From Roseobacter sp. MH60115 (GTDB lineage Bacteria > Pseudomonadota > Alphaproteobacteria > Rhodobacterales > Rhodobacteraceae), in assembly GCF_015644665.1 (NCBI RefSeq), contig NZ_JADOBQ010000003.1, positions 310,001 to 374,000 on the forward strand: a stretch of 64,000 nt of DNA, given 5' to 3'. The notes beneath the pieces were generated by a model that did no database searches, was not told where the DNA came from, and worked only from the letters and a program-made list of their open reading frames with translations. A program made the translations under genes and the position numbers. Positions 1 to 64,000 of this stretch are shown here, in pieces. Each line of letters opens with the position of its first letter. The first letter of the stretch is position 1.

Positions 1-594
1 GATGTGCTGGCGCGCACGCTGGAACGCTGCAACGTGAAGGTCGAAATCCTGGGCTTTACCACGCGGGCGTGGAAAGGCGGACAGGCACGCGAGGCCTGGC
101 TCAACGACGGGCGCCCACAGCAACCGGGGCGGCTCAACGATCTGCGCCACATCATCTATAAATCCGCAGACGCGCCCTGGCGGCGGACAAGGCCCAATCT
201 GGGGCTGATGATGAAAGAGGGGCTGCTGAAAGAGAATATCGACGGTGAGGCGCTGGAATGGGCGCACCGCCGGATGCTGATGCGGCATGAGGCGCGCAAG
301 ATCCTGATGGTCATCTCCGATGGCGCGCCGGTGGATGACAGCACCCTGTCGGTGAATCCGGCGAATTATCTAGAGAAACACCTGCGCGATGTGATTGCCA
401 TGGTGGAGAAACGCCGGGCGGTGGAATTGCTGGCCATCGGCATCGGGCATGATGTGACGCGGTATTATGATCGCGCCGTCACGATCACGGATGTGGATCA
501 GCTGGCGGGGGCCATGACCGAGCAGTTGGCGGCCCTTTTTGACAGCGATCCCCGGGCGCGGGCGCGTGTTATGGGGATAAAGCGCGCAAGCTGA
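1..594 (+). CDS. cobT: Cobaltochelatase subunit CobT, C-terminal part (cut by the window edge)
   Basis: The frame is open from base 1, so the start codon lies outside the window; 197 codons remain. The residues form the C-terminal von Willebrand A-type half of CobT, with the strand and metal-site region [14 protein letters not shown] and a final helix ending in MGIKRAS. CobT works with CobN and the AAA+ subunit CobS to insert cobalt into hydrogenobyrinic acid a,c-diamide in aerobic cobalamin synthesis. A short hairpin followed by ATATT just after the stop may end the transcript. Identification rests on recall of the family and only the C-terminus is visible. Confidence 0.85.
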
Positions 595-599
595 TCCCG

Positions 600-618
600 G
601 CCCTCCGGGGGGCATATT
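600..618 (+). terminator. Short hairpin with AT tail after cobT, shared motif
   Basis: GCCCTCCGGGGGGC folds into a five-pair stem (one T-G pair) with a CCGG loop and is followed by ATATTGAT, six bases after the cobT stop. A near-identical element (16 of 18 positions) lies downstream of murD on the other strand, also in the sense orientation of the gene before it. The T tract is weak, so termination is an inference. Confidence 0.4.
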
Positions 619-642
619 GATCGGAACAATGAAAGGGTGTCC

Positions 643-2433
643 ATGTTTCAGAGCTTTGAAGTCACCGCAAGGCCCGAGCAGGGGCCGCCCCGGCTGAAGG
701 CCCTGAGGGAGATGATTGCAGGCGAGGGGCTCGATGGGTTTCTGGTGCCGCGCGCAGATGCGCATCAGGGCGAATACGTCGCTGCGCGTGATGAGCGGCT
801 GGCCTGGTTGACCGGGTTCACTGGCTCTGCCGGGTTTTGCGCGGCACTGGCGGAGGTGGCCGGGGTGTTCATCGATGGGCGCTACCGGACGCAGGTCAAG
901 GCGCAGGTGGCGGAGGTGTTCACGCCGGTGCCCTGGCCCGAGACGTCGCTGGGTGCGTGGCTACCGGAGCAGCTGCCAGAGGGGGGTTTGGTCGGGTTTG
1001 ACCCCTGGTTGCACAGCGCCGGGCAGATCGAGATCCTGCGCAAGGCGCTGCAGGATACCGGCGTGGAGATGCGGGCCTGCAACAATCTCGTGGATCGCAT
1101 CTGGTCGGATCAGCCCGAGGCGCCTTTGGGCGCGGTCAAGGTGCATCCGCTTGAGTTTGCCGGGGAAAGCCATGATCAGAAGCGCGCCCGGCTGGCCGAA
1201 GAGCTGCGCGAGGATGGGCATAAGGCGGCGGTGATCACGCTGCCGGATTCGCTGTGCTGGCTGCTCAATGTGCGTGGGTCGGATATTCCACGCAACCCTG
1301 TGGCGCAGGGGTTTGCCATCCTGCACGACACGGGCGCGGTGGATTTGTTCATGGCGACAGAGAAGCTCACGGATGTGCGCGACCATCTGGGCCCGGATGT
1401 GACGCAGCACGCACCAAGCGATCTGACGGCGGCGGTGGATGCGCTCGACGGGCAGATCCGTGTGGATCGCGGGACCCTGCCCTTTGCGCTGGCGGAAATT
1501 CTGGGAGACCGTGCGGTCTTTGACGGGGACCCCTGCGCCCTGCCCAAGGCACGCAAAAATGAGGCCGAGATCGAGGGGGCTGCCGCGGCCCATTTGCGTG
1601 ATGGTGCGGCGGTGGTGGAACTGCTGGCCTGGCTCGATGCGCACCCCGCCGGCAGTCTGCGCGAAACCCAGGTGGTGACCAAGCTGGAAGGCTTGCGCCG
1701 CACGGATAACGCGCTGCAGGACATCAGCTTCGAGACCATCGCCGGCAGTGGACCGAACGGGGCCATCATGCACTACCGCGTGACGGAAGAGACCGACAAC
1801 GTGCTGGAAGACGGTCAGCTGATCGTGCTGGACAGCGGCGGGCAATATCTGGACGGCACCACGGATATCACGCGGACCATCGCCATTGGTGCCCCGCCTG
1901 AGGAGGCCTGCGCGGCTTTCACCCGCGTCCTACAGGGAATGATCGCGATGAGCCGGCTGCGCTGGCCCGTCGGGCTGGCCGGGCGCGATATCGAGGCCAT
2001 CGGGCGGATGCCCCTTTGGCTTGCCGGGCAGGATTTCGACCATGGGCTTGGCCATGGCGTCGGCGCTTATCTGAGCGTGCATGAGGGGCCACAACGCCTC
2101 AGCCGGGTGAGCCATGTGCCCATCGAGGCCGGAATGATCCTGTCGAATGAACCCGGATACTACCGGGAGGGCGCATTCGGCATCCGCATTGAAAACCTGA
2201 TCGTGGCCCAGGAGGCGCCGGATAAACCCGGCGGCGACAGTCACCGCAAGATGCTGAACTGGCGCACGCTGACCTTTGCCCCGATCGACAGCCGCCTGAT
2301 CGTCGCTGAGCGGTTGACGTTGGCCGAGCGCGACTGGCTCAACACCTATCACGCTGAGGTTTCAGAAAAAATCGGCCCCCGCCTATCGCCCGCTGCAAAA
2401 ACGTGGTTGGATGCCGCAACTGCGCCCATCTGA
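643..2433 (+). CDS. Xaa-Pro aminopeptidase (aminopeptidase P, M24 family)
   Basis: A 596-residue metallopeptidase expected to release an N-terminal residue preceding proline. Two N-terminal creatinase-like domains (about residues 15-310) precede the pita-bread catalytic domain. Metal-site motifs are visible: LDSGGQYLDGTTDITRT with the two aspartates, HGLGHGVGAYLSVHEGP with histidines, SNEPGYY and RIENL with glutamates. The length fits the long three-domain aminopeptidase P type rather than the roughly 440-residue PepP type. ATG 643 is preferred over GTG 637 because GAAAGG lies six bases upstream of the ATG. Probably cytoplasmic; no signal peptide is seen. Confidence 0.9.
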   Translation: MFQSFEVTARPEQGPPRLKALREMIAGEGLDGFLVPRADAHQGEYVAARDERLAWLTGFTGSAGFCAALAEVAGVFIDGRYRTQVKAQVAEVFTPVPWPETSLGAWLPEQLPEGGLVGFDPWLHSAGQIEILRKALQDTGVEMRACNNLVDRIWSDQPEAPLGAVKVHPLEFAGESHDQKRARLAEELREDGHKAAVITLPDSLCWLLNVRGSDIPRNPVAQGFAILHDTGAVDLFMATEKLTDVRDHLGPDVTQHAPSDLTAAVDALDGQIRVDRGTLPFALAEILGDRAVFDGDPCALPKARKNEAEIEGAAAAHLRDGAAVVELLAWLDAHPAGSLRETQVVTKLEGLRRTDNALQDISFETIAGSGPNGAIMHYRVTEETDNVLEDGQLIVLDSGGQYLDGTTDITRTIAIGAPPEEACAAFTRVLQGMIAMSRLRWPVGLAGRDIEAIGRMPLWLAGQDFDHGLGHGVGAYLSVHEGPQRLSRVSHVPIEAGMILSNEPGYYREGAFGIRIENLIVAQEAPDKPGGDSHRKMLNWRTLTFAPIDSRLIVAERLTLAERDWLNTYHAEVSEKIGPRLSPAAKTWLDAATAPI

Positions 2434-2508
2434 CGCCCGCCGCGGCGTCATCGTCCTGTTACAGGCGGCGCGGATAGAGTTTGACGTCAAGAGGGGGAGA
2501 CGCTGGCC

Positions 2509-2853
2509 ATGGCAGACCATATCACCATACGGAAGGCGGAAGGCACGTGGAGCGTGCGCGCTGGCGGTGCCGTGCTTGGGGAAAGCACCGAGGCGCTGGA
2601 ACTGGTCGAGGGCGACTACCCGCCCGTGATCTATTTCCCGCGTGGTGATATTGCGATGGCCTTTCTGGACCGGACGGACAAATCCACCCATTGCCCGCAT
2701 AAGGGGGACGCCAGCTACTATTCCGTTGTGACCAAGAGCACGACGCTCAAGGACGTCGCCTGGTCCTATGAGCAGCCCAAAGACGGCGTGGCGCGGATCA
2801 AGGATCACCTGGCGTTTTATGCAAACGGGGATGTGACGGTAGAGCAGATCTGA
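2509..2853 (+). CDS. DUF427 domain-containing protein
   Basis: A 114-residue single-domain protein. The conserved DUF427 features are visible: an N-terminal beta-rich part (WSVRAGGAVLGES), the YFPRGDIAM segment and the THCPHKGDASYYS segment with a CPHKG core. The function of the family is unknown; it adopts a small beta fold in known homologues. It starts 75 bases after the aminopeptidase gene and ends directly against the convergent chloride channel gene. A GAGGGGGAG stretch upstream can serve as the ribosome binding site. Confidence 0.85.
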   Translation: MADHITIRKAEGTWSVRAGGAVLGESTEALELVEGDYPPVIYFPRGDIAMAFLDRTDKSTHCPHKGDASYYSVVTKSTTLKDVAWSYEQPKDGVARIKDHLAFYANGDVTVEQI

Positions 2854-4533
2854 TCAGGAGTGCTCTTCGGCCGCCGTGGCCGCCAGGGCGCGGTTGTAGA
2901 CCTTGAGCGCGTCCACATGGAAGAGCGCACCCTGCAACTCCGGCGGCGCAGCATCGGCGCTCAGCGTGACGACGGGGATGAAGCGCACGCCGGTCTCAAA
3001 GATGGGCATGGCCGATTCCAGCGTGGCGTTTGTGTCGATATAGACCCCGTCGCCGATCATTTCCCAGCAGGCGTCTTCGCTGGCGGCCCGTTCGTCGTCC
3101 ATGGGCCGCATCACGCTGCCGACCCGGAACATCGCCAGCAGATAGGCTTGCGGTCCCGCTGCCAGGTGGATGCCGCGGCGTTCCAATTGCGTCAGGAAGA
3201 AACTGCGGTCGACCAGACGCGAGGCGAGCGCGGTGGACATCGAGACGGCCACCATCACCGCAAGCCCGGTCTGCCAGTCGCCGGTCAGTTCGAACACGAT
3301 CAGCGTGGTGGAGATCGGTGCACCGAGCACGGCGGCGGCAACAGCCCCCATGCCGGTCAGCGCGTAGAGGGCGAGCGAGCTGGAGACATCCGGAAAGACG
3401 CTGGTGGCGATGAGGCCAAAGCTGAGACCTGAAAGCGCGCCGACCATGAGCGAGGGGGAGAAAACCCCGCCGCCCATACGCCCCGCCATGGTGATGGCCA
3501 CGGCAACGGTCTTGAGGACCGCGAAAACGATAGCGTTCCAGAGAGCGAGCTGGCCGGTCAGCGCCAGCGAGGTCGTCTCATATCCAACACCGATGATATG
3601 CGGGTAGAAGATCGCGATCCCGCCCAGCATGGCCCCCGCCACTGCCGGGCGCAGCCACCCCGGCAATCCGGTCTTGCGCTGCACCTTCGTGCCGAAATCC
3701 TCGGCCCAGAAAATCGCTTTCATGAAAGCAACGGCAATCAGCCCGCAGACCAGGCCCAGCATCAGATAGGCGGGCATCTCCTGATAGAACTGTACGGCAC
3801 CGGTGGTGGAGAGGGCGAATTCGGTCACCCCGCCAAATTCCAGCCGGTTGATGATCGTGCCCGCCGCACTGGCAATCACGATGGGGGCAAAGGCGTGCAC
3901 GGCAAAGTGGCGCAGCACCACTTCAAGCGCAAAGAGCGCCCCGGCAATGGGCGCATTGAAGCTGGCGGAGACGGCAGCGGCCACGGCACAGCCCAAAAGA
4001 TCGCGCCCGGTGATCCCATCTGCGTGGATGCGCCGGTTGACCCAGGTGGAGATCACTGCCGCGAGGTGCACCACCGGGCCTTCCCGGCCCGTCGATCCCC
4101 CGGTGCCCAGCGTGATCATCGAGGCCAGCGCCGAGGCCAGCCCCGCGCGGGTTTCCACACGGCCATCATGCATCGCGGCCCCGTGGATCACATCTGCCAC
4201 CGACCGCGCCCGACCATCCTTGGTAAAGATGTGCAGGATCACCCCCACCACCAACCCGCCGCAAATCGGGATGATCAGCACCAGATACCACGGCAGGGAT
4301 TCCGCGAAGCTGTGCAGCAGGCGGACATCCTCGGTGCCATAGAGATAAGTTTGCAAGGCGTTGACGCCCTTGCGGAAAAACAGCGCCGCAAACCCTGCAG
4401 CGATCCCGATGATCAGCGCGATAAACCAGAACTGGATTTGCGTGGGTCCCCGGTGACGCAGCAACCGCCACCCATCCCGGCAGCTGGTCAGCGCTACGTC
4501 GAGCTGCTGGGATAAAATGGATCGCTTGGACAT
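2854..4533 (-). CDS. ClC-family chloride channel or Cl-/H+ antiporter with CBS-like tail
   Basis: A 559-residue membrane protein with the ClC selectivity-filter motifs: GSTGREGP at residues 146-153 with the gating glutamate E151, and GGGVFSPSLMVGA further on. The membrane part runs from about residue 35 to 445; a cytoplasmic tail of about 110 residues looks like a degenerate CBS pair (VGSVMRPMDDE, VRFIPVV). Whether it is a channel or an exchanger cannot be decided by eye. ATG 4533 is chosen over GTG 4536, the codon just upstream. The gene converges on the DUF427 gene with no gap. Confidence 0.9.
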   Translation of the reverse strand: MSKRSILSQQLDVALTSCRDGWRLLRHRGPTQIQFWFIALIIGIAAGFAALFFRKGVNALQTYLYGTEDVRLLHSFAESLPWYLVLIIPICGGLVVGVILHIFTKDGRARSVADVIHGAAMHDGRVETRAGLASALASMITLGTGGSTGREGPVVHLAAVISTWVNRRIHADGITGRDLLGCAVAAAVSASFNAPIAGALFALEVVLRHFAVHAFAPIVIASAAGTIINRLEFGGVTEFALSTTGAVQFYQEMPAYLMLGLVCGLIAVAFMKAIFWAEDFGTKVQRKTGLPGWLRPAVAGAMLGGIAIFYPHIIGVGYETTSLALTGQLALWNAIVFAVLKTVAVAITMAGRMGGGVFSPSLMVGALSGLSFGLIATSVFPDVSSSLALYALTGMGAVAAAVLGAPISTTLIVFELTGDWQTGLAVMVAVSMSTALASRLVDRSFFLTQLERRGIHLAAGPQAYLLAMFRVGSVMRPMDDERAASEDACWEMIGDGVYIDTNATLESAMPIFETGVRFIPVVTLSADAAPPELQGALFHVDALKVYNRALAATAAEEHS

Positions 4534-4599
4534 CACTTCGTACTCTGGCTACATCCTGTCTAGGCCAAGCCGCCGATGGGGGGAAGCCTTTTGCCTCCT

Positions 4600-6249
4600 C
4601 TATCCCGCGAGGAGGGCGCGCGCAGCCCCCCGTGCCTCTTCCGTGATCGTATCGCCCGAGAGCATGCGTGCGATTTCATCGATCCGGTCCGGCGTGGGCA
4701 GCGGTGTCACCGTCGAAGTCGTCATCCCGCCCGACACCCGTTTTTCCACCCGCCAGTGATGTGCGCCCAGGGCCGCAACCTGCGGCGAATGCGTCACCAC
4801 CAGCACCTGACCGTCGCTGGCCAGCGCCGCCAACCTGCGCCCGACGGCGTCTGCCGTGGCCCCGCCGACGCCGCGGTCGATTTCGTCAAAGATCATCGTC
4901 AGGCCGGTCTGGCCCTTGGTCAGACAGACCTTGAGGGCCAAGAGAAAGCGGCTGAGCTCTCCCCCCGAAGCGATCTTGTTGAGCGGCCCGGAGGGCGCGC
5001 CGGGGTTGGTTGCCACGGTAAAGGCCACGGCATCGACCCCTTCGGGTCCCGGTGTGTCCCCGGAGATCTGCGTCTCGAAAACGGCCCGCTCCATCTTGAG
5101 CGGCGCCAGCTCCGCGCTGACGGCCTTGTCCAGCTTTTTGGCCGCCCGGCGGCGCGCCTCGGTCAGACCTGCCGCTGCGGATGCATAGCGCGCTTCTGCT
5201 GCCTCGCATTGTTGGCGCAGCGTCGCCAGATCGGCATCACCGGCATCGAGGGCCGTAAGCTTGTCCCGCAGGGTGCCCGCAAAACCGGCCAAATCATCGG
5301 GGAGAACGTCGTGCTTGCGGGCCAACGCGCGGATGGCAAAGAGACGCTCCTCGGTATCCTCAAGCTCCGTCGGATCAAAGGACAGCCCGTCAATGGCGGC
5401 GACAATCCCGTCCATCGCCTCGTCCAATTCCACCAGGGCGCGCGACAGGGAGGCCATTGGGGCCTCCAGCGCGCCCTCCGCCTGCTCAGCCGCCCCATCG
5501 AGCCAGCGCAAGGCGTCGCCCAGGGCGGCTTCGGCCCCCTGCTGGCCCAAAATTTCATGGGCGCGGATCACATCACTGCGGATTTTCTCGGCGTTCTGCA
5601 TGCTCCGCCGGCGGACGTCCAATAGGGCCTCTTCCCCCGGCTCCGGCGACAGGGCATCAAGCTCGGCCACCGCATGACGCAGGAACTCTTCCTCGTCGCG
5701 GATGGCCGCCATGGCTGCTTCCGCCGCCGCCAGCGCCTTTGCCGCCTTACCCTTGGCACTCCACGCCGCGCGACATTTTGTGATGGCCGCTTCCAGCCCG
5801 GCAAAGCTGTCGAGGATCAACCGATGCCCCCGCGGGTTCAGCAGCCCCCGATCGTCATGCTGGCCATGCAGTTCCACCAACGTATCCGAGAGTTGACGCA
5901 ACACATCACCCGAGCAGCGCCGGTCATTGACCCAGGCCGTCTTGCGCCCCTCCGAGGTATTGATCCGGCGCAGGATCAACTCATCTCCCCCCGGCAATCC
6001 CGCCTCCTCCAGCAAAGCATGGGCGGGGTGGTCGTCAGGCAAATCGAACCAGGCCGTCACCTCGCCCTGCGCCGCCCCCTGCCTGACCAGATCGGCACGC
6101 CCGCGCCAGCCCAGCACAAAGCCTAAGGAATCCAGCAGGATCGACTTGCCCGCCCCGGTCTCGCCCGTCAGCACGTTCAGACCCGGCTGGAAACTCAGTT
6201 CCAGCCGGTCGATGATCAACATGTCGGAGATATCAAGCCCGCGCAGCAT
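4600..6249 (-). CDS. recN: DNA repair protein RecN
   Basis: A 549-residue SMC-like ATPase that acts in double-strand break repair. Walker A is GETGAGKS at residues 29-36, the ABC signature SGGELSR is near residue 428, Walker B IFDEID is at 453-458 and the switch histidine lies in VVTHSPQVAA. The middle, rich in alanine and glutamate, is the coiled coil. Length matches the family. It follows bamD by 29 bases, an arrangement common in Rhodobacteraceae. An inverted repeat (CCTCCTC/GAGGAGG, 4594-4615) overlaps the stop codon. Confidence 0.97.
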   Translation of the reverse strand: MLRGLDISDMLIIDRLELSFQPGLNVLTGETGAGKSILLDSLGFVLGWRGRADLVRQGAAQGEVTAWFDLPDDHPAHALLEEAGLPGGDELILRRINTSEGRKTAWVNDRRCSGDVLRQLSDTLVELHGQHDDRGLLNPRGHRLILDSFAGLEAAITKCRAAWSAKGKAAKALAAAEAAMAAIRDEEEFLRHAVAELDALSPEPGEEALLDVRRRSMQNAEKIRSDVIRAHEILGQQGAEAALGDALRWLDGAAEQAEGALEAPMASLSRALVELDEAMDGIVAAIDGLSFDPTELEDTEERLFAIRALARKHDVLPDDLAGFAGTLRDKLTALDAGDADLATLRQQCEAAEARYASAAAGLTEARRRAAKKLDKAVSAELAPLKMERAVFETQISGDTPGPEGVDAVAFTVATNPGAPSGPLNKIASGGELSRFLLALKVCLTKGQTGLTMIFDEIDRGVGGATADAVGRRLAALASDGQVLVVTHSPQVAALGAHHWRVEKRVSGGMTTSTVTPLPTPDRIDEIARMLSGDTITEEARGAARALLAG

Positions 6250-6278
6250 ATATCGCCCCGCTTGTCATGGCTGTCGGA

Positions 6279-7148
6279 TCAGAGCCATTCGCCCTTCACC
6301 GTCTGGCGGTAGACCTGCCGCAGCCAGCTGTCACCAGCAGCCTCCAGCGTCAGCCCCTGCCCGGTCAGCAGCGCAAAACTATCCTCATACCAATCGGTGG
6401 AGCGATAGTTGAAGCCCAGGATGGCGCCCGCTGTCTGCGCCTCATCGGTCAGGCCCAGCGACAGATAGGCTTCGACCAACCGGTGCAGGGCTTCGGGCGT
6501 GTGGGTGGTGGTCTGGAAATCCTCAACCACGACACGGAAGCGGTTTATTGCCGCCGTGTAATGATTCCGGCGCAGATAGTAGCGCCCGATTTCCATTTCC
6601 TTGGCCGCCAGATGGTCAAAGGCGAGGTCGAATTTCAAAATGGCAGAGCGCGCGTAGTCACTGTCCGGGTAGCGCTCAATCACTTCGCGCAACGCCTGCA
6701 GGGCCTGAAACGTCAGCCCCTGATCGCGCCCGACCTCGTCGATCTGGTCATAGTAGCTGAGCGCCAAGAGATACTGCGCATAGGCCGCATCATCATCCTC
6801 GGGGTAGAAATCAATGAACCGCTGGGCCGCGGACCGGCTGTTGGGGTAGTCCTGATCGCGGTGATAGGAAAACGCCTGCATGATCAGCGCGCGCCGGGCC
6901 CAGTCGGAATAGGGGTAAAGCCGTTCGATTTCGGCAAAGTAGAAGGCCGCATCCTCGGGTCTGCTGCGGTTCAGCTCAAATTCGCCGCGTTCGAAAATCT
7001 GCTCGGGCGAATAGGTCTCCAGCGGAATTTCTTCGGGGTTAAAGAAGTTGCCACCGGTGCGCCCGGCATTCCCGCCACCACATGCCGCCAGCGTTGCTGC
7101 CATCAGCAGTGCCGTGATTACCCGCTTTCGCGACCCAAGCTTACTCAT
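6279..7148 (-). CDS. bamD: Outer membrane protein assembly factor BamD (lipoprotein)
   Basis: A 289-residue lipoprotein: basic N-terminus, hydrophobic segment and lipobox LAAC with the lipidated cysteine at residue 23, followed by a glycine-rich linker. Tandem TPR units occupy about residues 45-280 (for example PEDAAFYFAEIERLYPYSDW and VIERYPDSDYARSAILKF). BamD binds BamA and helps insert beta-barrel proteins into the outer membrane from the periplasmic face. It sits between lpxC and recN on the same strand; the 172-base gap after lpxC suggests its own promoter. Confidence 0.95.
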   Translation of the reverse strand: MSKLGSRKRVITALLMAATLAACGGGNAGRTGGNFFNPEEIPLETYSPEQIFERGEFELNRSRPEDAAFYFAEIERLYPYSDWARRALIMQAFSYHRDQDYPNSRSAAQRFIDFYPEDDDAAYAQYLLALSYYDQIDEVGRDQGLTFQALQALREVIERYPDSDYARSAILKFDLAFDHLAAKEMEIGRYYLRRNHYTAAINRFRVVVEDFQTTTHTPEALHRLVEAYLSLGLTDEAQTAGAILGFNYRSTDWYEDSFALLTGQGLTLEAAGDSWLRQVYRQTVKGEWL

Positions 7149-7320
7149 GCTTTGCCACCTTTATTCCGTACCCCCGCACGACGCAATTTGCGCGAACTCT
7201 GAGAGGTCCTAGCACAGAAATTTCCCGTGCAAAACGCCCATTGCGCCGTTTGTGTACGCAGGTGTGATAAAGCTTGCTTGAGAAGAGAAGTGTCCGGGAA
7301 CGACAAGGCGCATCACCGCG

Positions 7321-8244
7321 TTACGCGACAGCTGGAATCTCGTCCCAGATCAGGCCGTAACCGGGCAGACGCGCTGCCGTGCTTCTGTCACAGACCACCA
7401 TGCGCACCGCATCCGGTGTCGCAAAGAGGTTGCGCAGCAATGTATTGGTCAGCGAATGACCCGCGCGGACACCGGAATACCGTCCGATGAGCGGCGCACC
7501 GGCCAGCGCCAGATCGCCCAGAGCGTCGAGCATCTTGTGACGCACGGGTTCGTCCCGGTGCCGCAGGCCGCCCGGGCTCAACACACGGTCGCCATCAAAG
7601 ACCACCGCGTTCTCACCCGGCGTGCCACCGAGTGCCAAACCGTTGGCGCGCATCGCATCCACATCCGCCTGACGGCAGAAGGTGCGGCTGTCGCACAGCT
7701 CGCGCGCGAAGCTGCCATTGTTCATGACCAGCGATTTTTTCTGATGACCAATCGCCGCGTCGTCAAAATCAATCTCAAAGTCGATCTGCAGCGTGTCCGC
7801 AGGGGCCAGCGTCGCAGACGCTTCACCATCGGTTACGGTCACAGTCTTCATCACTTCCAGCGCACGTACCGGCGCAGGCAGCGTCCGCAGACCGCGCTGC
7901 ATGATGCCGCGCACGAAAGGCACGGCAGACCCATCGAGGATTGGCACTTCGGGGCCGTCAATCTCGACCAGCGCATTGTGCACACCACAGCCAGCCAGCG
8001 CCGCCATGATATGCTCGACGGTAGAAACCTGAAGGCCAGATGCGTTCTGGATTTTGGTGCAAAGCGGGGACCGCAGGACAGCGTCCCAGCGCGCCGGGAT
8101 CAGACGATCGCCAACGGCAACGTCAGTGCGCGAGAACCAGATGCCATGCTCTGCGGTCGCCGGTCTGATCGTGACCGTCGCCTTGTGACCTGTATGAAGG
8201 CCACAGCCCGAAAAGCTGATCGCTGATTTGATCGTTGTCTGCAC
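7321..8244 (-). CDS. lpxC: UDP-3-O-acyl-N-acetylglucosamine deacetylase
   Basis: A 307-residue zinc amidase catalysing the committed step of lipid A synthesis. The motif TVEHIMAAL holds the catalytic glutamate and first zinc histidine (E77, H78); HKMLDALGD supplies the second histidine and the aspartate, and GHSLTN the general-acid histidine region. The length is as expected. It lies immediately beyond the ftsZ terminator, the usual place of lpxC at the end of a dcw cluster, so it is probably transcribed separately. Confidence 0.96.
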   Translation of the reverse strand: MQTTIKSAISFSGCGLHTGHKATVTIRPATAEHGIWFSRTDVAVGDRLIPARWDAVLRSPLCTKIQNASGLQVSTVEHIMAALAGCGVHNALVEIDGPEVPILDGSAVPFVRGIMQRGLRTLPAPVRALEVMKTVTVTDGEASATLAPADTLQIDFEIDFDDAAIGHQKKSLVMNNGSFARELCDSRTFCRQADVDAMRANGLALGGTPGENAVVFDGDRVLSPGGLRHRDEPVRHKMLDALGDLALAGAPLIGRYSGVRAGHSLTNTLLRNLFATPDAVRMVVCDRSTAARLPGYGLIWDEIPAVA

Positions 8245-8406
8245 AATAGCCCCACAAAACCCACGGACCCTCCGGCCCTGTTGAACTCGTACCTATGGAC
8301 TGAACCCATGAGGCTCAACTCAATCTTTGCAACGGACTGAAACACATCTGTTACATTTGGGCACAAAGGCGCCTGCGCGCTACTAAGGTACTGATAATAA
8401 AATAAA

Positions 8407-8430
8407 ACGGGCCGCAAAGATGCGGCCCGT
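8407..8430 (-). terminator. Rho-independent terminator of ftsZ
   Basis: ACGGGCCGC and GCGGCCCGT form a perfect nine-pair stem with a six-base loop. In the minus-strand sense it is followed by TTTATTTTATT. It lies 21 bases beyond the ftsZ stop and separates ftsZ from lpxC. On the plus strand it is also followed by TTTTT, so it could work in both directions. Confidence 0.85.
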
Positions 8431-8451
8431 TTTTGGCAATTCGTGAAGAGA

Positions 8452-10053
8452 TCAGTTGGCTTGGCGGCGCAAAAATGCGGGAATTTCGATGCGCTCCTGG
8501 TCCGGATCAGCCTGATCCTGGGGCATTGGCGCGGGTTCTGCCGCACGCTGCTGCACCGGGGGTTGCTGGCGTGGCGCCTGCTGCGGGCCCCCTTCGGCAT
8601 GGCCCGTCATCCGGTTGATCAGCGAGTTGATACCAAAGCGGGGCCGTTCCTCTTGCCCAGCGGTCGGTTGTGCTGCGGCCGGGCGATGTGCCTGCTGTGG
8701 TGCCGCCTTTTGTGCCGCGGCGCGCAGGCGGGCCATCGCTTCAGGCGAGGGTGTGCCGGGTGTCAGGGCGCGCGGGGCGACGAAGGCTTCAGGCTCCGCC
8801 GGTGTATCGACCCGACTCGGTTCAAAAGCGGCAACCTGCGGCTGATAGGCCGGTGCCGGAAGATCATCGTCGGCCTCCTGCGCATAGGTGTCTTCTGCCG
8901 CCGTTTGCTCAACATCGAGCGATTCAAACAAGGTCGGCTCTTCCGCTGCTTCTGCAACAACGCTTTCCTGTGTCTCGGTCATCGTCATGACCGCCGCCAT
9001 CGGTTCTGCCTCTTCCTCGGCAACCACAGCCGGTTGCAGCGGCTGCGACAGGGACCGGCGTGGCACAGGCATCTCCGTGTTCACATCCGTTGCGTCGATG
9101 CCGGTGGCAACCACGCTCACCCGCATCAAGCCGCCCATTTCGGTATCCAGCGTGGAACCAACGATGATGTTCGCTTCCGGGTCCACTTCTTCGCGGATGC
9201 GGTTCGCGGCTTCGTCCAACTCAAAGAGCGTCAGATCGTGACCGCCGGTGATGTTGATGAGGACACCTTTGGCCCCGCGCAGGCTGATTTCATCCAGCAG
9301 CGGGTTGGCAATGGCCTTTTCGGCGGCCTGGATGGCGCGATCTTCACCATCATCTTCCCCTGTGCCCATCATCGCCTTGCCCATCTCGTCCATCACGGCA
9401 CGCACATCGGCAAAGTCGAGGTTGATGAGACCCGGACGGACCATCAGATCGGTCACACCCTTCACACCCTGATAAAGCACATCGTCGGCCATGGAGAAGG
9501 CTTCGGTGAAGGTGGTTTTTTCGTTCGCCAAACGGAAGAGGTTCTGGTTAGGGATGATGATCAGCGTATCGACGACCTTTTGCAGCGCCTCGACGCCGTC
9601 TTCGGCCTGGCGCATCCGCTTGGCGCCTTCGAACTGGAAGGGCTTGGTCACAACGCCAACGGTCAGCACACCCAGCTCGCGCGCAGCCTGCGCGATGATC
9701 GGTGCGGCCCCGGTGCCGGTGCCCCCGCCCATACCGGCGGTGATGAAACACATATGCGCGCCGGCCAGATGATCGACGATCTGCTCGATGCTTTCTTCCG
9801 CCGCTGCCGCGCCAACGGTTGCCCGCGCGCCCGCGCCCAAACCTTCGGTGACCTTGATGCCCAGCTGCACGCGGTTGTCCGACTTGGCCTGCTGCAGCGC
9901 CTGCGCGTCCGTATTCGCCACAACGAACTCGACGCCGTCCAGCTCCTTCTCGATCATGTTGTTGACCGCATTGCCCCCGGCCCCACCCACACCGAACACG
10001 GTGATACGAGGTCTGAGGTCCGCCTGTCCCGGCATCGAAAGAGTAAGGGTCAT
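8452..10053 (-). CDS. ftsZ: Cell division protein FtsZ
   Basis: The tubulin-like GTPase that forms the division ring. The signature GGGTGTG is at residues 109-115, preceded by [13 protein letters not shown] (21-33) for nucleotide binding; the T7-loop region is [11 protein letters not shown]. The 533-residue length is typical of alphaproteobacteria and comes from a long, proline/glutamine-rich disordered linker (about residues 320-515). It ends in the conserved peptide IPAFLRRQ that binds FtsA and other partners. It is the last gene of the dcw cluster, 366 bases after ftsA, so it probably has its own promoters. Confidence 0.98.
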
Positions 10054-10419
10054 AATACAATCCGCCTGTGCTGCTGCCCCGCATTCGCGGGTGCTTTTGG
10101 TGCCTATTCAGGGCTAACACTACCTGTTGAGCGCCGCAGCGTCACGTAAAAAACACAGTTTTGCCACAAAATATGGGCTGAAAGCGGCATCAAACCCCTG
10201 CTGACGGTAGGCATTGGCAAGATGTCGCGCAAAGCCACGCAATCGGCACTAAAAAACGCGCAAAGGATTCGGTCGGATGCGGTGCACCCGGTACGCGCCC
10301 TGCGCGGTGAGTCTGACATTTTCGGACGACTGCTCGGTCGCCTTTGGGCCTCTGCGGGCCTTGTCCAAACAGTATCACAGCGCAGCACATGCGTCACCGT
10401 GATTCGTGTTTTCAATGTC
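10054..10419. other. ftsA-ftsZ intergenic region
   Basis: No convincing gene. Just upstream of the ftsZ start a hairpin (CCCGC ATTC GCGGG, 10079-10092) would sit in the 5' leader. The long gap for this otherwise compact cluster is where ftsZ promoters are expected; I could not point to a certain -35/-10 pair. Confidence 0.5.
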
Positions 10420-11754
10420 CTACCAGTTGTCGCGGAACCAACGGACCGCGCGCTTGAGCGACCGGTTCGGATAGCGCTCTGCCGGGATATCGAAATCCCA
10501 CCATTCATCCTGCGGGTGGGCGGCAAAAAGCGTCAAACCAACCACGGAGGCAAAGCTGGGGCCGGTCGCGACCTGCGGCAACCCGTGCACACGCAGGGGC
10601 CGGCCCAGCCGCACCTGCTGGCCCAGGATCTTGCTGGCCAGCCCGTCGAGCCCGGGGATCTGGCTGCCCCCGCCCGTGAGCACGATCTGCTGGCTGGGCA
10701 GATGGTCAAACCCGGCCGCATCCAGCCGGGCGCGGACCTCTTCGAGGATTTCCTCCACCCGGGGGCGCATGATGCCGATGACTTCCGCCCGGCTGGCGGT
10801 GCGGCGGTCGTGTTCGAAATCGCCGGTGTCGCCGCCAATCTCGATCATCTCGCGGTCGTCCATCCCCGTGGCATGCACACCACCGTGCATGGTCTTGATC
10901 CGCTCGGCCATGGACATGGGTACCTGAAGCCCCATGGAAATATCGCCGGTCACGTGATCACCGCCCATACGCACGGTATCGGCAAAGATCATGTGTTTCT
11001 TGATGAAAATCGACACGCCCGTGGCCCCGCCGCCCAGATCGATGCAGGCGGCGCCCAGCTCCTGTTCGTCCTCCACCAGCGCGGCAATGCCGCTGACATA
11101 GGCCGAGGAGGCGATCCCCGCCAATTCCAGATCGCACCGTTTGATGCAATGCGCCAGGTGCTGCACCGCCGAGCCATCGACGGTCAACATATGCATATCC
11201 ACCGACAGCGCATTCCCCAGCTGCCCCCGCGGGTCGCTGAGGCCCGAGCGGTGATCCAGCGCAAAATTCACCGGCTGTGCGTGCAGCACTTCCCGGCCCG
11301 CGCCATAGTCGGGCACATCGCAGGCTGCCAGCGCCCGCGCCACGTCCTGTTCGTCCACCGCCTGCCCGTCGAGATCGACCTGGGCGTCCAACCCGTAGGA
11401 TCGCGGATCGGCCCCGGCAAAACAGGCGATCACGTGATCCACCCGGATACCCGCCATCTTCTGCGCACCTTGCAGCGCGGTGCGAATGGCACGCTCGGTC
11501 TCCTGCATGGCGCAGATCTCGCCAAACCGCACCCCGCGCGAGCGGGTGGTGGCCGCGCCGATCACACGGAACTGCGACTGCCCGGCGAGCGAACCGATCT
11601 CGCCCTCCTCGCCCAGATCGCCGATGCCGTCAAAGCGCAGCACGAGACAGGAGATTTTAGAGCTGCCCACATCCAGAATGGCCACCACACCGCGCTGCAT
11701 GGCCGCTTTGCGCATGTTGCGCATCTGACGCTGGCTTTCGTACAAGTCCATCAT
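10420..11754 (-). CDS. ftsA: Cell division protein FtsA
   Basis: A 444-residue actin-like ATPase that anchors FtsZ to the membrane. Visible parts are the phosphate-1 motif VAILDVGSSKISC (about 25-37), the inserted 1C domain, the phosphate-2 motif CIDLGGGATGVSIF and the adenosine motif IVLTGGGSQIPGL. The C-terminal end RSLKRAVRWFRDNW is a basic amphipathic helix as used for membrane binding. It starts one base after the ftsQ stop. Confidence 0.97.
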   Translation of the reverse strand: MMDLYESQRQMRNMRKAAMQRGVVAILDVGSSKISCLVLRFDGIGDLGEEGEIGSLAGQSQFRVIGAATTRSRGVRFGEICAMQETERAIRTALQGAQKMAGIRVDHVIACFAGADPRSYGLDAQVDLDGQAVDEQDVARALAACDVPDYGAGREVLHAQPVNFALDHRSGLSDPRGQLGNALSVDMHMLTVDGSAVQHLAHCIKRCDLELAGIASSAYVSGIAALVEDEQELGAACIDLGGGATGVSIFIKKHMIFADTVRMGGDHVTGDISMGLQVPMSMAERIKTMHGGVHATGMDDREMIEIGGDTGDFEHDRRTASRAEVIGIMRPRVEEILEEVRARLDAAGFDHLPSQQIVLTGGGSQIPGLDGLASKILGQQVRLGRPLRVHGLPQVATGPSFASVVGLTLFAAHPQDEWWDFDIPAERYPNRSLKRAVRWFRDNW

Positions 11755-11755
11755 T

Positions 11756-12631
11756 CTACTGCCCTGAAACCTTCTTTATTTCCCACCACAGCGTGGCCGC
11801 CTGTTCGCTCATCTGCACGGTTGGCCGCGCGGCAAGACGCAGGTCAACCCGCACCACATCGCGCGCGAGCACATCCTCTGCAGCATCGAGTGCGATCACC
11901 CGTTCGAGCGCTTCAACCGCGCCCTGTTCCGGCAGCAGGATCCGCTGATCCCGGTCCAGCACCACGTCCCAGCGCCGCGCGCCCATGCGCACGATGCCGC
12001 GCAACCGGACCCCAAGAGGGGCGGCTGCCCGATAGAGGTTGAGCGCCTCTTTCACCTCGCCTTCCGCCCCTTCGCCCGCGATGAGCAACAGGTCAGGCCG
12101 GTCCATGCGCTTGTCCAGCTTGCCCAGATGCGCGCCGGTGATGTCGACCAGGGTCAGACCATCCCGGCTGCGCCAAATCGCGACCGGCGTGCGCGGCGTG
12201 ACGTCCACCTGCAGCACCCCGCCGGGACGGATGCGCACGCCCACCGTCTTGACCGGCGCGAGCCCGGCAATGGTGTTCCGGATCTCCGTCAGGTTGAGGT
12301 CAAAGGAACTGATCGGGAAGTCCAGCGGCACCACTTCGCGGATGTCTTGCGCAAGGTCGTCATCGCCGCCGTCGATGGCCATCAGATGCACCATGAACTC
12401 AGGACGGGTCTCGAAACTGGCACGGGCCTCGGCCACCGTGTCGCGGATCATCTGGCGGTTGGCCTCCTCCGACAGCCACCATGTGGCCGCCCCGAAGGTC
12501 AGCGCCATCGGCACGCCTGCGCGCAACATCAACAGGAAGGCGGGCGTCAGCATCAGCCGCTGCATCCGCCAGGCCCAGCGGGACGGGGCCGGATCACTGG
12601 GGCCGGGTCTGCGCGATTTCAGCGATCGCAT
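11756..12631 (-). CDS. ftsQ: Cell division protein FtsQ
   Basis: A 291-residue bitopic membrane protein linking the early ring to the FtsL/FtsI complex. A basic cytoplasmic N-terminus (RSLKSRRPG...) precedes one membrane helix (about residues 28-52), a POTRA domain (about 90-160, with [20 protein letters not shown]) and the FtsQ domain up to about residue 270. Its start overlaps the end of ddl by 13 bases, which argues for co-transcription and translational coupling. Confidence 0.93.
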
Positions 12632-13539
12632 GAGGCGTCCTCCACCATCCAGGCGCAGAGCTGCCCGAAACTCATGCCACAGGCCTGCGCCTGTTCCGGC
12701 GTCAGGGAGGTCGCCGTCATACCCGGCTGCGTGTTGGTCTCCAGCAGGATCAGCCCGTCGGCGCCCTTGCTTTCATCCCAGCGAAAATCAGTGCGGCTCA
12801 CGCCCCGACATCCCAACGCCCTATGCGCCCTCAGGGCATAGTCCATGCAGAGGTCAAAAATCTGAGGCGGCACATCCGCAGGCACCACGTGCCGCGACCC
12901 GCCGGGTTTGTATTTGGCATCGTAATCGTACCAGCCATCGGTCAGAATATCCGTGACCGTCAGCGCCCGGTCCCCCAGAACGGTGGTCGTCAACTCACGC
13001 CCCGGCGCAAAGGCCTCGACCATCACCTCTTCCGGCATGTCCGCTGCCAGTTGCGGCGGGCCGTTGCTGTCTTCATGCACAAGATAGATGCCGACGGACG
13101 AGCCTTCGTTGTTGGGCTTAACCACATAGGGCGGCGGCATGACATGGCGGCTGCGCACCTCGGCTGAGGGGATTAGGATACTGGGGACCGTCGGCAGGCC
13201 CGCCGCGGCAAAGGCCGCCTTGCTGCGCTGTTTGTCCAGGGCCAAAGCGGAAGACAGCACACCGGAATGGGAATAGGGTATGCCGATCCACTCCAGCAGC
13301 CCTTGCACGCAGCCATCCTCGCCCCAGCGCCCATGCAGGCAGTTCAGAACAGCATCCGGTTTGAGTTCCGCCAGAACAGAGCACAGATCGGGGCCTGCAT
13401 CGACCTCGATCACCTCAAATCCTTCTCCCCGCAGCGCGGCAGTACAGGCTTGCCCACTTGACAGAGACACTTCGCGCTCAGCCGAAGGGCCGCCCATCAA
13501 TACCGCCACACGTTGGGGTGTCCTGCTCGACTGACCCAC
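12619..13539 (-). CDS. ddl: D-alanine--D-alanine ligase
   Basis: A 306-residue ATP-grasp enzyme that joins two D-alanines for the peptidoglycan stem peptide. Motifs: [14 protein letters not shown] at residues 14-27, the [11 protein letters not shown] loop, [14 protein letters not shown] (ATP-grasp lysine), and the Mg-binding end RTDFRW...[11 protein letters not shown]. It is the DdlB-type copy normally found in dcw clusters. There are 117 bases between it and murB. Confidence 0.96.
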
Positions 13540-13656
13540 TTGGTGCCTCTTTACCAGACCTCTGGGGCCCGTTCTTCGTTGTTTTGGTCCGACTTTTGCG
13601 CCGGTTCACCGTCGTTTTTCTGCATGCAGTCTGGCGGGATCGTGGTTAAGGAACCC

Positions 13657-14574
13657 TTAATTCTCGCCCACGCGCTTGATTTCCCATTCTAGCGTGATAC
13701 CGCTTTGGGCGTAAACCTTTTTTCGCACCGCTTCACCCAATCCCTCAAGATCCGCCGCCGTGGCGTCCCCGGTGTTGATCAGGAAGTTGGAGTGTTTCTG
13801 GCTCATCTGTGCGCCACCAAGCTGCGCCCCGCGCAGGCCTGCGTCGTCAATGACTTTCCACGCTTTGAGATCATGCACGTCATCCGCCCGCCCAGTGGAG
13901 GAAAACCCCGCCGGATTGCGAAAGGTCGACCCGGCGCTGCGGTCTTTCGTGGGCTGGGTCGCGTCACGCTTGGCGATCTGATCGGCCATACGCGCGTGTA
14001 ATTCTGCGGGATCGCCTTTGGGCGCGGCAAATGTGGCCTGCGCCAGGACGCAGCCCTCGGGCACCTGGCTCTGGCGGTAGGCGAAGCGCAAATCGTCTGG
14101 CCGCAGCGTGATAATCTCACCCTCACGCGTCACCGCCTGCGCCTCCACCAGCACATCCGCCGTATAGCTGCCATAGCAGCCCGCGTTCATCCTGACCGCC
14201 CCGCCAATGCTGCCCGGAATGGTGCGCAGGAACGTCAGATCGCGCCCGGCATCCGCAGCCCTTTTCGCCACATGGGCATCCAGTGCGGCAGCCCCGGCGA
14301 TCACAAAGCCGTCCGTCACCTCGATCCCGTTGAAGCCGCGCCCCAGGCGGATCACCACGGCGCGCAACCCGCCATCGCGCACGATCAGGTTGGAGCCGAC
14401 ACCCATTGGAAAGACGGCGATTTCGGGTGACAGGGCAGCCAGAAAATCGCTCAGGTCCTGCAGGTCAGCCGGTTGAAAGAACCAGTCTGCCGGGCCTCCG
14501 ACCCGCAGCCATGTCAGCTCGCTCAAGGACCGGTTTGGCGTCAGGCGGCCACGGACGTCAGGCATATCTGTCAT
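13657..14574 (-). CDS. murB: UDP-N-acetylenolpyruvoylglucosamine reductase
   Basis: A 305-residue FAD enzyme that reduces UDP-GlcNAc-enolpyruvate to UDP-MurNAc. It shows the short type II MurB layout: the FAD segment [34 protein letters not shown], the catalytic-serine segment [12 protein letters not shown] and the C-terminal [20 protein letters not shown]. It follows the DUF2484-type gene by nine bases. Confidence 0.96.
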
Positions 14575-14583
14575 GCCGTGATC

Positions 14584-14832
14584 CTAGCGCAGGGTCCGGC
14601 GTTTGATCCAGCGGCCCAGATAGATCACCGGCCAGCGCAGCACGGAGACCCCGCCCGCCATGACCAGCAGGCCAAGCCAGGGCCCGTGCAGCCAGGTAAC
14701 ATAGCCCACGATCGGAATGCCGATGGCGATCAGCATATAGGCGTTGCGCCAATGGTGGTCCTTGCTGGGGGTCATGGCCAGAACATTGGCCACCACGGCC
14801 CAGAGCGCCGCCAGGATGAGGGGGAGGCTCAT
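14584..14832 (-). CDS. DUF2484-type small membrane protein
   Basis: An 82-residue protein with two to three hydrophobic segments (about 4-20, 31-46 and 50-66) and a basic end (WIKRRTLR). The pattern NVLAMTPSKDHHWRNAYMLI and VLRWPVIYL is what I recall of DUF2484, a family seen in Rhodobacteraceae and placed in the dcw cluster. Its start overlaps the end of the next upstream small gene by four bases. Role unknown; its position suggests a link to envelope growth, which is only an inference. Confidence 0.75.
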   Translation of the reverse strand: MSLPLILAALWAVVANVLAMTPSKDHHWRNAYMLIAIGIPIVGYVTWLHGPWLGLLVMAGGVSVLRWPVIYLGRWIKRRTLR

Positions 14833-15077
14833 TTCGGGATCTCCGGTCTTTCGCCACGGGCCCGGGCCAGAAAATAACGCAGCGGATTACGAAACATGGA
14901 TACAAAAGCAAAAAGCGCGAGGGCCGCGGCCCACCAGCTGACGTCAAAACCGATCCAGAGGATCAGGCAGGGCGCGGCGAGCAAGAGCGCAACACCGGGG
15001 ATGTATTGATGGCGCATCGGCAGCATCGCCACCAGGGCGGAGGCAAAGACCCAGGCGACGCAGGCCCAGAGCAGCAT
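14829..15077 (-). CDS. Small membrane protein between murC and murB, possible DUF2484 paralogue
   Basis: An 82-residue protein with hydrophobic segments at about 3-18, 28-44 and 47-62 and a basic tail. It has the same length and layout as the neighbouring DUF2484-type protein: a W/V-rich first helix ending near an AMLP motif, and a last helix ending FRNPLRYFLAR where the neighbour has LRWPVIYLGRW. This suggests a tandem pair of distant paralogues. It overlaps murC by one base and the next gene by four, so it is clearly part of the operon. Confidence 0.7.
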   Translation of the reverse strand: MLLWACVAWVFASALVAMLPMRHQYIPGVALLLAAPCLILWIGFDVSWWAAALALFAFVSMFRNPLRYFLARARGERPEIPK

Positions 15078-16483
15078 CAGGCAGCTCCTTTGCGCAGACG
15101 GTCGGGCAGGCCATTCGCCCAGGTGCTGATGGTACCGGCACCGAGGCAGACCACCATATCACCCGGACGGGCCTGCTCGCGCACGAGGCGTTCGAGGTCA
15201 TCCTCTCCCACGACCGCGCGCGCGTGACGGTGGCCGTGGCGGATGAGGCCAGCGACCAGATCATCGCGGCTGGCGCCCTCGATGGGGTCTTCGCCGGCAC
15301 CGTAGACTTCGGCAATGCCAACCACATCGGCGTCGTTGAAACAGGCGCAAAAGTCATCGAAAAGACCGGAGAGCCTTGTGTAGCGGTGCGGTTGGTGCAC
15401 AGCAATCACGCGGCCTTCGGTCGCCTGCCGCGCCGCTTTCAGTACCGCAGCGATTTCAACCGGGTGGTGGCCATAGTCATCGATGATCGTCACACCACTA
15501 ACTTCGCCCACACGGGTGAAGCGCCGGTTAACGCCGCCAAACTTGGCTAACGCGTCGCGAATCTGCTCGCCCTTCATGCCCAGATGGCGCGCCACGGCAA
15601 TCGCGGAAAGCGCGTTGGAGACATTGTGGTCCCCCGGCATCGGCAGGGTGCAGCCTTCGATCAGGATGTCTTCGGCCTGCAGCGCCACATCGAAATGCGC
15701 GATGCCATTTTTGTAACTGAGATTGGTTGCGCGCACGTCGGCCTGCGCATTGAACCCATAGGTCACGACGCGTCGGTCGGTGATCTTGCCCACCAGCGCC
15801 TGTACCTCGGCATGATCGGTGCAGCAGACCGCGACCCCGTAGAATGGGATATTGGAGACGAAATCCAGAAACCCCTGCCGCAGCGTGTCGAAATCGCCCC
15901 AGTGCTCCATGTGCTCGGGGTCGATGTTGGTCACGATGGCAATGGTGGCGGGCAGCCGGTTGAAGGTGCCGTCGCTCTCGTCGGCCTCCACCACCATCCA
16001 TTCGCCCTCGCCTGCCCGCGCGTTGGAGCCGTAGGCGTGGATGATGCCGCCATTCACCACTGTCGGGTCAAACTCGCCAGCATCCAGCAGGGTTGCCACC
16101 ATTGTCGTAGTGGTCGTCTTGCCATGGGTGCCCGCTACGGCGATGTTGGATTTCAGGCGCATGAGCTCCGCCAGCATCTCCGCCCGTCTGACGATCGGCA
16201 GACCCTGCGACCGCGCGGCATCAAGTTCGGCATTGCCGGGTTTGATGGCGCTGGAAATCACGACAACCTCGGCGTTGGCGATGTTCTCAGCACGCTGCCC
16301 TTCAAAGACATGCGCGCCCAGTTCTTCGAGCCGCCGGGTGATCGGCGTCGCCTTGAGATCCGAGCCCTGCACGGTATAGCCGTGGTTCAGAAGCACCTCG
16401 GCGATGCCCGACATGCCGATGCCGCCAATGCCGACAAAGTGGATGGGCCCGACGTCGCCGGGCAGTTTGGTTGCTGCGCTCAT
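15077..16483 (-). CDS. murC: UDP-N-acetylmuramate--L-alanine ligase
   Basis: A 468-residue Mur ligase adding the first amino acid of the stem peptide. The N-terminal Rossmann motif is [13 protein letters not shown] (residues 18-30), the ATP loop GTHGKTTTT is at 118-126, and the central [11 protein letters not shown] and [10 protein letters not shown] motifs are intact. The C-terminal domain contains [10 protein letters not shown] and HQPHRYTR. It overlaps murG by four bases. Confidence 0.97.
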
Positions 16484-17583
16484 GTGCTTTGCCCTTTTGC
16501 TGCCAGCTGCTCGACCATCTCCACCAGCGCCTCCGTGGCGTCCGGCTTGCCGAATCCGGCAGCGGCGCGCGCCATGTGCATGGCGGCGTCCGGATTGTCC
16601 AGCACCGTCAGGATGTGTTCCGCAACGGCATCTACGTTCAGGCGGCTTTCCGGGATCATGATCGCCCCGCCCGCCTGCACCAATCCGCGGGCATTGGCGG
16701 TCTGGTGATCGCCTGTCGCTGCCGCATAGGGGATGAGGATGGACGGTCGGCCAATGACCGACAGATCGGCCACGGATGACGCCCCTGCCCGGCTGATCAC
16801 CAGCTGTGCTTCGGTCATGCGGCGCGGCACATCGTTGAAAAAAACCTGTACATCGGCGTTGATCCCGTGTTCGGCGTAGAAACCCGCGACCCGCTCCAGA
16901 TCTTCCTCCCGCGCCTGATGGCTGACCCGGATGTTGCGCAGCATCTGCATCGGCAGGGCGGCAATGGCGGGCGGGATGACGTCGCTGAGAATACGCGCCC
17001 CTTGCGAGCCGCCAATCACCAGCAGCTCCATGGGATAGTCGCCCGGAGCGATGTATCCGGCCTCTGCGCGATCAAGAATGGCACGCCGTACCGGGTTGCC
17101 GGTGTGGTGACCCTCCACACCCTCGGGCAGGTCGGTGGGCCAGGTGCCACAAGCGATGGCATCGACGCGGGGGGCAAAGACCTTGTTCACCCGGCCCAGA
17201 ATGCCGTTCTGCTCGTGGATCATCCGGGGCAGTTTCATCAGATGCGCCGCCGAGAGCGCCGGGATCGTCGGATAGCCGCCAAACCCCACAACCACGGCGG
17301 GCTTGTCCCGCATGAAGCCCCAGATCGACGCCAGCGTCCCAAGCACAAGGCGCGGGGCCACCACCGCCTTGGCCAGCAGCCCGCCGCGCGCAAAGGTGGC
17401 GCTGCTGATCTCCTCGATCTCGGTGGAATGCGGGAAGCCCTTCGTGTACCGCGCACCCCGTGCGTCGGTGCTGAGCTTCACCCGCCAGCCGCGATGCAAC
17501 ATCGCTTCGGCCAGCGCCTGCGCAGGGAACATGTGCCCGCCGGTACCGCCTGCGGCGATCAGCAGGAGAGGTTGCGCGCTCAC
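16480..17583 (-). CDS. murG: UDP-GlcNAc--undecaprenyl-pyrophosphoryl-MurNAc-pentapeptide GlcNAc transferase
   Basis: A 367-residue GT28 glycosyltransferase that makes lipid II on the inner face of the membrane. The glycine-rich loop [12 protein letters not shown] is at residues 10-21, a second loop is [12 protein letters not shown], and the donor-binding region is [12 protein letters not shown] followed by [14 protein letters not shown]. Start and stop overlap ftsW and murC by four bases each. Confidence 0.97.
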
Positions 17584-18749
17584 GGGGCGCGCCCGCGCGA
17601 CAGCAGATCGCTGATTTCACCCTGTGGCCGTGTCCGCGTGAAAGCAAGCAGCATGCCCACGGCGATGCCGCTGGCAATGACCGACGACCCACCGTAGCTG
17701 ACAAACGGCAATGTCATGCCCTTCGCAGGCAGCAGGCGCACCGCGACCCCCATGTTGATCATCGCTTGAACACCCAGCGTGCAGGCAAGCCCGGTTCCGG
17801 CCAGGCGGATGAACGGATCGCGTTCACGCACCAGCCGCAGCAGCGAGCGCACGACCACCGTGGCGTAGAGCGCAATGATCACCAGCACGAGGATCAGCCC
17901 GTATTCTTCGGCAGCCACCGCGATGATGAAGTCGGTATGCGCATCGGGCAGCGACCATTTCACCTGCCCCTCGCCCACGCCGACGCCAAAGAATCCACCC
18001 TCCTGAATGGCGTTGGTGGCATAGCCAAGCTGTGTGCGCGGATCAATTTCCGGCGACAGGAACCCGTCAATCCGGCGCGCGAAATGCTCGGACCCGGAAT
18101 AGGCCAGCGTGCCCCCAAAGACGACCAGCGCCGCCATTCCCACCAGCAGCACCATCGGCGCACCCGCCACGAAATACATCACGCCCCAGCTGAAAAGCAC
18201 CAGACAGGCCTGACCGAAATCAGGTTGCAGCACCAGCATCGACGCAATGGCCACACAGAGGGCGAGCGACCAGGTCTTGCCCGGTGGACCGTTCAGCTCC
18301 GTCGAGGCCGCCATCATCCAGGCCGCCACAATCACGAAGGCAGGCTTCAGGAACTCAGACGGCTGCACGGAGGCAAACCCGAGCCCGTACCAGCGCACAG
18401 CGCCCTTGCCGAAATCCGTCCCAAAGAAGGGCAGCAAGGCGAGGCCAACAAAGGCCGCGACAAACCCCAGGACCGCCAGACGCCGCACCAGCACCGGCGA
18501 CATCATGGAGGTGATGATCATGGCCACCAGGGCAAACACGCCAAAAACCGCCTGACGCTGCACATAGTGAAACGGCTCAAACCCGTTCTTTGCGGCAAGC
18601 GGCGGGGAGGCCGCGAGCCCCAGCAAAAGCCCCACGGCAAAGAGCATCAGAATGCAGGACATCGCCCATTTATCGATCGTCCGCCACCATTTGGGAAGGA
18701 TCGGTTCGCCATCACGAACCGGAACTGCGCCATAGACCATTTCTGTCAT
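17580..18749 (-). CDS. ftsW: Lipid II polymerase FtsW (SEDS family)
   Basis: A 389-residue SEDS glycosyltransferase with about ten membrane helices. Conserved pieces include [19 protein letters not shown] and the late-loop stretch [18 protein letters not shown]. It works with FtsI in septal wall synthesis. It is the first gene of the promoter-distal half of the dcw cluster because the next gene upstream is on the other strand. A promoter must therefore lie in 18750-18885 if transcripts from mraZ do not read through. Confidence 0.96.
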
Positions 18750-18885
18750 GGGTGCCTGCCTTGGATTACCATACTGCCTCGATGCGCCCCTTTTCGGGGT
18801 CTACAAGGCCGATAGTAGCGCGAAATCATCCTCAGCACCAGCCTCAAGACTTGCTATTGGTCGGTTTTCGCGCCAGTTGGCGGCG

Positions 18886-20061
18886 ATGCAGGTTGATACG
18901 GCAATCATAGGCGCAGGGGCCGCTGGCATGATGTGTGCCGCCCACGCAAAAGGGCGCATTCTGCTGGTGGATCACGCACGCGCACCGGGGGAGAAAATCC
19001 GCATCTCTGGCGGCGGGCGCTGTAACTTCACCAATCTCTACACGGACGCCGGGGCCTTCCTGTCGCGAAACCCGCATTTCGCCAAATCCGCACTGGCCCG
19101 CTACACGCAATGGGACTTCATCGATCTGGTGGACCGCCACGGTATCACCTGGCATGAAAAGACGCTGGGCCAGCTCTTTTGTGACACCTCGGCCAAAGAG
19201 ATCATCGCGATGCTCCGGGGATTGATGCAGCAAAACGGCGTCGATCTGCGGTTGCAAACCACGGCACATGGTTTTGCAAAATCCCCGGATGGGTTCACGT
19301 TCAGCCTGGAAACAGACGGCACCACAACGCAGATCACCGCGAATACCCTCGTCATCTGCACAGGCGGAAAGTCGATCCCCAAGATGGGGGCGACCGGTCT
19401 CGCATACGACCTTGCCGCTCAGTTCGGCCTGCCGATCACCGAAACCCGCCCCGCGCTGGTCCCCTTCACCTTTGACAAGGAACGGTTTGCCGATCTTGCG
19501 GGCGTCTCCGCCAAAGCCCGGATCACAGCGGGCGCCCAAAGCTTTGACGAAGCCCTGCTTTTCACCCACAGAGGCCTCTCTGGCCCGGCCGTCCTGCAGG
19601 CGTCCTCCTATTGGCGGGAGGGCGAGGAGGTCTCCGTCAACCTGTCGCCGGATACCGACCTCATGGACAAGCTGCGCAACCAGCGCCACCAATCGGGTCG
19701 GCGCAACCTGACGACAGAACTGGCCACCCACCTGCCCGCGCGTCTGGTCGATCATCTGGCGCGCGAAATCGACCTGACGGGCAATCTCGCAGATCAATCC
19801 GACCAACGACTGGGTACCATCTGCAAAAAACTGTCCGACTGGCGTCTGAAACCAACCGGCACGGAAGGCTACCGCACCGCCGAAGTCACGCTGGGCGGCG
19901 TTGACACCGATGCACTCTCCGCCCGGACGATGGAAGCAAAATCCGTGCCGGGGCTCTACGTCATCGGCGAGGCAGTGGATGTCACCGGCTGGCTTGGCGG
20001 ATACAACTTCCAATGGGCGTGGTCGTCCGCCATGGCCGCCGCACGGGCCCTTAACAGCTGA
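18886..20061 (+). CDS. NAD(P)/FAD-dependent oxidoreductase (HI0933/BaiN-like flavoprotein)
   Basis: A 391-residue flavoprotein. ATG 18886 is chosen because the FAD-binding Rossmann motif IIGAGAAGMMCAAHA starts six residues later; the longer open frame would run into ftsW. Family marks are ISGGGRCNFTN (about residues 41-51), TGGKSIPKMG and the C-terminal GEAVDVTGWLGGYNFQWAW. Substrate unknown. It lies on the plus strand between murD and ftsW, dividing the minus-strand dcw cluster. Confidence 0.88.
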   Translation: MQVDTAIIGAGAAGMMCAAHAKGRILLVDHARAPGEKIRISGGGRCNFTNLYTDAGAFLSRNPHFAKSALARYTQWDFIDLVDRHGITWHEKTLGQLFCDTSAKEIIAMLRGLMQQNGVDLRLQTTAHGFAKSPDGFTFSLETDGTTTQITANTLVICTGGKSIPKMGATGLAYDLAAQFGLPITETRPALVPFTFDKERFADLAGVSAKARITAGAQSFDEALLFTHRGLSGPAVLQASSYWREGEEVSVNLSPDTDLMDKLRNQRHQSGRRNLTTELATHLPARLVDHLAREIDLTGNLADQSDQRLGTICKKLSDWRLKPTGTEGYRTAEVTLGGVDTDALSARTMEAKSVPGLYVIGEAVDVTGWLGGYNFQWAWSSAMAAARALNS

Positions 20062-20078
20062 CCTTTCATTGTTCTGAA

Positions 20079-20097
20079 AATATGCCCGCCGGAGGCA
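20079..20097 (-). terminator. Short hairpin with TATTTT tail after murD, shared motif
   Basis: In the minus-strand sense TGCCTCCGGCGGGCA (five-pair stem with one T-G pair, five-base loop) is followed by TATTTTC, about 30 bases after the murD stop. It is the second copy of the element found behind cobT. It also lies just past the convergent flavoprotein gene. Confidence 0.5.
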
Positions 20098-20125
20098 ACC
20101 GACAGCCCCCGCAAAAGCAAACAGC

Positions 20126-21517
20126 TCAGAGATAGGCCCGCACCGCGGCCACGAAATCATCGCCGCGCTGCTCGAAGTTGTCATATTGATCGAAACTGGC
20201 CGCCGCAGGCGCCAGCAGAACAACATCCCCCTCTTCCGCCTCGGCCACGGCACGGGCCACCGCCTTGTCCATCGTGGTGCAAACCTCAGCGTCCATCGGC
20301 AGTTGCATGGCAAAGGACGCTGCCTCCCGACCGATCACATAGGCCTTGCGCACCGAGGATGCGGCGCCGAGCTCCGCCAATCCGCCCTCTTTTTCCAACC
20401 CGCCGCAGATCCAGCGCACCCGCTCGAAGGCAGACAGCGCCTTGGCCGCCGCATCCACATTCGTGGCCTTGCTGTCGTTCACAAACCGCACGCCGTTCTT
20501 TTCGCCGATCAGCTGGCTGCGATGCGGCAACCCGCTGAAACTGTGGAACGCGCCTTCGATCACCTTCGGCGCCAACCCCAACGCCCGACAAACCGCATAG
20601 GCCGCGCAGGCATTCTGGTGGTTATGGGCCCCCGGCAACCCCGGCACCCCGCGCAAATCGATGGACCCCACCTGTTTGCCCTTCCGGTATTCCGACAGGA
20701 ACCCCTTGCGCGCAAAGACCTGCCATCCCGGCCCGGTCAGCTTCCCGGCCACGGAGACGCGGATGACCCGGTCATCCCTGCGCCCCTCGGAGAGCTGTCC
20801 GGCCAGATACTGCCCCTCGGGTTCATCCACGCCAATCACCGCCCGGTCCGGTCCGCCTTCGGAAAAGAGCCGTCGCTTGGCGGCAAAATACCCCCCCATC
20901 CCCGCGTGCCGGTCCAGATGATCCGGTGAGAGATTGGTAAACACTGCGATATCCGGTGTCAGGCTGCGCGCCAGCTCGGTCTGGTAGCTCGACAGCTCCA
21001 GCACCACCACCTCGCCATCAATGGGCGGCTCCAGATCGAGCACCCCACGCCCGATGTTCCCGGCCAGCTGACAGGGACGCTCAACCTCCGACAGAATATG
21101 GTGGATCAATGCGGAGGTCGTGGATTTCCCGTTCGACCCGGTGACCGCCACAACGCGCGGTGCAACGTCAAACCCGTTCCACGCATGTGTCGCAAAGGAC
21201 TGAAAGAAGAGACCAATGTCATTGTCGACCGGCACCCCCGCCGACAGCGCGGTTGCAACAACCGGGTTCGGGGTGGGGTAGAGATGCGGAATGCCGGGGC
21301 TGACGATCAGCCGTGCGATATCGTCAAAATCAGCCGCCGTGCGAAACGGCTGGCACCTGAACCCCTCCGCCTCGGCGCGCGCCGTCGCCGCCGGGTTGTC
21401 ATCCCAGCAAAGCGGCGTCGCCCCACCCGCCGCCAGTGCCCGCGCGGCGCTTAGTCCCGAGCGACCCAACCCCAGCACGGCAACTTTCTGACCTTGCACA
21501 CCTACAACCGGAATCAC
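20126..21517 (-). CDS. murD: UDP-N-acetylmuramoylalanine--D-glutamate ligase
   Basis: A 463-residue Mur ligase adding D-glutamate. GTG 21517 is chosen because AAAGGAGAG lies six bases upstream and the protein then begins [16 protein letters not shown]; the open frame extends 31 codons further without family similarity. The ATP loop GSNGKST is at residues 127-133, and later motifs NDSKATN and [19 protein letters not shown] are intact. It is the last gene before the strand switch in the cluster. Confidence 0.96.
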
Positions 21518-21829
21518 GCGCGGCTCTCCTTTCACGTTTCGGAGACACTGCCGCCCGGAGCGTCCGGGGGCAAGCCGGTTAGCGCACCCGTGACAAGGCG
21601 CGGACGGCATTGGAGAGCGTCTTACAGCATTTTGCGTTTTGCCTGAGCCGACCTCATTCCAAAGCCCCTTCGAGCAAAAGGAGAAGTGGTCTCTTGCGTG
21701 TCAAACTAGACACAGAGTGCGTCGCCCCCGCGCCAGTTGAACAGCGTTTGAGGCGACACCCCGCCGCAAGCATCAGATCCGTAACCCATCGGTTTGGCAT
21801 CGCCGTGAACGCCCCCCGGGCAGGCGTCT
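21518..21829. other. Gap between the TPR gene and murD
   Basis: About 310 bases with no convincing gene. It probably holds a murD promoter, since the TPR gene upstream ends here. A GC-rich inverted repeat (ACGCC/GGCGT, near 21807-21825) follows the TPR stop but lacks a clear T tract. I see nothing else. Confidence 0.4.
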
Positions 21830-23155
21830 TCAACCCAATCTTGTGCTCAAATCGGCAAGGGTGTCCTGAGCCATCGTGATGCGGCGGTCCCCCTCAGGCA
21901 GCGATTGACGGTAGATGTCGACCACCTGCTCCGCCAGTGGCAGCGCGTCCGCAATACGACCCTGATCTCGCATGAGGTCAATCAGATTGCCAAGATGAAA
22001 AGCATAGTCCGGGTGCATTTCCCCAATCGTGTCGCGATCGATTTTCAAGACATCCGCATAGACCTTTTCAGCCGCGTCATACGCGCTTTGTGAGTGCAGC
22101 ACCCGGGCCAAGTTGTTGAGATGGGCGGCATGGGTCGGATGCGCCTCACCAATCGTCAAACGGTCGATCTTGACCACCTCGTGGTAGATCTCCTCGGCTT
22201 CGTCATAGCGCCCCTGCGCCCGCACCGCGAGGCCCAGATTGTTAAGTGTCGTGGCATAGTTGGCATGGGTCGCCCCGACGGTTGCGCGATCAATCTCGAG
22301 GACTTTGCGAAACATCTCCTCTGCCGCGTCATGTGCGCCCCGGGCACTCAAAGCACCGGCAAGATTGGACAGTTGGCTGGCGTAGTCTACGGAGTTTTCG
22401 CCGGCAGCGGGCTTGATGATCTCAAGCGCGGCCCGGTAGAGCGCCTCCGCGGCCTGAAGCTGATTGAGCGCTTTCAGGGTGCTGCCATGGCGCCCAAGCG
22501 CGTTGCCGTAGCTGATTGATGTAGCACCGAATTCCAGCCGCGCAAGCGGCACCATGCGACGGGCAGCGATCTCGGCCAGCCGGTAATTGCCCGCGCGCTC
22601 CAGAGTGACAGACAGCGTGTAGAGATCAAATGCAGACAGCGCGCCCCAGTTCAGCACCTCAATCGGTTCACCGCGCGCCAAACCTTCTGCCCGGGCACGG
22701 GTCAGCTCTTGCAGGTCGCGCAGGCGCTCCGACGCGGGGTCTGCCGCAAGACCGATCTGCACAAAGCGCGCGGCCTCGTCGAGAGCGGTCTGACCGTCGG
22801 TTTCGCTGTCGATGATGCGCTGTTCGGTCAAGATTTCAGCTGCGCGACCGAAGGCTTCGGACTGGCGGTTTGTAAAATCGAGGGCCGCTGTTTCTGCCGC
22901 GTCGAATTTACCAGCACTATATAGCTCATTTGCCTTGTCGATAAATCGTTCAGGATCCACATGGCCCAGACGCACTTCGGCGGTGTCGAGCTTTTTGCGA
23001 CATGCGTCGCGCTCCTGCTCGATATAGATCAGATCCTTTAACGTCTTGCTGCGCCGCCGGAGCAAGCCCAACGTGCTGAGTGTGCCGATGATGGCCAGGA
23101 TCAGAGTTGCCACATCCACTCCCTGATCCCAGAACTGACCAATGAAATCCCACAT
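21830..23155 (-). CDS. TPR-repeat protein with N-terminal membrane helix
   Basis: A 441-residue protein. ATG 23155 is chosen over an upstream ATG because GGAGG lies seven bases before it. One membrane helix (about residues 10-30, VDVATLILAIIGTLSTLGLL) is followed by a short helical region and by tandem repeats of about 42 residues of the kinesin-light-chain TPR type (DYASQLSNLAGALSARG, NYATTLNNLGLAVRAQG, THAAHLNNLARVLHSQS, DYAFHLGNLIDLMRDQG). It probably scaffolds other proteins at the membrane. It is not a usual dcw gene; it sits between mraY and murD on the same strand. Confidence 0.8.
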   Translation of the reverse strand: MWDFIGQFWDQGVDVATLILAIIGTLSTLGLLRRRSKTLKDLIYIEQERDACRKKLDTAEVRLGHVDPERFIDKANELYSAGKFDAAETAALDFTNRQSEAFGRAAEILTEQRIIDSETDGQTALDEAARFVQIGLAADPASERLRDLQELTRARAEGLARGEPIEVLNWGALSAFDLYTLSVTLERAGNYRLAEIAARRMVPLARLEFGATSISYGNALGRHGSTLKALNQLQAAEALYRAALEIIKPAAGENSVDYASQLSNLAGALSARGAHDAAEEMFRKVLEIDRATVGATHANYATTLNNLGLAVRAQGRYDEAEEIYHEVVKIDRLTIGEAHPTHAAHLNNLARVLHSQSAYDAAEKVYADVLKIDRDTIGEMHPDYAFHLGNLIDLMRDQGRIADALPLAEQVVDIYRQSLPEGDRRITMAQDTLADLSTRLG

Positions 23156-23227
23156 CCACGCGCCTCCATGACCCGCCGAGCAGATTAACGAACATCTCTC
23201 ATTTGCACAGAGGCTTGTTTGGTCCAC

Positions 23228-23272
23228 CCGCCCCTGCGGACGGGGTGGGTGGGTGGGCGTTCGCAGGGGCGG
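23228..23272. repeat. Eleven-pair inverted repeat enclosing a G-quadruplex motif
   Basis: CCGCCCCTGCG (23228-23238) and CGCAGGGGCGG (23262-23272) are perfect inverted arms around a 23-base loop. The plus-strand loop holds GGGGTGGGTGGGTGGG (23242-23257), four G runs with single-base spacers, the pattern of a very stable parallel quadruplex. It lies between the mraY stop and the TPR start. There is no T tract, so it is not a standard terminator. Confidence 0.75.
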
Positions 23273-23278
23273 TGCGCG

Positions 23279-24400
23279 TCAGCGCACTTTTAACGTGGCC
23301 AGCCCGATCATCGCCAGGATCAGGGAGATGATCCAGAAGCGGATCACGATGGTGCTCTCCGCCCAGCCTTTTTTCTCATAATGGTGATGGATCGGGGCCA
23401 TCAGGAAAACGCGTTTCCCGGTGCGTTTGAAATAGAGGACCTGAATGATCACCGACAGCGCCTCGACAACGAAAAGCCCGCCGACGATGGCCAGCACGAT
23501 CTCGTGCTTGGTGCTGACCGCGATGGCGCCCAAGGCACCGCCCAGAGCAAGGCTGCCGGTGTCGCCCATGAAAACGGCGGCGGGGGGCGCGTTGTACCAA
23601 AGGAAGCCAAGGCCACCGCCAAAGAGGCCTGCACAGAAGATCAGGATCTCGCCCGTGCCCGGCACATAGTGCACATCGAGGTACTCGGTGAAATCGACCC
23701 GGCCCACCGCATAGGCAATAACACCCAGTGTACTGGCCGCGATCATGACCGGCATGATGGCAAGCCCATCCAGCCCATCGGTGAGGTTCACGGAGTTGGC
23801 CGCGCCCACGATCACGATCATGCCGAAGGGGATGAAGAAAAGCCCCAGATTGATCAGCACATCCTTGAAGACAGGCAGCGCAAGCCGTCCGGCGAGCGGA
23901 TCATACTCCGCCACCCGCGCCGCAAGCTCCACGTCATTCGACGCGTGAATCGACATGGCCCAATAGGTTGCAATCCCGGCGATGACGAACCCCAGCAGCA
24001 GCCGCACCTTGCCCGGCACCCCCTTGTGATTGCCCTTTGACACCTTCGCGTAATCATCGGCAAAGCCGATGGCGGCAAAGCTGAGCGTCACGCAAAGCAC
24101 GATCCAGACAAAGGGGTTGTCGAGCCGCGCCCAGAGCGCCGTCGACGTCACCAGCGCGCCTACGATCAGCAGCCCGCCCATGGTCGGTGTGCCCGCCTTG
24201 GCGAAATGCGTCTCGGGACCGTCATCGCGGATGGGCTGGCCCTTGCCCTGACGCTTGCGCAGCACGGCGATCAGCGGTTTGCCAAAGAGGAACCCAAAAA
24301 CCAGCGCGGTCAGAAAGGCGCCGCCAGCGCGGAAGGTAATGTAGCGAAAGAGGTTGTAAAAATCCCCCCCGTCCGACAGCAGCGTGAGCCAGTAAAGCAT
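23279..24400 (-). CDS. mraY: Phospho-N-acetylmuramoyl-pentapeptide transferase
   Basis: A 373-residue ten-helix membrane enzyme that forms lipid I from UDP-MurNAc-pentapeptide and undecaprenyl phosphate. Catalytic motifs are GFADDYAKV (the DD pair), [13 protein letters not shown] and the histidine-rich loop [11 protein letters not shown]. Length and start ([12 protein letters not shown]) match the family. It follows murF by three bases. Confidence 0.97.
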
Positions 24401-24403
24401 CGA

Positions 24404-25840
24404 TTATCCTTCTTCCACATCCAGCGGGGCATGTCCCATTTTGCGGATGGCGTCAACGATGAGACCCAGCTTCATGCTCAGCGACCCCTTGGCCAGCACC
24501 ACATCGCCACTGTCGAGCCTACGTTTCAGACTAGGCAGCGCCTCCTCCGCGGTCTCGAACCACGCGCCGCGCTGCGCCTCGGGCAGAATATCGTACAGTG
24601 ATCGCATGAGGGGTCCGATACAATGCACCACGTCCAGCGATTGCATCGCCTGCAAGTGCGCGAGACCGGCATGCAGGGCAATCTCATCCGGCCCCAATTC
24701 CTTCATATCACCCAGGAAAGCGATGCGTCGCCCGCGTGAAACGCGCCCGATGTCATTGGTGACGGGGGCTGCGGCAAGCACCTCCAGCGCCGCCTGCATG
24801 GACGTCGGATTGGCGTTGTAGCTATCGTCGATCAGGTCCAGCGTCATGCCCACTTCGACAGCATCGAGGTGTATGCGCTCGCGTTGCCCCCGCCCCTTGT
24901 AGGGCTTCCACCGACCCAGGGCGGCGACGGCCAGCGCGATATCGGCATGCAGGGCAGCCACCACCGCCAGCGCCCCCAGCGCGTTCATGGCAAAGTGACG
25001 TCCCGGCGAGGCGATTTTGTAAAGAAGGGGCTCCGCCCCCATCTGCGCCTGAACGACCGTTGTGTCCTCCCGCAGATCGGCTCGGATCAGTTTGAAATCA
25101 TAGCCGTGTTCGCCAAAGCTGATATCGCGCAATTTGCAATCCTGGGCCTTGGCCATGAGGATTGCCGCAGTCTCCACATCCGCATTCAGCACCGCAACAC
25201 CGTTCGGGACAACGCCGTCGAAAATCGAGGCCTTCTCAACTGCGATGCCGGTGATATCCTCAAAAGCTTCCAGATGTGCGGCGGCCACGGTGGTGACCAG
25301 CGCCACATGCGGCTGTGCCATTTTAGAAAGCGGGGCGATTTCGCCGGGGTGGTTCATGCCGATCTCGATCACGGCGAATTCGGTGTCGGCAGGCATGCGC
25401 GCCAGCGTCAGCGGCACGCCCCAGTGGTTATTGTAGCTGGCGACGGAGGCATGGGTGCGGCCCTGCACGCGCAGCATCTCCAGCAGCATCTCCTTGGTCG
25501 AGGTCTTGCCGACAGAGCCGGTGACGGCGGCAACCTTACCTCCCATGCGCGCACGCCCCGCCCGTCCCAGAGCCTGCAGCCCCGCCAAGACGTCGGGGAC
25601 AATCAAGAGGGGCGCATCCTCCGCCACGCCATCGGGCCGGTGCGTGACAAGGGCTGCTGCAGCGCCTTTCTCCAGCGCCTGGGCCACAAATTCATGACCG
25701 TCACGCTGGTCCTTGAGGGCCACGAAAAGGTCACCCGGTTCGATGCTACGGGTGTCGATGGATACGCCCATCGCGGTCCAATCGGTGGTCGCCTGCCCAC
25801 CTGTCGCCGCCGCCGCGCCCTGCGCGCTCCAGAGGGTCAT
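24404..25840 (-). CDS. murF: UDP-N-acetylmuramoyl-tripeptide--D-alanyl-D-alanine ligase
   Basis: A 478-residue Mur ligase adding the D-Ala-D-Ala dipeptide. The ATP loop GSVGKTS is at residues 108-114; EIGMNHPGEI, DDSYNANPTSM and FLGDMKELG are intact. Its start overlaps murE by four bases. Confidence 0.96.
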   Translation of the reverse strand: MTLWSAQGAAAATGGQATTDWTAMGVSIDTRSIEPGDLFVALKDQRDGHEFVAQALEKGAAAALVTHRPDGVAEDAPLLIVPDVLAGLQALGRAGRARMGGKVAAVTGSVGKTSTKEMLLEMLRVQGRTHASVASYNNHWGVPLTLARMPADTEFAVIEIGMNHPGEIAPLSKMAQPHVALVTTVAAAHLEAFEDITGIAVEKASIFDGVVPNGVAVLNADVETAAILMAKAQDCKLRDISFGEHGYDFKLIRADLREDTTVVQAQMGAEPLLYKIASPGRHFAMNALGALAVVAALHADIALAVAALGRWKPYKGRGQRERIHLDAVEVGMTLDLIDDSYNANPTSMQAALEVLAAAPVTNDIGRVSRGRRIAFLGDMKELGPDEIALHAGLAHLQAMQSLDVVHCIGPLMRSLYDILPEAQRGAWFETAEEALPSLKRRLDSGDVVLAKGSLSMKLGLIVDAIRKMGHAPLDVEEG

Positions 25841-27318
25841 GCGAACTTCCCGTCCAAGGCCGCCACCGCGACGCTGGCCTGTTCAACATCATCAAAGGGC
25901 AGAACATCGTCGCCCACGGTCTGGCCCGTCTCGTGCCCCTTGCCCGCGATCAGCAGCGCATCCCCCGGCCCCAGCGCGTCAACACCGCGCAGAATGGCTT
26001 CGGCCCGGTCACCTACCTCTTGTGCGTCTGGCGCGCCCAGCAGCACCGAGGCGCGGATCGTCGCGGGGTCTTCGGTGCGGGGGTTGTCATCGGTCACGAT
26101 CACCAGATCGGCGTTCTCTGCTGCCGCCTGCCCCATCAACGGGCGTTTGGTGGCATCACGGTCCCCGCCTGCGCCAACGATTGCGATCAACCGCCCGACA
26201 ACATGCGGGCGCAGCGCCTTGAGCGCGGTGGCAACGGCCCCCGGCGTGTGGGCATAATCCACAAAGACCGTGGCGCCATTGTCGCGTGTCGCCGCCAGTT
26301 GCATCCGACCCCGCACGGTCCTGAGATCCTCGAAGGTGTCGAACACCACGTTGGGCTTTTCACCGCAGGCGATCACCAGCGCGGCGGCCAGCAAGACGTT
26401 TTCGGCCTGAAAATCCCCAATCAGGTTGAGACGGCGCACGTAGGATTTGCTCAGATGAAAGAACTGGACCGTCTGGCCGGTGGCATCGACCTGAATGTTG
26501 CCGAGGTGAAAATCACCGATGTCCCGCCCGACGGAGACCACCGGGCAGCCGCGCGCATTGGCAATCGCGGCCATATCGACGCCGCGCTCTTCCTCAATAT
26601 TGATCACGGCCTTGGCCTCTTCGGGCAGCACCCGCGCGAACAGCCCCGCCTTGGCGTCAAAATAGGCCTCGAAGCTTTCGTGGTAGTCGAGGTGGTCCTG
26701 CGAGAAATTGGTAAACCCGGCAGCCTTGAGGGTCACGCCGTCCAGGCGCCGTTGATCCAGCCCGTGGCTGGAGGCCTCCATCGCCGCATGGGTAACATCG
26801 TGCTCGGCGGCCTCGGCGAGCGCGCGGTGCAGAGTGATCGGCTCGGGCGTGGTGTGCATCAGCGGCGCGGTCCACGCGCCTTCCACACCGGTGGTGCCAA
26901 GGTTGATCGCGGCGTGGCCCAGCAGCGTCCAGATTTGCCGCACGAAGGTGCTGACCGAGGTTTTGCCATTGGTCCCCGTGACCGCCACCATCACCGGCGG
27001 CTGCCGACCAAACCAGAGCGAGGCGGCGCGTGTCAGAGCCTCGCGCGGCTCGGACGTCACGACCAGGGCAGCTTCGCTGGTGCTTAGCTCCTCTGCGGCG
27101 ATCTTGGCCCCTTCGGCATCTGTCAGCACAGCCGCCGCCCCCATGCGCAGCGCATACTGGATGAACTCCGCGCCATGCATCTTGACGCCCGGCATCGCGG
27201 CAAAGAGAAACCCCTCCTGCACATCGCGGCTGTCTACAGCCAGGCCGGTGACCTCCGGATTGCGCCCGGCTTTGGCCGTCAGGCCGAGGGAGGAAAGTGT
27301 CTTTGCGTCTGTGCTCAT
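25837..27318 (-). CDS. murE: UDP-N-acetylmuramoyl-L-alanyl-D-glutamate--2,6-diaminopimelate ligase
   Basis: A 493-residue Mur ligase. The ATP loop GTNGKT is at residues 115-120. The motif DNPRTEDP, which recognises meso-diaminopimelate in Gram-negative MurE, is present, so the stem peptide should carry meso-DAP. Other intact pieces are MEASSHGLDQ and FVDYAHTPGAV. It lies 19 bases after ftsI. Confidence 0.96.
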   Translation of the reverse strand: MSTDAKTLSSLGLTAKAGRNPEVTGLAVDSRDVQEGFLFAAMPGVKMHGAEFIQYALRMGAAAVLTDAEGAKIAAEELSTSEAALVVTSEPREALTRAASLWFGRQPPVMVAVTGTNGKTSVSTFVRQIWTLLGHAAINLGTTGVEGAWTAPLMHTTPEPITLHRALAEAAEHDVTHAAMEASSHGLDQRRLDGVTLKAAGFTNFSQDHLDYHESFEAYFDAKAGLFARVLPEEAKAVINIEEERGVDMAAIANARGCPVVSVGRDIGDFHLGNIQVDATGQTVQFFHLSKSYVRRLNLIGDFQAENVLLAAALVIACGEKPNVVFDTFEDLRTVRGRMQLAATRDNGATVFVDYAHTPGAVATALKALRPHVVGRLIAIVGAGGDRDATKRPLMGQAAAENADLVIVTDDNPRTEDPATIRASVLLGAPDAQEVGDRAEAILRGVDALGPGDALLIAGKGHETGQTVGDDVLPFDDVEQASVAVAALDGKFA

Positions 27319-27337
27319 CGGCTCCGCCCTTTCCGGC

Positions 27338-29119
27338 TCAGTTCCGGGTGAGCTTTACATCGGTAAGCACAGCAGGTTCAACGGTTGGCCTGAGACCCAG
27401 CAGCGGGGCGATGCGTTTGATCATCTCCGCCGCCACGGGCACGGCGGTCCAGCCGGCGGTGCGGCGCGGCTTTTCACCGGTGGTGTCGACGGCCTCGTCC
27501 AGCGTCACGATCAGCACATAACGCGGATCATGCGCCGGGAAGATCGAGGCAAATGTCGCGATCACCTTATCCTCGTAATACCCGCCCTGAGGGCGCGGTT
27601 TATCCGCCGTCCCGGTCTTGCCGCCGACGGCATAGCCCGCGACATCGCCAAAGCTGGCGGTGCCTTCGGTCACCACCCGGCGCAGCATCTTGCGCGCAGC
27701 ACCGGCGGAGCGTTCGGAAATCACCCGTTCCCCCACCTGCGGCCCGTCCTGCTTGAGGATCGTCGGTTTCACCTTCAACCCGCCATTGGCAATCGCTGCA
27801 TATCCCACCGCAAGGTGCATCGGGGAGGTTGACAGCCCGTGGCCATAGGAAATGGTCATGGTGCTAAGCTCGGACCAGTTCTTGGGCAGCAGGGGTTTGC
27901 CCGTCGCCGCCTCGACGATCTCGAAACCCGTGGCCTCCAGCATGCCCATGGTGCCCATGAACTCCCGCTGCCGCGCCACGCCGATCTGCTGCGCAAGGCG
28001 CGCGGTGCCAATGTTGGAGCTCTTCTCAATGATCTTGCTGACCGTCATCGCATTGCCGTAGTTGCGGAAATCACGAATACGGAACTTGCCCCAGCGCAAT
28101 GGGCCTTTGGTGTCGATCACCGTATCGGGGCTCACCAGCCCCAGATCAAGCGCCTGTGCGACGGTGAAAATCTTGAAGGTCGAGCCCAACTCATAGACGC
28201 CCTGTACCGACCGGTTAAAAAGCGGGCTGTCAGAGGCATCGCCAGTGACCGCCGGACGCGGGCGGTTGTTGGGATCAAAGCTCGGCAGGGACACAACACT
28301 GACGACTTCGCCGGTGTGGACGTCCATCAGAATGGAGGTCGCGCCCTTGGCGTTCATCAGCTTCATGCCGCCATAGAGCACACGCTCGGCCGCGGCCTGC
28401 ACGGTCAGGTCGAGCGACAGTTCCAGCGGCTGGTTGCCATTGGCAGGATCGCGCAGATGATCATCAAAATACTTCTCGACCCCGGCGACGCCAATCACCT
28501 CGGCGGCATGCACCCCTTCGCGCCCGTAACTCGCCCCGCCCAGCACATGTGCAGCCAGGCGGCCGTTGGGATAGAGCCGCATGTCGCGCGCGCCAAAGAG
28601 CAGGCCCGGATCGCCAATCTCATGCACCGCCTGCATCTGTTCGGGGCTGATCTTGCGCTTGATCCAGATGAATTTGCGCTTGCCGGTGAAATCTTCCAGC
28701 AATTCCTTTTCATCGAGATCCGGGAAAACACGCGCCAGTTCGCGTGCCGAATGCGCCGGATCGACCATTTGGGGCGGTTGCGCATAAAGGGAATGCGTCT
28801 CGAAATTCGTGGCCAGCAGACGCCCGTGCCGATCCACAATATCGGCGCGGCTGGCGTGGATGCGGGCGCCCGGTGCCTCGACGCGCGGCTCCATCGGCTC
28901 GGCAGTCGCCAGCAGCCCCATGCGGGCACCGATGACGCCGAAAGCCACCACGAAGAAGAGCCCCAGCACCAGCAGACGCCCCTCGGCGCGCTGGCGGGAT
29001 TGGTCGCGCATCTGCTCGTGCCGGATGCGGATGTTTTCCCGCTCGATCGCGTCGGGGTTCTCCCCCTTGGCGCGGGCATCGAGAATGCGCGCCAGAGGGC
29101 GCAGAGGTGTGCGGATCAT
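27338..29119 (-). CDS. ftsI: Division-specific transpeptidase FtsI (PBP3)
   Basis: A 593-residue class B penicillin-binding protein. A cytoplasmic N-terminus and one membrane helix (about residues 48-70) precede the pedestal domain and the transpeptidase domain. Active-site motifs are complete: STFK at 313-316, SSN at 367-369 and KTG at 501-503. It crosslinks septal peptidoglycan together with FtsW. Its ATG overlaps the ftsL stop as ATGA. Confidence 0.96.
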   Translation of the reverse strand: MIRTPLRPLARILDARAKGENPDAIERENIRIRHEQMRDQSRQRAEGRLLVLGLFFVVAFGVIGARMGLLATAEPMEPRVEAPGARIHASRADIVDRHGRLLATNFETHSLYAQPPQMVDPAHSARELARVFPDLDEKELLEDFTGKRKFIWIKRKISPEQMQAVHEIGDPGLLFGARDMRLYPNGRLAAHVLGGASYGREGVHAAEVIGVAGVEKYFDDHLRDPANGNQPLELSLDLTVQAAAERVLYGGMKLMNAKGATSILMDVHTGEVVSVVSLPSFDPNNRPRPAVTGDASDSPLFNRSVQGVYELGSTFKIFTVAQALDLGLVSPDTVIDTKGPLRWGKFRIRDFRNYGNAMTVSKIIEKSSNIGTARLAQQIGVARQREFMGTMGMLEATGFEIVEAATGKPLLPKNWSELSTMTISYGHGLSTSPMHLAVGYAAIANGGLKVKPTILKQDGPQVGERVISERSAGAARKMLRRVVTEGTASFGDVAGYAVGGKTGTADKPRPQGGYYEDKVIATFASIFPAHDPRYVLIVTLDEAVDTTGEKPRRTAGWTAVPVAAEMIKRIAPLLGLRPTVEPAVLTDVKLTRN

Positions 29120-29478
29120 GGGCGCGTCTCCCCGGTGTCATCACTGGCAAGGCTGGAGACGTCCACCGGATTGGTGATCGGCAGCAGGGGATCGGGCGGA
29201 TAGGCCACCTGACCCACCAGGCCAAACTGTTCGGGGTGCAGCTCCAACAGGCCGAGCCGGTCGAAATTGATCTCTGCAAGGTCCCGCAGGCGGTCGGGCC
29301 GGTTCAGATAGGCCCATTCCGCGCGCAGCACCGCCAGCCGTTCGTGCGCCGCGCGGATGTCCTGCCGCAAGTCGCGGGTGTCGGCCAGCGCCGATTGTGT
29401 CGCATAGTTTTCGCGGTACGCCCAGAAGGCCAGGCCGATCACCGCCAGCGTGGTCAGGATGTAAAGAACCGTGCGCAT
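29116..29478 (-). CDS. ftsL: Cell division protein FtsL
   Basis: A 120-residue bitopic protein: one N-terminal membrane helix (about residues 3-20) and a periplasmic coiled coil (about 25-75, ADTRDLRQDIRAAHERLAVL). FtsL joins FtsB and FtsQ and activates FtsWI. Sequence conservation in this family is low, so position between rsmH and ftsI and the topology carry the call. The start overlaps the rsmH stop by one base. Confidence 0.88.
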   Translation of the reverse strand: MRTVLYILTTLAVIGLAFWAYRENYATQSALADTRDLRQDIRAAHERLAVLRAEWAYLNRPDRLRDLAEINFDRLGLLELHPEQFGLVGQVAYPPDPLLPITNPVDVSSLASDDTGETRP

Positions 29479-30470
29479 TAGCTTACCTCTTTGACCACCG
29501 GCATGCCGATGGATTTTGCGTCGATCTCGCCTGCCGGTGCTTCTGTGCGGGTTGCCACCCGCAGCTTGGCCGACCGGGCGCGCGGGTTGCGGGCGATCTC
29601 TTCGGCATCTGCCGCGATGGCCTTGCGCGATTTCAGGGTGAAGGCCGGGGGAGCCTTCTCCTGTTGCGGGGCGTATCTGTTGGCATTGCCACCTGCCCCG
29701 GCACGCGCGGTCAGGAAACGTTTGACCATGCGGTCCTCGACCGAATGAAAGGTCACAACGGCCAATTGCCCGCCGGGCTTGAGCGCGCGCTCCGCCGCCA
29801 TAAGACCCTGAAACAGCTCACCATATTCATTGTTCACGGCGATCCGCAGCGCCTGAAAACTGCGCGTGGCGGGATGCGACTGCCCGGGCTTGGCGCGCGG
29901 CAGGCAGCCCTCGATAATGCCTGCAAGGCGCAAGGTCGTCGTGATCGGGTCCTGTGCGCGCTCGCGCAGAATGGCTTTGGCAATCCGGCGGCTGGCGCGT
30001 TCTTCGCCATATTGGAAAAGGATGTTGGCAAGGGTCGCCTCATCCGCCTCGTTCACGATGTCGGCGGCGGAGGGGCCATCCTGGCTCATGCGCATGTCCA
30101 AAGGTCCGTCGCGCATGAAGGAAAACCCGCGCTCAGCCTGATCAAGCTGCATCGAAGACACGCCCAGATCGAGCACAATGCCATCGAGGCTCTGCGCGTA
30201 TGTATCCAGTTTCGAAAAGACGCCGCGCTGCTGCACCAAGCGATCGCCATAGTCAGCGGCCCAACCCGCAGCCATCTCGAAAGCCAGTGGATCGCGGTCC
30301 ACGGCGATCACCTGCGCGGCCCCGGCGTCGAGAAACCCGCGCGTATACCCGCCTGCGCCAAAGGTGCCGTCAAGCCAGACGCCGGTCACTGGTGCCACCG
30401 CCCTCAGAATGGCGGGCAACAGGACGGGAATATGGGGGGCAGATGTGTCAGAGGAGGCCGCAGCAGCCAT
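29478..30470 (-). CDS. rsmH: 16S rRNA (cytosine1402-N4)-methyltransferase RsmH
   Basis: A 330-residue SAM-dependent methyltransferase (formerly MraW) that N4-methylates C1402 of 16S rRNA. The SAM motif is [20 protein letters not shown] near residues 32-51; other family pieces are [34 protein letters not shown] and [14 protein letters not shown]. It begins three bases after mraZ. Confidence 0.97.
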
Positions 30471-30473
30471 GGC

Positions 30474-30977
30474 TTACTCCCCTTGCTTGGAATCCAGGAA
30501 GACCAGCGGATCGAAATCATCCGGCAATTCATCAAGCCAGGCTTCGGTCTTGGCCGCTTCCTCCGCCTCGTAGGTCTCGGGCTTCCAGATCTGGAAGGTG
30601 TCACCGGCGGCGATGAAAAACGCCTCGCCGTCCAGATCGATCTTGTTGCGCAGCTTGGCAGGCAGCACCAGACGCCCGGTTTCATCGACGGACGTTGGGA
30701 AAGACTGCCCGTGAAACAGACGCTGGAGCATCTTGCGCTCCATCGCACCGCGCGGCAGCGCATCTATCTTTTCGTCCACCTCGTTGATGGCCTCGATCGT
30801 GTAGCATTCCAGGTAATTGCGGCGATGATCACCGTAGACAATAACCAGCTCAGGTGCATCGCCCGAGGCCCAGTTGGGATCAGCGGCCTCGATCACACGG
30901 CGAAAAGAGGCTGGGATAGAGACCCGCCCCTTGGTGTCGACCTTGTGATGGCTTTCGCCTCTGAACCTGCGGCTCAC
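30474..30977 (-). CDS. mraZ: Transcriptional regulator MraZ
   Basis: A 167-residue protein with two AbrB/SpoVT-type DNA-binding repeats (DTKGRVSIPASFRRVIE at about 15-31 and DETGRLVLPAKLRNKI at about 97-112). MraZ forms a ring-shaped multimer and in E. coli represses the dcw operon by binding TGGGN repeats. It starts with GTG at 30977; AAGG lies a few bases upstream. As first gene of the cluster it is preceded by a long leader with candidate MraZ boxes. Confidence 0.95.
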   Translation of the reverse strand: MSRRFRGESHHKVDTKGRVSIPASFRRVIEAADPNWASGDAPELVIVYGDHRRNYLECYTIEAINEVDEKIDALPRGAMERKMLQRLFHGQSFPTSVDETGRLVLPAKLRNKIDLDGEAFFIAAGDTFQIWKPETYEAEEAAKTEAWLDELPDDFDPLVFLDSKQGE

Positions 30978-31042
30978 TGCCTTATCCCAATCTTTGACGT
31001 CACTTTAAGATTGACGCCTATCCCCCTGCCGTGAAATGGAAA

Positions 31043-31078
31043 CGGCGGGTCGATCTGCTGCCACTGATCAACCCGCCG
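31043..31078 (-). terminator. Terminator-like hairpin inside the mraZ leader
   Basis: CGGCGGGT and ACCCGCCG form an eight-pair stem, continued after one mismatch by GATC/GATC, with a ten-base loop. In the transcribed sense it is followed by TTTCCATTTC. Since mraZ starts at 30977, full termination would silence the cluster, so partial termination (attenuation) with release of a leader RNA is likely. Confidence 0.6.
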
Positions 31079-31265
31079 CCCTCGTCCCGCATCTGCGGGG
31101 AAGTCCAGCTGCGCGCGCCACCTGGGGGGATGTCTGCTCGCTCGCGCGCCGGATCTCTTTGGTCGGATGAAAGCGAGGTGCCTGTATGAAACCTGCTAGA
31201 GTTTTGTTTGCGTGGGGTCGTTTGTTGCCCCGGGCTCGTTCTCATCTGATGCATAAGGGATACAG

Positions 31266-31290
31266 TGGGAAACTATGGGTTGGCAAGGGA
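31266..31290 (+). promoter_or_regulatory. Candidate MraZ boxes (TGGGA, TGGGT, AGGGA at 10-base period)
   Basis: Three pentamers TGGGA (31266-31270), TGGGT (31276-31280) and AGGGA (31286-31290) are each separated by five bases, as described for MraZ operators. They read on the plus strand, opposite to mraZ, just downstream of the candidate -10 box at 31312-31317. The match of spacing is exact; the last unit deviates in its first base. Confidence 0.5.
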
Positions 31291-31311
31291 TTTTTAGTTA
31301 CCAAACTCCTA

Positions 31312-31317
31312 ATTATA
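31312..31317 (-). promoter_or_regulatory. Candidate -10 box of the mraZ leader
   Basis: The minus strand reads CCCCTATAATTAGG here, a perfect TATAAT. No clear TTGACA lies 16-18 bases upstream; the preceding CCCC and the CTATAATT form resemble heat-shock sigma factor -10 boxes, which would fit the RpoH control known for UpsM. Confidence 0.4.
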
Positions 31318-31578
31318 GGGGAGTAGGTTAAGACTATTGCTGTGATTTGCTTGAGTATTGCCCCGAAAGTCGCATAAATTGTGACAACATGGTTTGCGCA
31401 TACAATATATAGACAATACAGATTGGCCTGTTTTGTCCCGCGATTTCCCAGAAAAACTTGAGGCTTGAGAACACACCATCAAGTGTTCCCCTTTTGTACA
31501 CATATTCGCGGAGAAAACCAGCCAGCTTTGCAACGAATCAAACGGGAATCTGCGGGATTTACCGTTTTAACGCGGCCT

Positions 31579-31615
31579 TCCCATCTAAACCGCGTTTAGT
31601 CCCATCAATTCCCAT
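31579..31615 (-). promoter_or_regulatory. Three ATGGGA repeats flanking a CTAAAC-CGC-GTTTAG palindrome
   Basis: On the minus strand ATGGGA occurs at 31610-31615, 31600-31605 and 31579-31584, spaced 10 and 21 bases. Between the last two is a perfect inverted repeat with six-base arms (31585-31599). The site lies about 600 bases upstream of mraZ and about 90 bases upstream of the divergent membrane protein gene, so either gene could be the target. Confidence 0.4.
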
Positions 31616-31705
31616 CCCTAAAATTTAACCAGAATTTTCTTTGTATATGGATGTCGGGCGCCCGTGACGGTAATCCGCCATGGCACCTAAAGAGAAATTT
31701 TGCGC

Positions 31706-32476
31706 GTGAACATTCCCATCGGTATCCTCAGTCGTTCATTTCAGCTTATCTTTGCACAGCCGCATAGAACCCTATTCGTGATCGCACCGGGTGCTGTTCT
31801 TTACCTCTTTGCCGCCGCCTTGCTGTTCATGAGCGTGGACCAGGCCGCCGGGCCAGAGGCATCCAATGCTATCAAGAGCTATCCGATGCTTGCCGCTGCT
31901 GTGGTTGTTACCTGCCTGGCCTGGATGAGTTTTGCGATCCTGTGGCATCGCCACGCGCTGTTGGAAGGCGACCAGCGGGCAAAGGTCATGCGGCCCGGTG
32001 CCGATGTCTACGGCCAATACTTCAAATCTACGCTGGTCATCTTCCTCATCATGTTTGTTCTGGTGCTGGGCGGGGGCATTGCAACCGGGATCGCAGCGCT
32101 TGTCGTTAATGTGGCTGCCGGTCCGATGATCGGCGGCTTTGCGAGCATCGGTCTGCTTATTGCATTTTTCACAGGTCTTTCATGGGTTTTGCTGCGGATC
32201 AGCCTGATCCTGCCCGCCGCAGCCACCGGTCATGATATGGGGTATCAGCACAGCTGGGACGCGACGCGGCCTGTCGCGCGCGATATCTTCTGGACCGCCG
32301 TGCTGCTGGCAATCATCAATACGGTGCTGCAACAATTGGCCATCGGGCTGGCGGGCGCCCTGCCCGCCTACACGTTGATTTTCGACATCGCGTTGGCGGC
32401 GATACAAGGATTGGTCTACGTGAGCGTGCTCAGCACGCTCTACGGCCACCTGATACAGGGCCGCTCCCTGAGCTAG
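31706..32476 (+). CDS. Multi-pass membrane protein of unknown function
   Basis: About 256 residues with six hydrophobic segments (about 24-42, 60-80, 107-135, 140-165, 190-210 and 215-240). I recognise no catalytic motif. The start may be GTG 31706 or TTG 31700; AAAGAGA lies upstream of both. It is divergent from mraZ across the long leader region and its stop codon overlaps that of the convergent apbC gene. The initial segment NIPIGILSRSFQLIFAQPHRT resembles small glycerophosphoryl/YciC-like membrane proteins, but this is not firm. Confidence 0.7.
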   Translation: MNIPIGILSRSFQLIFAQPHRTLFVIAPGAVLYLFAAALLFMSVDQAAGPEASNAIKSYPMLAAAVVVTCLAWMSFAILWHRHALLEGDQRAKVMRPGADVYGQYFKSTLVIFLIMFVLVLGGGIATGIAALVVNVAAGPMIGGFASIGLLIAFFTGLSWVLLRISLILPAAATGHDMGYQHSWDATRPVARDIFWTAVLLAIINTVLQQLAIGLAGALPAYTLIFDIALAAIQGLVYVSVLSTLYGHLIQGRSLS

Positions 32477-33552
32477 GCCATACCGCCCTGAATGAGACCC
32501 TGCGCGATGCGCCCGTAGGCCTCGGCCATGGGGCCATCCCCGGCAGCGACCGGCGTACCACCGTCGCCCGCAAGGCGCGTGTCCAGATCAATCGGCAGCG
32601 CCCCCAGAAGCGGAACGCCCAGTTTCTTCGCCTCTGCGGCCACCCCGCCCTGGCCAAATATCTGGTGTTCGGACCCGCAATCGGGGCAGACGAACATCGA
32701 CATGTTCTCAATCAGCCCCAGCACCGGCGTCTTCAGCGTGTCGAACATGTCGAGCGCCTTGCGGGCATCTATAAGGGCCACATCCTGCGGGGTGGAGACG
32801 ACAATGGCCCCCGTGAGCTCAGATTTGGTGCAAAGCGTCAGCTGCACATCCCCAGTGCCCGGCGGCAAATCGACGAGCAGGATGTCCAACTCCCCCCACT
32901 CCACCTGCCCCAGCATCTGCTGCAGCGCGCCCATGAGCATGGGCCCGCGCCAGACCACCGCCTTGCCCTCCTCCAGCATGAAGCCGATGGACATCAGCGT
33001 GACCCCATGGGCGTGCAGCGGGATGATCGTCTTGCCGTCGGGCGACGCGGGGCGCTTGTTCACCCCCATCATGCGCGGCTGAGAGGGACCGTATATATCA
33101 GCGTCGAGCAGCCCCACCTTGCGGCCCGCCCGCGCCAATGCCACGGCGAGGTTCGAGGACACGGTGGATTTGCCCACCCCGCCCTTGCCGGAGCCGATGG
33201 CGAGAATGCGTTTCACCCCACTTGGCTTGGTCGGTCCTGCCTGCGGTTTCGGGTGCCCGCCGATCTTGAGGCTGGGCGGCGCGGGCTTTTTCTCCGCGGG
33301 GCCGTGTGCGGTCAGCGCGACCGAGGCTGTCTCAACGCCCGGCAGCTCCCGCACGATCTTCTCGGCGGCATCGCGAAGCGGCCCCATCTGGCGCGCGACC
33401 TCCGGGCTGGGCGCTTCGATCACGAATTTCACGGTATCGCCGTCAATGGTCAGGGCACGAATCAAATCATGTTCAATGAGGCTCTTGCCATCCGGTAACG
33501 CCACACGCGCCAGCGCTGCCTCAATTTCGGCCTTCGTTACAGACATGCTCAA
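32473..33552 (-). CDS. apbC: Iron-sulfur cluster carrier protein ApbC (Mrp/NBP35 P-loop ATPase)
   Basis: A 359-residue protein. An N-terminal DUF59/MIP18-like domain (about residues 6-85) is joined by a proline-rich linker to the ATPase domain with the deviant Walker A SGKGGVGKST at 121-130. The paired cysteines FVCPDCGSEH that bind the bridging Fe-S cluster are present. It loads or transfers Fe-S clusters to apo-proteins in the cytoplasm. It is divergent from the DUF1127 gene across 217 bases that hold the control sites of both. Confidence 0.94.
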   Translation of the reverse strand: MSMSVTKAEIEAALARVALPDGKSLIEHDLIRALTIDGDTVKFVIEAPSPEVARQMGPLRDAAEKIVRELPGVETASVALTAHGPAEKKPAPPSLKIGGHPKPQAGPTKPSGVKRILAIGSGKGGVGKSTVSSNLAVALARAGRKVGLLDADIYGPSQPRMMGVNKRPASPDGKTIIPLHAHGVTLMSIGFMLEEGKAVVWRGPMLMGALQQMLGQVEWGELDILLVDLPPGTGDVQLTLCTKSELTGAIVVSTPQDVALIDARKALDMFDTLKTPVLGLIENMSMFVCPDCGSEHQIFGQGGVAAEAKKLGVPLLGALPIDLDTRLAGDGGTPVAAGDGPMAEAYGRIAQGLIQGGMA

Positions 33553-33669
33553 TTTCTCCTCATATGCGCCGTTTTGGTAAGCGCCTGTTTCCGCTAACAG
33601 TATTTAGGGTTGATAACTGCTTAACCCTATAGCAACACGCATAAATTTACGCTAGGTCGCCCATGCATT

Positions 33670-33684
33670 TGCTGCATAGCAGCA
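33670..33684. promoter_or_regulatory. Inverted repeat TGCTGC-ATA-GCAGCA upstream of the DUF1127 gene
   Basis: Perfect six-base arms with a three-base spacer. The core CTGC-N3-GCAG fits the operator reported for PhaR-type regulators of polyhydroxybutyrate metabolism. It lies 100 bases before the ccaF1-like start and 118 bases before apbC on the other side. Confidence 0.4.
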
Positions 33685-33699
33685 TTGTTTAGCTGTCTA

Positions 33700-33728
33700 T
33701 TGTGCAACCGCAGCATAAGCATAAATAT
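33700..33728 (+). promoter_or_regulatory. Candidate promoter of the DUF1127/CcsR transcript with overlapping operator
   Basis: TTGTGC (33700-33705) and TAAATA (33722-33727) are spaced by 16 bases. The -35 part is embedded in TTGTGCA-ACC-GCAGCA (33700-33715), whose reverse complement matches a site in front of pyc. In Rhodobacter the homologous operon is driven by RpoHI/RpoHII; whether that is true here cannot be read off with certainty. Confidence 0.4.
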
Positions 33729-33769
33729 GGGTCACAACAGAACGACGAACGAAAGATGAGGCACAGCAA

Positions 33770-34006
33770 ATGGCCTACTACACACAAACGAATTCCGCAT
33801 CCACCAGCCTGATCGAACGGGCGCTGGCTGTAACCGCAAACCTGCTTCAGGCTGCCGCGCAGCGCTATGCGACATATCGCGTGTACCGCGAGACGTACAA
33901 TGAGCTGGCACAGCTGAACGACCGCGACCTGAACGATCTGGGCCTGTCCCGGTCGATGATCCGCGGCCTGGCACTGGAAGCAGCAGAAAAATACGCAGGT
34001 AAGTGA
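33770..34006 (+). CDS. DUF1127 small protein, CcaF1-like
   Basis: A 78-residue protein whose second half is a DUF1127 domain (YRETYNELAQLNDRDLNDLGLSRSMI, about residues 43-68) with an arginine-bearing helix after an alanine-rich first half. In Rhodobacter sphaeroides the DUF1127 protein CcaF1 is co-transcribed with the CcsR sRNAs, binds RNA and affects their maturation. Here too the gene is followed within 15 bases by CUCCUCCC stem-loops. ATGAGG eight bases before the ATG is the likely ribosome binding site. No terminator separates it from the hairpins, so a joint transcript is expected. Confidence 0.9.
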   Translation: MAYYTQTNSASTSLIERALAVTANLLQAAAQRYATYRVYRETYNELAQLNDRDLNDLGLSRSMIRGLALEAAEKYAGK

Positions 34007-34020
34007 ACCTGTTTACAGAT

Positions 34021-34050
34021 CAGACATTCGTCTCCTCCCTAGAGTGTCTG
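34021..34050 (+). ncRNA. CcsR-like sRNA hairpin 1
   Basis: Arms CAGACATTC (34021-34029) and GAGTGTCTG (34042-34050) give nine pairs including one G-U. The 12-base loop holds CTCCTCCC at 34032-34039. It is preceded by CAGATCAGAC, which recurs in front of hairpin 4. Confidence 0.85.
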
Positions 34051-34059
34051 TAACATGCA

Positions 34060-34088
34060 ACGGCATTCATCCTCCTCCCGGATGTCGT
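34060..34088 (+). ncRNA. CcsR-like sRNA hairpin 2
   Basis: Arms ACGGCATTC (34060-34068) and GGATGTCGT (34080-34088) form nine pairs with two G-U pairs; the 11-base loop is ATCCTCCTCCC. A 24-base stretch here (34061-34084) is identical to hairpin 5. Confidence 0.85.
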
Positions 34089-34101
34089 CGCCCTTACAAA
34101 A

Positions 34102-34117
34102 GCGCATGAAAATGCGC
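34102..34117 (+). other. Spacer hairpin with GAAA tetraloop
   Basis: GCGCAT-GAAA-ATGCGC is a perfect six-pair stem closed by a GNRA tetraloop. It sits between the first and second pair of CUCCUCCC hairpins and is followed by CTCTCCCTCC and GCCC-GTC-GGGC, possibly the remnant of a decayed unit. It lacks the CUCCUCCC loop itself. Confidence 0.6.
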
Positions 34118-34162
34118 GCCTCTCCCTCCGGCCCGTCGGGCAGCCGGGACAGGTTACCAGAT

Positions 34163-34195
34163 CAGACGCGCCTTTCCTCCTCCCTGGGGCGTCTG
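34163..34195 (+). ncRNA. CcsR-like sRNA hairpin 3 (second pair, first member)
   Basis: Arms CAGACGC (34163-34169) and GCGTCTG (34189-34195), extended after a G-G mismatch by CC/GG. The loop holds CCTCCTCCC at 34176-34184. Sequence and flanks match hairpin 1 at a distance of 142 bases, so this pair is a duplicate of the first. Confidence 0.85.
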
Positions 34196-34203
34196 TGACC
34201 AGG

Positions 34204-34236
34204 CAGCGGCATTCATCCTCCTCCCGGATGCCGCTG
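34204..34236 (+). ncRNA. CcsR-like sRNA hairpin 4 (second pair, second member)
   Basis: Arms CAGCGGCATTC (34204-34214) and GGATGCCGCTG (34226-34236) form eleven pairs with one G-U, the strongest stem of the set before the terminator. The loop is ATCCTCCTCCC. Compared with hairpin 2 the outer stem has changed on both sides while pairing is kept. Confidence 0.87.
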
Positions 34237-34272
34237 TCCCTAACACCCAAGCCGAGATGGCTTGTTGTCATA

Positions 34273-34310
34273 CGCTGCAGGGGCTTTCCTCCTCCCTAGT
34301 CGCTGCAGCG
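34273..34310 (+). ncRNA. CcsR-like sRNA hairpin 5 (third pair, first member)
   Basis: Arms CGCTGCAG (34273-34280) and CTGCAGCG (34303-34310) are perfect; after a G-G mismatch GGCT/AGTC continue the stem. The loop carries CTCCTCCC at 34289-34296. Confidence 0.85.
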
Positions 34311-34319
34311 GACAAAGAA

Positions 34320-34351
34320 GGCGGCTCCCTCCTCCCGGGCGCCGCCTTTTT
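34320..34351 (+). terminator. CcsR-like hairpin 6 acting as Rho-independent terminator
   Basis: Arms GGCGGC (34320-34325) and GCCGCC (34341-34346) with inner CCC/GGG enclose a loop with CTCCTCCC at 34329-34336 (partly in the inner stem). TTTTT follows directly (34347-34351). The unit therefore combines the anti-Shine-Dalgarno motif with the transcript end of the whole DUF1127-sRNA operon. Confidence 0.88.
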
Positions 34352-34569
34352 CCTTTTCAGGCCCCAGCTGCAATCCTTTGACCGGGGCAAGGACCACTAG
34401 CCGAAAATAGCTCAAAGTCTCGCGATTGAAGTGGCTGGACCCCTGTTCTGGTAACCTTGCGCCACCGGGACCATCCAGCGCGGTCCTGCCCTTGACGCCA
34501 AACCTCAAGAACGTAGAGACAACGACGGCCTCTTCAGTTACAGCGAAGTACTTTGGCACCAGGACCGTT

Positions 34570-35499
34570 TCATGTGTCGGTTTCTGCCATTTCTGCAGCT
34601 TCCCAACCTACCAGCTTGGGAAATGGCGTCACAACGTCGTCTGAGTAAAATGGCAAATTGTCGAACCAACCGTTCGCGCTTGCCGTTGCCAGCGCTTGAA
34701 AGATCGTTTCCACATTGAGTTTTCGCCGAATTGATACCTGCAGGGAGTTATTCCCTCCATATGGCGAACTCATGGTCAGCGCGCTGGCGGGGTGCGAACT
34801 TGTAGCCAAAGTGTGCAGAAACCGGAGTTCCTGCGCTGACAGAGTATTGTCGTCTAAGTTCGTCAAAGAGGCGCAGTGTTGGAAACCTTCTATTGCGAGT
34901 TGAGCCACGGCTTCCAGGTCCGAACGGTTGAACCGGATATTCTCGCTAAACTTTTCTTCGGTGTCTGAAGATGAAAACGTGACTGCGATACGTGCGCCAT
35001 TTGGCCGTGTGCTCGCATAACACATTCCCTTGGTCCCGACATTGTGCTCTTCCCTGTCATCCCAAAACTCTCTTACAAGCGGAGATGACGTACTCAGATC
35101 GCAAAACAGAAAACTGGCATTTCCGGACTTTGCTTCCAGAAAGACCGGATCGACGAATTGATATGACTTCTCCTCGTGTCGCCGAAGCCAATTTTGCCCG
35201 TATGACGTACACATGCGCGATGAAAAATTTGCGGATCGTCCCTGCTCGACAACAAACAGAGAAAAGTGCTGGAATCCCGAGTTGGTCGCAGCCTGCCATA
35301 GAAGCTGCGAAAGCTCAGTAAGGTTGTCACACACACTGATCGAGTTGGCCAGTTCCTCCATGTCATCCGTGCGAAACTGGATGGCATCAGACCCTTCGAT
35401 GATGTGCGAAATCCTTTTCAGCCCCTCCATAACTTGGGCTGATCGCTGTGCGCCACTACCGATGGCTTCTTCCAGAACTGCTCTTACCCAGTGCGACAT
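34570..35499 (-). CDS. Orphan LuxR-type regulator with autoinducer-binding domain and degenerate HTH
   Basis: A 309-residue protein. After a 55-residue extension comes an autoinducer-binding-like domain (about 58-200, with SGFQHFSLFVV, YQFVDPVFLEA). The C-terminal part (219-280) aligns with the LuxR helix-turn-helix: LSAQELRFLHTLATS at its start and RRKLNVETIFQALATASANGW at its end, but the recognition helix region is atypical (SSPYGGNNSLQVSI). No luxI is nearby. Base composition is more AT-rich than the neighbours. It could respond to acyl-homoserine lactones or other ligands, or act without DNA binding. Confidence 0.65.
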   Translation of the reverse strand: MSHWVRAVLEEAIGSGAQRSAQVMEGLKRISHIIEGSDAIQFRTDDMEELANSISVCDNLTELSQLLWQAATNSGFQHFSLFVVEQGRSANFSSRMCTSYGQNWLRRHEEKSYQFVDPVFLEAKSGNASFLFCDLSTSSPLVREFWDDREEHNVGTKGMCYASTRPNGARIAVTFSSSDTEEKFSENIRFNRSDLEAVAQLAIEGFQHCASLTNLDDNTLSAQELRFLHTLATSSHPASALTMSSPYGGNNSLQVSIRRKLNVETIFQALATASANGWFDNLPFYSDDVVTPFPKLVGWEAAEMAETDT

Positions 35500-35976
35500 G
35501 TGCTCTTTCCAGCTGCCTTCACCTTGGTATCGATAGTTCTGGTTAATATAGGCTAAATCTTGCCGATAATTTTTGACTTTTTTTCTGTATGTTAGCAGGA
35601 TTCAAGAAACCATCCGCAACGCATCGGCAGATTACCGCTAATTCTAAGGAGTATTGTTGAGTGTCACCAAAAGCTCCGGTTTCGATCCAGAAATAAAAAG
35701 CGCGCATTGTCGCGGCTTGGTTGGCCGAAGTTGGTTTCTATCTTCTCTCATATGGTCGAAAATAATGCGAGAAGCTACTCGCCATTTATGGCTAGGGACC
35801 AAAAAACGCGCAGTGAAGTTACTCATATTGAGAGTAGCAAGCTGACCTGAGCGATCTTCGGAGCTAGCAGCAACACAGATCAGACACTCTTGCTATTCAC
35901 TTTGTTTACAGAAGCGTCTGTTTGCGTCACCGGAATCCAAAACAGCTTGGTTACAGCAGGACCCGGACAGCGTTTG
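35500..35976. other. AT-rich gap between the luxR-type gene and uvrD
   Basis: About 480 bases with only short open frames of no recognisable family (the longest 63 codons at 35654-35845). It is more AT-rich than its surroundings and includes the run TTTTTGACTTTTTTTCTG near 35570. It holds the regulator's promoter and perhaps remnants of inserted DNA. I see no repeat or RNA gene. Confidence 0.4.
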
Positions 35977-38394
35977 TTAGAACGGGATATCGTCGCAGCC
36001 GGTCACGAATTTCGCGACGACCTTCTTCACCCCCGCCTTTTCAAAGGCAATCTCCAGCTTGTCGCCTTCGATGCCCTGAATGGCACCGTAGCCGAATTTC
36101 TGGTGGAAGACGCGTTCCCCCATCGTGAAGCTGGAAACCGCAGACATATCGATCACCGTGTTCTTGCTTTCGCGGGGCTGGCTGACCGGGCGGTCCTGGC
36201 TGCGCGCCTGCAGGCGGCGCCATCCGGGTGAGTTGTAGACATTCGCCTCGGCGGCTGCATTGTGCAGGTTCGATGTCGGTGCCGCCGCGCCATAGCCGCC
36301 CCCATAAAGGCCCGGCGGGGTCAGCACCTCCACATGGGTCTCGGGCAGTTCATCGATAAAGCGCGAGGGCATAGACGACTGCCACTGCCCAAACACCCGA
36401 CGATTGGCGGCAAAGGAGATGGTGCACAGCTCTTCGGCCCGCGTGATGCCCACATAGGCCAGCCTGCGTTCTTCTTCGAGGCCCTTCATGCCGCTTTCAT
36501 CCATCGACCGCTGCGAGGGGAAAAGACCGTCTTCCCACCCCGGCAGGAAGACCACGGGAAATTCCAACCCCTTGGCCGCATGCAGCGTCATGATGGAAAC
36601 CTTTTCGCCGCCATCATCGGTCTCGTTGTCCATGATCAGGCTGACATGTTCGAGGAACCCCTGCAGGTTCTCGAAGTTGTGCAACTGGTTGATCAACTCC
36701 TTGAGGTTTTCCAGCCGCCCCGGTGCTTCGGGCGTCTTGTCGTTCTGCCAATGCGCGGTGTAGCCGCTTTCATCGAGAATGATTTCGGCAAGCTCCACAT
36801 GGCTCACATCGGGGTGACAATACTCCAGCTTGACGGGGCCCTCGTCGATCACATCGTCGGTCTCAGAGACGGAGATCAAGCGCCCCTTCGTCATCTGGCC
36901 CCAGCGGTCGATCCCCTCAACAAGCTGCGCAAGGGCCGCGCCGCCCTTGCCGCCGATGGCGCGTGTTTCCACAACCAGACGCGCGCCTTCCAGCAGGGAG
37001 ATCCCGTTTTCGCGCGCGACGCGCTGGATGGTCTGCCGCGCCTTGTCGCCAAGGCCGCGTTTGGGCGTGTTCACGATCCGCTCAAAGGCCAGATCGTCAT
37101 CCGGGCTGACAGTGATGCGAAAATACGCCATCGCATCGCGGATCTCCATCCGCTCATAGAACCGCGGGCCTCCGATGACGCGGTAGGGCAGCCCGATGGT
37201 CAGGAACCGATCCTCAAAGGCGCGCATCTGGTGAGAGGCGCGCACCAGAATGGCCATCTGGTCGAGGCCAAATGGTTTCATGCCCCGGGTGCCGCGCTGC
37301 GCCGCTTCCACTTCTTCGCCGATCCAGCGGGCTTCTTCCTCGCCGTCCCAATGGCCGATCAGACGCACCTTCTCGCCCTCGGTGAGGTCCGTGAAAAGCG
37401 TCTTGCCCAATCGGCCCTCATTGCCTTCGATGACCCCGGAGGCGGCGGCGAGGATGTGCGGGGTGGAGCGGTAATTCTGTTCCAGTCGGACCACATGGGC
37501 ACCCGGAAAATCCTTTTCAAACCGCAGGATATTGCCCACCTCAGCGCCGCGCCAGCCATAGATCGACTGGTCATCGTCACCCACGCAGCAGATGTTCTTG
37601 TGTCCGCCCGCCAGCAACCGCAGCCACAGGTACTGTGCCACATTGGTATCCTGGTACTCGTCCACCAGAATGTAGCGGAACCAGCGCTGATACTGCTCCA
37701 GCACATCCGGGTGGGTCTGGAAAATCGTGACCATATGCAACAGCAGATCGCCGAAATCCGTGGCGTTCAGTTCAATGAGACGCCGCTGGTATTGCGCGTA
37801 GAGCGCGACACCCCGGTGATTATAGGCGCCTGCGTCGCTGGCAGGCACCTTGTCTGGCGTGAGCGCACGGTTTTTCCAGCCGTCAATGATGCTCGCCAAT
37901 TGCCGCGCAGGCCAGCGTTTGTCGTCGATCCCGTCCGCCGCCACCAGCTGCTTGAGCAGCCGCAACTGGTCGTCCGTGTCCAGAATGGTGAAGTTTGATT
38001 TCAGCCCCACCAGTTCCGCATGACGGCGCAGCAGCTTCACACAGATCGCATGGAAGGTCCCCAGCCAGGGCATCCCTTCGATCTGCTGCCCCAGCATCTG
38101 ACCCACGCGCTTTTTCATCTCCCGCGCGGCCTTGTTGGTGAATGTCACCGCCAGGATTTCATTGGGTCGGGCAGACCCGGTCATCAGCAGATGCACGATG
38201 CGGGCGGTCAGCGCGCGCGTTTTGCCCGTGCCCGCCCCGGCGAGCATCAGGACCGGCCCGTCCAGCTTCTCAACCGCCTCGCGCTGCGCCGGGTTCAGAC
38301 CATCCAAATAGGGTTGCGGCCGCGCGGCCATCGCCCGCGCCGACAGCGATGCGCCGTCAAAGGCGTCCATTTCATCGTAACTGCTCATGACCAT
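35977..38394 (-). CDS. uvrD: ATP-dependent DNA helicase UvrD/PcrA
   Basis: An 805-residue superfamily 1A helicase acting in nucleotide excision and mismatch repair. Motifs in order: LNPAQREAV (Q motif, about 34), AGAGTGKTRALTARI (Walker A), LVDEYQDTN (Walker B), GDDDQSIYGWRGAE, LEQNYRS, MTLHAAKGLEFPVVF and YVGITRAEE. The C-terminal end has the RNA-polymerase-binding-type beta fold MGERVFHQKFGYGAIQGIEGDKLEI. ATG 38394 or 38388 may be the start. Confidence 0.95.
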   Translation of the reverse strand: MVMSSYDEMDAFDGASLSARAMAARPQPYLDGLNPAQREAVEKLDGPVLMLAGAGTGKTRALTARIVHLLMTGSARPNEILAVTFTNKAAREMKKRVGQMLGQQIEGMPWLGTFHAICVKLLRRHAELVGLKSNFTILDTDDQLRLLKQLVAADGIDDKRWPARQLASIIDGWKNRALTPDKVPASDAGAYNHRGVALYAQYQRRLIELNATDFGDLLLHMVTIFQTHPDVLEQYQRWFRYILVDEYQDTNVAQYLWLRLLAGGHKNICCVGDDDQSIYGWRGAEVGNILRFEKDFPGAHVVRLEQNYRSTPHILAAASGVIEGNEGRLGKTLFTDLTEGEKVRLIGHWDGEEEARWIGEEVEAAQRGTRGMKPFGLDQMAILVRASHQMRAFEDRFLTIGLPYRVIGGPRFYERMEIRDAMAYFRITVSPDDDLAFERIVNTPKRGLGDKARQTIQRVARENGISLLEGARLVVETRAIGGKGGAALAQLVEGIDRWGQMTKGRLISVSETDDVIDEGPVKLEYCHPDVSHVELAEIILDESGYTAHWQNDKTPEAPGRLENLKELINQLHNFENLQGFLEHVSLIMDNETDDGGEKVSIMTLHAAKGLEFPVVFLPGWEDGLFPSQRSMDESGMKGLEEERRLAYVGITRAEELCTISFAANRRVFGQWQSSMPSRFIDELPETHVEVLTPPGLYGGGYGAAAPTSNLHNAAAEANVYNSPGWRRLQARSQDRPVSQPRESKNTVIDMSAVSSFTMGERVFHQKFGYGAIQGIEGDKLEIAFEKAGVKKVVAKFVTGCDDIPF

Positions 38395-38594
38395 ATCGTA
38401 CCGAAGTCAGGCAGCGATTTAAAGCTATGTTCTTATAATGTTCAATAATCTGCACATCAGACGCAAAACGGTCCAATCCGACGAAAACTTGACACAAAAG
38501 CCGGACACACGCGGGGCGCGGCTCCCCAAAGCTTAAGGAATTGGAAACGTTAACGCTTCATCCCTTGGCGTAAGGGTGTCCAAGGAGTGTGGTG

Positions 38595-40496
38595 GTGGAA
38601 ACGGCAGAACAGTCAAAGAAGCTCGCTGAGATCGTATCGCAGGAAAATGCCAGCGCGAAGGCCCGCAAATACGGCGTGGTCGCGCTTTTGATCTTCATGG
38701 CGGCGGCCAACATCTTTGCGAATGTGAAATTGCCCTACCCGATTGTCGACCGCATGCTTGAGGCCGACATCAAGGAGGAAGCCAAGCTCTGGCGCAAACG
38801 CGTTCTGGACCAGCTCGGTCACGGCGCGGAGACGTTCGAGCTGACCGCCGACGTAGACACCTCGGGCGAGGACTTGAGCGCCTACGGCGGTGCCGGCGGC
38901 AATCACCACGGCCTCACGGATCTGGACATTTCCTTTCTCAGCCAGATCACGCGCGCCTCGGACATCTATCGCTTCAAGATGTTTGACGCCGAGGGTCGGG
39001 TTTTCTGGTCAAGTCGGCCCTCCGATATCGGCACCACAAACACCAGACCCTACTTCATCGGCGAGGTGATGAATGGCGAATCCTATTACGAACATGCTGC
39101 GAAACCGGCCTCCGAAGTCGATGACTTTGAACTGCACGCCCTGGCCGATACCAATGAGATGATGCGCGAAGTCGCCGAGGTTTACACGCCCGTCGTCCGG
39201 AATGGTTCGGTGATCGGGGCGATCGAATTTTACACCGACATCACGAAAAAGCGTGACACCTTCGCATGGCGCATTGAATGGTTGATGATGATCGTCTCGA
39301 CCATCTTCATGACGATTTTCTCCATCATCGTTTTGTCCGTCCTGCGGCGCGGACGGCGTCAGATGCACGAGTTGGAGACGCGCACCACCAAGGAACGCAA
39401 GACCCTGGAACGCCAGATGCAACTGGCCCGTGAGGTGAGCCTTCTGGGTGAGTTGAACGAGTGGCTGCAATCCAGCCGGTCGCTGGATGAATTGTTCGAA
39501 ATGGTCGCGCGTTTCATGACCCATATGCTGCCCGATTGCGAAGGCAGTGTGTATGTCTACTCCAATTCCCGGGACGTGTTGGATGGCGCGACTTCCTGGA
39601 ATGAAGGCGACCACAAGGCCCATATCCATCCCGAAGAATGCTGGGGGCTGCGTCGCGGTCGGACCTATGTTTACGGCACGTCCAGCATCGATTTTGTCTG
39701 CGAACATGCCGAACCCCATGACGACCGGCCTTATTTCTGCTTCCCGATCCTCGCACATGGCGAGACGGTTGGCCTGATGCATCTGAAAGCGAAGACGATG
39801 ATGTCCGTCGATGCCTTCAAGGAATATCAGAAGCTGGCGCAGATGTGCGCAGAACAAATCAGCCTGGCCATTGCCAACGTTCAGATGCGCGATCAGTTGC
39901 AGGAACGGTCCGTGCGCGATCCCTTGACGGGGCTCTTCAATCGCCGCCACATGACGGACTATCTGCGCAAGATGATCCAGAGCGCGCAGCGCACCGAAGA
40001 GGTGTTCAGCATGCTGTACCTCGACGTCGATCACTTCAAGAAATTCAATGACAACCACGGCCATGATGCGGGTGACATGGTGTTGCGCACGGTTGGTGAG
40101 GCGCTGGAGCGGGCCTGCGATGGCGATGAAATCGCCTGCCGGATGGGAGGCGAGGAGTTCATGCTCCTGCTGCCGGGCACTGACCGGAAGACCGCTGAAA
40201 GCCGGGCGGAAAAGCTGCGCCGGGCGATCGAGGCGATCACGCTGCGCTACGGCGAAAAGAACCTGCCCCGGATCACAGTGTCGGTCGGCGTGGCGCTTTT
40301 CCCCGATCACGGGCACATGCCACAGGACCTGCTGCGCGTCGCTGATGACGCCATGTATGAGGCGAAGGCGCAGGGTCGCAACCGGGTGGTCCTGGGCAGC
40401 ACCGAGGTCGACGCCTTTGACGGGGACGCCGAGGCAGAGGCGGACCGTGCCTTTGAGGAACACGCCAAGGTCGGGACCCTTCCGGCCGCCAGTTGA
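38595..40496 (+). CDS. Membrane-bound diguanylate cyclase (periplasmic sensor, GAF, GGDEF)
   Basis: About 633 residues. Two membrane helices (about 28-46 and 222-246) bracket a periplasmic sensor domain; a coiled coil, a GAF-like domain (about 285-425) and a GGDEF domain follow. GGEEF at about 518-522 is intact, so c-di-GMP synthesis is likely. The inhibitory RxxD site is not at its usual distance before GGEEF (DGDE instead). GTG 38595 is preferred among three consecutive GTG codons because AAGGAG lies seven bases upstream. It is preceded by a 200-base gap after uvrD. Confidence 0.88.
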   Translation: METAEQSKKLAEIVSQENASAKARKYGVVALLIFMAAANIFANVKLPYPIVDRMLEADIKEEAKLWRKRVLDQLGHGAETFELTADVDTSGEDLSAYGGAGGNHHGLTDLDISFLSQITRASDIYRFKMFDAEGRVFWSSRPSDIGTTNTRPYFIGEVMNGESYYEHAAKPASEVDDFELHALADTNEMMREVAEVYTPVVRNGSVIGAIEFYTDITKKRDTFAWRIEWLMMIVSTIFMTIFSIIVLSVLRRGRRQMHELETRTTKERKTLERQMQLAREVSLLGELNEWLQSSRSLDELFEMVARFMTHMLPDCEGSVYVYSNSRDVLDGATSWNEGDHKAHIHPEECWGLRRGRTYVYGTSSIDFVCEHAEPHDDRPYFCFPILAHGETVGLMHLKAKTMMSVDAFKEYQKLAQMCAEQISLAIANVQMRDQLQERSVRDPLTGLFNRRHMTDYLRKMIQSAQRTEEVFSMLYLDVDHFKKFNDNHGHDAGDMVLRTVGEALERACDGDEIACRMGGEEFMLLLPGTDRKTAESRAEKLRRAIEAITLRYGEKNLPRITVSVGVALFPDHGHMPQDLLRVADDAMYEAKAQGRNRVVLGSTEVDAFDGDAEAEADRAFEEHAKVGTLPAAS

Positions 40497-40572
40497 ACGA
40501 CACTGGGTGGCGCGTGCGGAAGGCAGGCAAAGGACGCTTTCCGCGCCGCCCATTGGTTGCTAGCCTCGCGCC

Positions 40573-41712
40573 ATGGACCTGCACAATACCTACCCCGGCC
40601 TCGTCGATCTGCGCCAGCGCGCACAGCAGCGCATCCCGAAATTTGTCTGGGAATACCTTGACAGCGGAACCGGGCATGAAGCCACAAAGGCGCGCAATCG
40701 CAAGGCCTTGGACCGCATTGGCTTTGTCCCGTCCATCCTGCACGGTGAATTCGATCCTGACTTGAGCACGCCGCTTTTTGGGGACACCCTGCCCCTGCCC
40801 TTTGGCATCGCGCCCGTTGGCATGTCGGGGATGATCTGGCCGGATGCCGAAGCGCATCTGGCCCGCGCCGCGGGTCGGGCGGGCATCCCCTACAGCCTGT
40901 CTACCGTGGCCACCCAGACCCCCGAAGACATCGCCTCACACCTCGCGGCGGACGGCTGGTTCCAGATGTATCCACCACGAGACGAGGCCATTCGCACCGA
41001 CATGCTGAACCGCGCCCGTGCCGCGGGTTTCTCAACGCTTGTGTTGACGGTAGACGTGCCGGTGGCCTCGCGCCGCGAGCGCCAGACGCGCTCTGGTCTG
41101 ACGCTGCCGCCCCGGCTGACGCCACGTTTGCTGGCCCAGGTCGCCCTGCGCCCCCGCTGGGCATTTGAAATGGCGCGGCGCGGATTGCCCCGGATGCGCA
41201 CGCTGGAGAAATACGCCAGCGCGGCCACCACGGCACTCTCCTCCACGGCACATGTGGGTTATCTGCTGCGCACCTCACCCGATTGGGACTATGTCGCCTG
41301 GCTGCGTGATGCGTGGGAGGGCCCCTTGCTGATCAAGGGCGTTCTGCGTGCCGACGACGTGCCCGCCTGTGAAAAGATCGGTGTGGACGGGCTTTGGGTG
41401 TCCAATCACGCGGGGCGCCAGTTCGACGGTGCGCCAGCCTCGATCAACATGCTGCCAGGTATCCGGGCGGAAACAAGCCTGCCGGTCATCTTCGATTCCG
41501 GGATCGAAGGCGGGCTCGACATTCTGAGGGCACTGGCAAGCGGCGCGGATTTCGTCATGCTGGGCCGGGCATTCCACTTTGCCCTTGCCGCCCTCGGCCC
41601 CCCAGGCATCGATCACCTCCTCGATATTCTGCGGAAGGATCTGATCGCCAATATGGGACAATTGGGCGCGCGGGATCTGGCAAGCCTGCCGCCCCCCATC
41701 GTCCTGTCTTAA
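40573..41712 (+). CDS. FMN-dependent alpha-hydroxy-acid dehydrogenase (LldD-like)
   Basis: A 379-residue TIM-barrel flavoenzyme oxidising an L-2-hydroxy acid such as L-lactate. The catalytic motif SNHAGRQ is at 277-283 (H279 base, R282), FMN-binding segments PVGMSGMIWPDAE and DSGIEGGLDILRALASGAD are present. The usual SNHGGRQ has alanine for the first glycine. It lies directly after the diguanylate cyclase gene (76 bases) and before pyc, so pyruvate formed could enter anaplerosis. Exact substrate not determined. Confidence 0.85.
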   Translation: MDLHNTYPGLVDLRQRAQQRIPKFVWEYLDSGTGHEATKARNRKALDRIGFVPSILHGEFDPDLSTPLFGDTLPLPFGIAPVGMSGMIWPDAEAHLARAAGRAGIPYSLSTVATQTPEDIASHLAADGWFQMYPPRDEAIRTDMLNRARAAGFSTLVLTVDVPVASRRERQTRSGLTLPPRLTPRLLAQVALRPRWAFEMARRGLPRMRTLEKYASAATTALSSTAHVGYLLRTSPDWDYVAWLRDAWEGPLLIKGVLRADDVPACEKIGVDGLWVSNHAGRQFDGAPASINMLPGIRAETSLPVIFDSGIEGGLDILRALASGADFVMLGRAFHFALAALGPPGIDHLLDILRKDLIANMGQLGARDLASLPPPIVLS

Positions 41713-42070
41713 CCTGGATCGACCCCAACGGTGACATGCGTGTTCCGTGTGAGCAGTCCCGGTCTTGCGCGCCTCTACCCTGAGCGGCCAGGACATATCT
41801 AACCATTTCGAACTCTCTGTCAGAGGGGATCACATGACGTTGGCACCCCGGCCAATATGCAGCTTGTCCAGACGTCAGGGAAGTTACCGGGAGGCTCAAT
41901 CAGGAGGGAATATCCCCGCTCCAACGGCGTTTACAGAGGGTTCAACCGTCGCAAAACGCCGTTCAAACATGGATTCTTGCGATATACCCACTACTACGTG
42001 TTGTTGCAGTTACCCAAACGTCATACACGTTGCTGCACCTGCACAATAGCGCGAAAGACCGGAGCCCCCT
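41713..42070. other. pyc upstream region
   Basis: About 360 bases without a convincing gene. It contains the operator-like site at 42031-42046 and two similar stretches, ACGTGTTGTTGCAG (41996-42009) and ACACGTTGCTGCA (42025-42037). The pyc start lacks a strong ribosome binding site; GAAAGACCGGAG precedes it. Confidence 0.45.
42031..42046 (+). promoter_or_regulatory. Operator-like site TGCTGC-N3-TGCACAA before pyc
   Basis: TGCTGCACCTGCACAA lies 25 bases before the pyc start. The reverse complement of the site in front of the DUF1127 gene is TGCTGC-N3-TGCACAA as well, with identical arms and spacing. PhaR-type regulators bind related TGC-rich palindromes; that identity is an inference. Confidence 0.4.
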
Positions 42071-45000
42071 ATGACTGACTTCCGCAAAATCCTGATCGCA
42101 AACCGCGGTGAGATTGCCATCCGCATCATGCGCGCCGCCAATGAGATGGGCAAGAAAACGGTGGCCGTTTATGCGGAAGAGGACAAGCTTGGCCTGCACC
42201 GGTTCAAGGCGGATGAGGCCTATCGCATTGGCGAGGGGTTGGGGCCCGTTGCTGCATATTTGTCGATCGATGAAATGATCCGGGTCGCGAAGGCCTCCGG
42301 CGCGGATGCGATCCACCCGGGCTACGGGCTGCTGTCGGAGAACCCCGATTTTGTCGATGCCTGTGATCAGAACGGCATCACCTTCATCGGTCCGCGCGCG
42401 GAAACCATGCGTGCCCTTGGCGACAAGGCCAGCGCCCGCCGGGTGGCCATGGAGGCCGGTGTGCCGGTCATTCCCGCCACGGAAGTGCTGGGCGATGATA
42501 TGAAGGCCATCAAGTCGGAGGCGAAGGAGATCGGTTACCCCTTGATGCTCAAAGCCTCCTGGGGCGGTGGCGGGCGCGGCATGCGTCCGATCCAAGGCGA
42601 AGATGAGTTGGAAGAAAAGGTTTTGGAAGGTCGCCGCGAGGCAGAAGCCGCCTTTGGCAATGGCGAGGGCTATCTGGAAAAGATGATCCTCAAGGCACGC
42701 CACGTAGAGGTGCAGATCCTTGGCGACAAGCACGGCGGAATGTACCACCTTTACGAGCGGGATTGTTCGGTGCAGCGCCGCAACCAGAAGGTCGTGGAAC
42801 GCGCCCCTGCCCCCTATCTGACCGACAAGCAGCGCGAAGAGATTTGCGAGCTGGGCTATAAAATCTGTAAACATGTGAATTACGAATGCGCGGGCACCGT
42901 CGAATTCCTGATGGATATGGACGACGGCAAATTCTACTTCATCGAAGTAAATCCGCGCGTGCAGGTCGAACACACGGTGACCGAGGAGGTCACCGGCATC
43001 GACATCGTGCAGGCGCAAATCCTGATCGCAGAGGGCAAGAGCATTGCCGAGGCGACGGGCAAGCCCACGCAGAAAGACGTGCATCTGAACGGCCACGCGC
43101 TGCAGACCCGGATCACCACCGAAGACCCGCAGAACAACTTCATTCCTGACTATGGCCGCATCACCGCCTTCCGCGAAGCCACCGGCATGGGCATCCGACT
43201 GGATGGGGGCACCGCTTATTCCGGGGGTGTGATCACGCGGTACTACGACAGTCTGCTGGTCAAGGTGACCGCCAAGGCGCAGACGCCGGAGGCGGCGATT
43301 TCCCGGATGGACCGGGCCTTGCGCGAGTTCCGTATCCGGGGCGTCAGCACCAACATCGCCTTTGTCGAGAACCTGCTGAAGCATCCGACGTTCCTCGACA
43401 ATACCTACCACACCAAGTTCATTGACGAGACGCCGGACCTCTTCCAGTTCACCCGCCGCCGGGATCGCGGCACCAAGGTCTTGACCTATATCGCGGACAT
43501 CACCGTGAACGGGCACCCGGAGACCAAGGACCATCCGCGCCCTGCAGCCCATGTGCGGAACCCCAAGCCCCCCGCGCTCAAGGCAGAGCCAATGATGGGC
43601 ACGCGCAACCTGCTGGAACAGAAGGGGCCGCAAGCGGTTGCCGACTGGATGAAACAGCAACGCCAGTTGCTGATCACCGACACCACCATGCGGGATGGGC
43701 ACCAGTCCCTGCTGGCCACGCGGATGCGCAGCCATGACATGATCAAGGTGGCCCCGACCTACGCCGCCAACCTGCCGCAGCTTTTCAGCGTGGAATGCTG
43801 GGGCGGCGCGACCTTTGACGTGGCCTACCGCTTCCTGCAGGAATGCCCCTGGCAGCGCCTGCGCGATCTGCGCGCCGCCATGCCGAACCTGATGACGCAG
43901 ATGCTGCTGCGCGCCTCCAACGGTGTCGGCTACACCAACTACCCCGACAATGTGGTGCAGGAATTCGTGCGGGTGGCGGCCAACACAGGCGTCGATGTCT
44001 TCCGCGTCTTCGACAGCCTGAACTGGGTGGAGAACATGCGCGTCGCGATGGATGCGGTGATCGACAGCGGCAAGGTCTGTGAAGGCTCGATCTGCTACAC
44101 CGGCGACATCAATGACCCGGACCGCGCCAAGTATAATCTCAAGTACTACGTTGATATGGGTAAGGAGTTGCGCGACGCAGGCGCCCATGTGCTGGGCCTC
44201 AAGGACATGGCCGGGTTGCTGAAACCCGCCGCCGCGCGGCAACTGGTCAAGGCGCTGAAATCCGAGGTGGGCCTGCCCATCCATTTCCACACGCATGACA
44301 CGGCAGGCGTGGCCTCTGCCACGATCCTCGCGGCCTCCGAAGCCGGGGTGGATGCGGTGGATTGCGCGATGGATGCGCTCTCGGGCAATACCTCGCAGGC
44401 AACGCTTGGTTCTGTCGTGGAGGCGCTCAAGCACACGGATCGTGACACCGGGCTGTCGATGCAGGCGGTGCGCGAAATCTCGGACTACTGGGAAGAGGTG
44501 CGCAGCCACTACGCGGCCTTTGAAACCGGCATGCAGGCCCCCTCCTCCGAGGTTTATCTGCACGAGATGCCCGGCGGTCAGTTCACCAACCTCAAGGCGC
44601 AGGCCGCAAGCCTCGGTCTGGACGACCGCTGGCACGAGGTGGCGCAGACCTATGCCGATGTGAACCAGATGTTCGGCGATATCGTGAAGGTGACGCCCTC
44701 CTCCAAGGTCGTGGGTGACATGGCGCTGATGATGGTGTCGCAGAACCTCTCCCGCGCGGATGTGGAAAACCCCCAGACCGATGTCGCTTTCCCCGACAGT
44801 GTCGTCGACATGATGCGCGGCAACCTCGGCCAGCCTCCGGGCGGTTTCCCGGACGGTATCCTGAAAAAGGTGCTGAAAGACGAGGCGCCGAATACCGAAC
44901 GCCCCGGCAAGCACCTGCCCCCCGCCGATCTGGAGGCGCTGCGCAAGGAAGCGTCCGACGCGATGGAGGGCAAGGAGGTCGATGACGAGGATCTCAGCGG

Positions 45001-45511
45001 CTACCTGATGTATCCCAAGGTCTTCCTCGACTACATGGGCCGTCACCGTACCTATGGTCCCGTGCGCACATTGCCGACGAAAACGTTTTTCTACGGGATG
45101 GAACCGGGCGAGGAAATCTCTGCCGAGATCGACCCGGGCAAGACGCTGGAAATCCGGCTGCAGGCGGTCGGCGACACCAATGAGGATGGCGAGGTCAAGG
45201 TCTTCTTTGAACTCAACGGCCAGCCCCGCGTGATCCGCGTGCCCAACCGTCTGGTCAAGGCCAGCACCGTGCAGCGCCCCAAGGCCGAAGCCGGCAATGC
45301 CAATCATATCGGTGCGCCGATGCCGGGTGTTGTCGCCTCCGTCGCGGCCAGCGTCGGCGGCAAGGTCAAAGCGGGCGATCTGCTGCTGACCATCGAGGCG
45401 ATGAAGATGGAAACCGGCATCCATGCCGAGCGCGATGCGGTGATCAAGGCGGTTCATGTCACGCCGGGAGGTCAGATCGACGCCAAGGATTTGCTGGTCG
45501 AATTGGAGTAA
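42071..45511 (+). CDS. pyc: Pyruvate carboxylase
   Basis: A 1146-residue biotin enzyme that makes oxaloacetate from pyruvate and bicarbonate. The N-terminal biotin carboxylase domain (about 1-460) has the ATP-grasp loop KASWGGGGRGMR and FIEVNPRVQVEHTVTEE; the carboxyltransferase domain (about 530-1000) has RDGHQSLLATRMR and the metal-binding HFHTHDTAG; the C-terminal biotin carrier domain has EAMKMET with the biotinylated lysine at 1112. Single-chain full length. Two stop codons in tandem end it and a strong hairpin follows. Confidence 0.97.
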   Translation: MTDFRKILIANRGEIAIRIMRAANEMGKKTVAVYAEEDKLGLHRFKADEAYRIGEGLGPVAAYLSIDEMIRVAKASGADAIHPGYGLLSENPDFVDACDQNGITFIGPRAETMRALGDKASARRVAMEAGVPVIPATEVLGDDMKAIKSEAKEIGYPLMLKASWGGGGRGMRPIQGEDELEEKVLEGRREAEAAFGNGEGYLEKMILKARHVEVQILGDKHGGMYHLYERDCSVQRRNQKVVERAPAPYLTDKQREEICELGYKICKHVNYECAGTVEFLMDMDDGKFYFIEVNPRVQVEHTVTEEVTGIDIVQAQILIAEGKSIAEATGKPTQKDVHLNGHALQTRITTEDPQNNFIPDYGRITAFREATGMGIRLDGGTAYSGGVITRYYDSLLVKVTAKAQTPEAAISRMDRALREFRIRGVSTNIAFVENLLKHPTFLDNTYHTKFIDETPDLFQFTRRRDRGTKVLTYIADITVNGHPETKDHPRPAAHVRNPKPPALKAEPMMGTRNLLEQKGPQAVADWMKQQRQLLITDTTMRDGHQSLLATRMRSHDMIKVAPTYAANLPQLFSVECWGGATFDVAYRFLQECPWQRLRDLRAAMPNLMTQMLLRASNGVGYTNYPDNVVQEFVRVAANTGVDVFRVFDSLNWVENMRVAMDAVIDSGKVCEGSICYTGDINDPDRAKYNLKYYVDMGKELRDAGAHVLGLKDMAGLLKPAAARQLVKALKSEVGLPIHFHTHDTAGVASATILAASEAGVDAVDCAMDALSGNTSQATLGSVVEALKHTDRDTGLSMQAVREISDYWEEVRSHYAAFETGMQAPSSEVYLHEMPGGQFTNLKAQAASLGLDDRWHEVAQTYADVNQMFGDIVKVTPSSKVVGDMALMMVSQNLSRADVENPQTDVAFPDSVVDMMRGNLGQPPGGFPDGILKKVLKDEAPNTERPGKHLPPADLEALRKEASDAMEGKEVDDEDLSGYLMYPKVFLDYMGRHRTYGPVRTLPTKTFFYGMEPGEEISAEIDPGKTLEIRLQAVGDTNEDGEVKVFFELNGQPRVIRVPNRLVKASTVQRPKAEAGNANHIGAPMPGVVASVAASVGGKVKAGDLLLTIEAMKMETGIHAERDAVIKAVHVTPGGQIDAKDLLVELE

Positions 45512-45516
45512 TAATT

Positions 45517-45556
45517 CGCCCCGCTGTCTCCGCTCATTCGCGGACAAAGCGGGGCG
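45517..45556 (+). terminator. Strong stem-loop after pyc
   Basis: CGCCCCGCT (45517-45525) and AGCGGGGCG (45548-45556) pair perfectly, with an inner TCCGC/GCGGA stem. It begins five bases after the pyc stop. A T tract is missing, so it may act with Rho or protect the 3' end. Confidence 0.55.
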
Positions 45557-45638
45557 GGACTCATCTTGCAGGGCGGTAAGTACCGTTCTCGTGAGGCGCC
45601 AAGATGTCCACCCAAACCACTGTACCATAGGGGGCAGT

Positions 45639-46019
45639 ATGCGCATTTCAGCTTTCACCGTGATCGTGCCGGACTATGGCTCGGGCATCGACTTTTTCTG
45701 TGGCACGTTGGGATTTGACCTCGTCGGAGACATCCCGCAGGGGCACAAGCGATGGGTGACGGTGGCCGCCCCCGGGACCGACACCCGGATCGTCCTCGCC
45801 CGGGCGGAAAACGACCGGCAGAAGGCAGCCATAGGGGACCAGGGCGCGGGACGTGTCTGGCTGTTTCTGGAGACAGATGACTTCGCGCGGGATCATGCGC
45901 GCCTGCAAGAAAAGGGCGTCGTTTTCGAAGAGGCACCGCGCACGGAAGTCTATGGCACTGTGGTCGTCTTCCGCGATCCTTTTGGCAATCGGTGGGACCT
46001 GATCCAGAAAGCCGCTTGA
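45639..46019 (+). CDS. VOC-family (glyoxalase/dioxygenase-like) protein
   Basis: A 126-residue protein with the two beta-alpha-beta-beta-beta modules of the vicinal-oxygen-chelate fold: MRISAFTVIVPDYGSGIDFFCGTLGF... and the closing VVFRDPFGNRWDLIQ. The start ATG 45639 follows GGGGG by four bases; the longer upstream frame overlaps pyc in another frame and is discarded. Substrate unknown; many such small proteins are glyoxalase- or resistance-like. Confidence 0.82.
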   Translation: MRISAFTVIVPDYGSGIDFFCGTLGFDLVGDIPQGHKRWVTVAAPGTDTRIVLARAENDRQKAAIGDQGAGRVWLFLETDDFARDHARLQEKGVVFEEAPRTEVYGTVVVFRDPFGNRWDLIQKAA

Positions 46020-46134
46020 GCGCGCAGAGCCCGGTTTTTCCCCTCGCCCAGAAACTGGAATTTTTTGCCTCCCCGGACTATTTTTCCCTTGCAGGCACCG
46101 CGCAGCGGAGGTATCTCACGCCTCACCCAAGGAT

Positions 46135-46209
46135 GCGGGCGTAGCTCAGGGGTAGAGCATAACCTTGCCAAGGTTAGGGTCGGGCGTTCGAATCGCCTCG
46201 CCCGCTCCA
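46135..46209 (+). tRNA. tRNA-Gly (anticodon GCC)
   Basis: Acceptor arms GCGGGCG and CGCCCGC pair fully; the D stem is GCTC/GAGC, the anticodon arm TAACC-TTGCCAA-GGTTA gives anticodon GCC, and the T loop is TTCGAAT. The 3' CCA is encoded (46207-46209). It stands alone between the VOC gene and the exonuclease gene. Confidence 0.96.
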
Positions 46210-46400
46210 ATGGGTCCTTTCATGGATAGTCGATACGAACGTGGTTGCGTGGTGTTTTGCAGGCCATCCGACCACCGTCGTGCCACGCCCCCTACGATGC
46301 AGCCTTTCATATGATGCCTGGAAACGCGATCCGTCCTGACGTCATTGGGTTGTGACCTCTAAGCTTCCGGCACAGTAGCGAGCACCCGGAAAAGCGTCGG

Positions 46401-47813
46401 CTATGTGTTCAGGTCTTTCAGCAAACGCCCGTGCTTTTGCGTGGCCTGCGTCAACGCTCCGAACGTATCAATCCCCTTCCCCTCCAGCAAAGGTAACAGC
46501 TTGACCAACGCGCGCCCCGTCGCTTGCGCATCCCCCAGCGCGGTATGACGCAGATGGGCCGGGATAGTGACCTCCAGACGGTCGCAGAGCACGTCCAGAG
46601 AATGCTCTTCGGTAATGCCAAACACGACCGCAGAGAGCAGCACAGTGTCCAGCACGGGATGGTTCCAGTCGACCCCCATATCCGTCTGGAACCGGCGGAG
46701 CAGGCCGATATCGAAAGGCGCGTTATGGGCAACAAGCACAGCCTCGCGGGCGAAATGGTGAAATCTGCGACCCGCGGTGGCGATATCCGGTGCGTCTGCC
46801 ACATCGGCGTCTGTCACACGATGGATTTTTGTCGAGGCGGGTGGGATCGGACGACCCGGATTGACGTAAGTGTCCAGCACTTCTCCCTCGACGATGCGGC
46901 CGTTCAGCACCCGGACCGCGCCCAGTTGCACGATCGCATCTTTCTCGACGCTGAGCCCGGTCGTCTCCGTATCAAACGGCACAAAACACAAGTCGCGCAG
47001 CGGCGTCTCGGCGATCTCCCGTGTCTCTGATGCATTCATCAGGTCGAAATCGAACACCAGCGGGCGCGGGTGTATCGAGGGGCTTTTCGGGGTTTTCACG
47101 TCCAGGCAAAGCATATGACCGTCGTCCCCCAGGGCCTTCAGCCGGGCGTCGAACCCCCCGTTTCCGCCCGTATCCTGCAGTGTGAACGTCACCTCTCCCG
47201 CCCCTTTGGACAGCCTCTCCATTGCCGCGTTCAGCGGGGTGAGATCGAAGTAATCGGCAAGTGGCGCCTTCAGGCGTGGCGGCGCAATCTGCGTCAGAAC
47301 ATCGGCGGCCTGCGCGTCGTACAGAACAATTTCCCGCGCCGGATTGAGAAGGATCGTTGCAATCGGGATTTCGGTCAGCAAGGCCGTGAGCCGTTCGCTT
47401 TCCGCCTTCAAGCGCTGCGTCTCCTGCGCGACCTGGGCCGCCGTCTGCATGACGGAGGCGTTCATTGTCTCAGACAGCGCGCTTGCCGCGGGCGCCAGAT
47501 CGCCAAGGTAGCGCGCAGCATCCCTGTCCACGGCACTATCCACACCGGAGTGGGCGCGCAGACGTAAATCGGCGGAGAGGCGCGTGATGGGTTTGGCCAT
47601 ATTCTCATCAAAGAGCAGCCAGATGCCGAGCGCGAACCCGGTGTTCAGAAAGGCAAAGGCGATAAAGGCGGTGATGAAGGGACCGGCGGGCAGGCCAGCT
47701 TCGCCTCTGGACCAGCCAAAGGCCAGTGCGCCTGCCGCCAGCGCCGCGCTCGCGAAGGCTACGAGGCAGAAGAAGAGAAAGACGCGCAGGCGGAGGGAAA
47801 GGGTGGTGAGCAT
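46401..47813 (-). CDS. Membrane-anchored 3'-5' exonuclease of the DnaQ/DEDDh type
   Basis: About 470 residues. Two membrane helices (about 11-34 and 47-68), a HAMP-like/coiled region and a PAS-like stretch (about 145-195) precede a complete exonuclease domain: Exo I FDTETTGL (280-287), Exo II HNAPFD (363-368), Exo III with H423 and D428. It resembles the epsilon-like exonucleases found next to acetate permease genes in Vibrio and Pseudomonas. ATG 47813 is chosen; a GTG at 47825 would overlap the upstream gene. Joining a sensor-like membrane module to a nuclease is unusual. Confidence 0.85.
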   Translation of the reverse strand: MLTTLSLRLRVFLFFCLVAFASAALAAGALAFGWSRGEAGLPAGPFITAFIAFAFLNTGFALGIWLLFDENMAKPITRLSADLRLRAHSGVDSAVDRDAARYLGDLAPAASALSETMNASVMQTAAQVAQETQRLKAESERLTALLTEIPIATILLNPAREIVLYDAQAADVLTQIAPPRLKAPLADYFDLTPLNAAMERLSKGAGEVTFTLQDTGGNGGFDARLKALGDDGHMLCLDVKTPKSPSIHPRPLVFDFDLMNASETREIAETPLRDLCFVPFDTETTGLSVEKDAIVQLGAVRVLNGRIVEGEVLDTYVNPGRPIPPASTKIHRVTDADVADAPDIATAGRRFHHFAREAVLVAHNAPFDIGLLRRFQTDMGVDWNHPVLDTVLLSAVVFGITEEHSLDVLCDRLEVTIPAHLRHTALGDAQATGRALVKLLPLLEGKGIDTFGALTQATQKHGRLLKDLNT

Positions 47814-47814
47814 A

Positions 47815-48333
47815 TCAAGTCTCACACACCAGTTTCAGGATCGGATCATCCGCAGGCACGGCTTGCCAATCGGCATCAGCTACGGTGCCATCTGCGGCGA
47901 AATCGGCCCCATCAATCAGCAGGGCGGATTGCGATTGACCACAGTCAAACAGCATCGGCGCCTGATTGACCGGCGACCACCGCCCGAAGAAATAGATATC
48001 CGCAAGCCGCTGATCGGGCAGGTTCGGATGTTTGCGCGCCGTGCCCGTATCGACAGCGGCAAAGCGTTTCGTATAGGGCCAGACCTGCGTCCACGGGCGC
48101 AGCCAGCCCTGTTCCTCGACCGTCATGGCGATCTGAACGCCGCCGGGCAGGCGCTCTGCCGTACGTCCAAACCAGGTATATTCGTTCGAGATGGTCATGC
48201 CGATCATGCCCGCGCCTGCCGCCACCGGCATCACCCACTTCGGCAGACGGCGACCCGTCATGATATTGAGCAGCATGGCAAGGCCAGCACAGGCGATCCC
48301 GGCGAAGATGGTGGCGATGAGTTCGACAAACAT
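47815..48333 (-). CDS. Hypothetical membrane-associated protein in the acetate cluster
   Basis: A 172-residue protein with two hydrophobic N-terminal segments (about 3-24 and 30-48) and a soluble remainder containing ADIYFFGRWSPVNQ and a single cysteine. I do not recognise the family. It starts four bases after the DUF294 gene and touches the exonuclease gene, so it belongs to the operon. Confidence 0.75.
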   Translation of the reverse strand: MFVELIATIFAGIACAGLAMLLNIMTGRRLPKWVMPVAAGAGMIGMTISNEYTWFGRTAERLPGGVQIAMTVEEQGWLRPWTQVWPYTKRFAAVDTGTARKHPNLPDQRLADIYFFGRWSPVNQAPMLFDCGQSQSALLIDGADFAADGTVADADWQAVPADDPILKLVCET

Positions 48334-48337
48334 GGGC

Positions 48338-50158
48338 CTATCCTAACGCGCCTTTGCCCGATCCCACAGCAGATTGCATCGTTTTCACGACCACAAAAGC
48401 GTCACGCAGGTGGCTGCGCTCGAAATCCGAGAGCGTTGCGGGATCGAGATAGTTGTTGGGCTTGGCCCCGGCCTTGACCTGTGCCGCCTGATGCTCCAGC
48501 CGCGTCATGGCGATCAGGTCATAAGCGCTGAGCAGGTCGGCACCGCCGGCGGGCGAGAGCACGCCCGCCTTCTGCGCGGCCTCCAGCCGGGCGCGGGTGT
48601 TCACCGGGCTGAGCTGGCCTTGCAGCGTGTAGACACGGCCCAAATCGACCACCGGCACCACGCCGTTGTGTTTGAGATCAAGCCGGTTGCGGTGCTCGCC
48701 CGAGCGGATGGTTGCCAGCCCGCGCAGCAGACCCAGCGGTGGCTGATGCTTGAGTGAGTTTGAGATCATATGCGCGGTGAAGATCGAGTTCTTCGACGCC
48801 TCTGCCAAGGTCTTCTGCTGCAGATCGTCGAAGAGGCTACGGTCACCCCCGATCGGGCGCAGGTCGAACATCACAGAGGCCAGCATCTGCGCTTCGGGGT
48901 TCGGTGTCGCGATCCAGCCCCGGAAATACTCTTGCCACACGCGCAACGGCTGGCACCAACGCGGGTTGGTCGCCATCATATCGCCAGGGCAGTAGAAATA
49001 GCCGCAGGTGTCGAGCCCGTCGCTGACGTATTTCGCGAGGGCTGCAAAATAGGGCATCTGCGCCTCAGTCACATCGTCAGACAAGATCAGGCAATTGTCC
49101 TGATCGGAGACACCCGTTTGTTCCTGCCGCCCCTGACTGCCGCAGGCGAGCCAGAGGTAGGGCACGGGCGGCGGGCCAAGTTCAGCTTCGGCAAGCGCGA
49201 GTAAGCGCCGGGTTGCGGTGTCGGCGATGTCGGTGATGAGGCGGGTGACCACCTCATGCCGGTTGCCCGCCTCGACCAGCTGCACCAACAGATCCGGGAT
49301 CTGCGCCGTGACGCGGGCCATTTCACCCGCGTCTGCAGCCTTGGCCACGCGCCCAACCAGATCAGCCGACGACATCGCCTGCGCGCGGGTGAGATCGGTC
49401 TGTGTGACGATGCCGACAAGGTCCGATCCCTCGACGATGGGCACATGGCCAATGCCGCGCTCGACCATCAGGTGCAGCACGTCGGTGACCAGCGCGGTAG
49501 GTCTGAGGGTGAGGGGGTGTTCCGTCATGATCGTGGACAAAGGCGCACCAGCGTCATGCCCTTCTGCCACCACGCGCCCGGTCATATCGCGCAGGGTGAC
49601 AATACCGCGAAACCCCTGCGCTTCGCTGACACAGATCGAGGAAATGCGCTTGGCGTGCATCTGGGCTGCGGCGTCGCGGATCGGCGTTTCGGGCGCGCAG
49701 GTCATCGGATCGCGGGTCATCAACTGCCCCACCGGCAGCGTTGTGAGGTCTTTTTGATCGGAGCGCGGCGGACGGCGGCGATCAAAGAACTTGGCCACCG
49801 GCGCATGGGCGTCGATCAGCGCGAAAAACGTATCCGCTGGCACCGCGATCAACGTGCAGTCTCGCGTCACGGTGGCGGTACGGCTGGCCGCTTCATCCCG
49901 CAGCAGCGCGCGTTCCCCGAAGGAATTCCGCGGGCCGAGGATCGAGATTTGCACATCCGTCTCATCGGTGATTTCGACCTCTCCGCCCGCGATGATGTAG
50001 AGGTTTTCCGCCGTGTCCCCGACCACAAAAACCGTCTCGCCGGGGGCATAGTCGGTTGCCGTGCAGAGCTGCGCTAGCGTGTCGAGATCAGCGTCTGACA
50101 GGCTGTCATACGGGTGCACAGAGGCAAGGAACTGTCGCAGATGGGCCGGAAGGGGCAT
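48338..50158 (-). CDS. cNMP-binding, CBS and DUF294 nucleotidyltransferase-like protein
   Basis: A 606-residue cytoplasmic regulator. Domains: cyclic-nucleotide-binding fold (about 12-125, with GDTAENLYIIAGGEVEI and FGERALLRDEAASRTATV), two CBS motifs (about 143-265), a DUF294 nucleotidyltransferase-like domain with GSQGR (340-344) and the metal pair D352/D354 in SDQDN, and the DUF294 C-terminal helical domain. It resembles GlnD-type regulators in its catalytic layout. Found beside VC_2705-type symporters in many proteobacteria, so it may modify or tune acetate uptake. AGAGG seven bases before the ATG is the ribosome binding site. Confidence 0.88.
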   Translation of the reverse strand: MPLPAHLRQFLASVHPYDSLSDADLDTLAQLCTATDYAPGETVFVVGDTAENLYIIAGGEVEITDETDVQISILGPRNSFGERALLRDEAASRTATVTRDCTLIAVPADTFFALIDAHAPVAKFFDRRRPPRSDQKDLTTLPVGQLMTRDPMTCAPETPIRDAAAQMHAKRISSICVSEAQGFRGIVTLRDMTGRVVAEGHDAGAPLSTIMTEHPLTLRPTALVTDVLHLMVERGIGHVPIVEGSDLVGIVTQTDLTRAQAMSSADLVGRVAKAADAGEMARVTAQIPDLLVQLVEAGNRHEVVTRLITDIADTATRRLLALAEAELGPPPVPYLWLACGSQGRQEQTGVSDQDNCLILSDDVTEAQMPYFAALAKYVSDGLDTCGYFYCPGDMMATNPRWCQPLRVWQEYFRGWIATPNPEAQMLASVMFDLRPIGGDRSLFDDLQQKTLAEASKNSIFTAHMISNSLKHQPPLGLLRGLATIRSGEHRNRLDLKHNGVVPVVDLGRVYTLQGQLSPVNTRARLEAAQKAGVLSPAGGADLLSAYDLIAMTRLEHQAAQVKAGAKPNNYLDPATLSDFERSHLRDAFVVVKTMQSAVGSGKGALG

Positions 50159-50181
50159 GGGTTAGCCTCTGGAAGCGGGAT

Positions 50182-50210
50182 GTCCTGCCCGAGGGAGGAT
50201 CGGGCAGGAC
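50182..50210 (-). other. Stem-loop with UCCUCCC loop in the DUF294 leader
   Basis: GTCCTGCCCGA and TCGGGCAGGAC are perfect eleven-base arms. In the transcribed sense the seven-base loop is TCCTCCC, seven of the eight bases of the CcsR motif. It lies 24 bases upstream of the DUF294 start codon and downstream of the symporter gene. Confidence 0.7.
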
Positions 50211-50230
50211 GGGCCTGATATGGGAGGCAC

Positions 50231-50248
50231 CGCCACCCATGGGTGGCG
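50231..50248 (-). repeat. Perfect 18-base palindrome after the symporter gene
   Basis: CGCCACCCATGGGTGGCG is fully self-complementary and lies 14 bases after the symporter stop. No T tract follows. It could be a 3'-end stabilising stem or a protein-binding site. Confidence 0.6.
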
Positions 50249-50261
50249 ATGTCAGGCGTCT

Positions 50262-52046
50262 TTAGTGACCTTCGACGGACACGCCGGCACCGCGCGGGAT
50301 GCGCACGCTTTCGACGAGGTCCTTGATCTCCTGCGGGGTCTCCTTGGTCATGCCGGAGACAAAGTAGGCCACCGCGAAGTTGACCGCAGCCCCGATGGCG
50401 CCGAAAGAGGTCGACTTGATCGGGCCCAAGAGCGGGTCGGCATCCGTGAACGAGTTGGTGTCCGGGATGAAGAACCAGCCTTTGTGCAGGAAGATGTAGA
50501 GCAGCGTGACCACGAGGCCTGCGAGCATGCCTGCCACGGCGCCTGCATTGTTGATGCGGGTCGAGAAGATCCCCATCATCAGCGCCGGGAAGATCGAGGC
50601 TGCCGCGAGACCGAAGGCCAGGGCCACTGTCTGCGCTGCAAATCCTGGTGGATTGAGCCCCAGAAGCACGGCCACCACGATCGCCGCTGCCATCGAGACC
50701 CGCGCCGCCAAGAGCTCGGATTTCTCTGACATGTTCGGCGTGAGCTGACCTTTCAGCAGGTCATGTGAGACAGCTGAAGAGATCGCCAGCAACAACCCCG
50801 CCGCCGTCGACAGCGCCGCAGCCAAGCCTCCCGCTGCCACAAGGCCGATCACCCAACCGGGCAGGCTTGCGATCTCGGGATTGGCCAGCACCAGGATGTC
50901 GCGGTTGAAGTTGGTCAGCTCATTGCCTTCCCAGCCATTCTCAGCCGCCTTGGCTTGCAGATCGGCGTTCTGATCATTGTAGTACTGAATCTTGCCGTCG
51001 CCGTTCTTGTCTTCCCAGCCCAGCAGGCCGGTCTTCTGCCATGTGGCCATCCAGGCGTAGTCCGGGTCGGTCTCGATCTGCTCGACGCTGACCGCTTCAC
51101 CGCTTGTGCCATTGGGCCACATCAGCTCGGAGATGTTGAGCCGCGCCATCGCACCCACAGCCGGAGCGGTGAGGTAGAGGAGCGCAATGAACACCAACGT
51201 CCAACCCGCCGACCAGCGCGCGTCCGACACTTTCGGCACCGTAAAGAAGCGCATGATCACATGCGGCAGACCCGCCGTGCCGATCATCAGCGACAGCGTG
51301 AAGAGCACCATGTTGATCGTCGATCCATGCGCTGCCGTGTACTCAGCAAAGCCCAGGTCGGTCACGATCTGGTTCAGCTTGACCAGCAGCGGCTCGCCGC
51401 TTTCTGTGCTGCCGAAGAGGCCCAGTGCCGGGATCGGGTTGCCCGTGAGCTGCAGCGAGATGAAGACCGCCGGGATCGTATAGGCAGTGATCAGCACGCA
51501 GTATTGCGCCACCTGCGTATAGGTCACGCCCTTCATGCCGCCAAAGACCGCATAGGCAAAGACCACGCAGGACCCGATGAGCAGCCCCCAGAAGGCATCG
51601 ATCTCAAGGAAGCGGCCAAAGGCGATGCCCACACCCTGCATCTGGCCGATCACGTAAGTGATGGAGGCCACAAGCAGGCAAATCACAGCCACCATCCGCG
51701 CGGTGCTGGAGTAGAACCGGTCGCCGATGAACTCGGACACCGTGAACTTACCGAACTTGCGCAGGTAAGGGGCCAGCAGCAATGCGAGCAGCACATAGCC
51801 ACCGGTCCAGCCCATCAGGAAGGACGAGTTGTCATAGCCGGTGAAGGCGATGAGCCCCGCCATGGAGATGAAGGAGGCGGCAGACATCCAGTCAGCAGCG
51901 GTTGCCATACCGTTGGTGACAGGGTGCACGCCACGACCAGCAGCGTAGAATTCTGATGTGGAGCCCGCGCGGGCCCAGATCGCGATGCCGATGTAGAGCG
52001 CGAAGCTCGCGCCCACAAACAGCAGGTTGAGTGTAAACTGATCCAT
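50262..52046 (-). CDS. Sodium/solute symporter of the VC_2705 type (acetate permease-like)
   Basis: A 594-residue SSS-family transporter with about thirteen membrane helices; ADWMSAASFISMAG and YVIGQMQGVGIAFGRFLEID are typical of the ActP/VC_2705 branch. A hydrophilic insert of about 80 residues (305-385) contains DKNGDGKIQYYND (346-358), an EF-hand-like calcium loop. It forms a pair with the DUF4212 small subunit five bases upstream and lies in a cluster with acs, so acetate or another short carboxylate is the likely substrate. Confidence 0.9.
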   Translation of the reverse strand: MDQFTLNLLFVGASFALYIGIAIWARAGSTSEFYAAGRGVHPVTNGMATAADWMSAASFISMAGLIAFTGYDNSSFLMGWTGGYVLLALLLAPYLRKFGKFTVSEFIGDRFYSSTARMVAVICLLVASITYVIGQMQGVGIAFGRFLEIDAFWGLLIGSCVVFAYAVFGGMKGVTYTQVAQYCVLITAYTIPAVFISLQLTGNPIPALGLFGSTESGEPLLVKLNQIVTDLGFAEYTAAHGSTINMVLFTLSLMIGTAGLPHVIMRFFTVPKVSDARWSAGWTLVFIALLYLTAPAVGAMARLNISELMWPNGTSGEAVSVEQIETDPDYAWMATWQKTGLLGWEDKNGDGKIQYYNDQNADLQAKAAENGWEGNELTNFNRDILVLANPEIASLPGWVIGLVAAGGLAAALSTAAGLLLAISSAVSHDLLKGQLTPNMSEKSELLAARVSMAAAIVVAVLLGLNPPGFAAQTVALAFGLAAASIFPALMMGIFSTRINNAGAVAGMLAGLVVTLLYIFLHKGWFFIPDTNSFTDADPLLGPIKSTSFGAIGAAVNFAVAYFVSGMTKETPQEIKDLVESVRIPRGAGVSVEGH

Positions 52047-52051
52047 TGTGA

Positions 52052-52312
52052 CTATTCCTCGTCCACGCCGTGTTCACGGTCGAGCTTGTTCATGCGCCAG
52101 GCGTAAAAGAAGATCAGGATCAAGAAGACGATGATCGACCCTTGCTGCGCGAACCAAAAGCCCAGGTCGGTGCCGCCCACGGCGATCCCGGCCAATGCCG
52201 GGCGCAGGATGATCCCGAACCCGAATGAGACCAGCGCCCAAATGACGAGGCTGATCAGGATGAGACGCACATTGGCTTGCCAATACGCGTTGGTGTCGTT
52301 TGTTTGGGACAT
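52052..52312 (-). CDS. DUF4212 symporter small subunit
   Basis: An 86-residue protein with two membrane helices (about 14-38 and 52-75), a signature GTDLGFWFAQQGSI between them and a charged tail LDREHGVDEE. The family is the fixed small partner of VC_2705-type symporters. It lies 51 bases after adk and five bases before the symporter gene. Confidence 0.9.
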   Translation of the reverse strand: MSQTNDTNAYWQANVRLILISLVIWALVSFGFGIILRPALAGIAVGGTDLGFWFAQQGSIIVFLILIFFYAWRMNKLDREHGVDEE

Positions 52313-52363
52313 GAAGCCCTCCTCCGTATGGTTCCCTGAGGCCTAGAGGCCTCCCTCAGTTGG

Positions 52364-53053
52364 CTAAGCCGTGGCCGCAGCGACGACGCTGTCGAGCGCT
52401 GTGGCGATCTCCTCAATTGCGCCCATAGCGGGGATGCGCGACAGCGCGCCTTGGCCGGCGTAGTAGTCGATGAGCGGTGCGGTCTGTGCATGATAGGCAG
52501 CTAGGCGCTGTGCTACCGTTTCGGCGTTGTCATCCGCGCGGCGCTTCATCTCGGTGCCGCCACACATGTCACAGACACCGGGTTTGATCGTGGGCTTGAA
52601 GGTATCGTGATACCCTTCGCCGCAGCTGCCACATGTGAAGCGGCCCGAGATGCGCAGGACCATTGCGTCATCATCCACCTCAAGGCTGATGGCCACGTTG
52701 ATCCGCTGCCCGGTGGCCCGCAACAGCACGTCCAGCGCTTCGGCCTGCACTGTCGTGCGCGGAAAGCCGTCGAGGATGACGCCCTTTGCACAATCCGCAT
52801 CACCCAGCCTGTCGCGCAGGATGGCAATGACAATCTCGTCGCTGACCAGATCGCCTGCTTCCATCACCGCCTTGGCGCGTTGGCCCGCTTCTGTGCCCGC
52901 AGCCACCGCTGCGCGCAGCAGGTCTCCCGTGGAGAGCTGCACAAACCCGTGGTTTTCTTCCAGCTTGCGCGCCTGCGTGCCCTTGCCCGCGCCGGGAGGC
53001 CCAAGCAGAATCAGGACGGGAGCTGTGACGGGGATTTTGGAGCCGTCCATCAT
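52364..53053 (-). CDS. adk: Adenylate kinase with zinc-type LID
   Basis: A 229-residue long-form adenylate kinase. The P-loop GPPGAGKG is at 18-25, [10 protein letters not shown] and GFPRT are intact, and the LID carries four cysteines (141, 144, 161, 164) for a structural zinc. Its start overlaps the acs stop as ATGA. Acs releases AMP and pyrophosphate, so a coupled Adk would return AMP to ADP. The ribosomal-protein-linked adk usual in this group is not in this window, so this may be a second copy. Confidence 0.94.
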
Positions 53054-55020
53054 GCGTCCCCCCGGTTCATGCGGTTTTCGATGAGATCATCGACCACGGA
53101 GGGGTCCGCCAGTGTCGAGGTGTCGCCAAGCGCCCCGAAATCATCCTCGGCAATCTTGCGCAGGATGCGCCGCATGATCTTGCCGGAGCGTGTCTTGGGC
53201 AGGCCCGGCGCCCATTGAATGAGATCCGGTTTGGCGATGGGGCCGATTTCCGTACGGACCCAGGTTTCCAGCTCCTTGCGCAACGCATCGGAGGGCTCTT
53301 CGCCGTTCATCAGGGTCACATAGGCATAGATGCCCTGACCCTTGACCTCATGCGGGTAGCCGACCACGGCGCTTTCAGCGACCTTTGCATGGGCCACAAG
53401 CGCGCTCTCGACCTCCGCCGTGCCCATCCGGTGACCAGAGACGTTGATCACGTCATCGACGCGCCCCGTGATCCAATAGTCACCGTCTTCATCGCGCCGA
53501 CAGCCATCGCCGGAGAAGTAATAGCCTTTGTAATCAGAGAAGTAGGTCTTCTCGAACCGCGCATGATCGCCCCAGACGGTGCGCATCTGACCGGGCCAGC
53601 TGTCGGCCATGCAGAGCACGCCTTCGACGCCATTGCCCTCAATCACCTCGCCGGAGGTCGGCTCCAGCACCACAGGCTGCACACCAAAGAAGGGTTGCTG
53701 GGCAGCACCCGGTTTCAGCTCGGTGCAAGGCAGCGGGGTCAGCATGTGCCCGCCTGTCTCGGTCTGCCAGAAAGTGTCGACGATGGGGCATTTGCCCTTG
53801 CCGACAACCTCGTTGTACCAGTTCCACGCTTCGGGGTTGATCGGCTCACCTACCGAGCCCAGCAGACGCAGGCTCGACAGGTCATGCTTCTCAACCCACT
53901 CCTTGCCCGCACCCATTAGGGCGCGGATCGCGGTGGGGGCGGTGTAGAACTGGTTGACCTTGTGCTTGGCGCAGACCTCCCAGAAGCGGCCCGCATCAGG
54001 ATAGGTGGGCACGCCTTCTAACATGATCGTCGTGGCGCCATTGGCCAGCGGGCCATAGACGATATAGCTGTGGCCGGTCACCCAGCCCACATCCGCCGTG
54101 CACCAGAAGACATCGCCGTCGTGGTAATCGAAGGTGATTTCATGTGTCATCGCGGCATAGACCAGATAGCCGCCCGAACTGTGCACCACACCCTTGGGCT
54201 GGCCCGTTGAGCCGGAGGTGTAGAGGATAAACAGCGGGTCTTCCGCGTTCATCTCAACCGGCGCGCAATCGGCCGAGGCCGCAGCCATCAATGCGGTGCA
54301 ATCGTAGTCGCGATCTGTCCATGTGGTCTGTCCACCGGTGCGTTTGACCACGAGACACTTCACATCGTCGTTGCAGTGCAGCAGGGCCGTGTCTGTGTTC
54401 GACTTCAACGGTGTTTCGCGCCCGCCGCGGGGGGCGTAATCCGCGGTGATGACGACTTTCGCGTCACAGCCGTTGATCCGCGCGCCCAGCGCGTCCGGGG
54501 AGAAACCGGCAAAGACAATGGAATGGATGGCCCCGATCCGCGCGCAGGCGAGCATGGCATAGGCCGCCTCCGGGATCATGGGCAGGTAGATCACCACCCG
54601 GTCGCCTTTTGCGACGCCCAGCTCCCGCAGCACATTGGCCATTTTGCTGACAGAGCGGTGCAGGTCGTTGTAGGTGATGTGCTGAGCCGCTTCCTTCGCC
54701 GGATCATCCGGCTCCCAGATGATGGCGGTCTGGTCGCCGCGCGCCTCAAGGTGGCGGTCGATACAATTGGCCGAGACGTTCAGCGTGCCATCTTCGAACC
54801 AGCGAATGTCAATGTTGCCGGGCGCAAAGGACGTGTTCTTGACCTTGGTGAAGGGCTTGATCCAGTCGATCCGTTGACCTTCCTGCGCCCAAAAGGCGTC
54901 GGGGTCCTGCACGGATGCGTTGTATCTCCGCGTGTAGTCATCTGCGGTCACATGCGGGCGGTTTGGCGCCGCGCCGGTGGCCGCCACATCAGCTGGCGCC
55001 AGCAGTTCGTCCGTTGTCAT
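53050..55020 (-). CDS. acs: Acetyl-CoA synthetase
   Basis: A 656-residue AMP-forming ligase converting acetate to acetyl-CoA through acetyl-AMP. Motifs: [13 protein letters not shown] (nucleotide loop), [35 protein letters not shown], and [11 protein letters not shown] with the regulatory acetylatable lysine at about 614. ATG 55020 is chosen because GAGGAGG lies six bases upstream; the longer frame is not needed. It is the first gene of the acetate operon. Confidence 0.97.
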
Positions 55021-55861
55021 TGGTATCCTCCTCGTGCTGCGCCGCGATAGATCCCAACCATCGGGGATATTGGCGCTTGCCGTCAGAGCATACTCAAACT
55101 TGTAAACAGGACACACTGATTGTTGGTTTTATTGGGATTTTTTGTAAAGTTTTTTTCGACAGGGTGGAGTATCTGTAAATTTTTTCTCAGGTAAAAGGAT
55201 TTGTTAATGATTTCTTTGGTCTATCATTTCCAATTCAGCCAATCCATCTTTCGCAGATGTATGCAAATGTATACGATTTAGGAGCGGCTCTGACTTTTGG
55301 CCTGCGACATATTGTCAATCCAAGCAAAAATTCCCGTTTTTCGCGAATCGCTAGACGCCTTACGACATGGAAATCGGATAGCTCTGGGCGCTCCCGGTGT
55401 ATGTGACTCACTCCGGATTGAGCTCGCCACGCATGCAAAGGTCGCACATCGATGCTCAGGTTCCATTCGCCAAGATCATTCAGCATGGCATCGGCTTCAC
55501 GGATACCGACGCGATAGTCGCACCTTTCAAGATTGGCTAGCGGAGCTGCGCCTTTAGGAGCCTGGGAAGAAGTTCTTGCGCAAGAACCATCAAGCAGCGA
55601 CCCCTAAGGTACGGGCTCTGTGTCTCCCCCCACACGCCTTCACTGGTCAATTGCAGGACCACCCTCCGATGGCAGAGAGCGGGACAGGTCTGCAACGCCT
55701 CTTGGTGAGGAAAAATCCGGATCACGTGTCTCTTGCGCCAATGACCGCCCTCTCTTCAATTGTCTTCGGAGCATTCACGCGACCAGGAGTTTCCCTTGGA
55801 TACGTCGCGCCCTTGGCAATTGTGATCCTGTGGGACCATCACCGGGAGAAATACACATCAG
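55021..55861. other. Unassigned 840-base gap upstream of acs
   Basis: The first 250 bases are AT-rich with T runs (for example near 55130-55160) and should hold the acs promoter. Further out only short frames exist. One minus-strand frame is open for about 120 codons (about 55606 to 55235) with a late ATG at 55486 and includes NLERCDYRVGIREADAML; I cannot assign it to a family. It may be a decayed gene. No repeat ends or RNA gene were seen. Confidence 0.35.
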
Positions 55862-57184
55862 CTACCGGGTGACCTGATGATAGCGGCGCAATACCGCCTC
55901 CCCACGGCTCTGGGCGCTGTCCAGCGCGGCCTGCGCGTCATTCTCACCGGACCAGACGGCCTCAAGCTCCTCGTTTATGATGCCGCGAAGCTGGTCGAGA
56001 GCGTGCAGCCGTAAACCCCTGGAATTGTCGGTCACGGCATCGGCAGAGACCTGCGCCACCGCAACCTCGCTGCCAGGGTTCGTGAGGTAAAACCCCCGCG
56101 CCCGTGCAAGCGCCACCGCACTACGCGCAATCGGCAGGAAACCGGTGTTTTGATGCCAATTCGCCTGAACCTCCGCTGCACTCATATAGCCCAGGAAGGC
56201 GGCGGCAGCCTGATACTCCACCTCCGTCTGCCCCGCCATCACCCAGATAGACGCGCCACCGACAATCGAATTGCGGGGTGTCTCCGTCAGCGCCGCCCAA
56301 TAGGGCAAGGGGCGCACATCCAGGTCGAAATCCGCATGCACGCGGATCGACATATAGGCGGCCGAGCTTTCGGTCAAAAGCGCGCATTCTCCGGCCCGAA
56401 ACCTGGCACCGGCGGCGTTGCGCCGCCCTGAGTAGATGAATTTGCCTTCCTGCGCCCAAGCGCCCAACGCGTCGATATGCGCAACCTGCGCGGCGCCGTT
56501 CAGCACAAGAGCGGCCTCGGCATCACCAAATCCGTTCGCGGATGTAGCAAAGGGCACGTCGTGATAAGCGGAGAAATTCTCCAGATGGATCCAACTGGGC
56601 CAGGTCGTGGTCAATGGGCAGTCATTCCCTGCGGCCCTTAGGAGACCCAGCACCTCGTCTACCTGCTCCCATGTGCTGAGATCGACCTCAGGATCAATGC
56701 CCGCGGCAGTCAGCGCGTCGCGGTTGACCCACAAAACGGGTGTCGACGTGTTGAACGGCAAAGAGAGTATCCGGCCATCACCCTGGGAGAATGAGCCTCT
56801 GATCCCCGGGAGAAACGCGTCGCCGGTAAAGTCAGGATCCTGCAGGGCCATGACCTCGTGTAGAGGTTTGAACGCGCGTGGTGTCGACACCATCCCGGCG
56901 GTTGCAACATCGTGGACCATCAAGAGACTGGGGTGGTCCTCCGTGCCAAAGGCCTCAATCCCGGCACGAAACGTCTCCGCATAGTCTCCCTTGCGGGTGG
57001 CGACGACAACCACATCGTCTTGTGACGCATTGAACGCGTCGACCTGTGTCGACAAAAGCTCCGCCAGCCCGCCCGAAAACGCGTGCCAAAAAGTGATCTC
57101 CGTCTGCGCGGCGACCGGAGAGATCGTCGACCAGAAAAAGGCTGCGGCCAGAATCACGCCATTGGACTTCACCGGAAACTCCAT
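55862..57184 (-). CDS. Extracellular solute-binding protein, UgpB-like, without partner genes
   Basis: A 440-residue periplasmic protein with a signal peptide (about 1-26, cleavage after PVAA). The mature start TEITFWHAFSGGLAEL and the segments VATRKGDYAETF and VHDVATAGM follow the pattern of the glycerol-3-phosphate binding protein UgpB (family 1 binding proteins). No permease or ATPase genes are adjacent, so it either serves a remote ABC transporter or is an orphan. The substrate is not settled. Confidence 0.82.
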   Translation of the reverse strand: MEFPVKSNGVILAAAFFWSTISPVAAQTEITFWHAFSGGLAELLSTQVDAFNASQDDVVVVATRKGDYAETFRAGIEAFGTEDHPSLLMVHDVATAGMVSTPRAFKPLHEVMALQDPDFTGDAFLPGIRGSFSQGDGRILSLPFNTSTPVLWVNRDALTAAGIDPEVDLSTWEQVDEVLGLLRAAGNDCPLTTTWPSWIHLENFSAYHDVPFATSANGFGDAEAALVLNGAAQVAHIDALGAWAQEGKFIYSGRRNAAGARFRAGECALLTESSAAYMSIRVHADFDLDVRPLPYWAALTETPRNSIVGGASIWVMAGQTEVEYQAAAAFLGYMSAAEVQANWHQNTGFLPIARSAVALARARGFYLTNPGSEVAVAQVSADAVTDNSRGLRLHALDQLRGIINEELEAVWSGENDAQAALDSAQSRGEAVLRRYHQVTR

Positions 57185-57445
57185 GTCAGGTCACCATCGC
57201 CGCCACACGCGCGGCGGATATCCCAGTGATCGTATAACGGGAAGTTTGAGACAAGGTTTATGAAAGTGCATTTGCCACATCGGTGCGCTCCCACTCTTCC
57301 GACGTCACCCCATAAAATGCAGGGTGATCCCGTGCGATCACAGGCCGCGTAGAACCCGCAGACCCGGTGATCGGTTCGATTGCCGCACTCCCCGACTGAT
57401 CGAAGATGCGATGTTACTGTGGCACAACAACGTCTCGCGACGCTT

Positions 57446-57790
57446 TCAGTTGATGGGAAACTGCACCAGACACTGATTGGCGTAGCGCCGGAAATCATCA
57501 AGTGTTTCGATGACATCACGCCGGTCACGCACGATGCGAAGCGCCGCCTTTTTCTGTCGCCATGTACCGCTGACATGGTCAACGAGGATGCGGACGGTGA
57601 TGTCCAGCATCACGTCTTTCTCCAACTGACCGATCCCGCCCGACGATTCCAGCGCCACCGCTGTGAAGGCAAGCGTATTGGCACAGCGCAAGGCGGCGGC
57701 CTCTTCGCCGGCATAGGTTTTCTGCCCTGCCGCCAGGGGTCCGGCACAGATCACCAGCGCCAGCGCGCCAAGGCCACGCCGCAGCCTCAA
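57446..57790 (-). CDS. Small secreted protein of unknown function
   Basis: A 114-residue protein with a signal peptide (about 1-21, LALVICAGPLAAG) and two cysteines in the mature part (CANTL, NQCLVQF) that could form a disulfide. The start is a TTG that overlaps the stop of the Lrp-like gene (TTGA), suggesting coupled translation. Family not recognised. Confidence 0.6.
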   Translation of the reverse strand: MRLRRGLGALALVICAGPLAAGQKTYAGEEAAALRCANTLAFTAVALESSGGIGQLEKDVMLDITVRILVDHVSGTWRQKKAALRIVRDRRDVIETLDDFRRYANQCLVQFPIN

Positions 57791-58026
57791 AATACCTTGA
57801 ACGTCATCGTCGTCAACGACCGCTCAATCCCTTTGATGTCCAGCAGATGATCATTGATGTATTTGCCCACATCTTCGTCCTTGGGGATGTAGAGTTTCAT
57901 CAGCAGGTCGAAATCGCCGCTGGTCGAATACAGCTCAGAATGGATTTCGCGCAGGGCGATCTCCTCCGCCACCCGGTAGGTCGTGCCCGGTGTGCAGCGG
58001 ATCTGGATAAAGACGCATGTGGCCAT
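57787..58026 (-). CDS. Stand-alone Lrp/AsnC ligand-binding domain protein
   Basis: A 79-residue protein that is only the RAM (effector-binding) domain of Lrp/AsnC regulators: [19 protein letters not shown], then [17 protein letters not shown] and a final strand LTTMTFKVF. There is no DNA-binding part. AGGAG five bases before the ATG supports this start. Such proteins form multimers and may bind amino acids; the gene is divergent from hisB, so a link to amino-acid metabolism is possible. Confidence 0.85.
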
Positions 58027-58165
58027 GAATGCTCCTGATTGGGCGGTTCGCCTCGGCCCCAAGCTGACATATACGGCACGGGCGCTGCAATCCCGAATGT
58101 CACATCTTGGCGCGGACCCGCAGGCTGCTATAAGGGCGCGCACTCACTTCGGCCCGGAGGCCCCT

Positions 58166-58753
58166 ATGCGCAGCCACACCCTCACCCGTTCCACCGCGGA
58201 GACGGAGATCACCGTGACCCTCGATCTGGATGGCACAGGCTCTTACGACAATCAGACCGGTGTTGGATTTTTCGATCATATGCTGGACCAGCTGGCGCGC
58301 CACTCGCTGATTGACATGACCGTGCGGGCACAGGGCGATCTGCACATCGACGACCACCACACGGTGGAGGACACCGGCATCGCCATCGGTCAGGCGCTGG
58401 CCACCGCGCTTGGCGACAAACGGGGCATTCGCCGGTATGGCGCTTGCCTTCTGCCGATGGATGACGCGCTGGTGCGCGCGGCGCTGGATCTGTCGGGGCG
58501 GCCTTTTCTGATCTGGAACGTGGATCTGCCCACCGCCAAGATCGGCACCTTTGACACTGAATTGGTGCGCGAATTCTTTCAGGCGCTCAGCACTCATGGG
58601 GGCATCACGCTGCACGTGGATATGCTGCACGGGCTCAACAGCCACCACATCGCCGAGGCCGCGTTCAAATCCGTCGCCCGCGCGCTGCGCGACGCGGTGG
58701 AGGTTGATCCGCGTAAAGCGGATGCGATCCCTTCCACCAAAGGTGCGCTCTGA
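58166..58753 (+). CDS. hisB: Imidazoleglycerol-phosphate dehydratase
   Basis: A 195-residue manganese enzyme of histidine synthesis. The metal-binding motifs [20 protein letters not shown] and [19 protein letters not shown] near the start and [14 protein letters not shown] near the end are intact. ATG 58166 follows GGAGG by five bases; the upstream extension of the frame is discarded. It is the monofunctional type and first of the his genes here. Confidence 0.96.
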
Positions 58754-58754
58754 C

Positions 58755-59393
58755 GTGTTGACGGCGATTATTGACTATGAAAGCGGCAACCTGCATTCGG
58801 CGCAAAAGGCGTTCGAGCGCATGGCACGCGAAACCGATGGCGGCGAGATTGTCGTGACCGGCGATGCCGATGTTGTGGCCCGCGCCGACCGGATCGTGCT
58901 GCCCGGGGATGGTGCTTTTCCGGCCTGCATGGCAGAGTTGAAAGGTCATTCCGGCCTCTATTCGGCGATGGTCGAAGCGGTGGAGACCAAGGGGCGCCCT
59001 TTCATGGGGATCTGCGTTGGCATGCAGCTGATGGCCAGCTGGGGGCGCGAATACACCGATACCGAAGGGTTGGACTGGATCGCGGGCGAGGTGCGCAAGA
59101 TCGAACCGTCAGACCCCGCGCTCAAGGTGCCGCATATGGGCTGGAACGATCTGGTGCTGGACGGCGCGCATCCGGTCTTTGACGGCATCAAGAGCGGGGA
59201 TCACGCGTATTTCGTGCACAGCTATCACATGGATGTCACGCGACCGGACGAGCGCTTGGCCCATGTGGAGTATGGTGGCGACGTCACGGCGGTGATCGGC
59301 ACTGGCACGATGATCGGCCTGCAGTTCCATCCGGAGAAAAGCCAGGCTGCGGGTTTGCGCATGATCGGGAACTTCCTCACCTGGCGCCCCTAA
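58755..59393 (+). CDS. hisH: Imidazole glycerol phosphate synthase, glutaminase subunit
   Basis: A 212-residue class I glutamine amidotransferase that feeds ammonia to HisF. The start is GTG 58755, one base after the hisB stop. The catalytic cysteine C87 is in GICVGMQL, the histidine and glutamate in LQFHPEKSQ (about 192 and 194). Its partner hisF lies 2.4 kb downstream, beyond hisA. Confidence 0.96.
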   Translation: MLTAIIDYESGNLHSAQKAFERMARETDGGEIVVTGDADVVARADRIVLPGDGAFPACMAELKGHSGLYSAMVEAVETKGRPFMGICVGMQLMASWGREYTDTEGLDWIAGEVRKIEPSDPALKVPHMGWNDLVLDGAHPVFDGIKSGDHAYFVHSYHMDVTRPDERLAHVEYGGDVTAVIGTGTMIGLQFHPEKSQAAGLRMIGNFLTWRP

Positions 59394-59426
59394 GCGGACC
59401 GACCGAGTGTTGCATGGGATGGGCAT

Positions 59427-59445
59427 CCGCGCGCTGCCCGCGCGG
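59427..59445. terminator. GC-rich hairpin between convergent genes
   Basis: CCGCGCG-CTGCC-CGCGCGG is a perfect seven-pair stem between the hisH stop and the stop of the convergent hypothetical gene. No T tract is present on either side, so a shared terminator is only possible. Confidence 0.35.
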
Positions 59446-59448
59446 GTG

Positions 59449-59922
59449 TCACTCCTGATACTGGCTCGCGACCACGATTGGCGGCGAGCCGAAAGAGACC
59501 GTGTTGCCCTCATTGTCCAGCACCGACCAGCGTGCCGCAAAAAGGTAATAGCTGCGGGTTTCCCACCCGGCCTGGTCACGCTTGAAGCGCGGCCGCCACG
59601 CGCCTTCGATCAGAACCGGCAGTCGAATGTGGTCGGTATCCGGCTCTCGCGCGCCGCTTGCCGCCGCCTTTTTGACGGCCTGGGTCATCATGGCGCGCAA
59701 TCGCGCCTCCAACGGGCCGACCTCCTTCACCCGCCTGCCCGCAAAAGCCACTTCAATCTCGATCGTGCGGTTTACGAACCCGCGCACCACAAGATCGTTG
59801 CGCCCATTGCGCATCATCTGCGGCACCAGCTCGACCGAGAGCTGCCCGACCTTGTTCTTGAAGAGGCCCGAATCCTCATATTCAGGCGTCACTTCGGATG
59901 CTGGTTTGCGACGTTGCGGCAT
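59449..59922 (-). CDS. Conserved hypothetical protein between hisH and hisA
   Basis: About 157 residues, probably starting at ATG 59922 (MPQRRKPASE). It is soluble, with alternating charged and hydrophobic strands (LSVELVPQMMRNGRNDLVV, IEIEVAFAGRRV) and an alanine-rich helix. No motif that I can name. The longer frame to 59973 has a cysteine-containing extension without support from a ribosome binding site. Confidence 0.6.
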   Translation of the reverse strand: MPQRRKPASEVTPEYEDSGLFKNKVGQLSVELVPQMMRNGRNDLVVRGFVNRTIEIEVAFAGRRVKEVGPLEARLRAMMTQAVKKAAASGAREPDTDHIRLPVLIEGAWRPRFKRDQAGWETRSYYLFAARWSVLDNEGNTVSFGSPPIVVASQYQE

Positions 59923-60093
59923 GGATCGGCCTGGTACGAGTTCCCACGAAAAACACCCTGCCCCCGATGGCAAGGGGGCAGAGAAGTCTCATCGTTTTAA
60001 GCCATCACCCGTTAATGAAGCGTTGAACCACGCGGGTTTGTCACGGCAAGCCGAGGTCGCTTGTGCGCCCCCGCCCAGGCCTGACGCGCGGGC

Positions 60094-60480
60094 CTATTTT
60101 ACCCGCGACCACGTCTGCTTGGAGCAGATCAACCCACCGGCCACACAGCCCGACAGAAGCATGCTGTCGCCCTGCAGCGCGATTTTTCCGATGTAGACCT
60201 TGTCGTTGGACGGGCGCCAGACCTTGCCCTTGTATTTACCGCCGCCGTCCGCCGCCATGTCGATCACCAGCGTCTTGCCGATATTGTTGGAGGCATATTC
60301 GCCGGTCGCATTGAACGTCCGCTGGATCGTGCCGCAGTAATTCGGCCCACAGGGCGCCATTTCGACCAGCGCATAGGCACCGTCGTCCGGCTCGGTCTGC
60401 CAGATGCCTTCGATGGGGTCGGCCAGCGCCACACCGCCAAAGGCCGCGCAGGCAAGTGCTGCTGTCATCAGTTTCTTCAT
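60094..60480 (-). CDS. DUF2147 domain secreted protein
   Basis: A 128-residue protein with a signal peptide (about 1-20, ending GGVALA) and a DUF2147 domain ([56 protein letters not shown]). DUF2147 proteins are periplasmic and of unknown role. GGAGG precedes the ATG. It is divergent from hisA. Confidence 0.88.
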
Positions 60481-60617
60481 GTTGTCCTCCCTTTTGCGCA
60501 GCAGTCTCTGCGTTTGGGGACGCTCTGTGCAAGCATGACCCTGCGTCGCGTTGCAAACCCCGGCCAAAGCGTGCAAGAGACGGTCTGCAACATACCCCGA
60601 TATCAAGGACCCTTGCC

Positions 60618-61340
60618 ATGATCCTTTACCCCGCGATTGACCTCAAGGACGGTCAGGCCGTGCGCCTTCTCCACGGGGACATGGATAAATCCACCGTCTT
60701 CAACGATGACCCGACGGCCCAGGCACTGGACTTCGTCGCCGCAGGCTGCGAGTGGCTGCATCTGGTTGATCTCAATGGCGCTTTTGCAGGAGCGCCTGTG
60801 AATGCCGCCCCGGTCGAGGCGATCCTCAAGAGCTGCACCATTCCCGTGCAACTGGGCGGCGGCATCCGCGACATGGCCACCATCGAATCCTGGCTTGAAA
60901 AAGGCCTCACCCGTGTGATCCTCGGCACTGTTGCCGTCGAAAACCCCGATCTGGTGCGCGAAGCGGCACGTACCTTCCCCGGCCATGTGGCGGTGGGTAT
61001 CGATGCGCGCAACGGGTTTGTCGCCACCAAGGGTTGGGCCGAGGAAACGGACGTCCGGGTGACCGAGCTTGCGAAATCCTTTGAGGACGCCGGGGTCGCG
61101 GCCATCATCTACACCGACATTCTGCGCGACGGCGCGATGAAAGGCCCCAATATCGAAGCTACCGCGGCGCTCGCCCGGGCGGTGTCGATCCCGGTGGTCG
61201 CTTCGGGCGGTGTCTCATCGCTGGAGGACCTGATCGCCCTGCGCGATTGTGGCGCAGATCTTCAAGGCGCAATTTCCGGCCGCGCCCTCTATGATGGGGC
61301 CATCGACCTGAAAGAAGCACTTGCAGCACTGAAGGCCTGA
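60618..61340 (+). CDS. hisA: Phosphoribosylformimino-5-aminoimidazole carboxamide ribotide isomerase
   Basis: A 240-residue TIM barrel. The paired catalytic aspartates are in [14 protein letters not shown] (D8) and the second-half [15 protein letters not shown]; phosphate loops are QLGGGIRD and [12 protein letters not shown] 60618 is chosen by alignment of the start. It precedes the DUF2867 gene by five bases. Confidence 0.96.
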
Positions 61341-61345
61341 CAAGC

Positions 61346-61834
61346 ATGATTCCAGTCGTCACCAAAACCGACTTGCCTGTGCAAAGCCGCCTGCACGCAC
61401 GGATGGCACCGGGTGACTTTCTGGATTGCTACCGGGTCGCCAGCACTCTGCCCGCGCCCTCGGCGGCCCGTATCATCGTGGATTTTCCGGGATGGGCAAA
61501 GGGTCTTGTCGCCCTGCGCAACCTGCTCACCGCGCCCTTTGGTTTAATGAAGGACGGTCCGGAGGCAGCGGAAAAAATTGGATTTTTCCCCGTTGAGCAC
61601 AGTGCCGATGACGAAGTCATCGCTGGCTTTGACGACAGGCACCTCAATTTCCGCGTCAGCGTCATGAGCGATGCCGGCCTCGTTTTTCTGGCCACCTGGG
61701 TGCATCCGCATAATCTGGGGGGGCGCCTCTACCTGCGGTCCATCCTGCCGTTTCACATCCTGATCGCCCGCAATGCGCTGGCCCGGGTTGCCCGCGCTGA
61801 ACGCGATGGCCGGTCCACCCTCCTGCCGGAATGA
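61346..61834 (+). CDS. DUF2867 protein inside the his cluster
   Basis: A 162-residue single-domain protein: [20 protein letters not shown], a helix with [40 protein letters not shown] and a hydrophobic end [21 protein letters not shown]. The family is of unknown function. It is packed between hisA and hisF (5 and 7 bases), so it is co-transcribed with them. Confidence 0.82.
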
Positions 61835-61841
61835 GTGCCAC

Positions 61842-62603
61842 ATGCTGAAAACCCGTATCATCCCCTGCCTGGATGTCGCCGAAGGGCGTGTCGTGAAAGG
61901 CGTGAATTTTGTCGATCTGCGCGATGCGGGCGACCCGGTGGATGCGGCCATTGCCTATGACGCGGCGGGGGCGGACGAGCTTTGTTTCCTCGACATCACT
62001 GCCACCCACGAAAATCGCGGCACGATGTTCGACGTGGTCAGCCGGACGGCCGAGCACTGCTATATCCCGCTGACGGTGGGCGGCGGTGTGCGTACCTCGG
62101 CCGATGTGCGCGCCTTGCTGCTGGCGGGCGCCGACAAGGTATCGTTCAATTCCGCCGCCGTGGCCAACCCCGATGTGGTAGCGGATGCAGCGAACCAGTT
62201 CGGCAGCCAATGCATCGTGGTGGCCATCGACGCCAAAACCGTCAGCCCCGGCAAATGGGAGATTTTCACCCACGGTGGCCGCAAGCCAACCGGCATCGAC
62301 GCCGTCGCATTCGCCCGGACCGTGGCGGCAAAGGGCGCGGGGGAAATCCTGCTGACCTCGATGGACCGGGACGGCACGCGCGCCGGGTTCAACCTGCCGC
62401 TGACCCGCGCCATTTCCAATGCAGTAGCGGTGCCGGTGATCGCCTCGGGCGGTGTGGGCACGTTGGATCACCTGGTGGACGGGGTCACCGAAGGCGGGGC
62501 CTCTGCGGTGCTGGCCGCGTCGATCTTTCACTTTGGCGACTATACCATCGCCGAGGCCAAGGCGCATATGGCCGCTGCGGGCATTCCCATGAGGCTGACA
62601 TGA
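61842..62603 (+). CDS. hisF: Imidazole glycerol phosphate synthase, cyclase subunit
   Basis: A 253-residue TIM barrel producing imidazole glycerol phosphate and AICAR with ammonia from HisH. Catalytic aspartates are in [15 protein letters not shown] and [15 protein letters not shown]; phosphate loops VGGGVR and IASGGVG. Its stop overlaps the hisE start as ATGA. Confidence 0.97.
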
Positions 62604-62908
62604 CCCTAGACGACCTGTTCCAAACCATCGAAGCCCGCAAATCGGCGGACCCGGACAGCAGCTGGACGGCACAACTCCTTGCGAAGGGCCCGGAGAAATG
62701 CGCCGAGAAATTCGGCGAAGAGGCGATAGAGGCGATCATCGAGGCGGTGAAGGGCGACAAGGAGCGTCTGACCTCAGAGGCGGCAGACGTGCTCTACCAC
62801 CTGCTTGTGATGCTGGCCGCCTCGGACGTGACGCTGGATGAGGTACTGCGCGAGCTTGACCGCCGTCAGGGCCAATCCGGTCTGGCGGAGAAAGCGGCAC
62901 GCTCCTAG
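62600..62908 (+). CDS. hisE: Phosphoribosyl-ATP pyrophosphatase
   Basis: A 102-residue all-helical MazG-like enzyme. The acidic metal-binding helices are visible: [18 protein letters not shown] and [14 protein letters not shown]. It is the separate HisE type, not fused to HisI. The stop codon overlaps the convergent CoA-binding gene by four bases. Confidence 0.95.
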
Positions 62909-63372
62909 AGCCGTGATGAGACGATCCCGGTGGCAAACCCACCCATGCGCAACTCTCCGAACAGGCGCTGATATTCGATCTTGGGGCAGCGGTTCTGGAT
63001 CACCGTGACGCCGCGCGCTTCTGCCCGTGCAGCGGCATCGGCGTGTTCCACCCCAATTTGCATCCAGATCGTCTGAAGCTTTGGAAAGTGCGCCAGAGCT
63101 TCATCGACAATTGGCGGCACGGCGTCCGACCGGCGAAAGATATCGACCATATCCACATCACCCTCGATGTCGGACAGCGCGCCCTGCACCCTTTGCCCCA
63201 AGAGCACCTCACCCGCGTGACGCGGATTGACGGGCACCACCTGAAACCCCTTCAGGGACAGATACCGCGCCACGTAATAGCTGGGCCGCACCGGGTTCAT
63301 CGACACGCCCACTACCGCAATACGGCGCGTGCGGGTCAGAATTTCCTTAAGCTGGGCGTCCGAATAGGTCAT
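62905..63372 (-). CDS. CoA-binding domain protein (YccU-like)
   Basis: A 155-residue Rossmann-type protein: TRRIAVVGVSMNPVRPSYYVARYL (nucleotide loop), VVPVNPRHAGEVLLG, VDMVDIFRRSDAVPPIVDEAL, IWMQIGVEHADAAARAEARGVTVIQNRCPKIE. It is a typical small CoA_binding_2 protein, role unknown. ATG 63372 is chosen; the longer frame begins with an unrelated stretch. Confidence 0.88.
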   Translation of the reverse strand: MTYSDAQLKEILTRTRRIAVVGVSMNPVRPSYYVARYLSLKGFQVVPVNPRHAGEVLLGQRVQGALSDIEGDVDMVDIFRRSDAVPPIVDEALAHFPKLQTIWMQIGVEHADAAARAEARGVTVIQNRCPKIEYQRLFGELRMGGFATGIVSSRL

Positions 63373-63504
63373 GCCTCTTCCTACCTGTCCCGACGCCGGA
63401 AAAAAAGAGCGCCCGATGCTATAAAGCAAGGGGCGCGCAGAGGTACGGAACGAGGGACAGTCATGAAATCAAAAAGCGTTCCGAGCTCTTTGACATGACA
63501 CTTA

Positions 63505-63528
63505 GATATGCGTGCAAACCCGCATATC
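63505..63528. repeat. Inverted repeat GATATGCG/CGCATATC
   Basis: Perfect eight-base arms around an eight-base loop, in the gap between the CoA-binding gene start and the zinc-ribbon gene end. No T tract. Could be an operator of the CoA-binding gene or a 3' stem of the zinc-ribbon gene. Confidence 0.35.
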
Positions 63529-63591
63529 CAGACTGTCTCGCAAATCTGTGAACGAAACGTTAAATTTTCAGGCTGAAACCTGCCAAGATGC

Positions 63592-63906
63592 TCAATCGAA
63601 GATATCTTCGATCACATCAAAGGCCTCTTCCATCAGATGCTGCATGAAACCCTTGCGCCGCTTGTAACTCTTGCGTCGTGGTTTTTGCTTTTTCATTTTC
63701 GGGGTTTTGGCCGGTTTCGACGATTTACGCACGGCGGAGGGGCGCACAAGCTCGGTTTTCCCGGGATGCTCCTGCGGCAGGCGTTTCAACTCGTGCAGCG
63801 GTGCGCCACAGCTGGAGCACACCAGTTCGTGCCGGTCCCGCCCCAGCACGAGTGCCGCTCGCGCCCCGCAGTAGCAACATGTCGCAATCTTTGTGGAATA
63901 CCCCAT
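63592..63906 (-). CDS. Small zinc-ribbon protein with basic linker
   Basis: A 104-residue protein. Two cysteine pairs, CYCG (11-14) and CSSCG (31-35), form a zinc ribbon; a very basic stretch rich in lysine and arginine (about 61-86) and an acidic C-terminal helix (MEEAFDVIEDIFD) follow. The layout suggests nucleic-acid contact, which is inference. It is common in Rhodobacteraceae as far as I recall. Adjacent to the RNA methyltransferase gene on the same strand (23 bases). Confidence 0.7.
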   Translation of the reverse strand: MGYSTKIATCCYCGARAALVLGRDRHELVCSSCGAPLHELKRLPQEHPGKTELVRPSAVRKSSKPAKTPKMKKQKPRRKSYKRRKGFMQHLMEEAFDVIEDIFD

Positions 63907-63929
63907 TCAGCGCATCCTAACCTGGCGCG

Positions 63930-64000
63930 TCATCCAGACGCTCTGCTTGCATATAAGGCGAGCGCCGCCGCGTTCGAGACGTTGAGCGAGCCGAATTGAC
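63930..64000 (-). CDS. SpoU/TrmH-family RNA 2'-O-methyltransferase, last 23 codons
   Basis: Only the C-terminal end is inside the window: the frame reads GSLNVSNAAALALYASR and then stops. SLNVS-x-A is the motif 3 of SpoU (knotted SAM-binding) methyltransferases, such as RlmB. The rest lies beyond base 64000, so the exact member cannot be named. Confidence 0.75.
   Translation of the reverse strand, partial: QFGSLNVSNAAALALYASRASG

Follow-up and report, generated by a model that had tools for sequence, protein, structure and literature searches.

Organisation of the locus

The stretch of DNA analysed here (the window, 64 kb) carries a gene for a small DUF1127 protein which is followed by an array of six stem-loops and preceded by a promoter region with two conserved boxes (Table 1). 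In a profile search, the ORF matched PF06568 with an E-value of 1.2e-13, above the cut-off, and 14 nt separate its stop codon from the first hairpin, gene and array lying directly one behind the other on the same strand. Both results confirm the 78-residue DUF1127 gene that a preliminary description of this DNA had placed ahead of the stem-loops. The closest named relatives by the protein are uncultured Roseobacter sp. (99% and 97%) and Roseobacter cerasinus (80%). The host genome contains four further DUF1127 matches, which lack an array, since only one CTCCTCC lies within 1.5 kb of them. Just past the array, on the opposite strand (34570-35499), is a gene with an autoinducer-binding domain (PF03472).

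Table 1. Features of the DUF1127 locus and of a related site in the window.
Feature	Position	Strand	Remarks
Distal box TGCATAGCAGCATTG	33673-33687	+	GCATRGCRGCATTG pattern; overlaps CTGCATAGCAG (33672-33682)
Proximal box ATTGTGCAACCGCAGCA	33699-33715	+	ATTGTGCANNYGCAGCA pattern; overlaps -35-like TTGTGC (33700-33705)
-10-like TAAATA	33722-33727	+	16 nt downstream of TTGTGC; putative, from its position in the aligned promoters
DUF1127 small protein, 78 aa, CcaF1-like	33770-34006	+	PF06568 match
CcsR-like unit 1 (hairpins 1 and 2)	34015-34093	+	R1 59.1 bits; CcsR1 31.6 bits, E 1e-5, below gathering
Hairpin 1	34021-34050	+	
Hairpin 2	34057-34091	+	
Spacer with two additional hairpins	34102-34153	+	no anti-SD loop; predicted fold of 34096-34153
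CcsR-like unit 2 (hairpins 3 and 4)	34157-34239	+	R1 78.2 bits; CcsR1 40.6 bits, E 2.3e-8, below gathering
Hairpin 3	34163-34195	+	
Hairpin 4	34202-34238	+	
CcsR-like unit 3 (hairpins 5 and 6)	34269-34350	+	R1 48.7 bits; CcsR1 26.5 bits, E 3.5e-4; ar14 36.2 bits
Hairpin 5	34273-34310	+	
Hairpin 6, followed by TTTTT	34315-34351	+	last anti-SD hairpin; likely intrinsic terminator of the operon, from its fold
Second genomic copy of the proximal box	42031-42047	-	23 nt before the pyruvate carboxylase start (42071, +)

Six hairpins with an anti-Shine-Dalgarno loop

The motif CTCCTCCC occurs exactly six times in the window, only on the forward strand and entirely within the 305 bases from 34032 to 34336 (starts at 34032, 34072, 34177, 34218, 34289 and 34329). 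Its copy number alone is not striking, because six matches were also reached in 6 of 100 whole-window shuffles (mean 2.57), a control that concerns the count over the window, with clustering within the 305 bases outside it. Each copy lies in a hairpin, with single-hairpin folding z-scores of -2.35 to -5.61; for hairpins 1 to 6, respectively, 3, 0, 5, 0, 0 and 0 of 200 shuffles folded as well. The 345 nt from 34007 to 34351, folded as a whole, gave a z-score of -7.5, equalled by none of 100 shuffles. The six stem-loops with anti-Shine-Dalgarno (anti-SD) loops that had been described behind the DUF1127 gene are thus real, present in six copies and folding better than nearly all shuffled sequences.

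Hairpin 1 has the loop sequence UCUCCUCCC, whereas hairpins 2-6 have CCUCCUCCC; the first loop bases of hairpin 6 are paired in the predicted fold. Regions 34011-34096 and 34153-34242 are partial duplicates of one another (75-84% over 23-43 nt). The two additional hairpins of the spacer between them are retained in the two closest relatives and strongly altered in two others (L038 and L039). The heptamer AGATCAG, at 34017-34023 and 34159-34165, lies at the 5' edge of the first hairpin in units 1 and 2 and is also found in several relatives; it could be a candidate processing site.

Structural conservation was assessed in alignments of different breadth. In the alignment of the 57 two-hairpin units from which our covariance model R1 was built, pairing is kept in 93% of cells for hairpin B and in 50-70% for hairpin A. 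Its covariation score is 0.465, against 0.217 when shuffled and at most 0.206 with the partner slid, a comparison that leans to structure because the caller selected units by motif and pairing. A less selected test is the comparison of five Roseobacter-type loci (alignment A2), where 11 pairs have changed on both sides: 3, 2, 5 and 1 in hairpins 1, 4, 5 and 6, respectively. Hairpins 2 and 3 show only one-sided changes, and broken cells occur in hairpins 1, 2, 5 and 6, most of them in hairpin 5 of L038 and L039; in L039 the caller recognised five hairpins. Over the entire 859-column alignment, coding part included, the covariation term is unfavourable (+4.6). The earlier statement that the arms differ and still pair therefore holds for hairpins 1, 4, 5 and 6, where pairing is retained with two-sided changes, but needs qualification for units 1 and 2 as partial duplicates.

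The hairpin caller itself was controlled on 42 loci, in which it found 234 hairpins; the opposite strand gave 0, and 20 motif-keeping shuffles averaged 53.7 (maximum 63). Across a profile of 252 hairpins, whose six motif bases are imposed by the caller, the information content is 0.6-1.1 bits at the motif-adjacent bases and does not exceed about 0.4 bits at stem positions. This count takes in L036 and L037, which are near-identical to the window, so that 18 hairpins are repeats; both loci are absent from the caller control and from the 37-array set described below, and present in the 39-array promoter set.

Assignment to units and family

At the Rfam gathering thresholds, the window yields only a tRNA. 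By E-value, each of the three hairpin pairs is matched once by CcsR1 (RF02791), a two-hairpin model of 83 positions, and none of the three units reaches its gathering score of 65.3. The covariance-model search for the CcsR family proposed in the preliminary description was thus successful by E-value and unsuccessful at the gathering score; since the scores stay below the latter, we do not class the locus as CcsR1, a narrow family, itself. The rhizobial model ar14 (RF02344) likewise gave three matches on these units (from highest to lowest, 40.4, 36.2 and 28.1 bits), with no unit at its gathering score of 58.8. E-values of the two models on the three units range from 2.3e-8 to 0.0036. Together with the PF06568 match, these sub-threshold hits support the call of an operon of the DUF1127-CcsR/cuckoo type. 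R1 gave higher scores, units 1-3 themselves being among its source units.

The hairpins are also spaced in pairs. Loop-to-loop distances in the window are 37, 105, 41, 71 and 43 nt, and over 37 arrays fetched from relatives the median spacing is 42 at odd places (n=110) and 53 at even places (n=84; p 2e-8, with intervals inside one array not independent). Twelve loci fetched from the 17 genomes passing the CcsR1 cut-off have 7-14 hairpins, mostly with alternating spacing, and three of them have exactly eight. Odd hairpin numbers, found in 5 of these 12 loci and 11 of the 37 arrays, count against a strict pairing of hairpins. Given the three matches of the two-hairpin CcsR1 model and the paired spacing, the window most likely encodes three two-hairpin CcsR-like sRNAs, two hairpins being the usual unit.

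The last hairpin differs from the others in what follows it. At least six T in eight bases follow the last hairpin in 31 of the 37 arrays, and any other hairpin in 5 of 194 cases, so that one of the array hairpins seems to double as the terminator of the operon. A simple terminator scan did not flag this hairpin. The same scan found no terminator on the forward strand between gene and array, in agreement with the preliminary description, but its silence is weak evidence, as it was blind to the last hairpin too.

Distribution and array size

In the 4.76-Mb host genome, R1 finds just these three units, the next match scoring 23.7 bits (E 0.2). Within the family it matches 126 of 149 genomes; its sources are the window genome and 24 others (25 of the 126), and outside these sources the rate is 101 of 124. 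Matching genomes hold 1-9 units (median 3), with more than three in 52, three in 27 and fewer in 47. A survey with the Rfam CcsR1 model, which is independent of the data behind R1, matched 324 of 394 family genomes at E 0.001, of which 17 lie above the cut-off; at this E-value a single control genome out of 14, that of Thermus composti, was matched as well, with a score under the cut-off. Across the class, R1 matched 7 of 385 genomes, 5 in the same family and 2 weakly, in a survey with stricter filters from which cuckoo RNAs elsewhere may have escaped.

Array size varies widely. The 37 fetched arrays, sampled by likeness to the DUF1127 protein of the window and each with at least two hairpins, contain 2-17 hairpins with a median of 6. 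The longest are L014, with 17 hairpins, and L034, with 14 hairpins in near-regular 103-nt repeats. As judged from these sequence surveys, the CIN1-type arrangement is a known one and common in the family of the host.

A promoter with two conserved boxes

A scan for the sigma-70 consensus found no promoter at the locus. The R. sphaeroides counterpart is under the control of the heat-shock sigma factors RpoHI and RpoHII. In the alignment of five relatives, the region upstream of the DUF1127 gene is conserved in long stretches, and the conserved promoter comprises a -35-like TTGTGC, a -10-like CTATnTT and two boxes, which we call distal and proximal. The consensus of 33 aligned array-locus promoters reads ctaTGC..tT.ctgCATagCagCatTG........g.c.ATTGTGCA..TGCAGCATt..cctAt.tt.

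Among 39 DUF1127 loci that have two or more hairpins, GCATRGCRGCATTG is present in 38 and ATTGTGCANNYGCAGCA in 35 with at most two mismatches; the set leaves out L002, which lies at the place of L006, and L003-L005, for which tblastn gave no match. Both boxes occur in 34 of the 39, and in 34 of these 34 their starts are 25-26 nt apart. The five DUF1127 loci with fewer than two hairpins, among them L026 with its single hairpin, include one with the proximal box and another with the distal box. Because the patterns were derived from the same loci, the rates in the 39 are training-set rates. Thirty letter shuffles per locus never gave fewer than two mismatches, and two were reached in one locus for the proximal and in six loci for the distal box.

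More independent checks are given by a search for the proximal pattern in 149 genomes and by the 12 further loci over the CcsR1 cut-off. In the latter, a stricter pattern found the proximal box in 12 of 12 and the distal box in 10 of 12. In the former, ATTGTGCANNYGCAGCA was found in 99 of 149 family genomes, with 0 backward-control matches among those tabulated; of 20 loci fetched by this pattern, an array is accompanied by a DUF1127 match in 13 and stands without one in 2. In the host genome, exact TGCATNGCNGCATTG occurs once, at this locus, and with one mismatch at 24 more places (backward control, 1).

Further upstream of the boxes, at 33639-33652, lies a near-palindrome, GCATAAATTTACGC, which is identical in four relatives, and the region 33605-33652 contains an inverted repeat, TTAGGGT...AACCCTA, intact in three relatives (L036-L038).

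No description of the two-box promoter was found in the openly accessible literature searched. Within that scope, and judged by sequence comparison, it appears to be the sole part of the locus for which no published description was found.

Candidate regulators

Two types of regulator have published sites resembling the boxes; the comparisons rest on the accessible text of the reports cited. The distal box matches the reported motif of VtlR/LsrB, CAATGCAGCCATGCA, on the opposite strand at 13 of 15 positions (PMC12595884) and deviates at one fixed position from the minimal box GCAT-N3-TG-N3-T (PMC7486931). It precedes a DUF1127-sRNA operon; in Brucella, three DUF1127 genes as well as AbcR2 are under VtlR control (PMC12595884), and in Agrobacterium VtlR/LsrB controls AbcR1 and other sRNAs (PMC7486931). 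The range of LsrB is given as Rhizobiales only in one report (PMC11975290) and as many Alphaproteobacteria in another (PMC7486931). Synteny of trxB and vtlR did not lead to a LysR regulator in the host, because trxB there adjoins Lrp/AsnC, P450 and Hint-domain genes and no LysR gene. As a route to the lsrB of Rhizobiales, Rfam ar15 (AbcR) matched 0 of 76 class genomes and none of the controls either.

The second candidate is PhaR, whose gene is present in the host genome. Within the distal region, CTGCATAGCAG fits the R. sphaeroides site CTGCNNNGCAG (PMC12542648), and the distal box differs from the Bradyrhizobium form TGCRNYGCASMA at one base. The published forms have three spacer bases, whereas the proximal box has four; PhaR sites with longer or shorter gaps have been allowed for (PMC10888616). 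The PhaR of S. meliloti acts as a repressor of the sRNA MmgR, and its targets include pdh and pyc (PMC12542648). The gene at 42071 behind the second genomic copy of the proximal box was identified as pyruvate carboxylase (TIGR01235/NF009554).

Twenty further proximal-box sites in relatives, hand-picked from the proximal-pattern matches mostly away from DUF1127 and thus not random, comprise three at pyc (L132-L134), three beside phaC, two at a HpcH/HpaI-family lyase, one at a P-II gene, three at DUF1127 (one in opposite orientation) and eight at mixed genes. At the three phaC-adjacent sites, the gene on the other side is phaZ-like, by likeness to the host phaZ. In the pha cluster of the host (contig C19; L153:1044, 1698, 3571), CTGCNNNGCAG stands before phaP and phaR, and near the phaZ and phaC starts only the shorter core of the proximal box, TGCANNYGCAGCA, is found, which is weak evidence because the same core occurs inside the phaC and phaR coding sequences. 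In L144, near position 1225, two tandem proximal boxes, the second with one mismatch, lie beside an ORF that is TetR-like by eye.

On these likenesses, a VtlR/LsrB-like LysR regulator or PhaR, or the two together, would probably bind the two-box promoter. A wider reading is tentative, and we rate it as somewhat more doubtful than not: throughout the family, the two boxes could wire the operon to PhaR (via the proximal box, shared with phaC and pyc), to a VtlR/LsrB-like regulator (via the distal box, nearly operon-specific) or to both, and the array would then be a carbon-storage and redox output that shuts transporter synthesis, its length setting the strength.

Candidate targets and proposed function

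A prediction of mRNA targets had been proposed in the preliminary description. The pattern GGGAGGAGN(2-9)ATG gave 26 matches in the host genome against 2 in the backward control. After removal of three array-antisense matches, and with two being one gene, 22 candidate places are left. By itself, the enrichment of GGGAGGAG ahead of start codons demonstrates no more than its Shine-Dalgarno nature. Nineteen of these places are followed by ORFs of at least 60 aa, six of which are transporter parts (DctP twice, SBP_bac_1, NMT1, DctQ and ABC_tran) by raw count. The remainder include one acetyl-CoA synthetase, one isocitrate/isopropylmalate dehydrogenase and three ORFs that match no Pfam family; for at least one ORF, L169, the start appears to be internal. 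Such candidate targets are in line with reports on other anti-SD sRNAs (PMC10746234, PMC8844928).

We regard it as highly probable that the locus is a CIN1-type operon, with one promoter, a DUF1127 mRNA, three processed two-hairpin anti-SD sRNAs and a last hairpin that terminates. From the one promoter, a single transcript would be made in which the DUF1127 mRNA carries the three CcsR-like sRNAs in its 3' UTR, transcription ending at the last hairpin. Its rate would be set through the two conserved boxes, probably as read by a VtlR/LsrB-like LysR regulator, PhaR or both. By analogy with R. sphaeroides, RNase E, aided by the DUF1127 protein, may cut the precursor into unit-length sRNAs, the C-rich CCUCCUCCC-type loops of which could pair with GGGAGGAG-like Shine-Dalgarno sequences, so that mRNAs of transport and central-carbon genes would be shut off from translation or become less stable. 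Repetition of the unit would raise the dose of one loop sequence, a reading suggested by stems that vary freely while the loop stays constant.

The near absence of sequence information in the stems, and a loop repeated 2-17 times per array, would suit a decoy or sponge, in which the C-rich loops mimic the anti-SD end of 16S rRNA or sequester a protein that binds RNA, for which the DUF1127 protein is a possible candidate. We consider this unlikely, as the rhizobial relative NfeR1 has two validated mRNA targets in the accessible account (PMC8844928). Much less probable still is a model without separate sRNAs, in which the last hairpin serves only as terminator and the remaining ones stabilise the DUF1127 mRNA from within its 3' UTR. 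The hairpins are stable and the last one is terminator-like, as this would have it, but stability requires neither a shared loop nor paired spacing, and the homologous R. sphaeroides precursor is described as being cut into the ccaF1 mRNA and four sRNAs (PMC10253847). An expanded version with six CcsR units, as proposed in the preliminary description, is the most improbable of all: six loops, and odd-sized arrays in relatives showing that pairing is not strict, speak for it, but CcsR1 has two hairpins and matches three times, the spacing is paired, and neither the six hairpins (the median of the 37 arrays, 14 being larger and 16 smaller) nor the three units (the median of the 126 matching genomes, against four in R. 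sphaeroides) are expanded.

For this type of RNA operon, the survey provides a size range (2-17 hairpins per fetched array, 1-9 units per matching genome), a usual two-hairpin spacing and a terminator role for the last hairpin. The conserved two-box promoter suggests, in addition, that regulators of carbon storage or redox state act on the operon, a link so far undescribed; should PhaR or a VtlR-like regulator bind there, carbon storage and transporter control would be connected through anti-SD sRNAs in many members of the family.

Comparison with known systems

The alpha-r14/NfeR1 RNAs of rhizobia (RF02344) carry the same anti-SD loop in each hairpin, and their model scores sub-threshold values on the window units (28.1-40.4 bits). 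According to the accessible description (PMC10746234), one such sRNA comprises three hairpins and has a promoter of its own, unlike the units of the window. The CcsR1 family (RF02791) is likewise approached from below, with 26.5-40.6 bits on the window units against the gathering score given above.

The ccaF1-CcsR1-4 locus of R. sphaeroides, for which co-transcription, RNase E processing and a role of CcaF1 are known (PMC10253847, PMC8307010, PMC8625941), likewise has a DUF1127 gene directly before tandem two-hairpin RNAs with CCUCCUCCC-type loops and an end terminator. By its published description it has four units and a protein of 71 aa, whereas the locus in the window has three units and 78 aa.

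The linkage of DUF1127 and CcsR has been published as the ‘CIN1 locus’ (Reinkensmeier and Giegerich 2015, via PMC10253847 and PMC4504443). As far as the accessible text of that description extends, cuckoo/CIN1 loci have 2-4 hairpins, in which the loop is conserved and the stems are free to vary, and a short DUF1127 protein beside CcsR-like RNAs. The window shares these traits: the DUF1127 gene is directly upstream, the tandem anti-SD hairpins have stems that vary freely and still pair, and the predicted unit has two hairpins. It differs by having six hairpins in one array, with no other difference from the accessible text. The locus is therefore not surprising in itself, because it is another member of a described type of RNA operon.
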